A stretch of 64,000 nucleotides of DNA from Sistotremastrum niveocremeum HHB9708 (taxonomy: Eukaryota > Basidiomycota > Agaricomycetes > Sistotremastrales > Sistotremastraceae): positions 1,203,532-1,267,531 of the forward strand of contig KV419396.1 of NCBI GenBank assembly GCA_001630475.1, read 5' to 3'. The position numbers were made by a program, and so were the translations under genes. This document shows positions 1 to 64,000 of this stretch, piece by piece; position 1 is the stretch's first letter; each line of letters begins with the position of its first letter. The notes beneath the pieces were generated by a model that saw only the letters and a list, made by a program, of their open reading frames with translations, was not told where the DNA came from and searched no databases.

Positions 1-1853
1 GCGAACGTAACTATACATGAGGAATTAGTCAAACAGCCAATGGATTACAGTGAGGACGGTACGAACCGACTGCCGTAAGATTGAACCCAGGCGTTCTGAG
101 TGAAGACGAAGCCATGGAGCTGTTCACCGAAGTACTGGACCATGTCGTTTCTCTCGGGTTCACCGTGGACGAGAAGGTCGAGGCCGACTTTCTCCTGGAA
201 CTCGACGACGCTGCGGATCTCCTTCTTGATGAACTCTTCGTACTGCTCCTGGGTGATCTCCTTCTTGCCGAACTTGGCACGGGCCTGACGGATTTCAGAG
301 GTTTGCTGTATAGCAGATTAGTCTACGTTCGCAGAGAGAATAGGAAATGCATACAGGGAAAGATCCAATGGTGGTGGTGGGGAACTTGGGGAGGTCGAGA
401 TGGGCCTTCTGGGCCTCACGACGCTTGACGAAGGCGCTCTTGCGGTTGAGCATTTCGGGGGTGATGCCGTCAACCCGCTTGCGGACCTTGTCATCAGAGC
501 TGCTCTCGAACTCGCGTCTCTTGGCGATCGAAACTCTGTTAGCCTCAAGGGCAGATGCTACCTTGGGGTCTTGAGAATCGCTAAGGGCAGCAGCCAAAAT
601 AGCGACTTCCTCGGCCTTCTCGAGGGCGAAGGAGAACCAATCCTTCTGTTGCTCAGTGAGCTTCTTCTCGGAGGCGAGAGTGACGGGGATGTGGAGGAGA
701 GATGATGAAGTGGCAACAATGACACGGTCAGCGCCGAGTCCTTCGACGGCGACGCGAGCCAACTTCAAGGCAGCAGCGAAGTCGGTCTTCCAGATGTTAC
801 GGCCTGAGACGAGACCGAGAGAGAGGACGATGGGGGTGCTCTTGAGGGCCTCAACAGTGGCCTCGAGCTGACCAGGCTCACGGGAGAGGTCGATGTGGAG
901 GCCAGCAACGGGCAACTTGGCGACAAAGTTGAGGTTGGTGTCGAGACGGCCGAAGTAGGTGGTCAAAAGAGACTTGATGCCGATCTTGGCGAGCTCGGCG
1001 TAAGCCTGAGCGAACTGCTTCTCGTAAGAGGCACCGCTGTCAAGGACGAGGATGGGCTCATCAATCTGGACCCATTCGACGCCGGCCTCCTTGAGTTGAG
1101 TCAAGAGGGTGACATAGATGGGGAGGAGCTTGGGCAAGAGGGAGATGGCCTCGAAGTTGGGGCTGGCTTCCTTGGAAGCCTTGCCGAGCACAAGGAAAGA
1201 GATGGGGCCCAAGACGACGGGGCGGGTAGTGATGCCGAGCGCCTTGGCCTCCTGGAACTCTTCGAGTTGCTTGTTGAAGTTGAGCTTGAATTCAACGGCC
1301 TCGGAGAACTCGGGCACGACGTAGTGGTAGTTGGAGTCGAACCTTTTAAATAATGAGGACAAGTAAGCAAAGAGACACGAAAATAGACATACCACTTCTT
1401 CATCTCAGACGCGGGGACGTCGACGCCATCAGCCTGACGGCCACGGCCCATCGCAAAGTAGACGTCGAGGGGCGAGAGGTTCTTGCCCTGGTAACGAGGA
1501 GGGATGACATTGAAGGATGCAGAGTGATCCAAGACGTGATCGTAGAGGGTAAAGTCACCACTTTAATCGATTATCAGAGATTAGATTTATACGTAAAATT
1601 TGACATGAGCACGAACCTGGGGACGATGTCGACACCATGGGCCTTGATGCTCGTCCAGTTGGACTTTTTGGTCTCTGATGCAGCTTTGGTGAGCTCATCA
1701 GCAGTGATCTTGCCAGCCCAGTAGGCTTCGACGGCCTTTTTCACCTCGCGGTTGGCGCCTGCAACGACGAGAAAAAGAGGTCAGTTGGTGCGCACGACGT
1801 GGACAGAAACACGAACCAATGCGAGGGAAACCGAGTACGCTGGATGCAACCAT
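1..1853 (-). CDS. MET6: Cobalamin-independent methionine synthase, 3' part outside the window
   Basis: Transfers a methyl group from 5-methyltetrahydropteroyl-polyglutamate to homocysteine, giving methionine, in the cytosol. Coding exons are 1853-1817, 1758-1617, 1560-1393, 1342-355, 305-67 and 10-1 (continuing beyond the edge), about 528 residues of a family that is usually about 765. The N-terminal motif VLGFPRIG, the run [18 protein letters not shown] and the C-terminal barrel start [10 protein letters not shown] are typical MetE sequence. The last visible residues, QSYGSRYVR, join across a 56-nt intron and lead into the missing zinc-site half. The ATG at 1853 is chosen because VLGFPRIG follows at once. 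All five introns have GT-AG ends. The gene is divergent from the CsbD-like gene. Confidence 0.96.
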
Positions 1854-2071
1854 GATTGAATAAAAGAAAGGAGGTAGTGGTTGGGGGGAGAGGTGAAGAT
1901 GGTGCAATCTCTTGTTTCGCGCTATAAACGAAAAAAATCGGGTCTTGCCGAAATAAGCGATCTATCGTTCGATTCGCAATCGCTCTTTCGGCCGTCAGCT
2001 TCTCCTCGTGGCCAGGGCCGCAAGCATGGCTCGTGCTCGTCGTCGCGCTCGACAGCCACCTCGACTCCAGG

Positions 2072-2077
2072 CACGTG
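2072..2077. promoter_or_regulatory. CACGTG E-box upstream of MET6
   Basis: A palindromic CACGTG lies about 220 bp before the MET6 start. In yeast, Cbf1 binds this core at sulfur-amino-acid genes, so a role in MET6 control is a reasonable inference, but a single 6-mer is weak evidence. Confidence 0.35.
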
Positions 2078-2370
2078 GCGGATTGCTGGCGACGCCCTTC
2101 GCGTGACGCACGCGACGTCGACGGCGACAATATACAGGCTCTTGTTATCTCCCACTGGCTCTCACACTGGCTCTTCGGCTCTAAGGGCTCGCACTGCACT
2201 GAGCGTATTAACAGGCGATCATTTACGGTCTTTCCGGTTCAGGGACAGCTTTCGCCTCTCTCATTGGTAGAACATAAATTCGCTGGGAATGCTGCAGCTC
2301 AATGACGCAAACTTATGACGAATGATGCACCAAAACTCTTGTCAAACAACGAAAGGCTAATTGCAGGCTG

Positions 2371-2378
2371 TATAAAAG
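2371..2378 (+). promoter_or_regulatory. TATA box of the CsbD-like gene
   Basis: TATAAAAG sits 60 bp before the ATG of the CsbD-like gene, a usual fungal spacing. A clear TATA box fits a strongly inducible gene. Confidence 0.6.
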
Positions 2379-2430
2379 CACGCTGGAAAAGCCATGCAAC
2401 GCAACCCTTGACTGAAATCATTTGGCTATT

Positions 2431-2910
2431 ATGTCGTCTGTCAACACTTCGGCCGACTCTTTCTCAAGCGAAACAGTGCGTTGATTAGTTTCCCGGACGT
2501 AATATATTGATCACCTTATCGCAGACTGCTGTTGCCTCGTCCAGTACATATGGTAGAGAGGACGCTCTAGCGGATAGTACACGGGTAGAATCGCCCGTTG
2601 AGACGTACGAAAATGAATACGGGGAGCAAGTTCCTGTCGAGGGCCATGTCGATCGAAGCTGGACAACAGGAGGCGTTGTAGACCATACCGGACCTAGCTG
2701 CATTGACAAGATTCAAGGTTTGCATAGTGCACTCTTATATCCCTATTGTTCTCATCATTGTCCTAGGATCCACTTTGGAAGCTGTCGGTAAACTTACTAA
2801 CGATCAAGAGACAATAGACAAAGGCACCGACCGCAAGGTTAGCATACATACACTCGCAACTTCGATTTGCTGACAAAATCTTCCAGGTCAAAGGTTCGGC
2901 CCACGCCTGA
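2431..2910 (+). CDS. CsbD-like small stress protein
   Basis: A 110-residue protein from exons 2431-2475, 2525-2717, 2767-2837 and 2887-2910. The C-terminal third (STLEAVGKLTNDQETIDKGT, then the end KVKGSAHA) has the repeated K-A/G-K-GD-like helix pattern of the CsbD family, small hydrophilic proteins tied to general stress in bacteria and present in many fungi. The N-terminal part is acidic, Ser/Thr-rich and likely disordered. A 30-nt GT-AG stretch at 2788-2817 is in frame and encodes the family core, so it is kept as coding. The last exon is only 24 nt. Biochemical function is unknown for the family. Confidence 0.75.
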
Positions 2911-3049
2911 GGTTTCGAACTTCGTATATAGCTACAGACGAATTAATATAATAATGAAGTTGATCGTCGTGATCTTGATAAAGCACATTAAGCGCCGAAG
3001 GGGCGCCTAAGTTATCTTTCGGATGTGAGAATCCGAAGAATTTATTCTC

Positions 3050-3055
3050 TGACTC
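3050..3055 (+). promoter_or_regulatory. TGACTC Gcn4/Cpc1-type site before HIS4
   Basis: TGACTC lies 26 bp upstream of the HIS4 start codon. It is the core half-site of fungal Gcn4/Cpc1 activators of amino-acid synthesis. Its closeness to the ATG means it could lie in the 5' leader, so its role is uncertain. Confidence 0.35.
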
Positions 3056-3080
3056 GACGTTCAACATTCTATACGCTACC

Positions 3081-5753
3081 ATGTCGTCGCCTTTCCTGCC
3101 TTTGCTTGATCAATACGATGGTCCATTATATTCTGCACTCGAGAGGTTGGGACCAGTACTCGTCCCGCTCTCATCTTTGCCAACTGCGCTACCGAGCACC
3201 TCGTACAGTGTCTTGATTGACACTGAGGAGCCCGTCGACCCAGCCAAAGTTACAGAACTCTTGGACAACGGCGCAGATTATGTCGTTGCAAGTCTGCCCC
3301 TTTCCAAAGAACTGATTGGCACGCTTCCAGCTGAGCGTCTTATTTTGCTGTTGGACGCCGGCAGCGTGAGTGCTGTATCAGATAAAACCAGAAATGGAAT
3401 ATCAGGCGTTCTCCTCAAGACCAATTTCGTGGACATCGAGCTCGTAGCGTCCATTTCCAAATTCTTCGTTGGTTGTTCCATCTATGTCTGGCCAAAGACT
3501 ACCATTCCTTCGACTTCGTCCATCCGGGAACTCAAGAAAAATAATGTTACAGTCGTCATTCCATCTTCGCAACTCACCCTCGATAACTCATCTACTGAGA
3601 AGCTCAGCGTTGCTGAGGCTTTTCTTGCACCTCTAACATCTGACCGACCCGATGGCCTCTTCCCCACCGTCGTCACTGCTCACAACTTTTACGGACGATC
3701 GCTAGGATTGGTCTATTCATCACGGGAATCGATCACGGAGAGCATCATCACTGGAAAAGGTGTATACCAGAGCCGTAAACACGGACTCTGGAGAAAAGGA
3801 GAGACATCGGGTTCAGTCCAGGACGTTGTGCGTATCACACAAGATTGTGATTCCGATACCCTGGAGTTTAGTGTCATTCAACATGGTACTGGCTTCTGCC
3901 ACCTCGGGACAGCGTCATGTTTCGGCGCCCTCACCGGCCTTCCTGCTCTCGAGAATACTCTCAAATCTCGATTGGAATCCGCACCAGAAGGATCATATAC
4001 CCGACGCCTTTATAGCAGTCCTGATATGCTGCGTGCAAAGATAATGGAGGAGGCAGACGAGCTTTGTCAAGCTGAGACGCCGGAAGACATCGCTTTCGAA
4101 GCTGCGGATCTGTTCTACTTTGCCCTCACTAAATGCGTATCGCAAGGCGTCAGCCTGCAGGATATTGAGAGATCACTGGATGCGAAAGCCAAGAGGATCA
4201 CTCGACGGCCTGGAAACACGAAGCCACAATACGTTAAACCAAGCGTTACGAATGGGACAAAACCTCCAGCTACGACGGCACCACCTCAGCCACCAAAGAC
4301 AGAGCCCGATACGCGTGTAAAGGATCCATCCGCACCTATCCGCATGCGCACGTCAGACTTGTCGATTGTCTCCACAGAGGAGCGTGCCGCTCTTCTCCGA
4401 CGACCCGTCCTCAGATCGGATGAGATGATCTCCAAAGTCAAGCCAATCGTGGAGGACGTCCGAAAGCGCGGCGATGCTGCCTTGATCGAATTAACAGCCA
4501 AATTCGACAAGGTCCAGTTGAACGAAGTCCTCATCCGCCCTCCTTTCTCCCCAGAATCCATGATCATCGACGACGCAGTCCGCGAGGCTATCGATGTGGC
4601 ATATGCGAACATCCGTAAGTTCCACTTGGCACAAGCGGAAAAATCCACTCTGGTAGTGGAGACGATGCCAGGCGTAGTATGTTCCCGCTTCGCACGTGCA
4701 ATCTCACGAGTCGGTCTCTATGTCCCTGGTGGCACCGCTATTCTCCCCTCTACAGCACTCATGCTCGGCGTCCCTGCACAAGTGGCGGGATGTAAAGAAA
4801 TCGTCATCGCTACTCCACCTCGTCCTGATGGGAGCATTTCGCCTGAAGTGATGTATGTTGCGAAGCTTGTGGGAGCTTCTGCTATTTTGAAAGCGGGAGG
4901 CGCACAGGCTATTAGTGCGATGGCGTATGGAACGGCGACTGTACCGAAAGTAGACAAAATATTCGGTCCGGGTAATCAGTGGGTGACCGCGGCGAAGATG
5001 TTGGTTCAGAATGACACCGATGCACTTGTCGGCATTGACATGCCCGCTGGTCCTTCGGAAGTTTTGGTACTGTTTCTCTCTGCGTCATGCTTGGATTGCG
5101 AAACTTACCAGATATCAGGTCATCGCTGACTCCACCGCCAACCCTGCTTTCGTGGCGGCCGATCTTCTTTCACAAGCGGAACACGGTGTCGACTCCCAAG
5201 TCGTCCTTGTAGCCGTCGACCTTTCATCATCCTTGCTCGCGGCCATCGAGTCCGAAGTTGACTCCCAGGCACGTGCATTAGAGCGAGTCGATATCATGCG
5301 CGAGTCAATAGCCAAGAGTATAATTGTGAAAGTCAAGACAACAGAGGAGGCTCTGACTTTCTCAAACGATTATGCTCCAGAGCACTTGATCATTCACCTC
5401 GCCGATGCTTCCGGTGCTGTCAAGTCGGTTGAGAATGCAGGCAGTGTGTTTGTTGGAGCATATTCCCCAGAGAGGTATGCGTGCAATAGTACTACAACCT
5501 CATCAGACTCTGAGTGTTGACATTTTTCTATAGCTTTGGAGACTACGCCTCAGGAACAAATCACACACTGCCGACAAACGGTTATGCCAGGCAGTTCAGC
5601 GGCGTCAACACACTATCGTTCCAGAAGCACATCACATCACAGGAAATCACTCAAGAAGGTCTGCGACTTTTAGGTCCTACCGTGGCTACATTAGCAGATT
5701 GCGAAGGCCTAGGCGCTCATGCCAACGCGGTTCGAGTAAGATTACGGGCGTAA
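3081..5753 (+). CDS. HIS4: Trifunctional histidine biosynthesis enzyme
   Basis: An 853-residue cytosolic enzyme from exons 3081-5066, 5119-5474 and 5534-5753. The order matches fungal HIS4: an N-terminal region of about 190 residues, then the phosphoribosyl-AMP cyclohydrolase part (from about residue 190, with [28 protein letters not shown] and the later HLGTASCFG), the phosphoribosyl-ATP pyrophosphohydrolase part (about 286-400, with [12 protein letters not shown] and EAADLFYF), and histidinol dehydrogenase (about 421-853, with [33 protein letters not shown] and [15 protein letters not shown]). It catalyses the second, third and last two steps of histidine synthesis. The two introns lie only in the dehydrogenase part. 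All three activities look whole. A second pathway gene, HIS6, lies 7.5 kb downstream. Confidence 0.97.
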
Positions 5754-5857
5754 TTGTCCCATTGGTATCAATTAGGAAAAGTACCATAGGTCTAGCAGTG
5801 CACCGATTGTATGGGGAAAATAATTACAGTGCGTTTTTGCATAGAAAAGTCATCCGT

Positions 5858-7406
5858 TTAGTTTGTTCTATAAAGTGCGCGCTTGGCGACTTTGACAATG
5901 AGTGGGGTATCGGGGAAGGAGAGCGCTTCAAGGTTGGCGGCATACTAGAGTCGGTTGTTAGCATAAGATAGGGTAGTGAACGAACAGAGAATCTTACGGG
6001 AGTCGGGACATCTAATGAAGATTGATTAGCTTCTTAGATAACGATGTTCGACGAAGGACTTACCAGCTCCAGTGACACGTTCGACAGGTGCATCCAGATA
6101 GTCGAATCCTTCACCCTCGACGATTTGAGCGCAAATCTCACTACCAACACCGAAAGCAGGGAACCCGCCCTCAACGATTATTAACCTGAGCATTCGATGT
6201 CAGTCGAGACCAGGTATTCCGCAAGTTCTACGGACCTGTTGGTCTTCTTGACACTCTTAAGGATAGTATCAATGTCCAAAGGCCTGATACTTCTCAGGTT
6301 GATAACTTCGGCCTTGATGTCTTCTTTTGCCAGGGCTTCAGCTGCCTCCAAAGAGTGAGTGACCATCTTTGAGTGAGCGACGATGGTCACGTCAGTTCCT
6401 TCACGTTCAACCTTGGCTTTGCCGATGGGCAATAAGAAATTGTCCGAAAGTGCTTCCTGGGACATAGGGAACGAGACACCGTAAAGCATTTCGTTTTCCA
6501 AGAAGACCACAGGGTTAGGATCACGAATAGCGGCCTAAAACATGGACTTCAGCATAATGTTAAATTGATGATTATGGAACCGAACCTTCAAGAGACCCTT
6601 GCAATCCTCCGCACTCCAAGGACTCACAACCTTGAGTCCAGGGATAGAACCGTACCAAGCACAGTAATCTTGGGAGTGTTGTGCAGCGACACCGGAGGCG
6701 GCACCATTGGGACCACGGAAGACAACTGGACAAGGAACGTTGCCACCAGACATGTAGTAAGTTTTGCCACCAGAATTGACAATTTGATCAATAGCCTAGA
6801 GAGATCAGAGAATGTTTCGGATTACAGACGGATTGCCAGATTTACCTGCATGGCGAAGTTGAACGTCATGAATTCACATCTGGGGATAACTGTCAGGAGA
6901 GAGCAATCAAAGAACATTCAAGGCTCACATCGGTCGTAAACCAGCTAAGGCAGCGCCCACTGCTAATCCAGCGAAACCCATTTCTGTGATGGGCGTATCC
7001 ACGACACGCTTGTCACCAAACTTATCTAATAATCCTTTCGTGACCTAACGAAGAGAATTTCTTTAATAAGGGTTTCGAACGAGTAGAGAAGCAGGCCATA
7101 CTTTGTATGCGCCGTTATAGCGAGCAACTTCTTCTCCCATAACGAAGACCGACTCGTCTCGAAGCATCTCCTCTTCGATAGCGGTGTTAAGCGCTTCACG
7201 AACAGTCATTGTCTAGAAAATAATTGGTGATGTGCAATGCTATCAAAGCGAACAATATATACGGTTTGCTGGTCATTGCTGGCCCATCGTCGCTGCACGC
7301 GTTTTTCGAGTAATGAGCGAGCACCCGCGACTCGATACGGCGTATGGAGGGAGGTGGAAGAGAGAGAAGATCTAGAGAGACGTCCAAGAACTGATCGAGT
7401 CGCCAT
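5858..7406 (-). CDS. PDB1: Pyruvate dehydrogenase E1 beta subunit, mitochondrial
   Basis: A 378-residue protein from nine exons: 7406-7263, 7212-7102, 7044-6929, 6879-6846, 6795-6586, 6534-6236, 6185-6064, 6011-5998 and 5944-5858. With E1 alpha it forms the thiamine-diphosphate enzyme that decarboxylates pyruvate in the mitochondrial matrix. The first roughly 45 residues are rich in Arg/Ser and lack acids, as in a mitochondrial presequence (start [14 protein letters not shown]). The mature part has [51 protein letters not shown] and the transketolase C-terminal run [13 protein letters not shown]. One exon is only 14 nt. It is divergent from the dehydrogenase gene at 8317, with about 0.9 kb between starts. 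Confidence 0.96.
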
Positions 7407-8316
7407 GAAGAAAGGTATGAGCAGCTCAGAGCGAGTCTGCAAGAATTTTGGGTTCTTTCGCTGGGGAAAGGTGTTTGCCGCGCGCAAATAAACCAAAAAT
7501 ATTCACCTGCTCTAATGAGCTGTCCCTGCTCTCCCCCGTCTGACATTTCCTTTTTCGGAATTATATGCGCAAACACCGAGACGCGTCGTGAGATTCGAAG
7601 TCCGACGATTCTCGGATCATGTTTCGATCCTCTCGTGAGTTCATCAATGATTCGAACATGCACGTGACCTTGTCACATGTTGTTTTCTTCCTTCATCCTG
7701 TCGGCCGTCGTCGTACGCAATCCCCACACCATCCTCTCTCCGCCGTCTGAAGGTCCTTAAGAACGCCCCGACACTCTTCCCCGACACCCCTCTCACTCCT
7801 GACCCCGCCACCGGCACAGACGCGTCCCGCGTGCTCCAAACCGCCAACCGACCTCGCCGACCGCCCGCCTCGCAGCCTCGTGAGAGCCTCCGCTTATCGC
7901 AAAGCCCCCGACGCCGCCCCCCGTTCATGAGAGCGAGTGAGAAGTAGGTTCTGGGCACTGGAAGTTGAGAGTAGAGGAGATTAGCTCCTAGAGATTGTGT
8001 ATGCAGGTGAGTTTCTAATTGCAGATATTCGTGCGCGTCAGGCTGATTGTAATGAGATTAGATCTTAACCTAAATAGTGTATAGTAATAGCATCCATGTC
8101 ATCTATATTATCCCTCTTTGAAATATAACACATAATATTTTTCGGTATTTTCGAGACCGATGACCTTCGTCGAAGCTGACAACTTGAGATTGTATTTCTG
8201 ATTTTCGGGATTGTGCGAGATATCTAGATCATGTCGGAAAGTCTCCGAGATTTGAATCGTGGGAGAAAGTTCTTAATTTGGATGTCAGACGGGGGAGAGC
8301 AAGGGTTTCTGCTCTA
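7407..8316. other. Intergenic region between PDB1 and the dehydrogenase gene
   Basis: These 910 bases lie between two divergent starts. I see no protein motif, RNA gene or repeat in them. Part of it is likely 5' leader on both sides. Confidence 0.5.
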
Positions 8317-9277
8317 ATGACGCCCAAGCCACCCAAGCCTGTTGTTCTAGTCACTGGTGCATCGAGGTTGGCTAAACGATACACTGTCAATGCACCCGGC
8401 TTATGTGTCCTGATTCAGAGGAATTGGGCTCGCCGTCGTGCGCATTTTATTGGACGACCTCGATGCCATCGTTGTCACGCTCTCGAGGACTCGGACACCT
8501 GAACTGAGAGAGCTGCTATCCAAGCACATCTCGACGCTCATGGTCATCGACTGTGATGTGTAATTGTTGCGCTCTCACTGTTTTCGAATTCCTCAAACGT
8601 CTGGATTGCGATAGGACGGATGAAACCGCACTTGCCACCGCCATCTCCACCGTCTCAAAGACGTATCAACGACTGGATGGGCTTATCTTGAATGCAGGGA
8701 CTCTCGGAGAACTCAAAAAGATATCTTCACCAACACTTTCACTGGCAGATTGGAAGTTGACATTCGACGTCAACTTCTTCTCTCTGGTCCAGACGCTCAA
8801 CATCTGTACTCCACTCCTCAAATCCAGTATCTTTGGCGGACGTGTGATCTTCGTCAGTTCTGGTGCGGCGACTGGCGGGATCGCGACATGGGGAGCATAC
8901 AGTGCCTCAAAGGCTGCCATGAACTCACTAGCACGGTTGGTTGTGATCGCAGTACCGGTTTGCATTTCTCAATCCTTATCAGGACATTCGCGAATGAAGA
9001 ACCAGACATCGTTTCTGTTGCTGTACGCCCTGGAGCCGTAGACACAGACATGCAAGGCGTTCTTAGGGCGACAGGCCCTGGAGCGATGAATCCCACCGAT
9101 ATCTCTAGATTCATCCAAATGCATGAAGCGGGAACCCTCGTGAAGCCTGAGGACACAGGCTACGTCATTGCCTCGCTGGCACTGAAAGCTCCCAAATCAC
9201 TTTCCGGAGCTTTCGTGAGCTGGGACAAAGAAGAGTGCGAAGAATTCAGGAGACCGGTTCAGAAAGCAGAAGAATAA
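8317..9277 (+). CDS. Short-chain dehydrogenase/reductase
   Basis: A 268-residue protein from exons 8317-8366, 8419-8559, 8615-8935 and 8983-9277. The classical SDR marks are all there: the nucleotide-binding TGASRGIG near the N-terminus (joined across the first intron), LDGLILNAG, the catalytic serine in VIFVSSGAA, and YSASK, followed by VRPGAVDTDM. The absence of a signal peptide suggests a cytosolic enzyme. The sequence resembles the fungal benzil-reductase/sepiapterin-reductase-like group more than fatty-acid enzymes, but the substrate cannot be read from the sequence. It is convergent with the hydrolase gene that ends at 9374. Confidence 0.9.
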
Positions 9278-9373
9278 ATTTGTGCCCATTACTTGTAAGA
9301 TTACTTGAATAACAAATGATTTGAACAGGATATGCGACTCGGTGGTTTACTAGATATGCAGTTGGGCAAGATG

Positions 9374-11401
9374 TCACGATGTTGTTTTATTTTTCTTCAA
9401 AGGCTGTCCTTCTTGGATCCAGTCTAGCACTTCGTGCAAGCCTTCCCTGCCAGCTATGAGAGCTTCGCCGTGTTTAGCGTCCGGATTGAGCCGCAAGCCA
9501 TCGCGGACCCCATGAGATCTAAGATATTTGGACACTCGCTATGATTGCCATTAGTAATGACGAGACATGCCAATGTTGTTAAGGATTTTACCTCAGCATT
9601 AACGATGGCATCTTGCCCACCGAGGATGTACATGGTTTTTTCGGGGTCACAAGCATTCGGAATTTCCTCGAAAAACAAAGAATTTGAGGACCACTAAAAC
9701 AATCAGCGAAGCTGGCATGGTCAGTCAATAGTGGGGCTCACATCGAAATGCCGCTGAATGAGGTTTGCGACTCCTATTTCGGTGCCAACGAAATAGCGCA
9801 TCAGAAGATTAAAGCCCTGAGAAAGTGAATTGTCAGAAGAAAGGGAAGACGGCATGGATAAAGTGACACACCGAATAACAGGGCTTGTATACAAAATTAT
9901 AGCAGACATCTACGGCTACGATTAGGAATGTATGGCGATCAATAAAGACTGCGGCACGAACCTCCTTCCCAGGAGCAAAATGTTACAGGATCTACGAAGC
10001 AAGACCTCTTAATGAGATGTGAACATTCCTTCAAAAGCCATGCATGCGCATATGAGCCACTGAATGGCGGCTTATTTCAGCGTGTTGGTTCTGTAAATAT
10101 GACGGGAGCTCACTTGGAATGGCTGATGCAGGTCACGCCCTTCTCATGCCAGCCGAGTTGTTCGATCACCGCGGTGAAAGTTCGGACAGTTTCAACCCGA
10201 GGTTTGGGTGTCAGAAAATGAGGGTGAAAGATATCTTGAGAAATGTGCGGCTGCAGAGGAATTAGGACAGGGTGATCGGGGAGCTTGCTGAAAAGTTCTG
10301 ATAGCAAGAGTTGGTACTGAAAGAGGCCTGTAAATCAGGTCAGAAAATGGAGCACCGTGGTATAAAGCACATACCGAGTCCGAGTCCATGAATAAAGACA
10401 ACAGGGTTGGGACCATTTCGAATATCATACGATCTGGGCATCCTAACGATGTACCTATCATAGAGTTAAGCATGATTGGGTGTGTATGTCGATCGAAATA
10501 CGAACTCGAGATCGCCGTGTGTAAAATACGAGACGCCATAGCGGAAATCGAACCAACTCCGCAGACCCATGTTCAGTGCCTTCACCAGCACATACCAAAC
10601 AAGAGGCCGTCCACGGACATTCACGCTATCTAGGGTCAAAAGGAGAGGTTTGACGGCGGGGTTCGATCCTTCTGGGATTTTGACACCACAACGCATTTGT
10701 AACATGGTGAAAGCCTCTTGAATGGCAGTTTCGTTTGTGAGGGATAAAGATCCTGCTGTTGGCATTAATGAATTGAAGGAGGACCAATGAAGCCATTGCT
10801 TCAGCTCGTGAGCATGGATATGGGAGAATGGGACATGTCCAAACCTAAAGCAAAAAATTATATTGTTGTTTGAATACAAAATCGAGGAATATGATGCACC
10901 ATGTTCTCAAGCGATCGCGAAAGTCTACTGCCCTCGGATCGTCCTTGTCCAGCTGGACTAAGGTCTCGGCAGGACTGGTGGGTCTATGGCCATGCTCGGG
11001 ATGAAGAGGGTCGTCGGATTCGCTCAGATGCGCGAGTCCGGTTTGCAAGATGCGATGGAAAGCTGCTTGCAGGGTCATAAAGTCGGACATGATAACAGGT
11101 GATGGGCCATCGACGACACGATGGAGATACAGATGGTATATGCTGAAAGCAACCTAAATTGAAGAGCAATGGGTCAAATCTTTTGAAATTAAGATATCCG
11201 GTTAAAGCAGACCTCAAGCGAGGCGAGTAGAAATAGCGTGGAATTGTACAGCAGAGAGATGTGCGTGGTAGCTAAGGATGAAAGTACGTAGAGCCATGAA
11301 AGCGGTGCAATGAGCCAGATGGGAGCTATCGCGAAGCAGAGAACGAGATAGTAAGACCAATCTCGAGATGGAGTGGGCCGTGGTATCTCAGAGACATCCA
11401 T
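9374..11401 (-). CDS. Membrane-anchored alpha/beta hydrolase
   Basis: A 509-residue protein from ten exons: 11401-11213, 11153-10900, 10844-10530, 10454-10375, 10327-10114, 10059-9962, 9909-9872, 9816-9742, 9693-9592 and 9538-9374. The first roughly 60 residues hold one or two hydrophobic segments (for example LVLCFAIAPIWLIAPL), so the protein is probably membrane-bound. Further on come the oxyanion-side motif FIHGLGLG, a nucleophile elbow SHSNG in place of GxSxG, an acid candidate in ILGGQDAIV, and a late His in DAKHGEAL. This order is that of an alpha/beta hydrolase. The substrate is unknown. The intron at 10529-10455 (75 nt) is longer than its neighbours and its donor was chosen only to keep the frame into the HGLG motif. 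The start lies 121 bp from that of IDH1. Confidence 0.85.
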
Positions 11402-11522
11402 TAGACATGTGAGGGACTTAACGAAAGTGAGTGCGAATCCCCAAGGAGCGAACCAGAACCTGAAGAAGTCTTTGCGCTTGTTTGCGTCACTAGCTCATCT
11501 TCTCTGCTATTCACTGCAAAAT

Positions 11523-13058
11523 ATGCTCGGGAACGCGGTGGCCAACGCTGCAAAGTCCGCGAACAGATCTCTTGTCGTACGCATTAATTATACATGCTAG
11601 ACGTCTTCAGTGCGCTGAATGTTGGCTTCTGCAGAGACCGGCAACTACTCTGGCAGCCGGCTTCCCTCGAGTGTCCAAGAGGGTATGTCCACACCGCTCA
11701 CCACGTCGCTATACCCATGTTTCTTATAGCCTTCCACTAAATACGGGGGCGTATACACTGTCACCCTCATCCCCGGTGATGGTATCGGCGCTGAAATCAC
11801 CGACTCCGTGAAGGATATTTTTGAGCATGTCAACGCACCGATCGAATGGGAACAGTACAACGTCTCTGGCATGTTGTCCACCGGCGAGCCTCTGTTCAAG
11901 GAAGCGATGGAGTCTCTGAAACGCAACCGTGTCGGCCTGAAAGGTTTTACAAAGTTCATTCGACTTTCACAAGATAACTGAATTCGGTTCAGGAATCCTC
12001 TTCACCCCGATTTCACAATCCGGACACATCTCATGGAACGTGGCCATTCGCCAACAGCTCGACATCTACGCATCTGTCGTCGTTTGCAAGTCGTTGCCCG
12101 GCTTCCCGACGCGTCATAAGGACGTCGACTTCGCTATCATTCGTGAAAACACCGAAGGAGAGTACTCCGGATTGGAACACCAGAGCTATCCCGGAGTAGT
12201 GGAGAGTCTCAAAGTCATGACCAGAGCGAAAGCCGATCGTATACACCGTTTTGCCTTCGACTTCGCCTTGAAGAACAACCGCAAGGTGCTTCAGTTCATC
12301 CGCACCCAATTTGAAGAACCCAACTAAAATAACTGATTTACAGAAAGTGACCTGTGTGCATAAAGCAAACATCATGAAACTCGGTGACGGTCTTTTCTTG
12401 AATACTTTCCGTGCTGTCGCGGAGGAGTATAAGTCCTCGGGCATCATTGCTAACGACATGATTGTGGATAACACGTATGCTTTTCCATAATCAGCCTTGT
12501 CAAATTACTCATTCTTGCAGTTCCATGCAACTCGTGGCGAAGCCTCAACAATTTGACGTCATGGTCATGCCTAATCTTTACGGTGCCATCGTTTCAAACA
12601 TTGGTGCTGCTTTAGTAGGTGGACCTGGTATTGTTCCAGGTTGCAACGTCGGCAGAGTGCGTCTTATCTTCAATTGGTTTACTTTGGCTTATCAGCGCTC
12701 TCAGGAATATGCTCTGTTCGAACCTGGTTGCCGACATGTTGCCTCTGACATCATGGGAACGAACCGCGCGAACCCTGCCGCTATGATTCTCAGCGCTACT
12801 ATGATGTTGCGCCATCTTGGGTATGAGAGAACCTATTGCATGAATTCACGATGACTGTTTCTAATTTTCATCAGACTTGACAATCTCGCTGACCCCATTG
12901 CCTCGTCCGTCCTCGACGTTATCAACGAGGGCAAAGTACGGACTGCAGACATTGGTGGTGAGTAATTACTTCCATTCGATATTCAGCGCTGAAGAGATTC
13001 TCTTTTAGGTTCCTCAAGCACTTCCGACTTCACGGCTGCTGTCATCAAGAGACTGTAA
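11523..13058 (+). CDS. IDH1: NAD-dependent isocitrate dehydrogenase, regulatory subunit, mitochondrial
   Basis: A 374-residue protein from exons 11523-11576, 11635-11682, 11730-11943, 11993-12285, 12344-12474, 12521-12656, 12705-12820, 12875-12957 and 13009-13058. It is part of the TCA-cycle enzyme that oxidises isocitrate to 2-oxoglutarate with NAD. The N-terminus is a short basic presequence, then [57 protein letters not shown] and the ending [19 protein letters not shown]. The GGSSST ending and the overall run match the Idh1 (regulatory) rather than Idh2 (catalytic) subunit. The first two exons (54 and 48 nt) encode only the presequence. All exon joins keep the frame. Confidence 0.95.
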
Positions 13059-13256
13059 TTTTCGGAATCTCAATAATCGTACATAGAATAAAACTTCTGT
13101 ACCTAGCAGGATAGAACACAAGTAGATATCAACGCAGTAAATTAAGATTACGCGGTTTTCTGGACATGTATGCGAGTAAAGATTTTCTGCTGTGATCGAT
13201 ATCGCTCAGCGCCAAATCTTCGAGGACGTCTGTACGAGCGGAGACTGAAATGACCG

Positions 13257-14464
13257 ATGTCTAAACGGCATAGCAAGTTCAGACCTTGTATCGACCTTCA
13301 TGAAGGCTTGGTCAAGCAAATCGTAGGCGGCACGCTCTCCGAGCGTTCCTCAGAAAACCTCCAAACGAACTTCGTATCCAGGTATGTTTGCGTCAATTGA
13401 ATATACTCGAGTAGGAGATTTACCGATGAATCAGTCATTCGCCATCTTATTACGCCCAGCTTTACAAGGAACATGATCTTGTAGGGGGACATGTGATCAA
13501 ATTAGGACCACGGAACGATGAAGCAGCCAGAGAAGCATTGCAAGCATGGCCAGGTCAGCAGCGACAATACAATTCCTTAGGTCACTTGGCTCATGCAGGT
13601 TTCATGAAGGCGGGCTACAGATAGGTGGAGGCATCAACGATTCAAATGCTTTGGGATGGCTTGAAAATGGTGCTCCAAAGGTACATCAATTTCTTTCATT
13701 GTTCAGATGCGTATCTGAGTTGATCAGTGCAGGTCATAGTCACATCGTACCTTTTCCCGGACGCAAAGTTCTCTCTTTCGCGATTGCAAAAAATATCAAC
13801 CCTGGTTGGACCTGAGAGATTGGTCGTCGACATTAGGTTTCTAGTGTTGGAACATCTTGCATTCTATGATTGAAGAATGGCTCCCAGTTGTAGACGACGA
13901 GACAGTCGATGGATAGTCGCCATGAACAAATGGCAGGACCTCACAGATATGGAAGTTAACAAAGGTATGTTTAAACTCACTCCTCAATGTGAAATTATGA
14001 ACGCGTTCTTGGCAGAATCACTTGATGTTCTTTCTCAATATTGTTCCGAATTTCTCATCCATGCTGCGGATGTCGAAGGTCTATGTCAAGGAATCGACGA
14101 AGAGCTCGTTCAAAGTATGTGCATATGAAGGTGTGATGATTGGCTATACTAAAATCGTGAAAGAATTGGGAGAATGGGTCACGATTCCGACAACCTATGC
14201 AGGTGGAGCGAAAGGTGAGCTCGAAATTGACCTGATATGGATGGCGGCTTCATGGCGATGACTCCAACTAGATCTCTCTGATCTTGATGCCGTTGACCGG
14301 CTGTCGAACGGCACGGTTGATCTAACCTACGGCAGGTAAGCGGATCAGCGGCATGAAGACCGACATCACTGAGTCTCACTTCTCCTCACAGCGCTTTGGA
14401 TATATTCGGGGGCAATCTCGTCCGATTCGAGGATCTTGTTCGCGCATCCAAGAAGACGGCCTAA
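13257..14464 (+). CDS. HIS6: ProFAR isomerase of histidine biosynthesis
   Basis: A 260-residue (beta/alpha)8-barrel enzyme from nine exons: 13257-13381, 13435-13553, 13610-13680, 13733-13836, 13888-13964, 14016-14114, 14164-14214, 14272-14335 and 14392-14464. It isomerises the ProFAR intermediate (fourth step of the pathway). The start [18 protein letters not shown], then [53 protein letters not shown] and [12 protein letters not shown] are typical of eukaryotic His6. No exon exceeds 125 nt, so no long open frame shows the gene; it appears only on splicing. It follows IDH1 on the same strand after 198 bp. Confidence 0.95.
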
Positions 14465-15119
14465 TTTACTTCGAATGGTAGGCAACGCATGGCCAGCAAA
14501 CGCTGATGAAGGGCGACTCGCGATCTAATCGCACCACCTGTGTTCATCTCCAGCATGACGGTGTCATCAATGCTGTTCTGTCTGGCCAAGGTCGAGCTGC
14601 TTTATAGCTGTGCTTGAGAATGGGTTCGCATTTCCAGGGCGACATCTGTGCCTTCTTGTTTGACGTTGTGAGAACTTCGGAAGTTGTCTTCTTGGCCTAA
14701 AGAACGATCTGTATTACTCGTGAAACCAAAAATATGTCGGGTGTATCATATGTGTCTCGATTTGATGGTTAAAATGTCCGGGGTTGTCAAGCGGCGTCCG
14801 CCAGAGTGACCGTGATAGCGTTGCCACACTATCCGCCGGCGCAAACAGCAACAAACATGGTTGCTACTTTAAAGTATGATAGCCGCACGACCAATCTGTC
14901 CCTTCTCTTCCTCGCCTCTTCCCCTTTCTTTCTCGTGAGTTGCTGCTTGTCCGTCGTCCTGGAAATTGCTTATTTTTTCTGCAGTTTTTCGTTTTCTTGG
15001 GTAGCCTGGTCGCACCCCCCTTAGACCACTTCTCGTAATATTCAACTCTCCCTTTTCTCCTTCGATTTTCGTTCTTCGGGTCGTATTTTGGAATCTTTTC
15101 ACAGCTTGAATAATCAGCA
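14465..15119. other. Intergenic region before the ferritin-like gene
   Basis: About 655 bases with no gene. From roughly 14895 to 15075 the top strand is pyrimidine-rich (C/T runs), a common feature of well-expressed fungal promoters and leaders. I see no TATA box in the last 100 bases. Confidence 0.45.
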
Positions 15120-16676
15120 ATGCGTTTATCTGTCACGTCTCTCGCTATCTTGGGTCCCTTTCTTGTCTCGGCTGCGCCTATCAGAAGAGCTGCTAGCGCA
15201 ACGGATTTACTGGTCTTGAGTGAGTCGTGCCCTGACTACCAGATTAAATTCAGCCCACAACGTTGCTTTTGTAGACTTTGCCAGCGTTCTGGAAAATCTT
15301 GAGACACAATTCTACACCCAAGCTCTCCAAAAATTTCAGGAGAGCGATTTCATCAATGCCGGCTTCTCGAGTGCTGCAGTTGCGATAGAACAAATTCAGT
15401 CAGTCGTATTGTTTCATAGAAATTTATTCTGCTGACTTTGTCGCGTCGCCAAAAAGGAGCATCATGAGTGACGAGGCGTTTCACGTTCAAGGGTAAGCCT
15501 TTCATTGCCATATGTGAACACCGTTATTGATCGCATTCTGCTCACAGGATAGCCGTAAGATTTACCCTGCTCAAAATTTCCTCCGTCATTGAACTGCCTG
15601 CAGGAAATCATTCCGGCTCTCGGGGGTCAGGTCATCACAGGTTGCAACTTTGACTTTTCGACGGCCCTGACAGATGTTCCGACGATGTTGGGAGTTGCTC
15701 GTGTAGTCGAGATGACTGGTGTATCTGCATATCTTGGAGCAGCCTCGCTTGTTGATGACCCACAACTCTTGACTACGGCTGCCTCGATCTTGACCGTAGA
15801 AGCGCGCCATCAGACAGTGCTCAATATCTTGAGCGGAACCGGTAGCGCCATTCCTCAGGCGTTAGATATCCCGTTGAGCCCTCAACAAGTACTCGCAATC
15901 GCGAGCCCATTCATCTCAGGTTGTGATGTTGGAGTTCCCGCCAATCCTACCTTGCAGGTCACCAACACGGGAACCCCTACCACGGGAACTACGTTGACAT
16001 TCTCTTCGAATGGGATACAAGGTCTCGACCCATCTGTATGTTGTTCATTAGCAACTTTTTACTTTCCCTGATCATACGTCTATAGACTCTGTCATGTCAG
16101 ATGATGGTCGGTGGCGCTCCTTTCGCGATCTCCCTGCCGTACAGCCAGTGTGTGGTTCCTGGAGGAATCAATGGACCCGTCGCTCTTTATATTACGAACA
16201 CAACACAACCACTTGCCAATGACTTGACTGTTCAATTCGGCGGTTCTGTCGTAGCAGGTCCCACCTTCGCCTTCATCGACATTGATCCCCAGACACTCCC
16301 CGCTTTAGCCCGTAACATGAACGTCACCATCACTGACAGCTCAACGATCTCTCCTGATCAGGCTAGCAGCATTATGGCCAGCGCCACGATTACAGGTTCT
16401 TCTGGCTCCCCTACTGGGAGCGTAACCGACCTCCCCATCGCTGCTCCTACTGGTACTGATGTTATCGGTTCCTCTACATCAACCGCCACCGATGCATCCG
16501 GCTCGCCGGCGCCAACTGCTCCCGCTAACGTAGCAGGAGGTGTTGTGGGCGGCGACCTGAGCGACATCCAGACCCCAGGAGGGGCTAATAATTTCACGGG
16601 CAATTCGGGTGATGGGAACCTGAGTGTCATCGGTTGGTCAAGTGTACCCCTTCCTACGACAACTCCTAGTTCGTGA
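15120..16676 (+). CDS. Secreted ferritin-like domain protein
   Basis: A 429-residue protein from exons 15120-15219, 15275-15398, 15457-15492, 15548-15554, 15604-16035 and 16086-16676. A signal peptide (MRLSVTSLAILGPFLVSAAP) is followed by a ferritin-like four-helix domain: LENLETQFYTQAL, SIMSDEAFHVQG, VEMTGVSAYLGAA and LTVEARHQTVLN carry the spaced Glu and His of the fold. The last 200 residues are Ser/Thr/Gly/Pro-rich. This is the family of fungal Rds1-like and appressorium-linked secreted proteins; metal binding is likely and enzymatic function is not known. The fourth exon is only 7 nt and is needed to keep the frame between HVQG and EIIPALGGQ. Confidence 0.88.
15548..15554 (+). other. 7-nt microexon of the ferritin-like gene
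   Basis: GATAGCC lies between a 55-nt intron (15493-15547) and a 49-nt intron (15555-15603), both GT-AG. Skipping it shifts the frame, and reading straight on from the previous exon gives a stop at once. It adds Ile-Ala and completes a Gly codon. Confidence 0.75.
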
Positions 16677-17024
16677 GCTTTGTTGGGATTGAGCTCGCGG
16701 ATGCTTTTGCTTTATCCACTTTGATCGCAAGTCGACAAACCGAGAGAGCGGACATTGCTGTGTTATTCTTCGCTGTGACTTCGTTGCCATGTACATACCC
16801 ACTTTTTTCCCACCGGCCTAGGCATGCCGCGATGGTTGACTTCTGACTTTCTTATACTTTGTACGCTCACGAGTGTAATCTGGCGACAAGCCCACGGATG
16901 TCAATGATTATTGACTATAAAATAGCAATGATACAAGCAGGCCCGCGGCCAAGACAAAAATCTACAAATGCGGTAACCCCAGGAAAGGCAAACAAATACA
17001 TAAGGCATCGATGCATCAAATGAA
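16677..17024. other. Convergent 3' region
   Basis: 348 bases between the stop of the ferritin-like gene and the stop of the EAF gene. Likely two 3' untranslated regions. I see nothing else. Confidence 0.5.
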
Positions 17025-18606
17025 TCAATCATCGTCGCTCTCCTCGCTCGATGAATAATCGTCTTCTTCGCCATCTATTTCCAATCAGACAAGATCCGGA
17101 GAAGGGGTGATATGCACTTACTTCCAGCATACTGATTAAGTGGTACAGGACCTGTCCGATTCCCATTTTGATAATGCATTGTTGGAGGTGCGTTCGAGTC
17201 GGCATCATCCTCATCCCTTAGGTGTTCGTCAAGCTCAAGAGCGAATGCCTCATCGTCAACTTCAACGGCCTCCTCCTCTTCCTCCTCTGCAGGGAATACA
17301 GTAGACACGGGTATCATGTCATCATCGGAATCTGAGTGCGCCACTGAGCCGTCCGAAGAACCTTCGTAGATCGATTGGAAGGTTCGTGATGGTGCAGAGG
17401 AAGGGGGAAGCAGGATATCGGAGGGCTTTGGAGGCGCACTAGATGGTAGTGCAAGTGGCGGTGGTTCACGTTTAGCAGCTAGCGGTGTACTTCTTGAAGA
17501 CGATGCGGCGGCGGCAGATGCTTGTGTTGTTCGCCCTTTCTTCGCGGGCTTTGGCGCAGGCTGGCTGCTAAAGCTGAATTCTTCCTGATCCAGTTCAGCG
17601 GCCAGCTCCTCAGCAGCCTTCTTCGCAGCGGAGGCAGCTTTTCCTTTACCCTTCCCTTTGCCTTTGCCTTTTGCCTCCGCTTTCGGTTTAGCCTTCGCCT
17701 TGGGTGTCGGTTTGGCGCCGTTCGCTTTCGTAGTCACTGCCTTTCGGGCAGGAGGGGCCGGTATCGGTTGGCTGGCCGCGACAGCGCTCAAAGGTATCTC
17801 TTCCTCTTCCTCCTCTTCTTCATACCGTGGCTTCTGTTCGAGCTCGGGATCGATTTCCCCTTCTGCATCCTCTAAGCCGAAAGCCGCGCTGAGCTCTGCG
17901 TCGAGATCTATATCAATCTTCGGCGGAGTCACTGAGCGAATATGAGCATGGGATAGCCAGAGTAGAAGTCGAACGCTTACCAGAGGGCGGCGTAGGTTTC
18001 GTTGATTTACTTGGAGGAACGCGACCCTCGTAATTCCAAGTGACCGACGAATCAAGTTTCTCCAATGTAAATGTCTGGGATAATAGATGGATTTAGTTGT
18101 GGCATTGCGAGAATAGAATATTGTGTGACGAACCCCATTCTCCTCGTCGTAGATCAACACACATTCCCAGTCTTTCGCAGGCTGAACAGTGCCCGAGAAT
18201 GCGTGACTTTCGTCACTCTAGTTGATTGTTAGTATAGATGGATATGTTGGGGCAGTTCCGGTAGATACCTGAGTGGACGGTCGCTCGAGTCTGAAACTCG
18301 TTCCGGCCTCCTTGCTGCTGGACTTGGCCTCGATAGACCCCTGTTTGGACTCATCGACCGAGTCTGGCTTGAAGGTATCTGACGAAGAAGAGACATTCAG
18401 ATAGACTGCATGAGAGCCAGATAATGCATGTATATATCACATCGAAAGGAGTAAAAGTCGTTGTTTGGGAATTTATTTTTGGGCTGTTTAGGAGGAGGAG
18501 CACCGCTGCGAGCCTTGAGCGCACGAACAAGAGAAGGACCAAGATCAACTGGATGTCGACCGCCAGCGGACGGCAGCCATTCATTGGGCGACATTGAAGA
18601 CAACAT
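17025..18606 (-). CDS. EAF-family transcription elongation factor
   Basis: A 437-residue nuclear protein from exons 18606-18441, 18378-18269, 18217-18134, 18074-17981, 17931-17122 and 17074-17025. The first roughly 150 residues form an EAF N-terminal domain (FYSFRYTFKPDSVDE, FSGTVQPAKDWECVLIYDEE, FTLEKLDSSVTWNYEG), known from ELL-associated factors that stimulate RNA polymerase II elongation. The rest is disordered: an acidic run of Glu, a Lys/Ala/Gly/Pro tract, Ser-rich parts and an acidic tail ending EESDDD. A second ATG lies 12 nt downstream, at 18594, so the true start could be MSPNEWLPS. Confidence 0.88.
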
Positions 18607-19098
18607 GAAAGAGGCAGATATGAAGTTCCCTGAAACCGTGCCAGCCAGTAACCAGTTACCCAGCCGGCGTCTACTCCGGCTTCATCTCTGCCCCTGGTCA
18701 GATCTTGCGCTGACCCTGCAATCCTCGACTATTTGCCGAATTTTATTCGTACACGCTTGGACTACTATTGCCTGCTCTTGCCCAACGCTACTTCTATGGA
18801 TCAACGCTATCTGCATGCAACAAAGACGCCCGAGTTACCATACTCTGCTCTCACGATCCTCGCGTCGTCGGCCATTGGTGGAAGAACCATCACGGCTATG
18901 CAGCCTTGACCATATCAGCAACGCATCATGCAACATGTCCGACATGAGACAGAGAGCTGTTCGTCTCTGAGCCGTCTATTCATCCTGTCTTATCGCGAGG
19001 GTGGGCCGAACCCGGGCAATGATCGACCCATCCATATAAATATCGTCTTTGAGCTCCTTTGAACGGCAATTTATACGCAAAACACGATCTCTTTCATC
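18607..19098. other. Intergenic region with a TATA box near its end
   Basis: 492 bases upstream of both the EAF gene (-) and a possible small gene (+). No motif-bearing frame is seen. The TATA box at its end is listed separately. Confidence 0.4.
19035..19042 (+). promoter_or_regulatory. TATA box before the 98-residue frame
   Basis: TATAAATA lies 64 bp before an ATG that opens a 98-codon frame. This is a normal fungal spacing and is the main support for that frame being a gene. Confidence 0.4.
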
Positions 19099-19395
19099 AT
19101 GGCTCAACCAAGCGACGCAAATGATGATGGTCAAATTTGCTCATCCCTTCATGAAGCTCCGGACATCCTCCTGGCTTCAGCAGCCCTGAAAACGGCCCGA
19201 GTGTTCCGAAAGCATCGTAGACGGCAGACTGAAACCCTCCAACACCGGTGCAGATTCGACGAAATCTGGATACGTACTATCCTTTCGAAACACCGTCGAC
19301 TCGGAGGGAGATCACGGTGCACTCGACTCGCGGACTTCGTCTCTATGATTAGACTCTCTAATGCTATTATTCAAATCTATATGCGATTCCTATAA
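19099..19395 (+). CDS. Possible small basic protein, unrecognised
   Basis: A single 98-residue open frame. The sequence is basic in the middle (FRKHRRRQTETLQHR, then KHRRLGGRSR), has an acidic N-terminus (QPSDANDDGQ) and no cysteine pattern, signal peptide or clear membrane helix. I recognise no family. Support is limited to the upstream TATA box and the favourable start context TCATCATGGC. It could equally be a chance frame in the 1-kb space before the HEI10-like gene, or the first exon of a spliced transcript. Confidence 0.3.
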   Translation: MAQPSDANDDGQICSSLHEAPDILLASAALKTARVFRKHRRRQTETLQHRCRFDEIWIRTILSKHRRLGGRSRCTRLADFVSMIRLSNAIIQIYMRFL

Positions 19396-19626
19396 ACGCA
19401 CGACACTGAACGAGCAACGGTTTGAATTGACGACTGTCCGTTATCTATAGTTTCTGTAAATTTTGTATATTTCATCCTGCATTTTACTACTCTTTGACAA
19501 GGTGATTTTGCGCCTCTTCCGTATTCCGACTCGCGTCAATCAGAGTCAATATGTGTCCACAACGCGGTACGCGTCTTTTTACTTCCGTCTTCGAGCTCTC
19601 CTCTAATTTGTTCTTGGTGTCACACA

Positions 19627-21362
19627 ATGGAGACCGAACTACACTGTAATCGGCTATCGTGTCGTAGACCTCTCACAGACAAAGCTGTTGTAGTGAGTCG
19701 TTGATTAGAAATCCAAGGCTCAATCCACTCAGACGCTTTGGTCGCCCAGACAACATGTATGGTTCTGATACAGCACGATCCATCGTTGTCTGACTTGCTG
19801 TGACGAACAGGCTCTCACATATTCGACAGTATGAGAATCTGATCCTCAACTTCGTCTGAATGCCATCTTTCAAACAGTCGACTGTGCCAACGAGCTATTC
19901 AGCGCCGCCCAGATTTGTCCTGGTAAGTCTTCGTAAACATCGATAAAGACTTGGTTGAAATTAATTATGATCAGCTTGCGAAACCTCTCTTACCGAACCG
20001 TGCGTCACATAACAATGCCACCGCCCTCGATCACAGCTGACCCTAACTCCCAGCGATGACATCGTTGTAAGTTGGGTACACAATCCTCACAGACGAAGAC
20101 TGATCTTGATAGATATGCTCCTTGTGAGATAGGTCTCACTGTCATGCTCCTCAAATTGCCTAGAAAATTAGACATCCAACGAATGACTACAAAACATCTG
20201 TTCTTTCCGGTCTCAGTCCATCGCTCATCCTAGAGATATGTGGAAGGTGCGAAGACGACTTACCTCCTACTCACGCTTCAATCATAAACTATCAGGGCCA
20301 TTGCTTTCTGGCAATATCAAATTCATCAAGAAAAGTGCATATATAGCAGATATATGCTACGCCATCATCTCACCTGTTGACAACTGTTTAGCTCATATCA
20401 ACAAGCACTTGTCAGAAGCGTTAACGATAGAGTCGCTCAGCTTCAAAAGCAATTGGAAAATGTTGTCAGAGAGGCGAACAGTGAGATCGGTCTGATGAAT
20501 AGCAAGGTATGTCTTCAACCGGTTCATATGCCATCATAAATGAAAACCACGTTTCAGATATCTGGTGCGCTATCCCTTATATGCATGTATGCGCCTGAAC
20601 GACATTGCCCAGCCACCGAACGGGACCTCGAAAACGAAAGGAGGAGAAACCGAGAATATCAAGAAGCCCTTCGTGACAAAGATAAAGAATATCAGAAGCT
20701 CAAGGTTAGAGCAACAGTCGGAGACACGAACTTAATCATGTGTTACGATACAGAATCAACACGACAAGATCAAACGAAAAGCACTGCTTGGACCATCTAA
20801 TAACGAAAACGTTCCTTTGCAGGGTTTCCACTCTTCGATGAATCAGCAGCAATTCGGCGACCGCAACCATCTAGAACCTGGGCTCACGCTGCAGACAAGA
20901 AACTATCAGGGCGGAATCAACACTCTGGACGAAGTCGTGGGAGGAATGGAAGCACAAGGGGCAAGTTTGCATCGTATCCGAGCGATTATTAATTATCTGG
21001 CTCACTAGATTCAACGGACGCCTCTTCGACCAACGGGGAACTCGATGTTTGGACAACAAGGCAATTGGCAGAAGACCAGGACTCAACAACAACGACCCGT
21101 CAACCATATGAGAACTGGATCTGATCACTCTGATAGCGCGCAAGAGGTGGAAGGCATGCTTTTCGGGAATGGATATCAGCCTCGACAAAACATGAATCAA
21201 AGGCCGTCTTATGTCGTTCCCCGTCCGGTCCAAAATCAAAGAGGTACAGTGAGCCATAAATCACTGCATTGCGGTTCTTACAAGTTTGTGAGTCAAGTTA
21301 TTGCGCAACATTCTCGAAGGACAGGTGGGGGAGGATTTAGGGCCGCACCAGTTGCTCGATAG
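19627..21362 (+). CDS. HEI10/CCNB1IP1-like RING-coiled-coil protein
   Basis: A 330-residue protein assembled from 15 exons: 19627-19692, 19750-19756, 19811-19828, 19878-19922, 19975-19999, 20054-20066, 20113-20123, 20172-20246, 20296-20334, 20392-20506, 20558-20564, 20613-20704, 20754-20960, 21009-21243 and 21325-21362. The joined product starts with a RING (CNRLSC, then TTCSHIFDIDCANELF, then ICPACETSL), goes on with DDIVICSLHPTNDYKTS, a helix FWQYQIHQE, then a coiled coil (QQALVRSVNDRVAQLQKQ; ERDLENERRRNREYQEAL) and a disordered Gln/Asn/Arg-rich tail. This is the layout of HEI10/CCNB1IP1 ubiquitin/SUMO ligases that set meiotic crossovers; that role here is inferred. The last intron (21244-21324, 81 nt) is the least certain. 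The thirteenth intron uses a GC donor. Confidence 0.85.
19750..19756 (+). other. 7-nt microexon in the RING of the HEI10-like gene
   Basis: ACAACAT lies between introns of 57 and 54 nt. Joined to its neighbours it gives VVTTCSHIF and supplies part of a cysteine codon of the zinc site. Exons of 18, 13 and 11 nt follow within 320 bp, and a second 7-nt exon (ATATCTG, 20558-20564) joins the two coiled-coil exons. Confidence 0.75.
20961..21008 (+). other. GC-AG intron in the HEI10-like gene
   Basis: The 48-nt intron begins GCAAGT, the usual GC-type donor, and ends CACTAG. Its length is the normal one for this locus. It joins MEAQG to IQRTPLRPTG in frame. No GT donor nearby keeps that frame with a normal intron length. 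Confidence 0.65.
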
Positions 21363-21452
21363 AACACGCTCAGACGATTCGAACTTGGAACTAGCATTAG
21401 AAAAAAAATCGAAGAAATTTCCAATGCGACGAAAGATCGTTCTACCTTGTGT

Positions 21453-21644
21453 TTAGTGCAGACCCAATCTCTCGTCGCGGGCCTCTCTTGACCGCACAGG
21501 TCTGGCCGTCCCAACTTGAGCGCTGGATGCTTGCTTTGCTGTGGCTTCGTTCGTCGCTGCATCTTTTTGTTTCTGGACCCAAGACTTCATATCCTGCACG
21601 TCAAGGTCGGAAAGGGGAATCAGAGTAGGATGTCGTCTGATCAT
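21453..21644 (-). CDS. CDC26: Anaphase-promoting complex subunit CDC26
   Basis: A single-exon 63-residue protein. The N-terminus MIRRHPTLIPLSDLDVQD matches the conserved start of Cdc26 (MIRRAPTTLQLS in baker's yeast), the segment that packs into the TPR groove of Cdc16/APC6 and stabilises it. The rest is Lys/Ala/Arg-rich and likely helical or disordered. An upstream in-frame ATG exists, but the family always begins at this Met. Its stop lies 90 bp from the stop of the HEI10-like gene. Confidence 0.8.
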   Translation of the reverse strand: MIRRHPTLIPLSDLDVQDMKSWVQKQKDAATNEATAKQASSAQVGTARPVRSREARDERLGLH

Positions 21645-21860
21645 ATTGCTTGCAACTGCTGCGTTGAACAAGGCTTTGGAGACTGCGACTCAAGCAGCAG
21701 CGACCCTTGAACAAAGTAGTGCAAACAAAAACAAGCCGCGCCCGCTGTTCGTTGCGCTGCGCAGAAGACGTTCTGGGCGGTGATAAACCATACGGCATAT
21801 TCTTGCGTCTATTCCACCTGCTGTCCTCACTAGCACTACTCCCCCGACTATACCTCCAAG

Positions 21861-22622
21861 ATGGAATATGTCGCTCGCGTCCCCGAGACTCTCAAGTCGT
21901 TTAGAGTCAGTAACCTTGCTCGACTTTCTTTAGCTGTCTGACCCAAAGCATGGCTTGCCTCTAGGAAACTCGCCTGAGTACGCTCCGACCAACGAGCGAA
22001 TTCTTCGACCATCATCGGCTGTCACGACCGTCTGACATGAACCAAGCGGTCAGCCGTATATCATACAATACGCGCTACTTTTCCGGTGCGAAGGCGTCCA
22101 TTCCATCCTCGTCGTGCTGGGTTCCTGACATACATCCAAGGCAACTATGGTCTCGTGGTCGCGATTCTAGCCGTCTACGCATTGTTCGTCATGTTTTTGA
22201 CAGGCCATTCCATTTCTGACAAGAAACAGAATAACGAACCCGCTACTGCTCATTTCTCTTGGGTTCCTTTTCTTTGGATTTATTGCCATTAATCGATTCG
22301 GTATGTTCCAGTGCTTGAAGACGATTGCGTTCATTGACTTTGACCGTACGAAGCTGTGGATCCATTACAGGTTGGCGACCAGGTTGTGACCCAGAAGTCT
22401 TTGTACATTGGCTTGTTCGTGATCGGCATTCCGTTACTTTGGTGGAGCTCGCCTCTCGGGACCTTCTTCTGGCTGGTATGTATATTCGGATTCTGCGTGT
22501 TAAAGCCTGCTGAAAATAGATCCCAGGTCGGAGCTTCTCTTTTCCTCGTTCTCAGTCATGCCTGTCTCATCGAACCCGGTGTCGAAAGCGAATATGGTGC
22601 TGTTGAGGAGGGTGGTGTTTAA
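21861..22622 (+). CDS. PRA1-family Rab acceptor (Yip3-like)
   Basis: A 165-residue membrane protein from exons 21861-21905, 21965-22085, 22141-22183, 22230-22300, 22354-22475 and 22527-22622. Typical PRA1 motifs appear only on splicing: TLRPTSEFFDHHRLSRP, RISYNTRYFSGNYG, LITNPLLLISLGFLFFGF and IGLFVIGIPLLWWSSPLG. Two hydrophobic hairpins fit four membrane segments in Golgi/ER membranes. PRA1 proteins bind prenylated Rab GTPases and aid their membrane delivery. It ends with the acidic YGAVEEGGV. Confidence 0.92.
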
Positions 22623-22961
22623 GGGGGAGTTCGAAAATCTAGAGTTACTTTTGTTCTTTGTCCAACATTGTGCTGTTGCAGGGCGACTTGTTCTACTTGT
22701 TTCCTAGTTGAGAGAAACAGGACTTTCACTATGGCACCATATGGTAATAATCTAGACCTTTGAATAACTAAATAAATCGTGCAATGGATTGTACATAATG
22801 CTGGAATAGTAATTAAAACATAGAACAAGATATGCAATGTGCCTTGGAGAGTCCGTAATCGTGAATGCGAAGAGCGAGAGATGAAATGAAACGAAGCGAA
22901 GCGAAAAAAGAAAGAAAGAAAGGACAAAGATCCGTCAATATTTTTAGTCATGAACAAAGGA
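22623..22961. other. Convergent 3' region with a short GAAA repeat
   Basis: 339 bases between two converging stops, likely 3' untranslated regions of both genes. A simple repeat of GAAA units spans about 22903-22922. No other structure is seen. Confidence 0.5.
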
Positions 22962-25900
22962 TTAGACCCAGGTCTCAGCTTTGATGGCACCATTCTTCTG
23001 GTCTTCGACATACTGTCCGATAGCTAGAATATCTTGACCTGCTCGTCGTAGGTAGCCAGCCAGGACTCCACGGTCGGCATGGGGGAATACATCTACCAAC
23101 TTGGCCAATTGACGATTGAACTCATCGTCCGCCAATGGAGGCGAGTTATAAGCACGAGCTGGAAGAGAGCTCATGTGCGTTGGGCTGCTCGAAAGAGGAT
23201 GGTGTGAGTCAGGAGAGGAAAGATCAGACGTTCGACTTGGCCCGAGTACGCTGCCTGCGCGTTGTGCCCTGGTGGCGGGACTCCGAGGTCCACCCGGGAG
23301 CCTTGGAGGCCCTAATTTAATCGGTCGAGGTTGTGGTGATGAGATAGATAATTTTCCTAGAGGAACTTTTGTGTTCGAGGGAGATTGCGGGAAAGCCCCA
23401 AATCGCTCTTTCTTCATACTGGCTTTTCTGCCGATAGTAGAGAAGAATCCTGAGCTAAGAGGTTTAAGCGAGGTTGATGGCGACATAGACCCAAATGTCT
23501 GACTCCGTTGTATGGATCCACGATAACCTGGACCCTGGGCAAGAGAAGGATAAGGAAGGGAGTTAGCTGGACTGATGGGGGACATGAATTCGTCCGAGCT
23601 AGTGTACGGAATCTCTACCGCAACGGATGCCTCAGGTCTGGTAGGGAATGTCATGTCGGAGGCCATGGTGCCATGCGAGACGTTGCGTGGCTGAGGACCT
23701 CCGAAATCCAAGGGGATAGACTGCGCGGGCGACAGGGTGGATGATACCGCAGACATAGGGACTGAAGTAGGATAGTCGCCCCGTCTTCCGTGACCTGATA
23801 TAGGTTTGAGCGAGTTCTCCGAGAATTCAATAATTCACATACCCCTAGCTTTCATCCACAGCATCCACTCCTCCAAACCACACTCACAATATGACAATTC
23901 TTTGATTTTTCGTGCATACGCGTTAGCACGGTCTGCAGAACTGCGCATTGCCAGAACGTCATCAAAGCGCAAAGCATCAGGCCACGCAGCATGGAACTTG
24001 AATGACGATGGAGGCAACGCGATAGGTGGCTCGCTTGGCGAATTGCCCCTGGACTTTGAATGACTATGAAGCGATGCCCTCGACGGAGATAGAAGAGACG
24101 CTGTTCTAGAGATGCGCTGCATCGGCGAAGTGCCTCTAATGCCATTACCAGACGGCGAATGAGACAATGACCGAGTAAGAGAGTTCGGGGAACGCTCAAG
24201 CCCCGATCCCGCTGATACTCTTCGATATTTCACTTCGTCTGTTGATTGCGTGTCACTCTCCATACTAACCCAACTGTTGGCACGCTGCAGTTCAGCAGCT
24301 GAACGACGTTCCACCAGGATCTTCGATGATCGAGGTGGTTCAAGGACCGTCGGAGGAGGAACGTCTTCCGATCTGACGAGCCCAATATCGTCAATGGCTT
24401 CCCCCACCGCAGCGACAAGATCATCGAATGTTGCCATATCTCTTGGCTTCCTCTCGTGGACAACATCGAGGTCTGATTCAGGGGTAGGAGGAAGTTCTAC
24501 GTGTCGCATCATTGACGGAGAAGAATGTAGAACACTGGATCCATGGGTGTCCGCTTTAGGGTGCGTAGATGATTCTCCCTCACGGACATGATCTGATCTC
24601 ACGATTCGAGATCTAGTTGGTGTCTGATCTTCATCGACTACTAAAGTAGAAGACTCGATTGGCGGAGTGAGTGGTGTACTGTCTTCACGTGTTGCCTCTA
24701 TCACCGTTTCCAATTTTACATCTGAGGAAGAACGACTATCAAGAAGTAGTGGCTCCGGTGAAGGAGCAACAGGCGACGGAGAGGGTTGATGATGGACTAC
24801 TTGAGCAGGCTCGATCTTTGAATTGACCGAGTTGGCATCCTGGACAGGGCGAGACACGGAAGATGAACCCTTCACCGGTGATTGTTCACGCGACGAGACA
24901 CTGCTTTGGGTGGGGCGCTTGGTCGGAGAGGTCTCTCGGCCAATTTTGTCTGGAGGTGACGTTCGCCGAGGCGGACGAGGTGGAGGAGCAGTTTTAGCTG
25001 AGGGGATAATGTGTCGTGGAGGAGGAGGGAGTGGGCCTGCGGTAGAGTGCACACCAGTCACATAGTGGAGGTAGGCTGTATCTGATGGCGAGGGCAAGTG
25101 AACTGGAGACGATGAGGTGGTCTTAATCTCTGGTGTATTCTGGTTCGGTTGCGTGGGAGTGTTCCAGTCAAAGTGGCGTGGAGGAATAGCCAACACGACT
25201 GGCCCTGCAACGGACTGTTTGATATCTTTCGCTTCTCCAATCGCCGGTGTCGTATGGGCAGATTGCAACACTTTCCACGTCGTGTCTAGATGTCCGGAGG
25301 AAGGTGCATTTCCCCCGAGCTCTACTGCAGGCGAAGAAGGTTCAGATAAGGAAGGGTTGAGATAGGGTGATGGGGAGCGATCTTTGGGACGTTGAAAAAT
25401 GGGAGAAGTGGCAGATTCAGGGAAGGTGGCTGGTGCATTGTCGTCCTCCTGAGGACGTGAAGGTGGACGCGAAGGGATCCGATCAGGAGTGTTTGGAGGG
25501 TTGGTGCCAACTATTCCCACATCCCTAGGTGCCTTTTTGATGGATGGCATCTTGCGAATAGTATTGCTCTGCATCTCCGAGTACGATCTGTGATGGCCAC
25601 TCGACGCGCTCTGTGAGCCATCTAGAGAAGCCTCCATATGCCTGGCCATTGATTTGCTTCGTGTTGGAGGGGCAGAAGCAGGAGGAGATATATCAGTATA
25701 ATGCTGGGGAGCAGCATCAGGCGGGGCAACCAAAGCTAAGTGGCCGACCATCCCTCGACGTTCATGTAGATTCTCCTTGGGATTCTGGGTGGTTACAACA
25801 GAGGGGTTCGTTGTAGTGACCATGGGTGAAGGATCAAGTTCAACGATGGCAAGCCTGCGCTTGTCGGTGCCCCCAGCAGACCTAGTACTGACTCGTCTAT

Positions 25901-26343
25901 GTACCCCCGTCGCGTCAAGGGAGTTATGAGCAGAGCGTTGCATCGCTTTACTGGCTGTGCCACTTCGCGCGGGTGCACCACTCTGATCTCCTCTTCTACT
26001 ATCCTGTTTGTCGTGCCCTCTTGAGTAGGACGTCTCTGAATAAGAGGAGCCGCTCGAGAGTTCAGTCTCAGACTGAACAGGCGTGGTTGATGCGCTGGGC
26101 GAGGGGGCAGGGTAGGGACGAACGTAGACCTTGCCTGCGTCTTCAGACTGATAGTAGTCCAAAAGATTGTCTGTCAGTTGACGCTCTAACGGAGGGCGCT
26201 CTAACAAGATTTGGGCCTTGATGAGCCGGATTATGTTCAAAATGGAAGAAGAGATGCCGACCTGGTGAATCAGAATATGTAGAAGAAACAACGCTGTCGC
26301 GCGGGGGGTGGTAGGACACCGACGAATGGATTAGATTAGCCAT
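22962..26343 (-). CDS. Large disordered protein with CUE-like C-terminus
   Basis: A 1,091-residue protein from exons 26343-26320, 26261-23843 and 23794-22962. The first roughly 55 residues are helical (SSSILNIIRLIKAQILLE, then LTDNLLDYYQ). Most of the protein is Ser/Pro/Thr-rich and low in structure. Near residue 800 a compact stretch appears (FKFHAAWPDALRFDDVLA, then LSYCECGLEEWMLWMKARG). The last 55 residues (FNRQLAKLVDVFPHAD, then GYLRRAGQDILAIGQYVED) resemble a CUE/UBA three-helix ubiquitin-binding fold. I recognise no named orthologue. The first exon is 24 nt and is the least certain part; reading from an internal Met is possible. Confidence 0.75.
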
Positions 26344-26556
26344 TAGTATGTCGTGCAAGTCGTCAGAGAGTTAGAAAGAGAGATGGCATGCGTGCAAAAC
26401 GTTGTGCACTCCTCGTCAAGTGTAGTAGAAGCCTCCTGTGCCTGCGGGGGTACGCACGTTATAGCCGTCGTGAGATACTCGCACTAGATTCGGACTCGAT
26501 AATTTGCAGTAAATTCTCTTTTATGGCAAGTGCTATTTACAAGACTGCTGCCAACT

Positions 26557-29222
26557 TTACCAGTCAATCTTTTTCTTTCGAACAGCGGAGGCCTGTATCC
26601 GTCCCCCTTTCACATATCCAAATCCATCCAACCACGGCCAAGTCTCTGATCTCCGCTCCTCGAAAGTCTGGATGGCGTCTCCCTTGACCAACGTCAGACC
26701 GATGTCGTCAAGACCATTCAACAGACAATGTCTTCGGAAAGATTCCGCTTCGAATGAAATGGAAGGTCGGCCTTTCTCTCGTCTAATCTCCAACTTCTCG
26801 AGATCGACTTCGAGATCAAGTCCCTCTGACGCGTCGTTGAATAGTTCTTTGCATTCTTCGGGCGACAACGTAATGGGCAACATGCCATTCTGCATTGTGT
26901 TGGTCTTGAAGATTTCCGCGAAGCTGGGAGCGATGATGCATCGGATACCAAAGTCATTCCTGATTCATTTCGATCAGCATGTAGACAACGTCATAGCGGG
27001 AAAAGGTACGTACAAACTCCACGGCGCGTGTTCGCGACTCGAACCACAGCCAAAGTTCTGCCCAGTGCAGACGAGGATTTTGGCCTTATCGTAAGGCTGT
27101 CGGTTGAGGACGAAATCGGTATCCTTGCCGGTATGAGGGTCCTTGCGCAGCGTATAGAACAGAGCATTCGCGAGACCAGTTCTTTTCAAAGTCTTCAAAA
27201 ATTGTTTGGGAATGATCATGTCGGTATCAACATTTTCGATAGCCAGAGGTGCTGCGATGCCTTTGACGATGCGGAATGGCGGGATTGAAGATGGGACCGA
27301 AGTAGCTTGGTCAGCGATTGAAGGGATATCGGAAGGGGCGAGGGCGACAGGGGCCGGAGGAACTTGAGGAGGATCAAGATAATCATAGGGACTAGTGATT
27401 TTCAAAGGCGCCGAGCCACCAGTCGTCTGAGAACCGCCCAAGTACTTCCTGACATCCGTCAACTTGCCCGTCATAGCCGCGGCGGCGGCCATTGCAGGAG
27501 ACATTAGATGCGTCCGTCCACCCGCGCCCTGGCGACCTTCAAAGTTCCTGTTGCTCGTGCTAGCGCAACGCTGACCGGGCTTCAGTTGATCAGGGTTCAT
27601 GCCAAGGCACATAGAGCAACCGGCTTCGCGCCAGTCGAAGCCCGCACGCTTGAAGATGACGTCGAGCCCTTCTGCTTCTGCCTGTTGTTTGACGAGGCCG
27701 GAACCTGGGACGATCATGGCGTGAACGTCGGGAGCGACAGACGCGCCTGGTCCAGCAGCCAATACAACCTTCGCCGCTGAGCGAAGATCCTCAATGCGGC
27801 CATTGGTGCAAGATCCCAGGAAGACCTTATCGACAGTGATGTCTTCCATGCGAGTGTTCGGGGTCAGACCCATATATTTCAGCGAACGCTCGACGCTGGC
27901 GCGTTTGGTAGGGTCGGTGATGTTCTGGGGATCTGGGACGACGCCCGTGATAGGGACAGTATCCTGGGGTGAAGTTCCCCAGGTGAGAGTGGGGATAATG
28001 TCCTCGGCGCGAATCTTGACCTCGACATCGAACTTGGCGCCCTCGTCCGATACCAGAGTTCGCCAGTAAGCTTCGGCTCGGTCCCAAGCTTCGCCAGGGG
28101 GAGGCGCCAGAGGTCGATTGCGAAGGTAGGCAAAAGTGATTTCGTCAGGTGCGACCATTCCTGCACGTGCCCCTGCTTCGATAGACATGTTGCAGACGCT
28201 CATACGAGCTTCCATGCTAAAGCCTCGGAATACAGAGCCAGCGTACTCGATGACACATCCTGTGCCACCTGCTGTTCCGATGGTGCCAATGATGTGCAAG
28301 ATGACATCCTTTGACGTGACACCTTCAGGGAGGGTTCCGTCGACGCTGATGCGCATGTTCTTGCTCTTGCGCTGCAGCAGAGTCTGCGTAGCAAGAACAT
28401 GTTCGACTTCCGAAGTACCAATGCCAAAAGCAATGGCACCAAAAGCACCATGGGCTGTTGATAGTCATGAGATTTTGTCAAATAGAAGTCGAATGTCGAC
28501 TTACTCGATGTGTGAGAGTCACCACAGACAATAGTTGTGCCAGGGAGCTAGACGGGAAACCAGTGAGTCCGAAGAAAGCTGGCAGGATGGAACAGGAATA
28601 CGAACCGTGAATCCCTGCTCTGGCCCAATAATATGGACTATGCCTTGCCGGCGATCGGTCATACCAAAGTATGTCAATCCAAACTCTTTAACATTATCTT
28701 CCAGAGCGACACACTGCGCTCTAGAGTCGGGTTCTTCAATGAAATTGCCGACATTTGTGAAGTTCTTCCGTGAGATCGTGCTTATACAGATGAGAAGGCG
28801 GGTATTGGTATAGCAAGTGGCCTGCAACTTACGGGACGTTGTGATCGACTGTGGCCAGAGTACAATCGGGTCGACGGACGGAACGACCAGCATTTCGCCT
28901 ATTAAATTGACAAGTTTAGCTCAGATCAGAGTGGTCGATATTGATAGGCTACGCACAGGCCCTCGAAAGCCTGCGGGCTGGTTACTTCATGAACAAGGTG
29001 TCTGTGTAAAGCGATGAGTTGAGACTGCCATGGCCTCGCTCGCAATATAAAATGCGTACCGGTCAATATACAGCAATGTGGTGCCATCTGCTTGGGCGTC
29101 GCTAGAGTTGGAATTGAGTTGGGCCGATCATGGTCGCGTAGAGCTAAATTTTGAACTAACACGACATGGTCGTCCCAGATCTTATCGTAGAGAGTACGGG
29201 GAGTCTTCAAAGTGCCAGGCAT
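26557..29222 (-). CDS. LEU1: 3-isopropylmalate dehydratase
   Basis: A 758-residue cytosolic iron-sulfur enzyme from eight exons: 29222-29161, 29101-29060, 29001-28957, 28898-28833, 28780-28606, 28547-28505, 28454-27014 and 26959-26557. It isomerises 2- to 3-isopropylmalate in leucine synthesis. Fungal LEU1 fuses the large and small subunits, as seen here. Motifs are [50 protein letters not shown], the cluster cysteines in FLGSCTNGR and [10 protein letters not shown], then after a linker the swivel domain with [15 protein letters not shown]. The six 5' exons are 42-175 nt each. A TGACTCA site lies 195 bp upstream. Confidence 0.97.
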
Positions 29223-29981
29223 GGATGCAGATGAGAGTACAAGGAGAAAGAGGAGATTAAGGTGTCAGCTTCACGTATTGGAGAAATGACCTATAAGTAC
29301 GAGGTGGGACCCTGACGTTGGTGGACTTTCCATCGGCCGACGAGAGAGACGCTTCGGCACAACTCGGCTTTCATCGCTTGCCGGAGCTCAATGGTCCCGC
29401 ACACCCGCCCTTTCTTTGACTCACGCGAATCTGGAAAGGCGTCAAGACCGATAAGACAAAAAGCCATGACCTTATGTAGTCAAAGACCAACCAATCGGAT
29501 ACATTTGATTGTCTTTCGGCCGTCTGCTAACATGAGCGCCGAACGCTGAAATGAAGGGACACAGTTGCTGTAAGGTCAATGTCCGAAACTTGTTCAGCTG
29601 GTCCGATTGTCCCTACAGAACTTCAAGCGACGTACAGCAGAGAAACAGGGGGAAATGTAATAAGATATGCCGCAAGCTGCCATAGTCATCTAAATTATCT
29701 AATGCAAAGTCTGGTTTCTTGACCATAATCTTCTCCTGCGGAAGCGAATACGAATACTTTCTGAAAGATATTATGCACACACGATTCAACGGTTACATGT
29801 ATGCGAAGCATAAAGCAGCACAGTTCCGATTACTTATGCAAGTTATTGAAGGAGACGCGGCGAGTGGCGCGGCCCGCCGAGGGCCCTCGGAGTTGTCGGG
29901 AATAGCTCGGCATCTGCCGTAAACTTAGCCCTTTGGTGCTGTACAGTTGTTCACCGGCAACCACCACACGATCTCAACGCC
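29223..29981. promoter_or_regulatory. Divergent promoter region between LEU1 and RPL29
   Basis: 759 bases with no gene. It contains a perfect TGACTCA palindrome nearer LEU1, listed separately. Short open frames here show no motif. Confidence 0.55.
29417..29423. promoter_or_regulatory. TGACTCA Gcn4/Cpc1-type site upstream of LEU1
   Basis: TGACTCA is the full palindromic binding site of Gcn4/Cpc1 bZIP factors, which switch on amino-acid synthesis genes during starvation. It lies 195 bp before the LEU1 start and about 560 bp from RPL29, so LEU1 is the likelier target. Confidence 0.45.
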
Positions 29982-30387
29982 ATGGCCAAGTCAAAGAAGT
30001 CGGTCACTCCGTCTCAAAATATGTCGCGGGGCTAATCCACATATTTCTCAGTCATACCAACCACAACCAGAACAAGAAGGCCCACAGAAATGGCATCAAA
30101 AAGCCCAAGTCTCATCGGACATTGTCGATGAAGGGTGTAAGTCACGTCTAATTCTTTGTGGATATTCGATGCTCAATGAGCCTATAGGTTGACTCTAAGG
30201 TTCGATATACTGGTTAGGTGATCTCGTTGGTTATGCTCATCTTCAATGCAGTTCCGTAAAAACGCTCTCTTCGCTAGACGGGGTTCGGTGAGCCTTCACC
30301 TCTAATTCTTTTTCGCGCTCTCTTGTTCTGAATTCAACTTGATAGACAAAGGCCAGACTGGAAGCAAAGACCGGTGGTGATTCGTAG
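29982..30387 (+). CDS. RPL29: 60S ribosomal protein L29
   Basis: A 63-residue, very basic ribosomal protein from exons 29982-29998, 30052-30136, 30188-30199, 30252-30287 and 30346-30387. The joined product starts MAKSKNHTNHNQNKKAHRNG, then PKSHRTLSMKGVDSKFRKNA, the standard eL29 sequence. Five exons for 63 residues is extreme; the third is 12 nt and the first 17 nt. No single exon would be noticed on its own. Confidence 0.95.
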
Positions 30388-30540
30388 TGGGAGATTGGTT
30401 CTAGATGAGGGAGGCCTTGCAGTGTGGAGATTGACCAACACCCCATCCTTCCCTCTCGACCGGTTCTCTGTTTTGTCTCATGCTATGTTATGTCGCTGCA
30501 TGCCTTCCTCACAAATCTAAGCACTCTTCGACACCATATT

Positions 30541-32552
30541 TCATTCATCCATTGAATCTCTATTTTCTTCGACTGTCCCTAATCTCTTTCCAATCACGGA
30601 ACGCAGCCTAGCGGCGGTGGCTTCTTCGGGTGGCAGGGCACCCTTTGCCATGTTATGTTTGCGTGGATTCAACGTTCTGTTCGCTGGTCTGGGCCGTGTG
30701 CTCCCCTCGGCTGTTTGCAGCAATGCTTCACACTCCTCGTCGGAAACGACATTCCCTTCTAAGAGATTGAAGAATTTGTGCCGCAACACGGTTTTCAAGT
30801 TTTCCAGAGCATGAGATGTGTACCATCCATCTTGTTCCTGTACGGAGCTCGGATAAGTGAATGAGGTTGCAACAAGATGCTTCAACTGACGTTACAGGTG
30901 TCTCGTAAAGCTTCTTCGCTGTGAATCATCTTGATGAGCATGGGATCTTGGATGTCACATAGTTGGAAGGAAGCAGTTTGACTTGTTCGCGTTCTTCCGT
31001 CAAATATGTGTGATCGATTGCTGCGGGTCCTTCAGCTTCAGCTTCTATGAGAGGCAGCTAAGCATACCTGGGTAAGGCATCATCTGATCTTTCCGCATTG
31101 GAATCGACCATTCGGTCGTGCAGCGTTGAACGTCGAGCGATGAACGATGTACGTTGCTTCTCGTGGTTAACGTTACGAAAATAGACCCGTTGATAGCTGT
31201 TAATGATTAGGTTAATTGCTGTGAGATGATGATATCCGGCGATACGCACAATCGAGTTTCTTTATCAGTCCTTGGGTCATAACCCAGTCTGACATTAGTA
31301 TCGCGCCAAGGACCATCTTGGAAGATGTAGGAGACCAAAGGCAAAGTTTGTTTCGCACTGAAAAAGGAGAAGTGGTCAGTCCGAAGGTATTTAGTCATCT
31401 TGTAATTCGTACTTTAGTAGAGCTCTCTGCTCGTTGGGTGCAAACTGATTCAGGAGCGCTGGTCGTGACCACACTGGTCTGGTATTGAAGTGCTTCATGA
31501 GCCATAAAGTCAGTCACTGGGCGATACAGTCTATATTCAGACGCACTTCTTTGAGGCGGCTTAGAAGATCGGGATTTACGCTGGATGCAGCGTCCAGAGC
31601 ATTTTTGGGTGGCGTATCAGGCGTAGGGTCCCAGAAACCGATGGACACAGGAGCAAAACCCTTCCATCGAGAGCGGTTGATGAGGCGTTTCCGCTCCTCT
31701 CCAGTCTCTTCATCAACAATCGATGTTTCGATGGACCCCGGATTCGCCTTGAAACTAGAAGTGCCGCTTAAGACCAAACCGGCATGAGGAGGGGGAGCAC
31801 AAACTTGTAAACTTGAGCGATGGTCTGACGTCCAAAGATTGGCGGAGGAAAGAGTCTCAGATTGCTTCTTTTGGACGGCTCGCCCATTTGGATATCGCCG
31901 TCTTCATCAGGCTCCTGAGCACTCTCTTCCACATAGTAATCTTCCTTCTCGGGGGAGATTTGAAATTCCCGGATAGCCTTAGCTAGCATGAAGTCTGATG
32001 GCCGGAAACGAAGAGAAAAAGTGAATGTATGCACCATCCAGATAATCCAACGCGTATCTCAGCTTGACCAGGGGATCGTTGGGGTCAGGCTGGAACTGAA
32101 AGTCGGCCATGCCTTAAGATTGGACATGAGAGATGAATCTGAATGTAAGACTTGTATTTGAACTCACTTCTGAATCTCGCCGTTTTGGGGATGACACCCA
32201 TAAGCTCTACGGTGTATTCTCCAAGTGGTTGACCCTCGATAGCACTCTTTCTTTTCCGCTTTCTTTTGGTGACTTTCATCAGTATGTTGTCAGTCGATGT
32301 GACGTCCCCAGGTATCGGATGAGAAAACGGGTTTCCAGGACGAAAGTTGAGCTCCAGTAAAGTCTCTTTCTTGGATGCATTGCGCTTGAATGCCGCGTCT
32401 AAACTTCGTTGACCTCCTAGGTGTTCGATAGCACGAGGAACAGAGCCTTCAGCGACGTAGCCTGGATATTCAATAGAGTAGAATGGCGCTTGAGGAATAG
32501 CATATTCAGGAGCAGGTGTGTCTTTCGGGCGGGAAGATGTCTCGCCGTCCAT
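30541..32552 (-). CDS. TFC1: RNA polymerase III factor TFIIIC subunit (tau95/GTF3C5)
   Basis: A 534-residue nuclear protein from nine exons: 32552-32168, 32112-32035, 31994-31805, 31754-31547, 31492-31413, 31357-31250, 31196-31068, 31020-30891 and 30837-30541. Tau95/Tfc1 binds the A-box of tRNA genes. Family marks are FYSIEYPGYV, VPRAIEHLGGQRSLD, LELNFRPGNPFSHPI, LPLVSYIFQDGPWRD, then SHIFDG and FQLCDIQDPML. The start MDGETSS is chosen because no ATG lies in frame further up. One intron (32034-31995) is only 40 nt. It is divergent from the GCP2 gene. Confidence 0.88.
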
Positions 32553-32824
32553 AGAAAGATTATCGGGAAGGACCAAACACGCTTTCTCGAGTCTTTGCAA
32601 AGTTCGTAGGAACTGCTCCAAATTCGGATGTGCCTTGGGATGAAATTGAGAGATTAGGCGCTAATCTATGCGCACGTGATTTGCACGCGTTTGGCACCCT
32701 TGCGCGACCAACGAGCAGAGTTCGACGCTGAGCTCACAAATCTTAGGCTATCAGTTGCGGAAGACAATTGAATTCAGTTGCTCTATATCTGTGGACCTCG
32801 CATAATTTCTTCTCTGTTGCGTCT

Positions 32825-35575
32825 ATGGCTTCATCGACACTCCCTTCGTTAGCCTCACACGCTCCGAGCCTTCAGAATGGAATCATTCAAGGAAAAACCA
32901 AGGCACAACTGTTACGTGAACACCGTGAACGCAAAGGTATGATCCTTACCTGATGAAATGGATGGGGCTGACGGATATCGACAGGAACATCCCACCTCCC
33001 AGATCAATATCTTCTGCGAGACGTCATATATCTGCTTCAAGGCATATCTGGCACCTATATCAAGTTCGAGGGTGAAGGAGTTGATAAGCACATTGTTTTT
33101 GTGGAAGACCAGGTGAGTTCCTCATGTCACTCTCGAACTTCCAAAACTAAGCTCACACCTTCAGAATTATGTCATTCCTCAACCAGTGCGAACTCTGGTT
33201 CTGAAGCTCTCTGAACTCGGCCATCTATATCATAGAGTGTCGACGTTCGTTAAAGCCAATGAAGGTCGTGGCGATGTGGACTCGATTCAGCAAAGCCTAT
33301 GTCACCATCTGCAAGCGCAGCTCACTGAGTATTACAAGCTCATGGCCGTTCTTGAGTCTCAAATGCCAACACCTGTGACTGAAGACTCATATGCTCAAAG
33401 TGGACCCAGTACTGGCCTCACGTTGCGCAGACTTGACGTGTGGCTCAATGAGTGGCGTCTGAGGATGCGAATGATGAGCGTCTGTGTTGAAGGATGTCAA
33501 GGTTCGTAAGGGCAATATTCTAACAATTACAAGACTAACTGGCACCAGAGGCTCATGGCGGTGCTCTTGTCAGTCTCATGCACGGCTACACCGATAACGG
33601 AGATCCCTTCATCCGCAACTTCACTGACCGACTGCTCGAAGAGGTATTGTGCCGGATACACTCACGTCACAATTTCTGAATGCCACTTAGGTTTCAAAAC
33701 CATTCTTTACAACGCTGCAAGGGTGGCTATTCTCTGGCGAGTTGCACGATTCTTCCGCCGGATTTTTTGTACAAGCGAACCGGAAGAAACGAAAACCAAC
33801 GAACGAGCCCTCCGATGACCTGGACCCAAACATGGCTGAGAAGGAGGGTGTGGAGGATGGGGAGGATTTTGATGAAGAATCAATCCTCGAGAGTGGTTTG
33901 AGAATTTGGGAGAAGAAATTTCTTTTTCGAAGAGAAATGTTGCCTAGTTTTGTGAGCGAGGCATTCGGAAAGAAGGTATCACCTCGTCTATCATTTCTTC
34001 GGCCAACCCATACTAAAATACCCCAGATATACTCGACAGGAAAGAGTTTGAACTTTGTCCGATACAGTTGTCGCGACCCCGATTGGCATGTCACGAGAGA
34101 CAAGCTCGGTGACAGCACTAAAAGTAGGCCTTTCCATTAATTTACCGTCGACGTTCACTCAAGGGGGCAGGTTTAAAGTATAGTGATATTCCTGGCCTCG
34201 AAAGATCGATAGACACAGCGTATCGAATAGCCAGCAATCGGCTCTTCGAGATGTTCTTTGACAAATTTCATCTCCTTGACCATCTCACTGCTATGAGACA
34301 TTACTTAATGTTGGGACATGGAGATTTCGCCGAGCAACTGATGGAGACATTAGGGTACGACGATCTTTCATCTACATTCGTTGGCTTTCTCACATGCAGA
34401 ACTTAGACCAAGCCTGTCACGCCCGGCCAACGTCTTATATCGACACAATCTAACTGCCACTTTGGAGGGTGCAATTCGAGCATCAAATGCCCAGAATGAC
34501 TCTCCTGATGTTCTCCGCCGGTTGGATGCTCGAATGATGGAGTATTCGCACGGCGAGATAGGCTGGGATTCATTCACTCTGGAGTATAAAGTCGAAAATC
34601 CTATTGATACTGTCCTGGACCCAGTATCCATGGAGAAATACTCGCGGCTCTTCAATCATCTCTGGCAAATGAAGCGCGTTGAATCTGTCCTAACGTCAAT
34701 ATGGGCAAGAATCTCGGTTGAGACAAAAAACTCATTGAAACTTCCTGGTGCGTTGGCTTGCGTGCACAAGCGACTCTTCGCTGATGTAGCCCCAAAGAAT
34801 TCACCCATGATTGGCACTGTGCTCGACTTTCTCTTTCTGAAATGATCCATTTCATTCGGCAGATGCAGGCTTGGTGTCAATTGGAAGTCATCGAATGTTC
34901 GTGGAACGTCCTGCTAGATTTCATTGCAAAGAAGGAAGGAGACTTGGATGCCCTGATCGACGCCCATCGCACATATCTCGATCGCGTTGTTAATAAGGTC
35001 CTCTTAATGAACCCAAAGCACGGCGCCAAGCATAGCAAAGAGGTATTGCATATCGTAATTCAGTTTCCTATTATTGACCCGTCGACGATTAGAGCACTCT
35101 TTTGAAGCAAGTCCGTGAACTTTTCCAGCTGATCCTTGTCTTCCAAGAGGTGGTGGTAAGTGATGTCCTCACGTGCTTTCCCTCCTCCGATGTCGACTTG
35201 AAATTTACAGGAAAGTTTCTTTCATTTCTCTTGGGCAGAAGCTGCCCGTCGAGATGGTCGGCGTGATGATGAAAGGGTTGGGCACCATTTTCATATACCA
35301 TTATCAGCCGTAGTTGAATTCTCTATCAGGGCGTATACACAGGTCCAGCGTCCCCAGACGAGGCTTCTGACACTCGACCTGAGGTCCTGAACGGTATCCT
35401 ACAGCGACTGAAGGAAAACGGACGAAGTTTCTCAGAAAAGGCTCAGACTGTGGTGCATGGGCTGCAAGCTCATCAAGATCTGGACTGTCGCTTCTTAGCC
35501 ACAAGACTTTCTTTCTCTGACTTCTATAAGTCCAAGTCTCGAATTGCAGCTCAGGCAGAGCAGACTCCCAGATGA
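32825..35575 (+). CDS. SPC97: Gamma-tubulin complex component 2
   Basis: A 732-residue microtubule nucleation factor from twelve exons: 32825-32936, 32985-33112, 33165-33501, 33549-33643, 33691-33975, 34027-34123, 34171-34354, 34407-34747, 34798-35042, 35093-35155, 35211-35276 and 35330-35575. GRIP1 marks are YLLRDVIYLLQGISG, YGKLSE-like LKLSELGHLYHRV and FIRNFTDRLLEEVS. GRIP2 marks are LLGHGDF-like LMLGHGDFAEQLME, SLSRPANVLYRHNLTATLE, EMIHFIRQMQAW and VIECSW. The family is GCP2/Spc97, which with GCP3 and gamma-tubulin forms the gamma-TuSC at spindle poles. Several joins use less obvious acceptors (34406, 34797, 35329), chosen because they restore these motifs. Confidence 0.9.
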
Positions 35576-35851
35576 GGTATCGAACTAGTCTATAGTTTTC
35601 TTTTCCGTTTGCTGTGCTGCTTTGTTGGGTTTCCTATATATATTCTAGTAATCTTCACTCATTTTTGGGTGAGAATGAAATATTCATGCAATATTCATGC
35701 TGCGTTACAATCGCGTTGTGTCACCGCCGGAGGTACACTCAAGGGCGTCTGTCGGGTTAGGCACGCGCTCTTATCCTCTTACTAGTACGACGCGTACCGC
35801 TTCACTTGCGAATCCGTTGCGATATCTATCTGTCACGCTTGTTCACCAATT

Positions 35852-36720
35852 ATGCTATCCACGGACGATGCCTCCCCAGCCTCTGGTCTGGTGTCTGAGA
35901 CGCTGGCAATGGAATACGCTTCACTGAGACATCCTCACCATTTGCCACTCGGCATCTATGTTCTACCAGACGAAGCCTCGCTCCTCATCTGGCAAGGGGT
36001 CTGGTTCCTTCATCAAGGTCTCTAGTTTGGGCTCATTTGTACTTCCCGATCTATACTAACTGGACAAGACGTCCAGGATTTTACGCGAACTCTGTACTGA
36101 AGTTCAAGCTGGTGTTTCCACCCAATTATCCGGATGCACCGCCTGCTCTTCAATTTATCACTCAAGTGTTTCACCCCTTAGTCAGAGAGGATGGTTTAAT
36201 CAATATGGAGGGTGGCTTCAGCCCCTGGAGGTAGTACTCGACGCGTTATCCACGGCGCAGAAAGTTCACGTTTCGATGACTTTCAGGCCTCGAGAACACC
36301 ATGTACACCATGTCTTGCATTGGCTCAAGGCTGCCTTCAAGAAGGAGGGACTTGCAGCTGTCTCAGAAACTCAGGCATGGAACAAGGAGGCATACAGGTG
36401 AGTAATTGGCCCTTTCGATAATATTCATCGCTCAACCTCCGAATGACTTAGATTGTAGGCTTTCTTTGTACTTGACTGCAGACATGATCTCACTGTTTTC
36501 CAGATACCATGAGTCGATTGCTTCATTCGCCGCGCTTGCTACGCAATCGGCACACTTGTCTCTGTCGGATTCGGCACTTTACGAACGTGATCATCCTTCA
36601 ATGACGGGTCTGAAAGGGGAAGGTATATTATTTCACAAAGGCGACGAAGATGCCAGAGCTATACTGCGTAAGCGACTGGGGTTGAGTGATTGGGTTGTCG
36701 ACAGTACGGAGGTGTTATAG
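35852..36720 (+). CDS. UBC-like protein without catalytic cysteine (AKTIP/FTS-like)
   Basis: A 215-residue protein from exons 35852-36017, 36077-36230, 36287-36397 and 36504-36720. The E2 fold is visible: VLKFKLVFPPNYPDAPPA, then FITQVFHPLV, then a helix VLHWLKAAF. The active-site stretch reads HPLVREDGLINMEGG where an active E2 has HPN...C, and the whole protein contains no cysteine. It therefore cannot carry ubiquitin by thioester. The closest known type is FTS/AKTIP, a non-catalytic E2 variant of the FTS-Hook-FHIP dynein adaptor on endosomes; that role here is inferred. The last intron (106 nt) is twice the usual length and may hide something. Confidence 0.8.
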
Positions 36721-36946
36721 GGTCAGACGATGTTATGCGTTCCAATAAAATTCTCTAGATTCTCAAACCTTTTTCATCTCGTATGTTGGTACTTGAGAGT
36801 TCAGTATTTGATCAGGCCAGTCAGAATCCCAAAGTTCGGGAGCGAAGAAATGATTCGGCCAAGACGGATTTAGACTCCGACGAAATTCACCTTCGCCGAC
36901 AACCGCGCTCTGAACTTCTTCGTCGCGTTCAGCTGCTGGCAGCATC

Positions 36947-39900
36947 ATGTCTGGAAAGCGAGATCTGTCAGGCTACAACTATGGAGCCATATCTTCCTTG
37001 GTTCTGACAGCAGACCGATCCGCTTTGCCTCGTCGTGACAGGGAACCTGATGGTGCACCAACTTCCTTGGTGGGCCGAATCGACCCCAAGCAGATGGGAG
37101 CTCGGGTCTACAGGGAGGCTCCTAAGGATCTAGAGAAGAAGAAGAAGAAAGCAGCCGATACCAGCGATAAACCTGCTGCGAAAAAGGCCACGGTTGGCTT
37201 TGGTTATACCGACATCATCGAAGCCACTCAGGACGTTGAGGGATTAACCTACCGACCTCGAACGACGGAGACTCGAGAAGTGTACGAGATCATGCTTTCG
37301 AATGTCCATCAAGCCTTAGGAGATCAGGCGCAGGATATCGTTCGCAGTGCCACTGACGCTGTCCTCGAAACTTTGAAAACAGAAGACGTCAAGGACTTCG
37401 ACAAAAAGAAGGACCTCGAGGACATCATGGGCCCCATCTCCAACGAGACCTTCGCTACACTCATCAACTTGGCCAAGAAAATCACTGACTATGGTGCCGA
37501 GGACGAGACAATGGCCGACCCCGACACGGAGCGAAAGGATGCGGAGATTGACGATGAAACTGGTGTTGCCGTTGTGTTTGACGACGATGACCAAGAGGAG
37601 GATGAAGAAGAGGGTTACGAAATTCGAGAAGAGTCAGAAGATGAGGGTGGTGAAGAACTGGAGGGCGAGGAGGCTCAGAAAGACGAAGAAGACGACGCGG
37701 ACGAACTCGTCTTCGGAGGAGGTCAAAGCACTACCCGCAAAGAAAAATCTCAAGGCGGTTCAAAACTAAATCTGCATGAGATTGACGGGTTCTTCATCCA
37801 AAGACGCATCGCAGAGTTCTATCCTGATGCCGAAACTGCGACCGCGAAGGCAACGGAGGCCATGGACATCCTCAGCTCCGAGTCATCGACACGAGACGCC
37901 GAGAACTCTCTCATGGATCTCTTCGACTGGTCTCATCACGAACTCGTGACCTTGTTCTTGCGGAATCGAGATGCTATTGTCTGGTGCACCAAGCTCATCA
38001 GAAGCGACGCCGACGAAAGATACAACGTCGAAGTCGCAATGAGAGAGAAGGGCGTCGGCTGGATTCTCAAGGAGCTCGCCGGTGATCGAAAAGCGAAGAA
38101 TGGCGACGGCGATGCTATGGACGTTGATCAAAAGCCCCAAAAGACCGTGCCGACGACTGCCACTATCACCGCGGGGTCGACTGTCCAACCTCGCAAGACA
38201 GTCGACCTTGAAGGCATGGCGTTCGCACAGGGAGGACACCTTATGTCGAACAAGAAGTGCAAGCTTCCCGAAGGGTCCTTCAAGCGATCAAAGAAGGGCT
38301 ACGAGGAAATTCATATCCCTCTCCCGAAAACCAAGCCTTTAGGACCTGGAGAAAAGGTTTCCTTAATGGAACTACCTGAATGGACACGAGTAGCCTTTGG
38401 ACCTGGCGTTAAAGACCTCAATCGCATACAGAGCAAGACTTATCCTGTTGCATTCGGAACTGATGAGCCTATCCTTCTTTGTGCACCAACAGGTGCTGGC
38501 AAAGTATGTATATTTCTTCCACACCATATCGCCGGTATTGATCGAATTTTCAGACTAATGTCGCTTTGCTCACCATGTTGAACGAATTAAACAAAGTTCG
38601 AGACGAGGCCACTGGCACTTTCGATCTCGATGCGTTCAAGATGGTTTATATTGCTCCCATGAAAGCTCTTGTACAAGAGATGGTTGGCAGCTTTGGAAAA
38701 CGCTTGGCACCCTACGGCGTCAAAGTTGGCGAACTGACGGGAGATAATCAGCTTACCAAACAGCAGATTGCTGAAACCCAACTCATCTTCACCACCCCTG
38801 AAAAATGGGATGTTATCACTCGTAAGAGCACTGATACCTCCTACACCAACCTTGTGCGACTCGTCATCATCGACGAAATCCACTTGCTGCACGATGAGCG
38901 TGGTCCTGTCTTGGAGAGCATTATTGCTCGCACAGTGAGAAGAATGGAGCAGACGCAAGAATACGTCCGTCTAGTGGGCTTGTCTGCGACTCTTCCGAAT
39001 TATCAGGACGTCGCTAAATTCTTGCGCGTCGACGAAAGCAAGGGACTCTTCTACTTCGACGCTTCCTATCGACCATGTATGTTGCAACAGCAATTCATTG
39101 GCGTCACAGAGAAGAAGGCGATCAAGAGATATCAGGTGATGAACGAGGTTTGCTACGAGAAAGTCCTTGATCAAGCAGGAAAGAGCCAGACACTCGTGTT
39201 CGTGCATTCACGGAAGGAAACCGCGAAAACGGCAAAATTCATACGTGACATGGCTATCGAGAAGGGCACTATCACTCAGTTTGTCAAGCCTGACGGCGCC
39301 ACAAGGGAGATCCTCGACGAAGAAGTCAATAAAGGAGTCGGGGATGCAAACCTTCGAGATTTGCTTCCTTTCGGGTTCGCCATCCACCACGCCGGCATGA
39401 CCCGAGAGGACCGTGCACTTGTGGAGGACCTTTTCGGTGACGGTCATATCCAGGTTCTTGTTTGCACCGCTACCCTAGCATGGGGTGTTAATCTGCCTGC
39501 GCACGCCGTAATCATCAAAGGGACTCAAATTTACAATCCAGAGAAGGGACGTTGGGTGGAGCTTTCGTCTCAAGACGTGCTGCAGATGCTGGGACGTGCC
39601 GGACGACCTCAGCACGACACATTCGGAGAAGGCACCATCATAACCAACCACTCTGAACTACAGTACTACCTCAGTCTAATGAATCAACAATTGCCCATCG
39701 AATCCCAACTGGTCTCAAAACTTGCCGACAACCTTAATGCGGAGATTGTGCTCGGTACCATACGTAATCGCGATGAAGCCATCCAGTGGCTAGGATATAC
39801 CTACCTGTACGTGTTTCTTTTTTCTTCCGTGGATACTATGTTCAAATTCTTCGCAGGTACGTTCGCATGTTGCGTACACCCAGTCTGTATCAAGTTGGGG

Positions 39901-42900
39901 TTGACTACCAAGACGACGATCCGCTGCTGATCCAAAAACGCGCGGACATTATCCATTCGGCTGCCGTCCTGCTCGAAAAGTGTAATCTTATCAAGTATGA
40001 GCGACAGTCAGGGAAGTTGCAATCTCTGGAGCTCGGTCGAATCGCTTCACATTACTATGTCACGTACAACTCAATGGCTACATACAATCAGTATTTGAAG
40101 CCAACGATGGGAATGCTGGAGCTCCTGCGCGTGTTCGCTTTGTCGAACGAGTTTAAACTCATTCCAGTATGCTTTCCCTTCATCTCTTCGCGGCCATCAC
40201 TGAATATGTCACAGGTCCGACAAGAAGAGAAGCTTGAGTTAGGGAAGCTTCTGGAGCGCGTACCTATCCCGGTCAAGGAAAGTGTCGATGAACCAGCGGC
40301 CAAGATCAATGTCTTATTACAGGCATTCATATCATCTCTGAAGCTGGAAGGCTTTGCCTTAGTTGCGGATATGGTGTTCGTGCAGCAATCCGCAGGTCGT
40401 ATCCTGCGTGCTATGTTCGAGATCTGCTTGAAACGCGGTTGGGCTGTTCCTACAAGGGCTGCACTTGACTTGTGCAAGATGGTTGATAAAAAGATGTGGA
40501 ACTCAATGACTCCCTTGCGGCAATTCAAGGGCATCCCGGGAGACGTCGTCCGCAAGGCGGAATCCAAGCAGTTCCCATGGTACCGCTATTTCGACCTCGA
40601 GCCGCCGGAAATCGGCGAACTCATTGGGGTTCAGAACGCTGGACGATTGGTTCATCGACTCGTTCACAGCTTCCCGAAGCTCCATCTTCAAGCGCAGGTC
40701 CAACCCATCACCCGTTCTCTTATGCGCATCGACTTGTCCATAACACCCGACTTCAGGTGGGATGAAAAGATTCATGGGAACACAGAGAACTTCTGGATCA
40801 TTGTGGAGGATGTCGATGGAGAGATCATACTTTTCCACGATCAGTTCATCCTCCGCCAGCGGTACTCGCAAGATGAACACACTGTCACTCTCACCGTTCC
40901 AATGACTGAGCCTATACCTCCTAATTACTTCGTGTCTCTGATCTCTGATCGCTGGCTGCAATCGGAAGTCAGACTTCCGATCTCTTTCAAACACCTCATC
41001 TTGCCTGAAAAATTCCCCCAACCGACCCTCCTTTTGGATCTTCAACCGCTGCCAGTCACTGCACTACACAACGCCGAATTCGAGAAAATATATTCGTCGA
41101 CGATCAAAAACTTCAACAAGATCCAGACTCAAGTCTTCCAGGCTCTATACACTACAGACGACAGTATATTCGTCGGTGCTCCTACGGGAAGCGGAAAGAC
41201 TATCTGTGCGGAATTTGCTCTCCTACGCCTTTGGAGTCAGAAAGATCATCGCCGCGCGGTTTGCATAGAACCATTCCAAGAGATGGTAGACATGCGCGTG
41301 GACGAATGGAGACAGAAATTCAGCAATGTTCAAGGCGGCAAAGAAATCGTCAGCTTAACAGGCGAAACTAGTGCTGACCTTCGTCTTTTGGAAAAAGGAG
41401 ATGTGATTGTTTGTACTCCAACTCAGGTGCGTCTTTTGTGATCCAAGGTTTTCCTAGTAATTAATATTTTCTGTAGTGGGACGTCCTATCAAGGCGTTGG
41501 AAGCAACGGAAGAATGTTCAGACCGTTGGTCTGCTGATCGCTGACGAGGTTCAGCTCGTTGGCGGCGCCGTTGGTCCCGTTTATGAAGTTATTATCTCTC
41601 GAACGCGATATGTGTCTGCCCAAACTGAGAACAAGACCCGAATTGTTGCTTGCGGCGTGTCTTTGGCCAACGCAAGAGATCTTGGTGAATGGATTGGAGC
41701 ACCGTCTCATAGTATCTTCAATTTCCCTCCCAGGTACGTATTATGTTTGTGCAATGAAAAATCAGCTAACGCTCGTGTACGTAGCGCTCGACCATTAGAC
41801 ATGGACATCCATTTGCAAAGCTTCAGTAATCCACATTTCCCGTCCTTGATGATCGCCATGTCGAAGCCAGCATACCTTGCGACCATCGAATACTCACCGA
41901 CAAAGCCAGTCATTATGTTCGTCCCATCTCGCAAACAATGTAGTGCTACCTCGACCGATCTCTTGATGCATTGTCTGGCCGATGGCAACGAAGATCGCTT
42001 CTTGAATATCGACCTTGCTGATCTCCAACCGCATCTCGATCACGTGACGGACAAGGCATTAGCTGATTCTCTCAAACATGGTGTCGGAATATATCACGAA
42101 GCGCTCAATCGACAGGATAAGAAGATTGTAGAGCGGCTATTCCAATCCGGGGCTATTCAGGTTCTGATTGCTTCTAAGGTTGGTTGCACAAGAAATCGTG
42201 GAAACATTTACTGATTTAATTCTTGACAGGACGTCGCCTGGAGTCTCCCTCTTGTGTGTTATATGGTCATTATCATGGGCGTGCAGTATTTCGAAGGAAA
42301 AGAGCATCGATATGTCGATTACCCAGTGACAGATCTCTTGCAAATGATGGGTCGCGCATGTCGACCTACTGAGGACGAAAAGAGTCGATGTGTCCTGATG
42401 TGTCAGCAAACGCGCAAGGACTTCTATCGCAAATTCTTAGCAGAAGGATTGCCTATCGAGTCGCATTTGCCGACGAACTTACTTCACGACTATTTCCTGG
42501 CCGAGATTGCCGTCAAGACGATCGAGAACAAACAGGATGCTATGGTACGTGTCCTCGAACCTGTCTATAGTTTTCTCACCTAACATCACCTTAGGATATC
42601 CTCACATGGACGTTCTTCTATCGTCGGATGACGCAAAATCCCAATTATTACAATCTCCACAGCGTCAATCATCAGCATTTGTCCGACCATTTGTCGGAAC
42701 TTGTGGAGAATACTCTCAATGACTTGGTCCAGTCCGATTGTATCATCATCGGTAAGAGCCTAAGTTGATGCTAGCCATACCATAACGAACTAACTTTGAC
42801 ATACAGAGGACGAGATGGATGTGTCCGTGAAGAATCTTGGCGCCATTGCGGCCTATTACAACATTTCATGTCAGTTCGTTGGATGCTTGCCAGGTGACAC

Positions 42901-43987
42901 GACTAAATGGCGTCATAGATGTTACTGTCGAGGTGTATACAATGTCCCTCAAGGAGCGTACGAAACTCAAGGGTCTCCTGGAAATCGTTTCATCCTCCGC
43001 AGAGTTTGAGGAAATCCCCATTCGTCGGCACGAAGAGCCTGTCCTGCGACGGATCTATGACCGAGTTCCGGTCAAGATCGACAAAGTCGATTTCGATGCT
43101 CCGCACTTCAAGACATTCATTCTCCTCCAGGCTCACTTCTCACGAATTCATTTACCTCCGGATTTGGCTTCTGACCTGACGCTTGTGCTCGAGAAAGTGC
43201 TTAATCTGCTTTCGGCAGCAGTGGACGTAATGTCGTCTAACGCGTGGCTGAACGCATTGGGCGCCATGGACTTATCTCAAATGTGTGTACAAGCGATGTG
43301 GGAAACAGATTCACCTCTGAAGCAAATTCCTCATTTTGAACCTGATGTGCGTGATATCCTCGTTGTTTTGCAGTCCCTGATTGACCTTTTGTATAGGTGG
43401 TACGTCGTTGCCAAACGGCGGGTGTGGAGACCGTGTATGATCTTATGGAGATGGAGGACGATCAGCGAAATGAATTGCTGCAAATGGATAACGCCCAAAT
43501 GTAAGCCTGATGGAGATAAGTAGCCTGTGCGTAATCACTAAAGTGCTTTCACAGGCGTGACATTGCGACATTTGTGAACGCGTATCCCACCCTCGAATTG
43601 TCGTTTGAGCTCGAGAAAGGGGACTACAGGGCCGGACAGCCGATTGTTTTGCATGCGGTGCTGAACAGGGACGCGGATGAAGAGGGCGAGGACGACGACC
43701 AAAGGGTGGTCGCGCCATTCTATCCCGGGAAGAAGATGGCGAATTGGTGGGTCGTTATAGGCGAACCCTCAACACGCCAATTACTGGCTATAAAGCGCGT
43801 GACCGTGAAGAAGAGTCTCACAGTCAAACTGGATTTTACACTACCGAAAGGAAGACACGATCTCAAGTTATATTTGATCTGCGACTCGTACATGGGTGCA
43901 GACCACGACTTGGCCCTTGAACCCATCGACGTGGCGGAGGGCGAGGACAGCGACAGTGACGAGAGCATGGAAGAGGACGACGAATGA
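36947..43987 (+). CDS. BRR2: U5 snRNP Ski2-like RNA helicase
   Basis: A 2,160-residue spliceosome helicase that unwinds U4/U6 snRNA. Exons are 36947-38503, 38554-39806, 39857-40166, 40215-41426, 41477-41733, 41785-42178, 42230-42544, 42595-42751, 42807-42869, 42919-43346, 43397-43500 and 43555-43987. The N-terminal region of about 500 residues includes a long acidic tract. The first helicase cassette has [10 protein letters not shown] (about residue 514), [21 protein letters not shown] and MLGRAGRPQ, followed by a Sec63 domain. The second cassette starts near residue 1362 (GAPTGSGKT) and has [17 protein letters not shown] instead of SAT, and MMGRACRP, fitting the known inactive C-terminal cassette. 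A second Sec63 domain and an acidic tail end the protein. Confidence 0.97.
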
Positions 43988-44319
43988 TTGCATTCTTGTA
44001 AACTAGCGACCCTGTATTTACTCGATATAGGAATGAGCCAATTGTGCGCAGAGGCTGTAACGTAGCGCAGACGCCCAGGCTCCGAGGCGGCTTACTCAAT
44101 CCGGCAGACGCGTCTCCGACCGATCGCGTGGGTTGACGCAGATGCGCAAAAATGACTCATGTCGGTCGATTATCTCGCTTAGTCAGCGATCCACTAAATA
44201 GCTCAGGGTTCGATTACGCACATAAGGAGTTTCGCTGGACTTTCTCTGGACATCCACCTGCAAGTGTATTCTGTGCGACCAACTGCCCTCATTCCTATTG
44301 CTGCTCTTAAAATACAGCA
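43988..44319. other. Intergenic region before the copper ATPase gene
   Basis: 332 bases holding the BRR2 3' end and the promoter of the copper ATPase. At 44179-44187 there is TTAGTCAGC, which matches a known Yap1-type oxidative-stress element of yeast, 133 bp before the ATG. One short match may be chance. Confidence 0.3.
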
Positions 44320-47300
44320 ATGCGCTTCCACTACCCCCATCCGACGGAGGCCCCCTCCCAGATGAATATATCCTCCGTATACGTCGCCAACCTCCACTGC
44401 GCGTCCTGTGTCCACACCATCCATGAAGTTCTGCAAGAGCTTACCCCACCACCCGCCTCCATCAGCGTCTCCATCGTCTCGCAATCCGTGACCATCGAGC
44501 ACAGTCCCTATCTCACTCTCAAGGCCATTCAACAGGCTTTGGAGCACGCTGGATTCGATATACCTTCTCTCGAAGACCAGTTCGGTGATCCTGGTCCTAG
44601 CTCGGGTCGAAGGCAACGTCATGTCGACCATTGTACCAAGTGTCAGGAGGAAGAGGGTCAAGATCATGGCGACCACACCGCGGAAGCCTCTGTGCCTACC
44701 ACTTCTCAGGTCATCCCATCCAAGAGCAGCCTTCCTTCTTCGCCGATGTCTTCCTCGCCAGGTTTCATCGCTTCTTATTCCATCGGAGGCATGACGTGTG
44801 CATCCTGTTCTACCACCATAACTCACCAGCTCTCTGAGATCCCGGGTCTGTCAGAGGTCAAGGTAGATCTTCTGGGCAACAGCTTGTCCCTCGTCGCCGA
44901 GTCTCAGAAGCTGGCCCAAGAGGTTGTCGAACACGTCGATGACCTTGGCTATGAGGCCAACATCGTCAACATCAACCCCATTCCTCCTCCTCAGCTCACA
45001 CATACGCCCACAAAGTATGTCGCCACGTATTCCATCGGCGGCATGACCTGTGCGTCGTGTAGCACTACGATCACCAAGCAGCTCTCGGAGATCCAAGGCT
45101 TATCAGAGGTCAAGGTCGATCTCCTGGGGAATTCCATGACCCTGGTCGCTTCATCCGAGCAGCAAGTGAAAGAGGTCATCGAGCACGTCGAAGACATCGG
45201 ATACGAGTGCTCTATCGTTGACGTAAAGCCCCAGCAGCAGGGTATGGAGAGCAAAGAGCCAGTGGAGCTTTCCAGGACAGTTAGCATTCGTATCGACGGC
45301 ATGTTCTGCCAGCACTGCCCAGAGCAAGTTATGGCAACTCTGGAGACCTTTCGCAGTAATCCTGCTTGGGACTTCCAAATCAAGAAACCCGTCGGCGGTC
45401 CATCCGATCCTATACTCACCATCTCCTACATACCACACTCCCCTGACTTCACCATCCGTTCCATATTGACCGCGCTGTCTTCCGCCTCCTCTCCCTCGGG
45501 TTCTGGTCAGCCTTTCATGGCCACCATTCATCACCCGCCTTCGTTGGAATCTCTCTCTGCAAAAATGCAAATAAAAGAGCGACAGGCGTTGTTGTGGAGG
45601 CTGATCTTCACCGTCGTCCTTGCGATCCCTACTTTCATCATCGGCATCGTCTTCACCACTCTGATCCACTCCACGAATTCCCTCCACATATACTTCAACG
45701 CGCCTCTCTCGCCTAATCATACGGGATCCGTTTCTCGTATGGTCTGGGCACTCTTCATCTTGGCCACGCCAGTCGAGTTTTACTCTGCTGGCTTGTTCCA
45801 TCGTCGATCCATCAAGGAGCTTCGCGCATTGTGGAGAAGAGGCAGCCGCACTCCCATATTGATGCGATTCATTCGGTTCGGGAGTATGAACCTGCTCATC
45901 TCCTTGGGTGTCTCGGTTGCATATTTCTCGAGCATTGCCCTCTTGGCGATAGCAGCAACGACTCCACCTTCGGAAGCAAATGAGGGAACTACGACCACGT
46001 ACTTTGATTCCGTGGTTTTCTTGACAATGTTCCTCTTGATCGGTGAGTATGCTGTCAGTTTACGATTCGACCTAGCTAATTTCTTTGGTCAGGTCGATTC
46101 CTCGAGGCTTACAGTAAGAGCCGAACTGCCGACGCTGTCAGCGCTCTGGGAAAGTTGCGCCCGAAGAGCGCCCTTTTGTTGACCCCGGGACCAAGTGACA
46201 TCCCAGCGACGAAGGAAGGTCGATACGCGCCATCCGACTCCGATCTGGAAAGTGGATCCACCAGTTCGAACGTCCTCGATGAGAAAGATATTTCTTCCTA
46301 TACCAACAGCGTCCCCGTCGATCTTCTCGAGCTCGGAGACATTATCCGCGTTCTCCCTGGATCTTCCCCTGCAGCTGACGGAGTCATCGTTTCGACATCT
46401 CATCAGCCCAACGCATTCGCGTTTGACGAAAGTTCCTTGACTGGGGAGAGTCGTCCGGCCCATAAGAAGGAAGGGGATATGGTATACGTAGGAACCATCT
46501 GCAAGGGTCGCCCTGTTGACGTTGAGATCACCAAGATTGGTGGCGAGACCATGTACGTCTTCTATCACCTTGTTTGAGCGTTTCACTGATATTTTTCAAT
46601 CTCAGGCTTGACCAAATCGTGCAGGTTGTCCGTCAAGGACAAACGAAGCGAGCTCCCATCGAGAGAGTCGCCGACCATCTGACGGCGTACTTTGTGCCAT
46701 GTGTCGTTTTCCTTTCTCTGATCACGTGGATCATCTGGCTCGTACTTGGCGAAGCCAACGCTCTCCCTGCCGGCTACTTGGACATTCCTATCGGCGGTTG
46801 GCGTAAGTGGCACTCTTCGTCGGTCAAAGTATTATGCTGATTTTCCCCCTTCCATATAGCCGTTTGGTCATTGCGTTTCGCGATTGCAGTATTTGTCGTC
46901 GCTTGTCCTTGTGGCATAGGTCTTGCTGCTCCCACCGCTCTCCTTGTGGGATCGGGACTTGCCGCAAATTTTGGAATCCTGGTGAGAGGTGGCGGTGAAG
47001 CTTTCCAAGAAGCTGCCAATATCGATGTCGTCGTCTTCGACAAGACTGGCACGCTCACTCGCGGGGATACACCCACTGTTGGAGAAGGTGATGTTGTCAT
47101 GACCGAGAACGACAGCCCTTGGAAGGAGACGACCAGTCTCGAGATGGTCTATGCATTGGAAAGTGGTAGCACTCATCCGGTTGCCACCGCTGTCACAGCC
47201 TACTGCAAAGCTCAAGGGATCTCCACGGCCGACATCGAGCCAAGCCACGTCGAAGAAGTCGCCGGAAGAGGCATCAAGGGTAGCTTCGCAGGCAAGTACA

Positions 47301-48304
47301 ATGCGGACGCGGTCATCGGCAACGAGATGTGGGTTCGAGACCATCATGCCGTTATCGCTCCCGAGCATCAAGAGACATTGGAAAGTTGGAAGGCCCAAGG
47401 CAAGAGCGTCGTCCTCTTAGCTCTGCGTTCGACCCAAGAGACTTCATCGACACCCGAGAGCGACCGACCATTTGTTTTGGTCGCTATGTTCGCCACCTCA
47501 GATCCACTTCGCGAAGAAGCAGCGGAGGTCGTACAACGTCTCCAGGAGGATGGTATCGGAACATGGATGATTTCTGGAGACAACGAGGTAACCGCGAAAG
47601 CTGTAGCGAAGACCGTTGGTATTCCCGAACACAACGTGATCGCTGGTGTCCTTCCACATGAGAAGGCGGAAAGAGTCCGATGGCTACAGAGCACTGCTAT
47701 GAAACGTGGAAGGCAAGGCTGGCGCAAGACGTTGTTCGGTGAACGCCCTGGTGGTCGAGCTGTAATTGCCATGTGTGGGGATGGAATAAATGACGCACCA
47801 GTAAGTTAAACGTTCATTGTCCGGAGCTTCTTGACTTAACGTGTGTTTCCAGGCTCTGGCTTCGGCCGATGTCAGTATAGCTATTGGATCTGGCAGTAAG
47901 TCGATACCTTCGTTGACAAAAACATTCCACTGATGCTGTTAATATCAGGCGACGTCGCTATTTCGAGTGCTAGTTTCATCCTAGTGTCTTCAAATCTTTG
48001 GAGTATCCTGACATTGACTGACCTGTCGCGCGCCGTCTTTCGTAGAATCAAGTTCAACTTTGTGAGTCGTTTTTTGTCCCTTCAATTGCCCAAGTGCTAA
48101 AACATTGTCGTGCAGGGGTGGGCGCTTATGTACAACCTTGCGGCAGTTCCTATTGCGGCTGGCGTGATTTATCCTGCTGGCCATGCTCGTTTGGATCCTG
48201 TGTGGGCTTCTCTCGCCATGGCACTTAGTTCCGTGTCTGTTGTTACGAGTTCCCTGCTGCTCAAATTGTACCGCGAACCCAGAGAGCTTAGGGGAAAGGC
48301 TTAA
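44320..48304 (+). CDS. CCC2: Copper-transporting P1B-type ATPase
   Basis: A 1,221-residue Golgi-type copper pump from exons 44320-46042, 46093-46552, 46606-46802, 46860-47800, 47853-47895, 47949-48061 and 48116-48304. Four N-terminal metal-binding HMA domains carry CxxC: CASC near residues 27, 160 and 243, and CQHC near 329. The pump core has the actuator TGES, the metal-site CPC ([11 protein letters not shown]), the phosphorylation motif DKTGTLT (about 853), the HP motif in [10 protein letters not shown] and the hinge GDGINDAP. It loads copper into secreted enzymes such as multicopper oxidases. HMA2 and HMA3 are near copies of each other. A second ATG 42 nt downstream is also a possible start. 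Confidence 0.95.
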
Positions 48305-48722
48305 ACAAAATTGTCGAAATTCTACATGTATTTCTGGTGTATAAATTTGTTAATGTGTCGATAGAGTCACCGCTCACAAGTTGTAGCCTCTCATACTGTG
48401 CTGTACTCTGAATTGTAACCTTGTCCTTGTTTTTGCCGAATGTCAGTGTATGGAACGTGGTAAAGCTTCGGTTGTAAACTGGCATGAGGTCAATGTGTGA
48501 GAGTCGACGGAAGAAACTGAGCCACTCCGTATTGAACACAGAATTAGAACAGATGCACGGGTGTCCGACTGTGTTGACGGAAAATGTTAGGAGGCAGGAC
48601 GCGGGGTTGGGCAAAGGTCTTGATGGGAAGAAGCAGATTCCCGAAAAGGCAACTCACAGCCAGGGAACGTTCCTGAGCGCTTGGTGGGCGCTTTCCACGT
48701 GCAATTCGGTCATTTCGACTTT
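48305..48722. other. Intergenic region before VIP1
   Basis: 418 bases with no gene recognised: the 3' end of the copper ATPase and the leader of VIP1. The frame that becomes VIP1 stays open upstream of the chosen ATG but has no earlier ATG. Confidence 0.45.
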
Positions 48723-51700
48723 ATGCCTGCTGCAACAGAACGACCGACTCGACATACGACCGCTCTTTTTTCTTCCCCTCCAAAGCCTCGTTCAAGCTCG
48801 TCTTATACATCAAGATCATTCTCTCCATCGCCATGGTCTTCAGACACCAACCTCGCTTCATTAGGCTCTTCGGGATTCAGTCCGATAGTGTTGGGAGTAT
48901 GTGCGATGGATATCAAGGCTCGGTCTAAGGCGATGCGAGAGATCTTGACCAGGATGGTAGAGAGGAGCAGAGGTGGCATTGAGGTCAAAATCTTCGGCGA
49001 TAAAGTCATTTTCGACGAAGGTTGTCAAATTTTAGATCTCTTCATCTTGGGGCTCCAACTGATAATATCCACGTAGATGTCGAGAACTGGCCTCGTTGCG
49101 ACGTCTTGATATGCTTCTTCTCAACAGACTTCCCTCTCGACAAAGCCGTCTCCTACGTCAAACTTCGCCAGCCGAAATGTGTCAACGATCTGCCAACCCA
49201 GGCACTCCTCTGGGACCGTCGAGTCGTCGGTCAGATTCTTGATCATCTCAAAGTGCCTACTCCCCCGAGAATCGAAGTCTCTCGAGATGGTGGTCCGAGG
49301 CTCGATGCAGAGCTTGCTGATATTATGAAGGAGCGCATTGGCTTTGAGCTCAGGGTCGATAGCCACATACCTCAGCTCATGCTTCGAGAGGACGGGGATG
49401 CGATAATCGTGGACGGAAAAGTTATGGAAAAGCCATTTGTCGAGAAACCTGTCAGCGGAGAGGATCACAACGTCTACATCTACTTCAAGGGTGGCGGTGG
49501 GAGGCGACTATTCCGAAAAGTCTTTCGATCTCATTCACTGCATCTTTTTCGACTGACATGTATTTGACAGGTGGGAAATAAATCTAGTGAACTGGATGAA
49601 AATCTAAATCATCCACGTGTGGACGGATCATACATCTACGAAACATTCATAGATGTGGACAACTCCGAGGACATCAAGGTCTACACCATTGGGCCTGATT
49701 ATACCCATGCAGAGACACGGAAATCACCCGTGGTAGATGGCGTCGTCAGACGAAACACAGACGGCAAAGAAATTAGGTAAGTCTCATGTCTTTCTAACAT
49801 AGCGAAAATTAATCACTGGTCGCCAGATTTATTACCCATCTTACGGAAGACGAGAAAGCATGGGCTGCTAAGATATGTAACGGGTTCGGACAGCACGTTT
49901 GTGGGTTCGATCTCTTGCGTTGTGAGAACGGGAGTAAAAGCATGGTCATTGACGTAAACGGATGGAGTTTCGTCAAAGGAAACGATTATTACTATGGTAT
50001 GCCATGCTCTTCCATGTGAACTCCAGACGGCTGAAAATTTTCATTGTGCAGACAAGGCTGCCGAAGTCTTAGGCGAACTCTGTCATTCTGTGGTTCGCCA
50101 TCTACCCAGTTCCATAGATGCAAAGATGGAAGAGGCATCTTCATGGGTCCTAAAGGCGAACGTGACTGGTAAGATTTCCATCGCTCACAGGTAGCCATTC
50201 TATGCTCTCAACGTTCTGATAGTTTTCCGCCACGCGGACCGAACGCCGAAACAAAAGATCAAGTACAACTTCCCCGTCGATCTGCCATGGACCCAACCGT
50301 TTATCGCTCTCCTTAATGGATCTACGGAAGAGATCATCGTTCGAGAGCGCGATCAGCTCATATTGATCGGAGAAGCCGTTGAGAAAGCCAAATCGCTCGG
50401 AGCAGGTCCCGAAGACATGATCAAGTTGACACAACTAAACAAGGCGCTGAAGAGCAAGATCGACCTGCCTGGTACTAAAGCTCAGTTGAAACCTGGATTG
50501 GAGAAAGAAAAGAAAGGACTTGGTAAAGATAGAAAATTAGTGAAACTGCAGCTCGTCTTCAAGTGGGGTGGAGAGGTACGTTCGTCCATCCTTTCAAAGA
50601 CAGAATGTTGAGGGGAGATAGTTCACGCATGCCGCACGTTATCAATCACGCGATTTGGGAGAAAACATGAAGAAAGACATATCGATCATGAGTAAGTGCG
50701 AACATCTTGTCCCTCGGACAATAGGCAAATGATGAACACAATTCGCAGATAAGGATGTATTGAATAATGTCAAGGTATGTAGCTACACGATTCATGTTTT
50801 ATGTTTGTCTAATGACCTTATCTAGATCTTCACATCGTCTGAGCGAAGAGTCACTGCATCGGCGGAAATATTCGCGGCAGCTCTCTTGGATTCCGGTTCT
50901 GCTGCACACTCGTCCTTCCCGCCAAGTTCATCAAACATCACACCTGTTTCGGGATCAACCTCCGAATTCAGCTCCATCCCAACTTCGACGAGCGTTACTC
51001 CATCACAGTCTACTTCCAATTCCAATTCAATTCTACACCCTCGATCCTCAATTATCAGCCAGTCCTCATCGAATGCCAATCTCACCAATTCTTTGTCTGC
51101 AGAGAAAGTTCATTTGATTATCCGAAAGGACCTCTTGGACGATTCGAATGCGGCTAAAGATCTGATGGACGATGTCAAGAAAAGACTGAAGATTTTGTTG
51201 CGACCCGGGGAGCCGGAAAAGCGTCCAGAGTTGACTTGGCCAAAATCGATGAACAAAGAGCCCGTGGAAGTAGTCAAGGTAAGACCTTCATGAGCTATAG
51301 GTGTCACCGATTCTCATTCCCGAGCAGGAAGTTATTGAGCTCCTCACATCCTTCAGGGAGATCATGCGCAAGAATTTCGAATCCCTCGACGTCGATAAAA
51401 TTCAAGAAAGATGGTGTTGTGGGGATGAGCCATGGTTGTTTCGTGAACGATGGGAGAAGTTGTTTGAAGACTTCTGTGACGTGAAACAAGAGAAATTCGA
51501 TCCTTCGAGGGTAAGCACCACGATTATCACAGCAGAGTGACGTTTACGAGCGCGGTAATATAGGTTTCCGAACTCTACGATACCATCAAGTATTGTGCTT
51601 TGCACCATCGCACTTTCTTATTCTCCATCTTCAACGAGCATGGAGGCGTTCTTAAGCCGACTAAGATTCGAACGAGCCCAGACCGGAAATTGCATGAACT

Positions 51701-52539
51701 GTATGCCAGGGCTAAAGCGCTCTTCGATCTGGTGGCACCCCAAGAATACGGCATTGAAACTTGGGAAAAGTAAGAATGATCGTGGGACCTGATAGTCTGT
51801 GCTGACGTGAGCGTTAGGGAGGAGATTGGGATACTCACATCTCTGCCGCTGCTTCGAAAAGTAGTCGAAGATTTGGAGGCAGCAAGGAGCGGAGGAGGAT
51901 CAAGTTTGACGCTCTATTTCACGAAAGAGAGCCATATTCATACCTTGGTCAATCTTGTCCTCTTATCTGGGCTGCCCATCGCCAACCCCCGCATCCCGGA
52001 ATTGGACTATGCGGTACGTTATTTTCCGATGCGTCTTACAAAATCACTTATTTCTGACATCTACAGTCTCATATTACGTGAGTAGTCGTTAAAGGTCTTT
52101 TTGGATAACACTTGTTGACCTGTTCTAGTTTTGAGCTATACGAACGAAATGGCGGACGTGGTAACACAGACAAGGAATATTCCATCAAACTTTCTCTCAG
52201 CGAAGGAGCACATTCCTCCAACGTCTTGGATTCCGCGCTCGATGCCAGACACTCCTTGAACGTGCAGCAGAGGAGGTAATTAGGGGATGTCGTGATCATC
52301 GTGAATTTCTCTGACTGTTGACATGCAGAAATCTCACGCAACATTTGCCCTACAAAACTGTAGTGGAGAAATTATCAAAGCATTTCAATCGGGTATCAGA
52401 GGTATGTGTGACCAATCGTCTGTCAACACGACCGTTCTCTCATCTTTATTCGCAGCTCGAAGATTCGGGATCAGAGTCTGAGCCCGAAGCTATCGAGGTA
52501 CCCGTGCTTCATAGCAGCAGCAGCGCAGACGGTATATAG
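48723..52539 (+). CDS. VIP1: Inositol hexakisphosphate/diphosphoinositol pentakisphosphate kinase
   Basis: A 1,011-residue bifunctional enzyme from sixteen exons: 48723-49020, 49077-49519, 49571-49776, 49827-49996, 50052-50168, 50223-50575, 50622-50691, 50749-50774, 50826-51278, 51328-51510, 51564-51769, 51818-52013, 52067-52077, 52129-52275, 52329-52401 and 52456-52539. The N-terminal ATP-grasp kinase has [31 protein letters not shown] and [18 protein letters not shown]. The histidine-acid-phosphatase domain starts at [15 protein letters not shown] (about residue 413) and has [12 protein letters not shown] and HITFELYER. It makes 1-diphosphoinositol phosphates that signal phosphate and energy state. 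A Ser/Thr/Pro-rich insertion of about 70 residues (about 580-655) splits the phosphatase domain. One exon is 11 nt. Confidence 0.95.
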
Positions 52540-52723
52540 ACGGATATTGCAATTAGAAACGATGATACATCGATAGGGAAGGGTGACATGAGAAATGCAG
52601 CTTGGATAGATCGATCTAGATATAGCAGCGTCATAATAATGTATAGATAGTGATAGAGAACAATTCGGGAAAAAAAATACATGTAGCATTTGGTCTTCCA
52701 GGAAGCTCGTTGGGATGCGTTCA

Positions 52724-53142
52724 TCATGATCCGTCTTTAGGATTAGGATCCACATCTTCGGGCATATCTAAACCAACCCTTCTCGCGGTTGCCTTGATGC
52801 GCTCCTCAGTGGTTAAATCATGGAGTGGGTTGTAGCGCTCTAATAAGCCCTAGATAGAGATGAGAGGTGCAAATATTTGGACCTAGACGAGACGCACTTT
52901 ATGCAGTCGATTCGCTCGCAGGAAAGTCCTGATGTTCTCCAGTCCCCGGTCGTCATATTTCTCCAGCAGGTCTTTCTTCGACGGATGCAACAGGAACCGC
53001 AGAGGAGCGCCGTCTTTTGCAGCACGTCGAGAATTAGCCTTAATGTGATAGGTTAAGGGTAAAATCAAGCTTCATGCCGAGTGGGACATACTGAACGAAT
53101 AAATTCGCGATATATTGAGCGTCGTAGAGCTGCAGTCGCCAT
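52724..53142 (-). CDS. FMC1: FMC1-like LYR-type mitochondrial assembly protein
   Basis: A 105-residue protein from exons 53142-53092, 53038-52898 and 52849-52724. It begins MATAALRRSIYREFIRS, a basic helix with the spaced Tyr-Arg of the LYR family, and ends ERIKATARRVGLDMPEDVD, which resembles the ARxVGLxxP end of FMC1, a factor needed for assembly of the F1 part of ATP synthase. The middle is helical and basic. Length fits. The family call rests on these short runs, so another LYR protein remains possible. Its start is 91 bp from that of YTM1. Confidence 0.65.
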
Positions 53143-53233
53143 TTTTGGAACGAGCGAGCGGAATCCGGAAGCTCTAAAAAAGTGCTGAGCGTCTTCAAGT
53201 TTCCAGTCCTGCAAGGCTCAGATCTCAGACACC

Positions 53234-54556
53234 ATGTCAGAAGAAATCGCGTCCTACTCTGCGGTCTTCACGACCAAGACCCAATACTCCTTGCCCCGGA
53301 CGAAGTACATGATTCCCAGGTCATGGGCCCGCTTTCACCTCTCCCAGCTCATCAACAAAGTGCTCGCACTCGCTAAACCCGTTCCATTCGAATTTCTCAT
53401 ACGGGGCGAAGTCCTACGCTCGTCTCTTGCAGAATGGTGTGCAGAACGGGGAGTAGGCGAAGAAGAGACACTCGAGATCGAATATCTGGAGAGCATAATG
53501 CCACCCGAGCAAATGGCTTCATTCGAAGAAGACGATTGGGTCTCGTGCGTGTCTTGCCGCATACCAGGTCGATTTCTGTCAGGCTCGTATGATGGCCAAT
53601 TCAGAATATACGATGCCTCTCAGAAGCTCATCAGAGCCGTTCCCGTGCATAATGCACCTATCACTTCAACTTGCTGGCTTCCCTCTGGTTCTGGAGTCGA
53701 TAATGAGCGAGTCGTTGCAACTGCTTCGCAGGATGCGACGGTTAAATTGACTGCTGTTTCCCTTGATGCTGAGGGCAGCGAACCGCGACCACTGGCCTCA
53801 TTACATCTCCACACTGCACCCATTTCGTCCGTTTCCTCGAATCCGGACGAAGACATGTTGATAACCGCGTCATGGGACACTACTATTGGCATATGGACGA
53901 CAATGATTCCTGATGCTGATGAAACCCTCCCAAATGAGGATGCTGAACCTCGAACGAAGAAGCGACGGAAAGTTTCCGCAGAGGGGAAGCGAAAACTGCC
54001 GTCCGTGGTCCTGAAATCACATACGAAAAAGGTCTCTGGTGCAGCGTTTACGTCCAATTCCAATGCAGTCAGCTGTGGTTTGGACTCGACAGTGCGGACG
54101 TGGGACGTCGAAGCTGGCGTTTGCACAAACACGATCACCGCTGCTGAGAAACCGTTCATTCATTTGGGACTATCGCGTGTATCGACCCTCAGTCGCGTGT
54201 TTGTGGCGTCGACGGACCGAACGTTATCTCTCTACGATTTATCAAGTGGACGAAGTGCATCGGCTGCACCGACATTATCGTTCCTGCATCCCTCACTCCC
54301 GTCGTGTATCGCAACCAGCACTACCGACGAGTGGCGTTGTCTGACTGGCTCCTACGACGGCATAGCACGCATATGGGATATCCGCAGTGCCAAAGCTGCC
54401 GTTTCAAGCTTTCATGTGTTTGAAAACGAGCCGTTGAAAAGCAAAGGCGACAGGAAAATTCTAAGCTTGGATTGGGCGAATGGAGTTGTATGTGCAGGCG
54501 GCGAGAATGGCATGGAGGTGTGGCGAGTGGGAGAGTCAGGCACGGTGCTGAGTTGA
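53234..54556 (+). CDS. YTM1: Ribosome biogenesis WD-repeat protein
   Basis: A 440-residue, intronless protein, rare in this window. The first roughly 95 residues form the ubiquitin-like NLE domain (AVFTTKTQYSLPRTKYMIP, then LEIEYLESIMPPEQM), which binds the Rea1/Midasin MIDAS domain. WD repeats follow from about residue 100, with endings such as SGSYDGQFRIYD, TASWDTTIGIW, SCGLDSTVRTWD and TGSYDGIARIWD. Ytm1/WDR12 with Erb1 and Nop7 is needed for 60S subunit maturation in the nucleolus. A basic insertion (EPRTKKRRKVSAEGKRK) between repeats looks like a nuclear signal. Confidence 0.95.
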   Translation: MSEEIASYSAVFTTKTQYSLPRTKYMIPRSWARFHLSQLINKVLALAKPVPFEFLIRGEVLRSSLAEWCAERGVGEEETLEIEYLESIMPPEQMASFEEDDWVSCVSCRIPGRFLSGSYDGQFRIYDASQKLIRAVPVHNAPITSTCWLPSGSGVDNERVVATASQDATVKLTAVSLDAEGSEPRPLASLHLHTAPISSVSSNPDEDMLITASWDTTIGIWTTMIPDADETLPNEDAEPRTKKRRKVSAEGKRKLPSVVLKSHTKKVSGAAFTSNSNAVSCGLDSTVRTWDVEAGVCTNTITAAEKPFIHLGLSRVSTLSRVFVASTDRTLSLYDLSSGRSASAAPTLSFLHPSLPSCIATSTTDEWRCLTGSYDGIARIWDIRSAKAAVSSFHVFENEPLKSKGDRKILSLDWANGVVCAGGENGMEVWRVGESGTVLS

Positions 54557-54933
54557 AGTTGAATATATATTTGTACCTTGAGGAACGTAGTAGACGCTTG
54601 TGGTCGGGGCCCGCGTGCTACCTCGTGCGGAGAGCCAGACGGATTTCTTCGCAGGGACCATTCCCTAACCAAACCACCAGAACGCTTGGTCATCTCCAAG
54701 TTCGCCCAGGACACTCGCCGGGACGTCTTGCCCTGGTTGCAAAAGACAATTAGGTCGCTCGTCAACGGCCACGCGTTATTTCTTCTCATTGTCCCAACCG
54801 TCGCCATCGTTTGTGTTGATGACCCCGCCATAGACTCTCTTTACCATTTTATTTACCTCTACTACGTCTTCTACTAACTCAAGTCTTCGAGCATCGAGCT
54901 CAACGCCTCTTCGTGCTGATCAGGTCATCAAGG
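54557..54933. other. Intergenic region between YTM1 and the eIF4A-like gene
   Basis: 377 bases. A 99-codon frame at 54578-54877 shows no family motif and is not called. The last 70 bases, pyrimidine-rich in part, are probably leader. Confidence 0.4.
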
Positions 54934-57900
54934 ATGGAGAGGGGGCCATCGGTTGCAAATCCTGACTCCCCAATGCCGTCTGAGCACAATCAGAGCCCTC
55001 CTCGTCACGGCATCGATACCCCCAAATACAGAGAAGAGACCTTCAGCCCGTTTTCCAACTCTGTGTCCACATCGGCCTCGGACTATCGTTCAGTGCGCTC
55101 GTCACCGAGTCCGGTTCTAGTGCCTGAGTCCTCCGAACTTCGTCGCGCCCCCTCTGACTCCTGGCAATCCAGCGATTCAGAAGTTCCCTCTTTTCGCAGT
55201 GCGTTCTCAGAAAAAGAGGCCATCAACGCTCCTCTTTCGGCCCAAAACACCATCAGCTTATCGGTGGCATCGCGCGGTCAAGCCGATGGAGAAGATACCC
55301 CTATCCCTTCATCGTTCTCAGACATCAGTGGGCCGATCTACCATGAAGAGCCTACTATTATGGGACCTTCTCTCCATAATCAGCCCAATGGGCGTCCTAC
55401 AAACGGCTCATCTCTGTCTCTATTGAGCAGAGATAAATCGTTGTTTTCCCGAGGCTCTTCATTCAATGTCTCCTCCCCATCACCTCCTGGATCCTCTATA
55501 GGATCGGAGAGTGCTCCGCCATCCAGCGTGCCTGACGCAGCCCTGTCTTTCGAAGCCCAAATCAAGGCATCTCCATTCATTAACAGCATCATGCAACGCC
55601 TTGCGAACTGCGAGTACTCATCCAGAGAGATCCAGCGTGAACTTGGCGATGTTCATCGCAAGCTCGATCTCCTCGTTCAGAGATCGCAGGGCAACAATAT
55701 GAACCAAGGCAACGGCGAGCTGGAATTCAGGAATCCATTTGCATCACCCAGCGTCATTACTCCCGGTAACTCATCGCAGAAGTTCAACGTTTCACCTTTC
55801 CAAAATGGCCCAGCCCTGCGTGGATCCACAGCTGGGGTGAATCCGGATGATATAACCCAGTTGTCTCAGCGGCTCAACACTTTGACTACGTCAGTAGGGC
55901 AGCTACTGGCTATTCAAACCCAACAGCACATCCAGAACACCAATGCGCCGCTCCAGCCACACAGGGAAAGCATCGTTAGCATACAACAACACAGGGATAG
56001 CATTGCAGGATTTAACTCGAGCATGAACACGCCTCAGGAAATAGCTCCAAACCAGCTGGTTTCTCCCCCTATCAATGCACCTGGTGTCGGCTTGGGACCA
56101 GGCTTAGGACATGGATTCCCACCACGAGACCTTAGACCTCCAGCTCCTGGAGTTCGCACTCCAAACCCTCCCATGCGTACTTGGTCTGCTGGTAGCCTCG
56201 AGCTACCTATGCGTCCTCAGGATAACATGAATAGGCCACCTGATTTTGCCAGAAAGCGAGGTTCTGTCGCGACCGGTCTCATGCGCCGAGAGTCATCTGG
56301 GGTATACCTTATTCCCTTTGTGAAATCTACAGAGATTGACACTTGATTGTCTCAGCTCATCGATAATTCTGGCGAGCAATGGAATAATGCGAACGGCAAT
56401 AACGCTAATTCCTCTCGTGATCCTGCGGGTATGGTTTCGAAGTGGGAACACTTGCCGTTAGCACCGGAGCTGCTTCGTTCTATTGCCAAGTTCGGGTGAG
56501 TAATTCGGTATCATACGGCCTTTCTATCGAATAACGCTTCTCCCATAGCGTCGGCCCTCCTAACAAGGTTCAACAACGTGCTTTGCCTTTCCTTCTTCGC
56601 GGCTCGGATATTATCGCTCAGGCTCCTCCTACTCAAGAACGGATCGCAGCTTATGTCATTCCAGCGATTCACGTCGCTTTGACATACATGAACGCTCGGC
56701 CCGCTCTACGTGGACCGATTGTGATCATGATCTCTACTACGGTTGATCAGGCCACTCAGGCTCAGCGTATGATTCGTGATCTTGGTGGTCCCATCGGCGT
56801 TCGCTCTGCACTGGGTGTTGGATCCACCAACGGCAATAACCAAATCGTCCAGGAAACTCGTCTCTTGCAACAGAATATGCCACATATTCTGTGTGGCACG
56901 CCTCAAAAACTCCATGGTCTTTTTACCACTCCCGGAGGTCTCGCTGCCTCAGAAGTCAGGTTTTTAGTTCTGGATGAGGTCGATCAGCTCATTGCCCGTA
57001 ATCTTCACGAATACGTCTTCAATATCGTCAAACTCTTACCGCCCCCTCGTTCTCGTCCTCTTGGGCCAACCTCAGGGAGTCCAGCTCCGTCTACGTCCAG
57101 CAAAGGCTCCTCGTTCAACGGCCTTGATTCCAATGGTAGTCCTGCTCTCGGTCCGTCCTTCCCAGGTCCCATCAGACGCTTCTCCACTGCGCCATCGCCC
57201 GGCCCCATAGAGCAACCGAACCCCGATATCGTCGAGAGACAGACTGCGTTATTCTCGAATACAGTTCCTCAAGACGTGCTCAACCTCGCCAATGCTATAC
57301 AGTTGCGCGAACCCATTCGCGTCCTAGTACGCCGAGATGGCAACGTCACGCACGCTGATACGACCCAGAGCTCCCGTGGCTTGCGTCAATTCTACCTCTA
57401 TCTTGCCTTCACGGCAGGCGGCAGAGCCGAGACCCTTCCAGGAACTCCAGGCGGGGGTCACGGTATCATCGGCTCCGGACGAGGCGCGACGAACGCGGAG
57501 ACTGCTCAAGCTCGTGAATGGAAATTAGACGCTCTCGCTGATCTCTTCGAGGATATTGAGGTCTCTCAAGCCATCGTCCATGTTGGAGGGCTTAACGCAC
57601 TGGACAGTGTAGTGTATAAGCTCGCCAGTAAAGGCCTTGAAGCCGTGCCTTTGGTGCGTCAGACATAATGCCTTTTATTCTCTATGCTGACTCTAATCTA
57701 GCATGGTGATATGAATGCTGGGACTAAGTTGGCGGCGTTGAACAAGTTCCGCAATTCAACATCAGGCATGATGAGACAGCCTGTGGCCAAAGTGTTGGTC
57801 GTGTATGACGTTCAAGTCAAAGCTCCGGATGTGTTCCAAGTACCTCTAGTAATCAATTATGGTGCGTTACTGTCTATTCCGAACCCTCATCGCTGTATCG

Positions 57901-58271
57901 ATCGTGTACCCTTCGCAGATCTTCCTAAAGCGGTGGAAGAATATGCTCATCGGTCAGACTCAGCTTTTATAGGCATGTACGGCAATCCTGACCGCATCCC
58001 TTCCAGTGTTGCCCCTGCCGTTTCTTCTAGTTATGCTCGTGCCGGCGTCGTTATTAACTTCGTGACCGCTACAGGCGGTGATGTCGAGATGCTCCGGTCT
58101 ATTGAATGTTTCTATAAGTGAGTCTCGGTGATCCTCTGTCTTTGAGCCGTGCTAACGATAACGACCACCTTAAGAATCAAATGTGTAAGTTCCAACTCCT
58201 ACTTTTCGAGGCTTCTTTTGACCGTCATCCCATAGCCTGAAGTTCCTATGAGTCTGCGTGACGTCCTCTGA
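54934..58271 (+). CDS. eIF4A-like protein with lost helicase motifs
   Basis: A 987-residue protein from exons 54934-56301, 56356-56495, 56549-57653, 57702-57861, 57919-57952, 58007-58117, 58175-58184 and 58236-58271. Residues 1-470 are Ser/Pro/Asn/Gln-rich and disordered, with a short helical patch (INSIMQRLANCEYSSREIQR). The remainder follows eIF4A from end to end: Q-motif side PNKVQQRALPFLLRGSDII, DEVD near residue 643, HGDMNAGTK, VINYDLPKAVEEYAHR and the ending EVPMSLRDVL. The catalytic residues are gone: motif I reads AQAPPTQER (about 525), SAT is SNT, and motif VI reads HRVAPAVSSSYAR. A Pro/Ser insertion of about 60 residues follows DEVD. It is probably an RNA- or eIF4-binding pseudo-helicase without ATPase activity. 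Confidence 0.85.
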
Positions 58272-58853
58272 CGTTCTTGTATCCTTACTTGCACAGTTCT
58301 CGTTCCAGTCATCCACCTTCTATTGCTTCTATATCGATTGCCACGCATCCTGTCTATCCCATACCCTATCTGCACTCGTTTCAAGTTGTCTTGCTATATC
58401 GACTCGGTTGCCGACACGCCTTCTTTTGATCAGGCTGTCACACATCTTTGTAAACTTTAGTAGTTCTCGCTTTCTGTCACACTGTGTTTTTCAACTTTCC
58501 CCACTTCTTCTTTCCCTTCTGATGCCTTCTCAGTCAATGGATAAATGGACATATATCAGTCTCAGCGACGACTTTGTGCTTATTGTCTTTCACACTCTGG
58601 CCAGATTCTCTGTGGCCCAACCTGAAGAATTTGCCATTCAATTTGTCGCCGTCCAGTCCGTGTCAATTTCGCTATTTAACTGGCTCGGCCCGGATCAGGA
58701 CCTACATAACCAAGATAACTCAATACGACTCTGAATTCTCCGATGATGCACCTAAAATACAGGACACTCTCTGGTATACACACCTGACACAAGAGTAGGA
58801 TATAATGGGATATGAAGCATTAAATAGTCGTAAACTTCGGTCAAAGAGGAGTA
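58272..58853. other. Convergent 3' region, pyrimidine-rich
   Basis: 582 bases between two converging stops. The first half is rich in T and C on the top strand. An open frame of 158 codons here has hydrophobic and Ser-rich composition typical of T/C-rich DNA and no motif. Nothing else is seen. Confidence 0.45.
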
Positions 58854-61777
58854 TCAGAACGGTGAGTTGACGATGCCCGACTTGCTAGGCCCTGCCCCTG
58901 CCCCCCTTCCATAAGATTTGGGCCTCGAAGGATTCTGCAAATGATCTTTCTTGATCATGACAACATTATTTCTGAGGGCCACAATCTATGTCGATCATGT
59001 CAAGACCGGGTGATCATCTGCCACTAACAGGAATAACTCACAATATCATTAGCATCGCCGAATCGGAACTGATCTTGTTTGACGATATCATCATAGCTGT
59101 AATGAAGTCAGCACATCAAATAAACATGCGGATATGGTTCAGTCACTGACCGGTAGATGACATATTTATCGGTTCGTCCTTTCTTGACGTCTTTGAAGTC
59201 CCAAGCAATGATGAACTTTCCGCTAGATGTGATGATGGCCAGTTCGTCTGAGTCTGGATCTGTGTTGAACCTGAATCGCAATTAGTCAAAAGAGATCGCC
59301 AAAATATGTGGACAAGCTTGCCTTGCAGGTGAGAATGACACCTTCCCGCCCATATATTGCACGTGGGGATTCTGGAGCCGAAGACGTTTAGGGATCGGTT
59401 TCTTGTCGGCAGGGAAGGCACGATCGAAGCCTGAGCTTCCTTCGTACTTGCCACTGTCAATCTTCGTGTCGATAACAAGGAGATATGTTTGGCAGGTTGC
59501 GACAAGCCAACGACCGTCCTTCGTGACATCCACGCCAATGATAGCGTCGCCCATGGCCGGTAAGGCTGTCTTCGCGTTTTTCCCCACTTTATCGAACAAT
59601 CGGATGTCTCCCTTCTCACTCGCGACCGCAACTTTGCCTGATCCCGTGGTTGCCAAAGTCGAGAACTTGTTCTTGCCAGCGTACTGCTTGAATTCGCTGT
59701 CGACCATCTTCTTGCCAGGTAGACGAGGATCGATTCGGAACAAAGCGTTGGATGATGTGCCCAGAAGTGTTCGGCCGGGATCCATTTGCGCGAATTTAGT
59801 TTCGGGAGCCATGTTCAGAATGGGAACGTTATCGTCGACTCGCCACTCTTCGACTACCTTTCCACGTTCGATGTCCATCTTGAACAAAGAATTCTGCGTG
59901 CTAGGGTCCATCAGGACCATGGAGCTGTCTTGATCGTGCAACATCATCTATAATTGCATTGGTTTTATTGAGGGCAGTAGAGGACAGACGTATGCTCACC
60001 TTGATTGGAATAAAGGTCTTTCCTTTCATATCCCTGATCTGCGATAATGAGCCTTGCAGCTCGAGCTCGCCTTCTCCCGCAGTCTTGAACACGCCGATGC
60101 GATTACCTCGAGCGACGAATGTGCGATCTTTGTTATAGCCAACAGTAAGGTGATCGTTTTCTCCGGGAGGCAACTCAGGATGATCGTCCTCGTCGGAGTC
60201 CCACTCTGGACGTTTGTTTCGGATACGCGGTCGAATCTCTGTAAATCGTTTAGCTAGCCAATCCTTGCAGACCATTAATCCGCTCACCTTCCTCCTCGCT
60301 CTCTTCCGCCAACTCATCTAAAACCTCTTCTTCATCCTCGTCATCGTCATTCTCGTTCATTATGACATCCTCATCATTGACATTGAGAATATATTCTCTC
60401 TCCGTTTCCTAGTGATTCAATGATGAGATTCCAACCACTGAATTATAAAACGGAACCTATTCGTACCGGCACCTTGGCCCAACCAATACCAGTAAGGTTC
60501 TCATACAGGCCCTGAGCAAACGCAACACGCCATTGCTCGTAATCCGCCTCGGCGCCAAAGCAGAAACACCAGCTCGTCTGCTCTCCTTGAGGAGTGATAT
60601 GATTCCAAGTGAATGAGAACACCTCGCCTGGGCGAGGGACTTTGAACAGAGCATTGAGACTTGACTCGATTTCGTGGGCCAGAACATTTGAACCCTGCTG
60701 ATACGCGATAATGTAATCTGTAGAATCAAAAATCAGGGCACAGCACAAGGCACCTAAGTGAGCGTAGGCGTACAATGATAGGGCTTTATCTCAACAATGC
60801 GGGCTTCACATTGGCCCTGGTCGACGTATTCGCCTAGATCGGCGTCCCAGCAATACAGCTGGGAGTGCACAGACAAAATCTGTTTTCCCGGTGTCGCCTG
60901 AGGAGTTCCAGGCTCGGGAAGCTTGATACGACTTGGGCTAGCCACTGGGGTCTTGGGCGCAGGAGCACTCTTCGGGGTAAGTGCGAGAGAACCCATGGCC
61001 CCAGCGAGTGTTTCAGTCTCGCGTGTTGAAGACCGTGACTTCTTCGATGGAGGTGTTTGAGGAGGCTCTTCTTCAGAACTATAGAGTGTTATTGAGAATA
61101 GCGTAGGGAGGTGGAAATTAATCATACCTGATAACAAACTCCTTCAAATCGTTCTCGCTGGCATTGGTTGCACTTCGACCGTATTTGCGCTCATACAACG
61201 CCTTGTACATGCTTGTCTCGAAGAACTGGCTTGTCGCTGCATTAGCTCCCAGAGCCACAAACTCGTACACGTCTCCAACATCGCCTTTAGGATCGTTCCA
61301 GCGAAAGGCGGGATCACCTTCAAAATCGCCAACAGCAAATTGCATCGATTCGTTTATCGGAAAGACTTCTTCATCGGTGGCTGAATCATATTGAGCAAGC
61401 GAAGCAGAAGTTCTGAAAGGTGACTCACTTTCATCGTCCTCTTCCAACAATTGTTCTTCCCCCTCCTCGTACACGCGGGTACAAGCGAGCTCATATCGGT
61501 ACTCGCTCACTCGACGGATTGTGGCCATCGCGCTGTTGATGATGCATTCACGAGAGCCTTTGACACTTCCCGGTCTGACCAGATGGAGCGTTCCACTTGA
61601 TATCTGGGCGAGCTCCTTGGAGTTTGGATCACCTGAGAAGACATAATGAGCTAACAGGATCGAAGAGGCTCCAGGGCGCAAACTCACTCCAAACTTTGCC
61701 ATATACTAGACGATGATGTGAGCTCGGAATCTGGCACGGAAAGTAAGCAAGCACTCACTAGATTTGATAAGGAACAT
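58854..61777 (-). CDS. VID27: Vacuolar import and degradation protein Vid27
   Basis: A 780-residue cytoplasmic protein from twelve exons: 61777-61759, 61705-61688, 61632-61429, 61380-61128, 61078-60774, 60717-60467, 60408-60288, 60238-60000, 59947-59322, 59270-59151, 59096-59042 and 58985-58854. Family marks are IYGKVWSDPNSKEL, GTLHLVRPGSVKGSRECI, FEGDPAFRWNDP, a PH-like middle part, an acidic stretch, then a beta-propeller with DIERGKVVEEW and CQTYLLVIDTKIDSGKYEG. In yeast the protein is linked to degradation of gluconeogenic enzymes in the vacuole; its biochemical role is unclear. The first two exons are 19 and 18 nt. One intron (59321-59271) has a GC donor. The intron 61428-61381 is a multiple of three and is removed on family similarity only. 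Confidence 0.92.
59271..59321 (-). other. GC-AG intron in VID27
   Basis: A 51-nt intron that starts GCAAGC after an AG and ends ATTCAG, with a CTAAT branch-like site. Removing it joins VSFSPA to RFNTDPDSDEL as the family requires. No GT donor nearby keeps both motif and frame. Confidence 0.65.
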
Positions 61778-61916
61778 GGTGGGAGAGGGAGAGAAGAAAT
61801 ATGTGGCAGTGGCAGGAGCCTAAAGATCTAGGGGCTCTTTATGATGATATGGGCACCACGACGCGCCTAGTTCGCGTCACCGCGACCGAGTGACTCAAAC
61901 TTGAACTATTACTTCC

Positions 61917-62334
61917 ATGACAATGGCAGACAATACCGGACCAGCAACTCCTATATGTGCGTTGTCTCTAAGCTCATTTCGGAAGTGACTCATAATAAAT
62001 CTCTTAGCGACCCTTCGAAATCGGACGGCGGCCTCACCTCCTGGCGCGGTGAGCACCCCAGTGGACCTTTACTAGCAAACCAGGACTGATCAGAGAGCTT
62101 TAGTTTCCGGCTGCGACTGTTGAGTCTGCTCAATCTTCGGCGACCATGTCTCCTTCTCGACACACACTCTCCAGTTCCACGCTCGACTCGCGAAGTGGAA
62201 CCCCAAACCAAGGAGATCACTTCTCAAGAACTCTGCCTGCAAGGAGAATATTGATCAATGCGGACCCTAGCATTGTCTCAGTCTTTGACCCAAACGATAC
62301 AGAACTATACAGTCTTTGGTCGCCTGCGCGATAG
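61917..62334 (+). CDS. Small Ser-rich protein, unrecognised
   Basis: A 103-residue protein from exons 61917-61956, 62008-62048 and 62104-62334. Both introns (51 and 55 nt) have good GT-AG ends and fit the local length class, and the three exons join in one frame. The product is Ser/Thr/Ala/Pro-rich, with the run LPARRILINADPSIVSVFDP and the ending DTELYSLWSPAR. This last part, with aromatic residues in a defined pattern, looks like a short binding motif. No signal peptide or domain is seen. It starts 139 bp from VID27, divergently. I do not recognise the family. Confidence 0.5.
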
Positions 62335-62771
62335 TTCACTTTGGAAATCGAACCTTGCCGGATAACTTGCTGAGAGCCCATCATGGATCTCGCGTTGCCG
62401 ATATCGATGTTTTACCAATGAGAATCAAAATCACAATCATCCTTTAGCTTTCACTTTTCGACAGGCATATACGAATTTGACGCGGGGCACCAAAACGAAT
62501 GGCATTTGTTGAGAGCTTGCTGGATACATATCCCTTCCAGTTCAATTGCATATTGGCTTTCTTGACAGCTCACTCTTTGACCGTTCCATGTATGATAAAA
62601 TAGCCTCTGTATACATCGCATGTATATGATCATATACGTCCGGAATTACTTCGTAGAACAAGACGACGGTCGAAAGGACAGCGGAAGCACATCCAGATAC
62701 GGTAACTCCGAGCCGTCGATTTCTTTGCTGGCGACTTGAGAATTTCAGCTCGGTTTGGCGAGCTCTCGGTC
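62335..62771. other. Intergenic region before the ERJ5-like gene
   Basis: 437 bases. No gene, RNA or repeat seen. Confidence 0.45.
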
Positions 62772-64000
62772 ATGAAGCTCTTCTATATCCTCTTTTTGCT
62801 CTCGGCACTCTGGAGCTCAGTTATAGCGTCAGTGTCCCTCTTTGTGTTATTCAACCTCTTAGCAAACGGTTCGTTATAGATGGGACAAGGTGTGCACAGC
62901 AATACAACTCCTCACCCAAGAAGTGGGATTGACCTCGGTGCATCGACCAGAATGACTACGAGATATTCGACCTTGTCAGTGACCTAGAAGGGGCTGAGGG
63001 CAAGCATTACTTTACTCGTGGTTCGAACGCAAAGCAGCTTCAACCGACCATCTTCTACAGGCAAGGGCACGACGTTCTACTCGTGGCTCGATGTTCCCTC
63101 TACTGCAACCTCGGCTGAGATCAGTAAAGCTTACCGGAAGAAGAGTGTGGCAATGCAGTGCGCTTATTTCCCCTGCGACACGTTCGACATTTTTTGAGCC
63201 TTCGGTAGCCCGGACAAAAACCCTAACGTCAAGGGTATTCATGAGAGGTTTGCACGGTTGGGTGTGATTGCACAGATTCTGAGGAACAAGGAAGGCCGAG
63301 AACGGTATGTTATGCTTTGATTCTTTGCATGATGTTGACTGAAATATTGCTTCAGCTATGACTTCGTGAGCTAACCCCAAACTCATTACGACTATTCCTG
63401 ATTCTTGCAACTAGTTTTACAAAAATGGCGTTCCTAAATGGCGAGGTCTGCGCTAGCAACACTCACTTTTTCGATCGATCTCATTTTTCACCTCAGGAAC
63501 GGGATACTATTACTCCAGATTTAGACCGGGTCTTGGCGTAAGAATTTTATTTTCCAAATTGACGAAGCGCCTTGAAGACTCACTGTCTCCCCGTTTAGTC
63601 TGTTTTCACATTCCTTGTGCTATTGACATCTGGACTGCAATATGTCGTGCAAAAGATGAACTACTCGAGAGATCTGGAGCGAATCGACAGATTTGTACGA
63701 CTGGCTAGAACCGCTGCTTGGGGGCCCAAATTGATTCCTGTCAGCGGGGCTCGGAAGGTACATCTTCTCTAACCAGATTTATTCTGTCTGAAACTGAGTC
63801 TGGCAGGTCAAAATACCGGTTGGAGGAGGGGGCCAGTTAGACGAAGACGGTAACCCTACTCAAGGTGGCAGACTCTTGGAATTGGTGGTCGATGGCGAGG
63901 AAGTTTTCATTGTGCGTATAGGCATTCTGGCGTTTTCCACTCGTCGTTCATTGATTGGTTATCAGATCGAACCCGACGGGTCATGGCTTCCATTGGACTC
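62772..64000 (+). CDS. ERJ5: ER membrane J-protein, 3' part outside the window
   Basis: About 229 residues visible from exons 62772-62827, 62880-62889, 62951-62999, 63061-63157, 63209-63304, 63356-63365, 63415-63445, 63497-63537, 63599-63757, 63807-63911 and 63966-64000 onward. A signal peptide (MKLFYILFLLSALWSSVIA) is followed by WDKNDYEIFDLVSDLE, then a J domain (TFYSWLDVPSTATSAEISKA, HPD in AMHPDKNPNVKG, NKEGRERYDFFYKNG) and a membrane helix (SVFTFLVLLTSGLQYVVQ). This is the layout of Erj5, an ER co-chaperone for BiP that protects folding. The HPD motif, essential for Hsp70 activation, is restored only by splicing. Two exons are 10 nt and one intron has a GC donor. Confidence 0.88.
63000..63060 (+). 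other. GC-AG intron in the ERJ5-like gene
   Basis: A 61-nt intron starting GCAAGC and ending CTACAG. It joins EGAEG to KGTTFYSWL. The five bases GCAAG occur at both the intron start and the next exon start, so the sequence does not fix the boundary alone, but only this placement gives an accepted intron type. Confidence 0.6.

Follow-up and report, generated by a model that had tools for sequence, protein, structure and literature searches.

Among at least 31 DEAD-type loci or cassettes found in the host genome, a single one lacks the P-loop. Its gene lies at positions 54934-58271 (+) of the window, the 64,000-nt stretch of DNA analysed here and the reference for all coordinates below, and encodes a protein that combines a recognizable eIF4A-like helicase core with a long N-terminal extension. 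We regard it as fairly likely that this protein is a constrained pseudohelicase, nearest to the eIF4A/eIF4A3 lineage, that acts as a scaffold for binding other proteins and whose N-terminal arm is mostly disordered.

Gene model and coding evidence

According to the gene model, the reading frame begins with an ATG at 54934 and closes with a stop codon ending at 58271, and eight exons are predicted to encode 987 amino acids without an in-frame stop, separated by seven introns of 48-57 nt that are all of the GT-AG type (7/7). An earlier note on this DNA, written from the sequence, had given the same coordinates, the same eight exons and the motif letters quoted from them, all of which proved exact in the gene model and the alignment. 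Codon usage singles out the coding frame as the best of six in each exon tested (6/8; exons 7 and 8 were left out). A DNA search of the host genome for a second copy or allele of the gene returned only the self-match, and viral contigs searched with an exon of the pseudohelicase and with an eIF4A alignment yielded no relatives.

Exon 1 (54934-56301), supported by the gene model and codon usage, corresponds to the N-terminal extension (residues 1-456), which is rich in Ser, Pro, Gly and Asn and predicted to be mostly disordered. The end of the linker and the start of RecA1 (WEHLPLAPELLRSIAKFG) are aligned to exon 2 (56356-56495), the 3' intron of which matches an eIF4A intron in place and phase, and RecA1, two inserts and the first part of RecA2 are assigned to exon 3 (56549-57653) on the basis of the Pfam DEAD match, AF2 and Foldseek. 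Exon 4 (57702-57861), whose 5' intron is common to eIF4A, encodes HGDMN, motifs IVa and V (VYDVQVKAPD) and the beginning of motif Va (VINY); by gene model and alignment, exon 5 (57919-57952) carries DLPKAVEEYAHR and the start of motif VI. The remainder of motif VI (VAPAVSSSYAR, 58008-58040), with the arginine fingers replaced, is found in exon 6 (58007-58117) of the model. It is followed by exon 7 (58175-58184), whose 3' intron occupies the place and phase of an eIF4A3 intron, and by exon 8 (58236-58271), modelled with the C-terminal PEVPMSLRDVL and the stop. Exon 7 is a micro-exon of 10 nt between two short introns and was placed via the alignment to eIF4A. Introns 4 (57862-57918) and 5 (57953-58006) have lengths that are multiples of three and contain no in-frame stop, so that their retention would lengthen the protein by insertions of 19 and 18 residues, respectively.

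Domains and motifs of the helicase core

Both domains of a DEAD-box core are present in the protein, with Pfam scores of 54.4 bits for DEAD (cut-off 26) and 36.5 bits for Helicase_C (cut-off 23.5); nothing else was matched in Pfam up to E = 1, and the Utp25 family was not among the hits. The closest solved structures are human eIF4A-I (E 5e-44) and eIF4A-III (2.9e-42), followed by yeast eIF4A (2.3e-33) and Dhh1 (8.5e-26). The earlier statement that the core aligns with eIF4A is thus supported by the domains as well as by the best solved relatives. As references we used the eIF4A and eIF4A3 genes of the host genome, which were modelled and named from their best solved relatives. The core is identical to eIF4A at 125/370 positions (34%), to eIF4A3 at 122/375 and to a DDX47-type protein (L008) at 116/364, values so near to each other that identity hardly discriminates between these candidates. 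Compared with eIF4A, RecA2 (59/149) is better kept than RecA1 (66/221).

The catalytic motifs are altered to different extents. Motif I (56622-56645) reads APPTQERI in place of AQSGTGKT in an alignment that is gap-free on both flanks; all six residues of SGTGKT are replaced and the P-loop is lost. Splicing cannot restore it, because motif I is within one exon and its flanks are gap-free. Motif Ia reads TTVDQA versus PTRELA in the reference, and motif Ic TPQK versus TPGR. Motif II (56973-56984) is aligned as DEVD, with the acids kept and A changed to V, and motif III (57255-57263) as SNT for SAT. In motif V, VYDVQVKAPD stands where the reference has TTDLLARGID, with loss of the motif V glycine, and motif Va (QVPLVINYD) is the least altered, being near intact. 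Motif VI, YAHRVAPAVSSSYAR where the reference has YIHRIGRGGRFGR, no longer contains HRxGRxxR and reads HRVAPAVSSSYAR, with HR kept and the arginine fingers replaced; neither an alternative acceptor at 58031 (HRYARAG) nor retention of intron 5 restores these fingers. With literature-based lists of ATP-site (17) and RNA-site (16) positions, 7/17 and 4/16 positions, respectively, are retained, and 3 of the 12 changed RNA-site positions are mild R to K substitutions. The earlier view that all ATPase motifs are lost consequently holds where the P-loop, arginine fingers and the majority of the RNA contacts are concerned, but is too sweeping for the residues that are kept: the three acids of motif II (D, E, D), the S and T in motif III, the glutamine of the Q motif, the motif V aspartate and the HR pair in motif VI. 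The motifs are not set apart statistically from the rest of the core: in columns invariant in four active relatives, 24/59 motif residues and 41/73 others are kept, a difference that is not significant (p 0.083), and in the same columns the changes within motifs are not significantly more radical than those outside (p 0.066).

In RecA2, the stretches REWKLDALADLFED, EWKLD.L.DL, QVPLVINYDLP, INFVT and IE.FY are kept. Two low-complexity inserts, absent from the earlier note, are delimited by the alignment: one of 64 residues in RecA1 (668-731; 57042-57233), with a pLDDT below 50 at exon-3 residues 173-218, and a Gly-rich one of 35 residues between the lobes (790-824; 57408-57512), partly below 50.

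A DEAD profile search of the host genome gave at least 38 matches, which were grouped by hand into the at least 31 gene loci or cassettes mentioned above. The P-loop was checked beyond the pseudohelicase in 28 loci and two Brr2 cassettes, and all 30 keep it. The pattern GxGK[ST] is matched by 26/28 loci and by Brr2 cassette 2; in L036 and Brr2 cassette 1 the P-loop is intact but split by an intron, and L045 has, by reading, the SAGKT form.

Predicted structure

The structure was predicted by AF2 for exon 3 only (368 residues), which leaves the second half of RecA2 outside the model, from alignment A3 with 17 bacterial DEAD-box proteins; 17 of the 18 DEAD-box loci were taken in, and L033 (21% identity) was left out. 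The pLDDT is mostly about 90 or more across RecA1 and below 50 in much of the inserts, with a pTM of 0.60. Searched with Foldseek, this model retrieves eIF4A structures on top (3eiq_D, E 1.9e-12), with TM scores by target length of 0.78-0.80 against isolated human eIF4A DEAD domains and of about 0.4-0.5 against two-lobed eIF4A chains, the latter low values being expected because one lobe is cut short in the model. As the alignment consists of active DEAD-box proteins, the prediction is biased toward an eIF4A-like fold. The comparison with eIF4A structures suggested in the earlier note is favourable for RecA1, whose helicase fold appears retained in the AF2 model and in Foldseek, and retention of the fold in RecA2 is suggested by its sequence alone.

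Modelled by itself from a single sequence, the N-terminal extension has a mean pLDDT of 42.8, and helices are predicted, with low confidence, only within residues 203-253 (55540-55692; helices 203-211, 214-224 and 230-253) and 304-361 (55843-56016; helices 304-337 and 341-361). Its composition and this low-confidence model give modest backing to the disorder that had been proposed for it. Relatives of the extension were found neither in the host genome nor in the PDB. By eye, HRxSI words are repeated (HRESIVSIQQHRDSI) and RRES occurs in exon 1, as does RRFS in the RecA1 insert, all of them possible basophilic-kinase sites.

Possible functions of the protein

To judge from the residues lost, the pseudohelicase would neither hydrolyse ATP nor clamp RNA; with its P-loop, its arginine fingers and the majority of its RNA contacts gone, it is very unlikely to act as an ATP-gated clamp on RNA. 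The RNA-binding decoy put forward in the earlier note is disfavoured by the RNA contacts, changed at 12/16 positions with only three of the changes being R to K. By elimination, the protein probably functions as a scaffold: its RecA lobes would now bind proteins, and the long disordered arm with its two predicted helical stretches may recruit or oligomerise partners in translation or mRNP metabolism. Such a combination of scaffold and disordered arm is the most economical role because the framework and the RecA2 stretches are kept, and RecA2 is the lobe that a MIF4G domain is reported to anchor in CWC22-eIF4A3.

A more specific role, rather unlikely in our opinion but the best placed of the alternatives, would be that of a mimic of eIF4A which, having no ATPase activity, occupies eIF4G or a different MIF4G protein, a competitive inhibitor tuning translation, EJC assembly or decay. 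It would fit the better conservation of RecA2 relative to RecA1 (59/149 versus 66/221), the lobe reported to be anchored by MIF4G in CWC22-eIF4A3, and the six MIF4G matches in the host genome. The contact residues speak on both sides. Of the reported MIF4G contacts of Dhh1, R55, F62, Q282 and N284 could be mapped and R355 was dropped because of a numbering misfit; at the four places the pseudohelicase has P, A, E and S and the host eIF4A P, Y, T and T. The P is thus identical to eIF4A and S for T is mild, but A replaces the aromatic residue at the F62 place and E replaces T at the Q282 place. Furthermore, the two inserts may obstruct the known interfaces.

Relation to eIF4A and eIF4A3

The pseudohelicase shares with host eIF4A two of the three modelled introns of the latter, in exact position and phase: a phase-2 intron within a Gly codon ahead of the Q motif and a phase-0 intron ahead of HGDM. 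By a rough hand estimate, the chance of two such matches is about 1 in 10,000. In addition, the last intron of the pseudohelicase coincides in place and phase with one of seven eIF4A3 introns. Clade-distinguishing residues side with the eIF4A clade against Dhh1 (37:12), L008 (41:25), a Dbp2-like protein (38:13) and a Ded1-like protein (39:16), counts that are supporting evidence only because the most conserved group is favoured; between eIF4A and eIF4A3 (10:7) they make no choice.

In the tree, the pseudohelicase is long-branched and falls outside eIF4A, eIF4A3 and Dhh1 (bootstrap 78), with eIF4A and eIF4A3 grouped at a bootstrap of 95. The AU test rejects a sister position to eIF4A or eIF4A3 (p 0.011-0.024, and 0.010-0.014 without the motif columns) and accepts a position basal to both (p 0.30; 0.22 without the motif columns). 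The SH test does not reject the sister place (p 0.07-0.08) unless the motif columns are removed (about 0.02). The term eIF4A paralogue used in the earlier note does not, in its narrow sense, agree with the tree, which places the protein outside eIF4A and eIF4A3. This outside placement may be a long-branch effect that hides a younger origin, or may reflect a truly old split. The latter would add the protein to the eIF4A/eIF4A3 clade as an old third member, which separated at or before the eIF4A-eIF4A3 divergence, shares ancestral introns with both and survives in this line of fungi as a dedicated ATP-independent pseudohelicase scaffold regulating translation or EJC-type complexes; we consider this full scenario unlikely. 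On our main reading, the lineage probably began when an eIF4A-type gene, introns included, was duplicated at the DNA level rather than retroposed.

Integrity of the locus and selection

Exon 1, if unspliced, reads on to a stop at 56346, and an ATG at 56431 immediately precedes VSKWEHLPL, which would suit two genes or isoforms, one ending at 56346 and the other comprising the core from ATG 56431. This division is quite unlikely, given that the two frames are joined by a canonical 54-nt phase-0 intron and that exon 2, which lies partly upstream of ATG 56431, scores as coding over its full length. Still less plausible is a non-canonical nucleotide or RNA binder that would use the DE.D acids, S.T and the R-to-K positions; while the retained acids of motif II (D, E, D), the S and T in motif III and three RNA-site arginines changed only to lysine are compatible with such an activity, the complete replacement of SGTGKT, the loss of the arginine fingers and of the motif V glycine, and the changes at 12/16 RNA contacts count against it.

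Neutral decay of the eIF4A coding sequence to the same identity produced a mean of 11.2 stops and a minimum of 4 (200 runs), versus none in the pseudohelicase. The hydrophobic framework was compared over 94 columns that are hydrophobic in all seven active relatives, two of which are incomplete models (the C-terminus is incomplete in the gene models of L001 and L005). The pseudohelicase is hydrophobic in 89/94 of these columns, versus 88/276 elsewhere, and the neutral simulation kept a mean of 63.7 and a maximum of 76 of them (300 runs), or a mean of 64.4 and a maximum of 75 when realigned at matched identity (100 runs). A further simulation of 40 runs went down to 30% identity, beyond the divergence seen in the gene itself (34%); at matched identity the outcome was the same. 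Substitutions are also milder than under neutrality, with a mean BLOSUM62 score of -0.03 versus -0.76 in the simulated and -0.75 in the realigned sequences. The selected eIF4A-type pseudoenzyme that the earlier note had postulated gains from the lack of stops and from 89/94 hydrophobic columns versus at most 76 under neutrality, and we infer from these sequence comparisons that selection has acted on the fold through most of the history of the pseudohelicase. A decaying pseudogene, to which the loss of catalytic motifs and the two low-complexity inserts might point, was rejected as extremely improbable in view of 987 codons without stop or frameshift, the GT-AG sites of all seven introns, the neutral simulations and the in-frame codon usage.

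Comparison with known systems and significance

The pseudohelicase resembles eIF4A and eIF4A3 (DDX2/DDX48) in its two RecA lobes, C-terminal tail, residue signature and intron positions (two of eIF4A, one of eIF4A3), and differs from them by the absence of the P-loop and arginine fingers, the change of most RNA contacts, the 456-residue extension of exon 1 and the two inserts. PriA is a DNA replication protein of a different helicase family. The Deinococcus PriA pseudohelicase (PMC4504706, as described in PMC9539457) is likewise helicase-type and reportedly shows negligible unwinding and ATP hydrolysis. Utp25 (Def), described as only the second pseudohelicase to be proposed (PMC9539457), resembles the present protein in its two DEAD-box-like lobes, in the vestigial state of its motifs and in its disordered N-terminal region. 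Utp25 is assigned a Pfam family of its own, in contrast to the pseudohelicase, which matches DEAD and Helicase_C only; an identity with Utp25 was rejected, host Utp25 matching at a separate site (C2:1152 kb). Dhh1 (DDX6) is described as a DEAD-box protein that acts in translational repression under the control of a MIF4G partner, but its residue signature (12 versus 37 for the eIF4A clade) and its aligned core, devoid of shared introns, distinguish it. A literature search of titles and abstract openings, mostly outside the subscription journals, revealed no described fungal member, the Utp25 paper being the only close one.

A constrained eIF4A-type pseudoenzyme would show that a DEAD-box core can persist purely for binding. 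If the proposal is right, this natural ATPase-free version of eIF4A could indicate which of the contacts made by eIF4A depend on the enzyme cycle, and orthologues in related fungi, should they exist, would provide a direct and testable case of catalysis loss with the fold kept.

Neighbourhood in the window

The pseudohelicase gene is flanked by an NLE-WD40 gene, which we take to be of the YTM1 type, and by a convergent VID27 gene. The window also contains a three-domain histidine-synthesis gene, which together with VID27 would be in keeping with a fungal source. Unrelated to the pseudohelicase is a helicase gene of the Brr2 type (SNRNP200) at about 36950-43990 (+), which carries both DEAD cassettes and whose ends were set by eye. 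Three open frames on the reverse strand, at 17075-18217, 22962-23834 and 23835-26330 (-), encode 380, 290 and 831 amino acids and have no Pfam match at E 0.001. An open frame at 44311-46182 (+) contains three HMA domain stretches and resembles a copper-ATPase gene.
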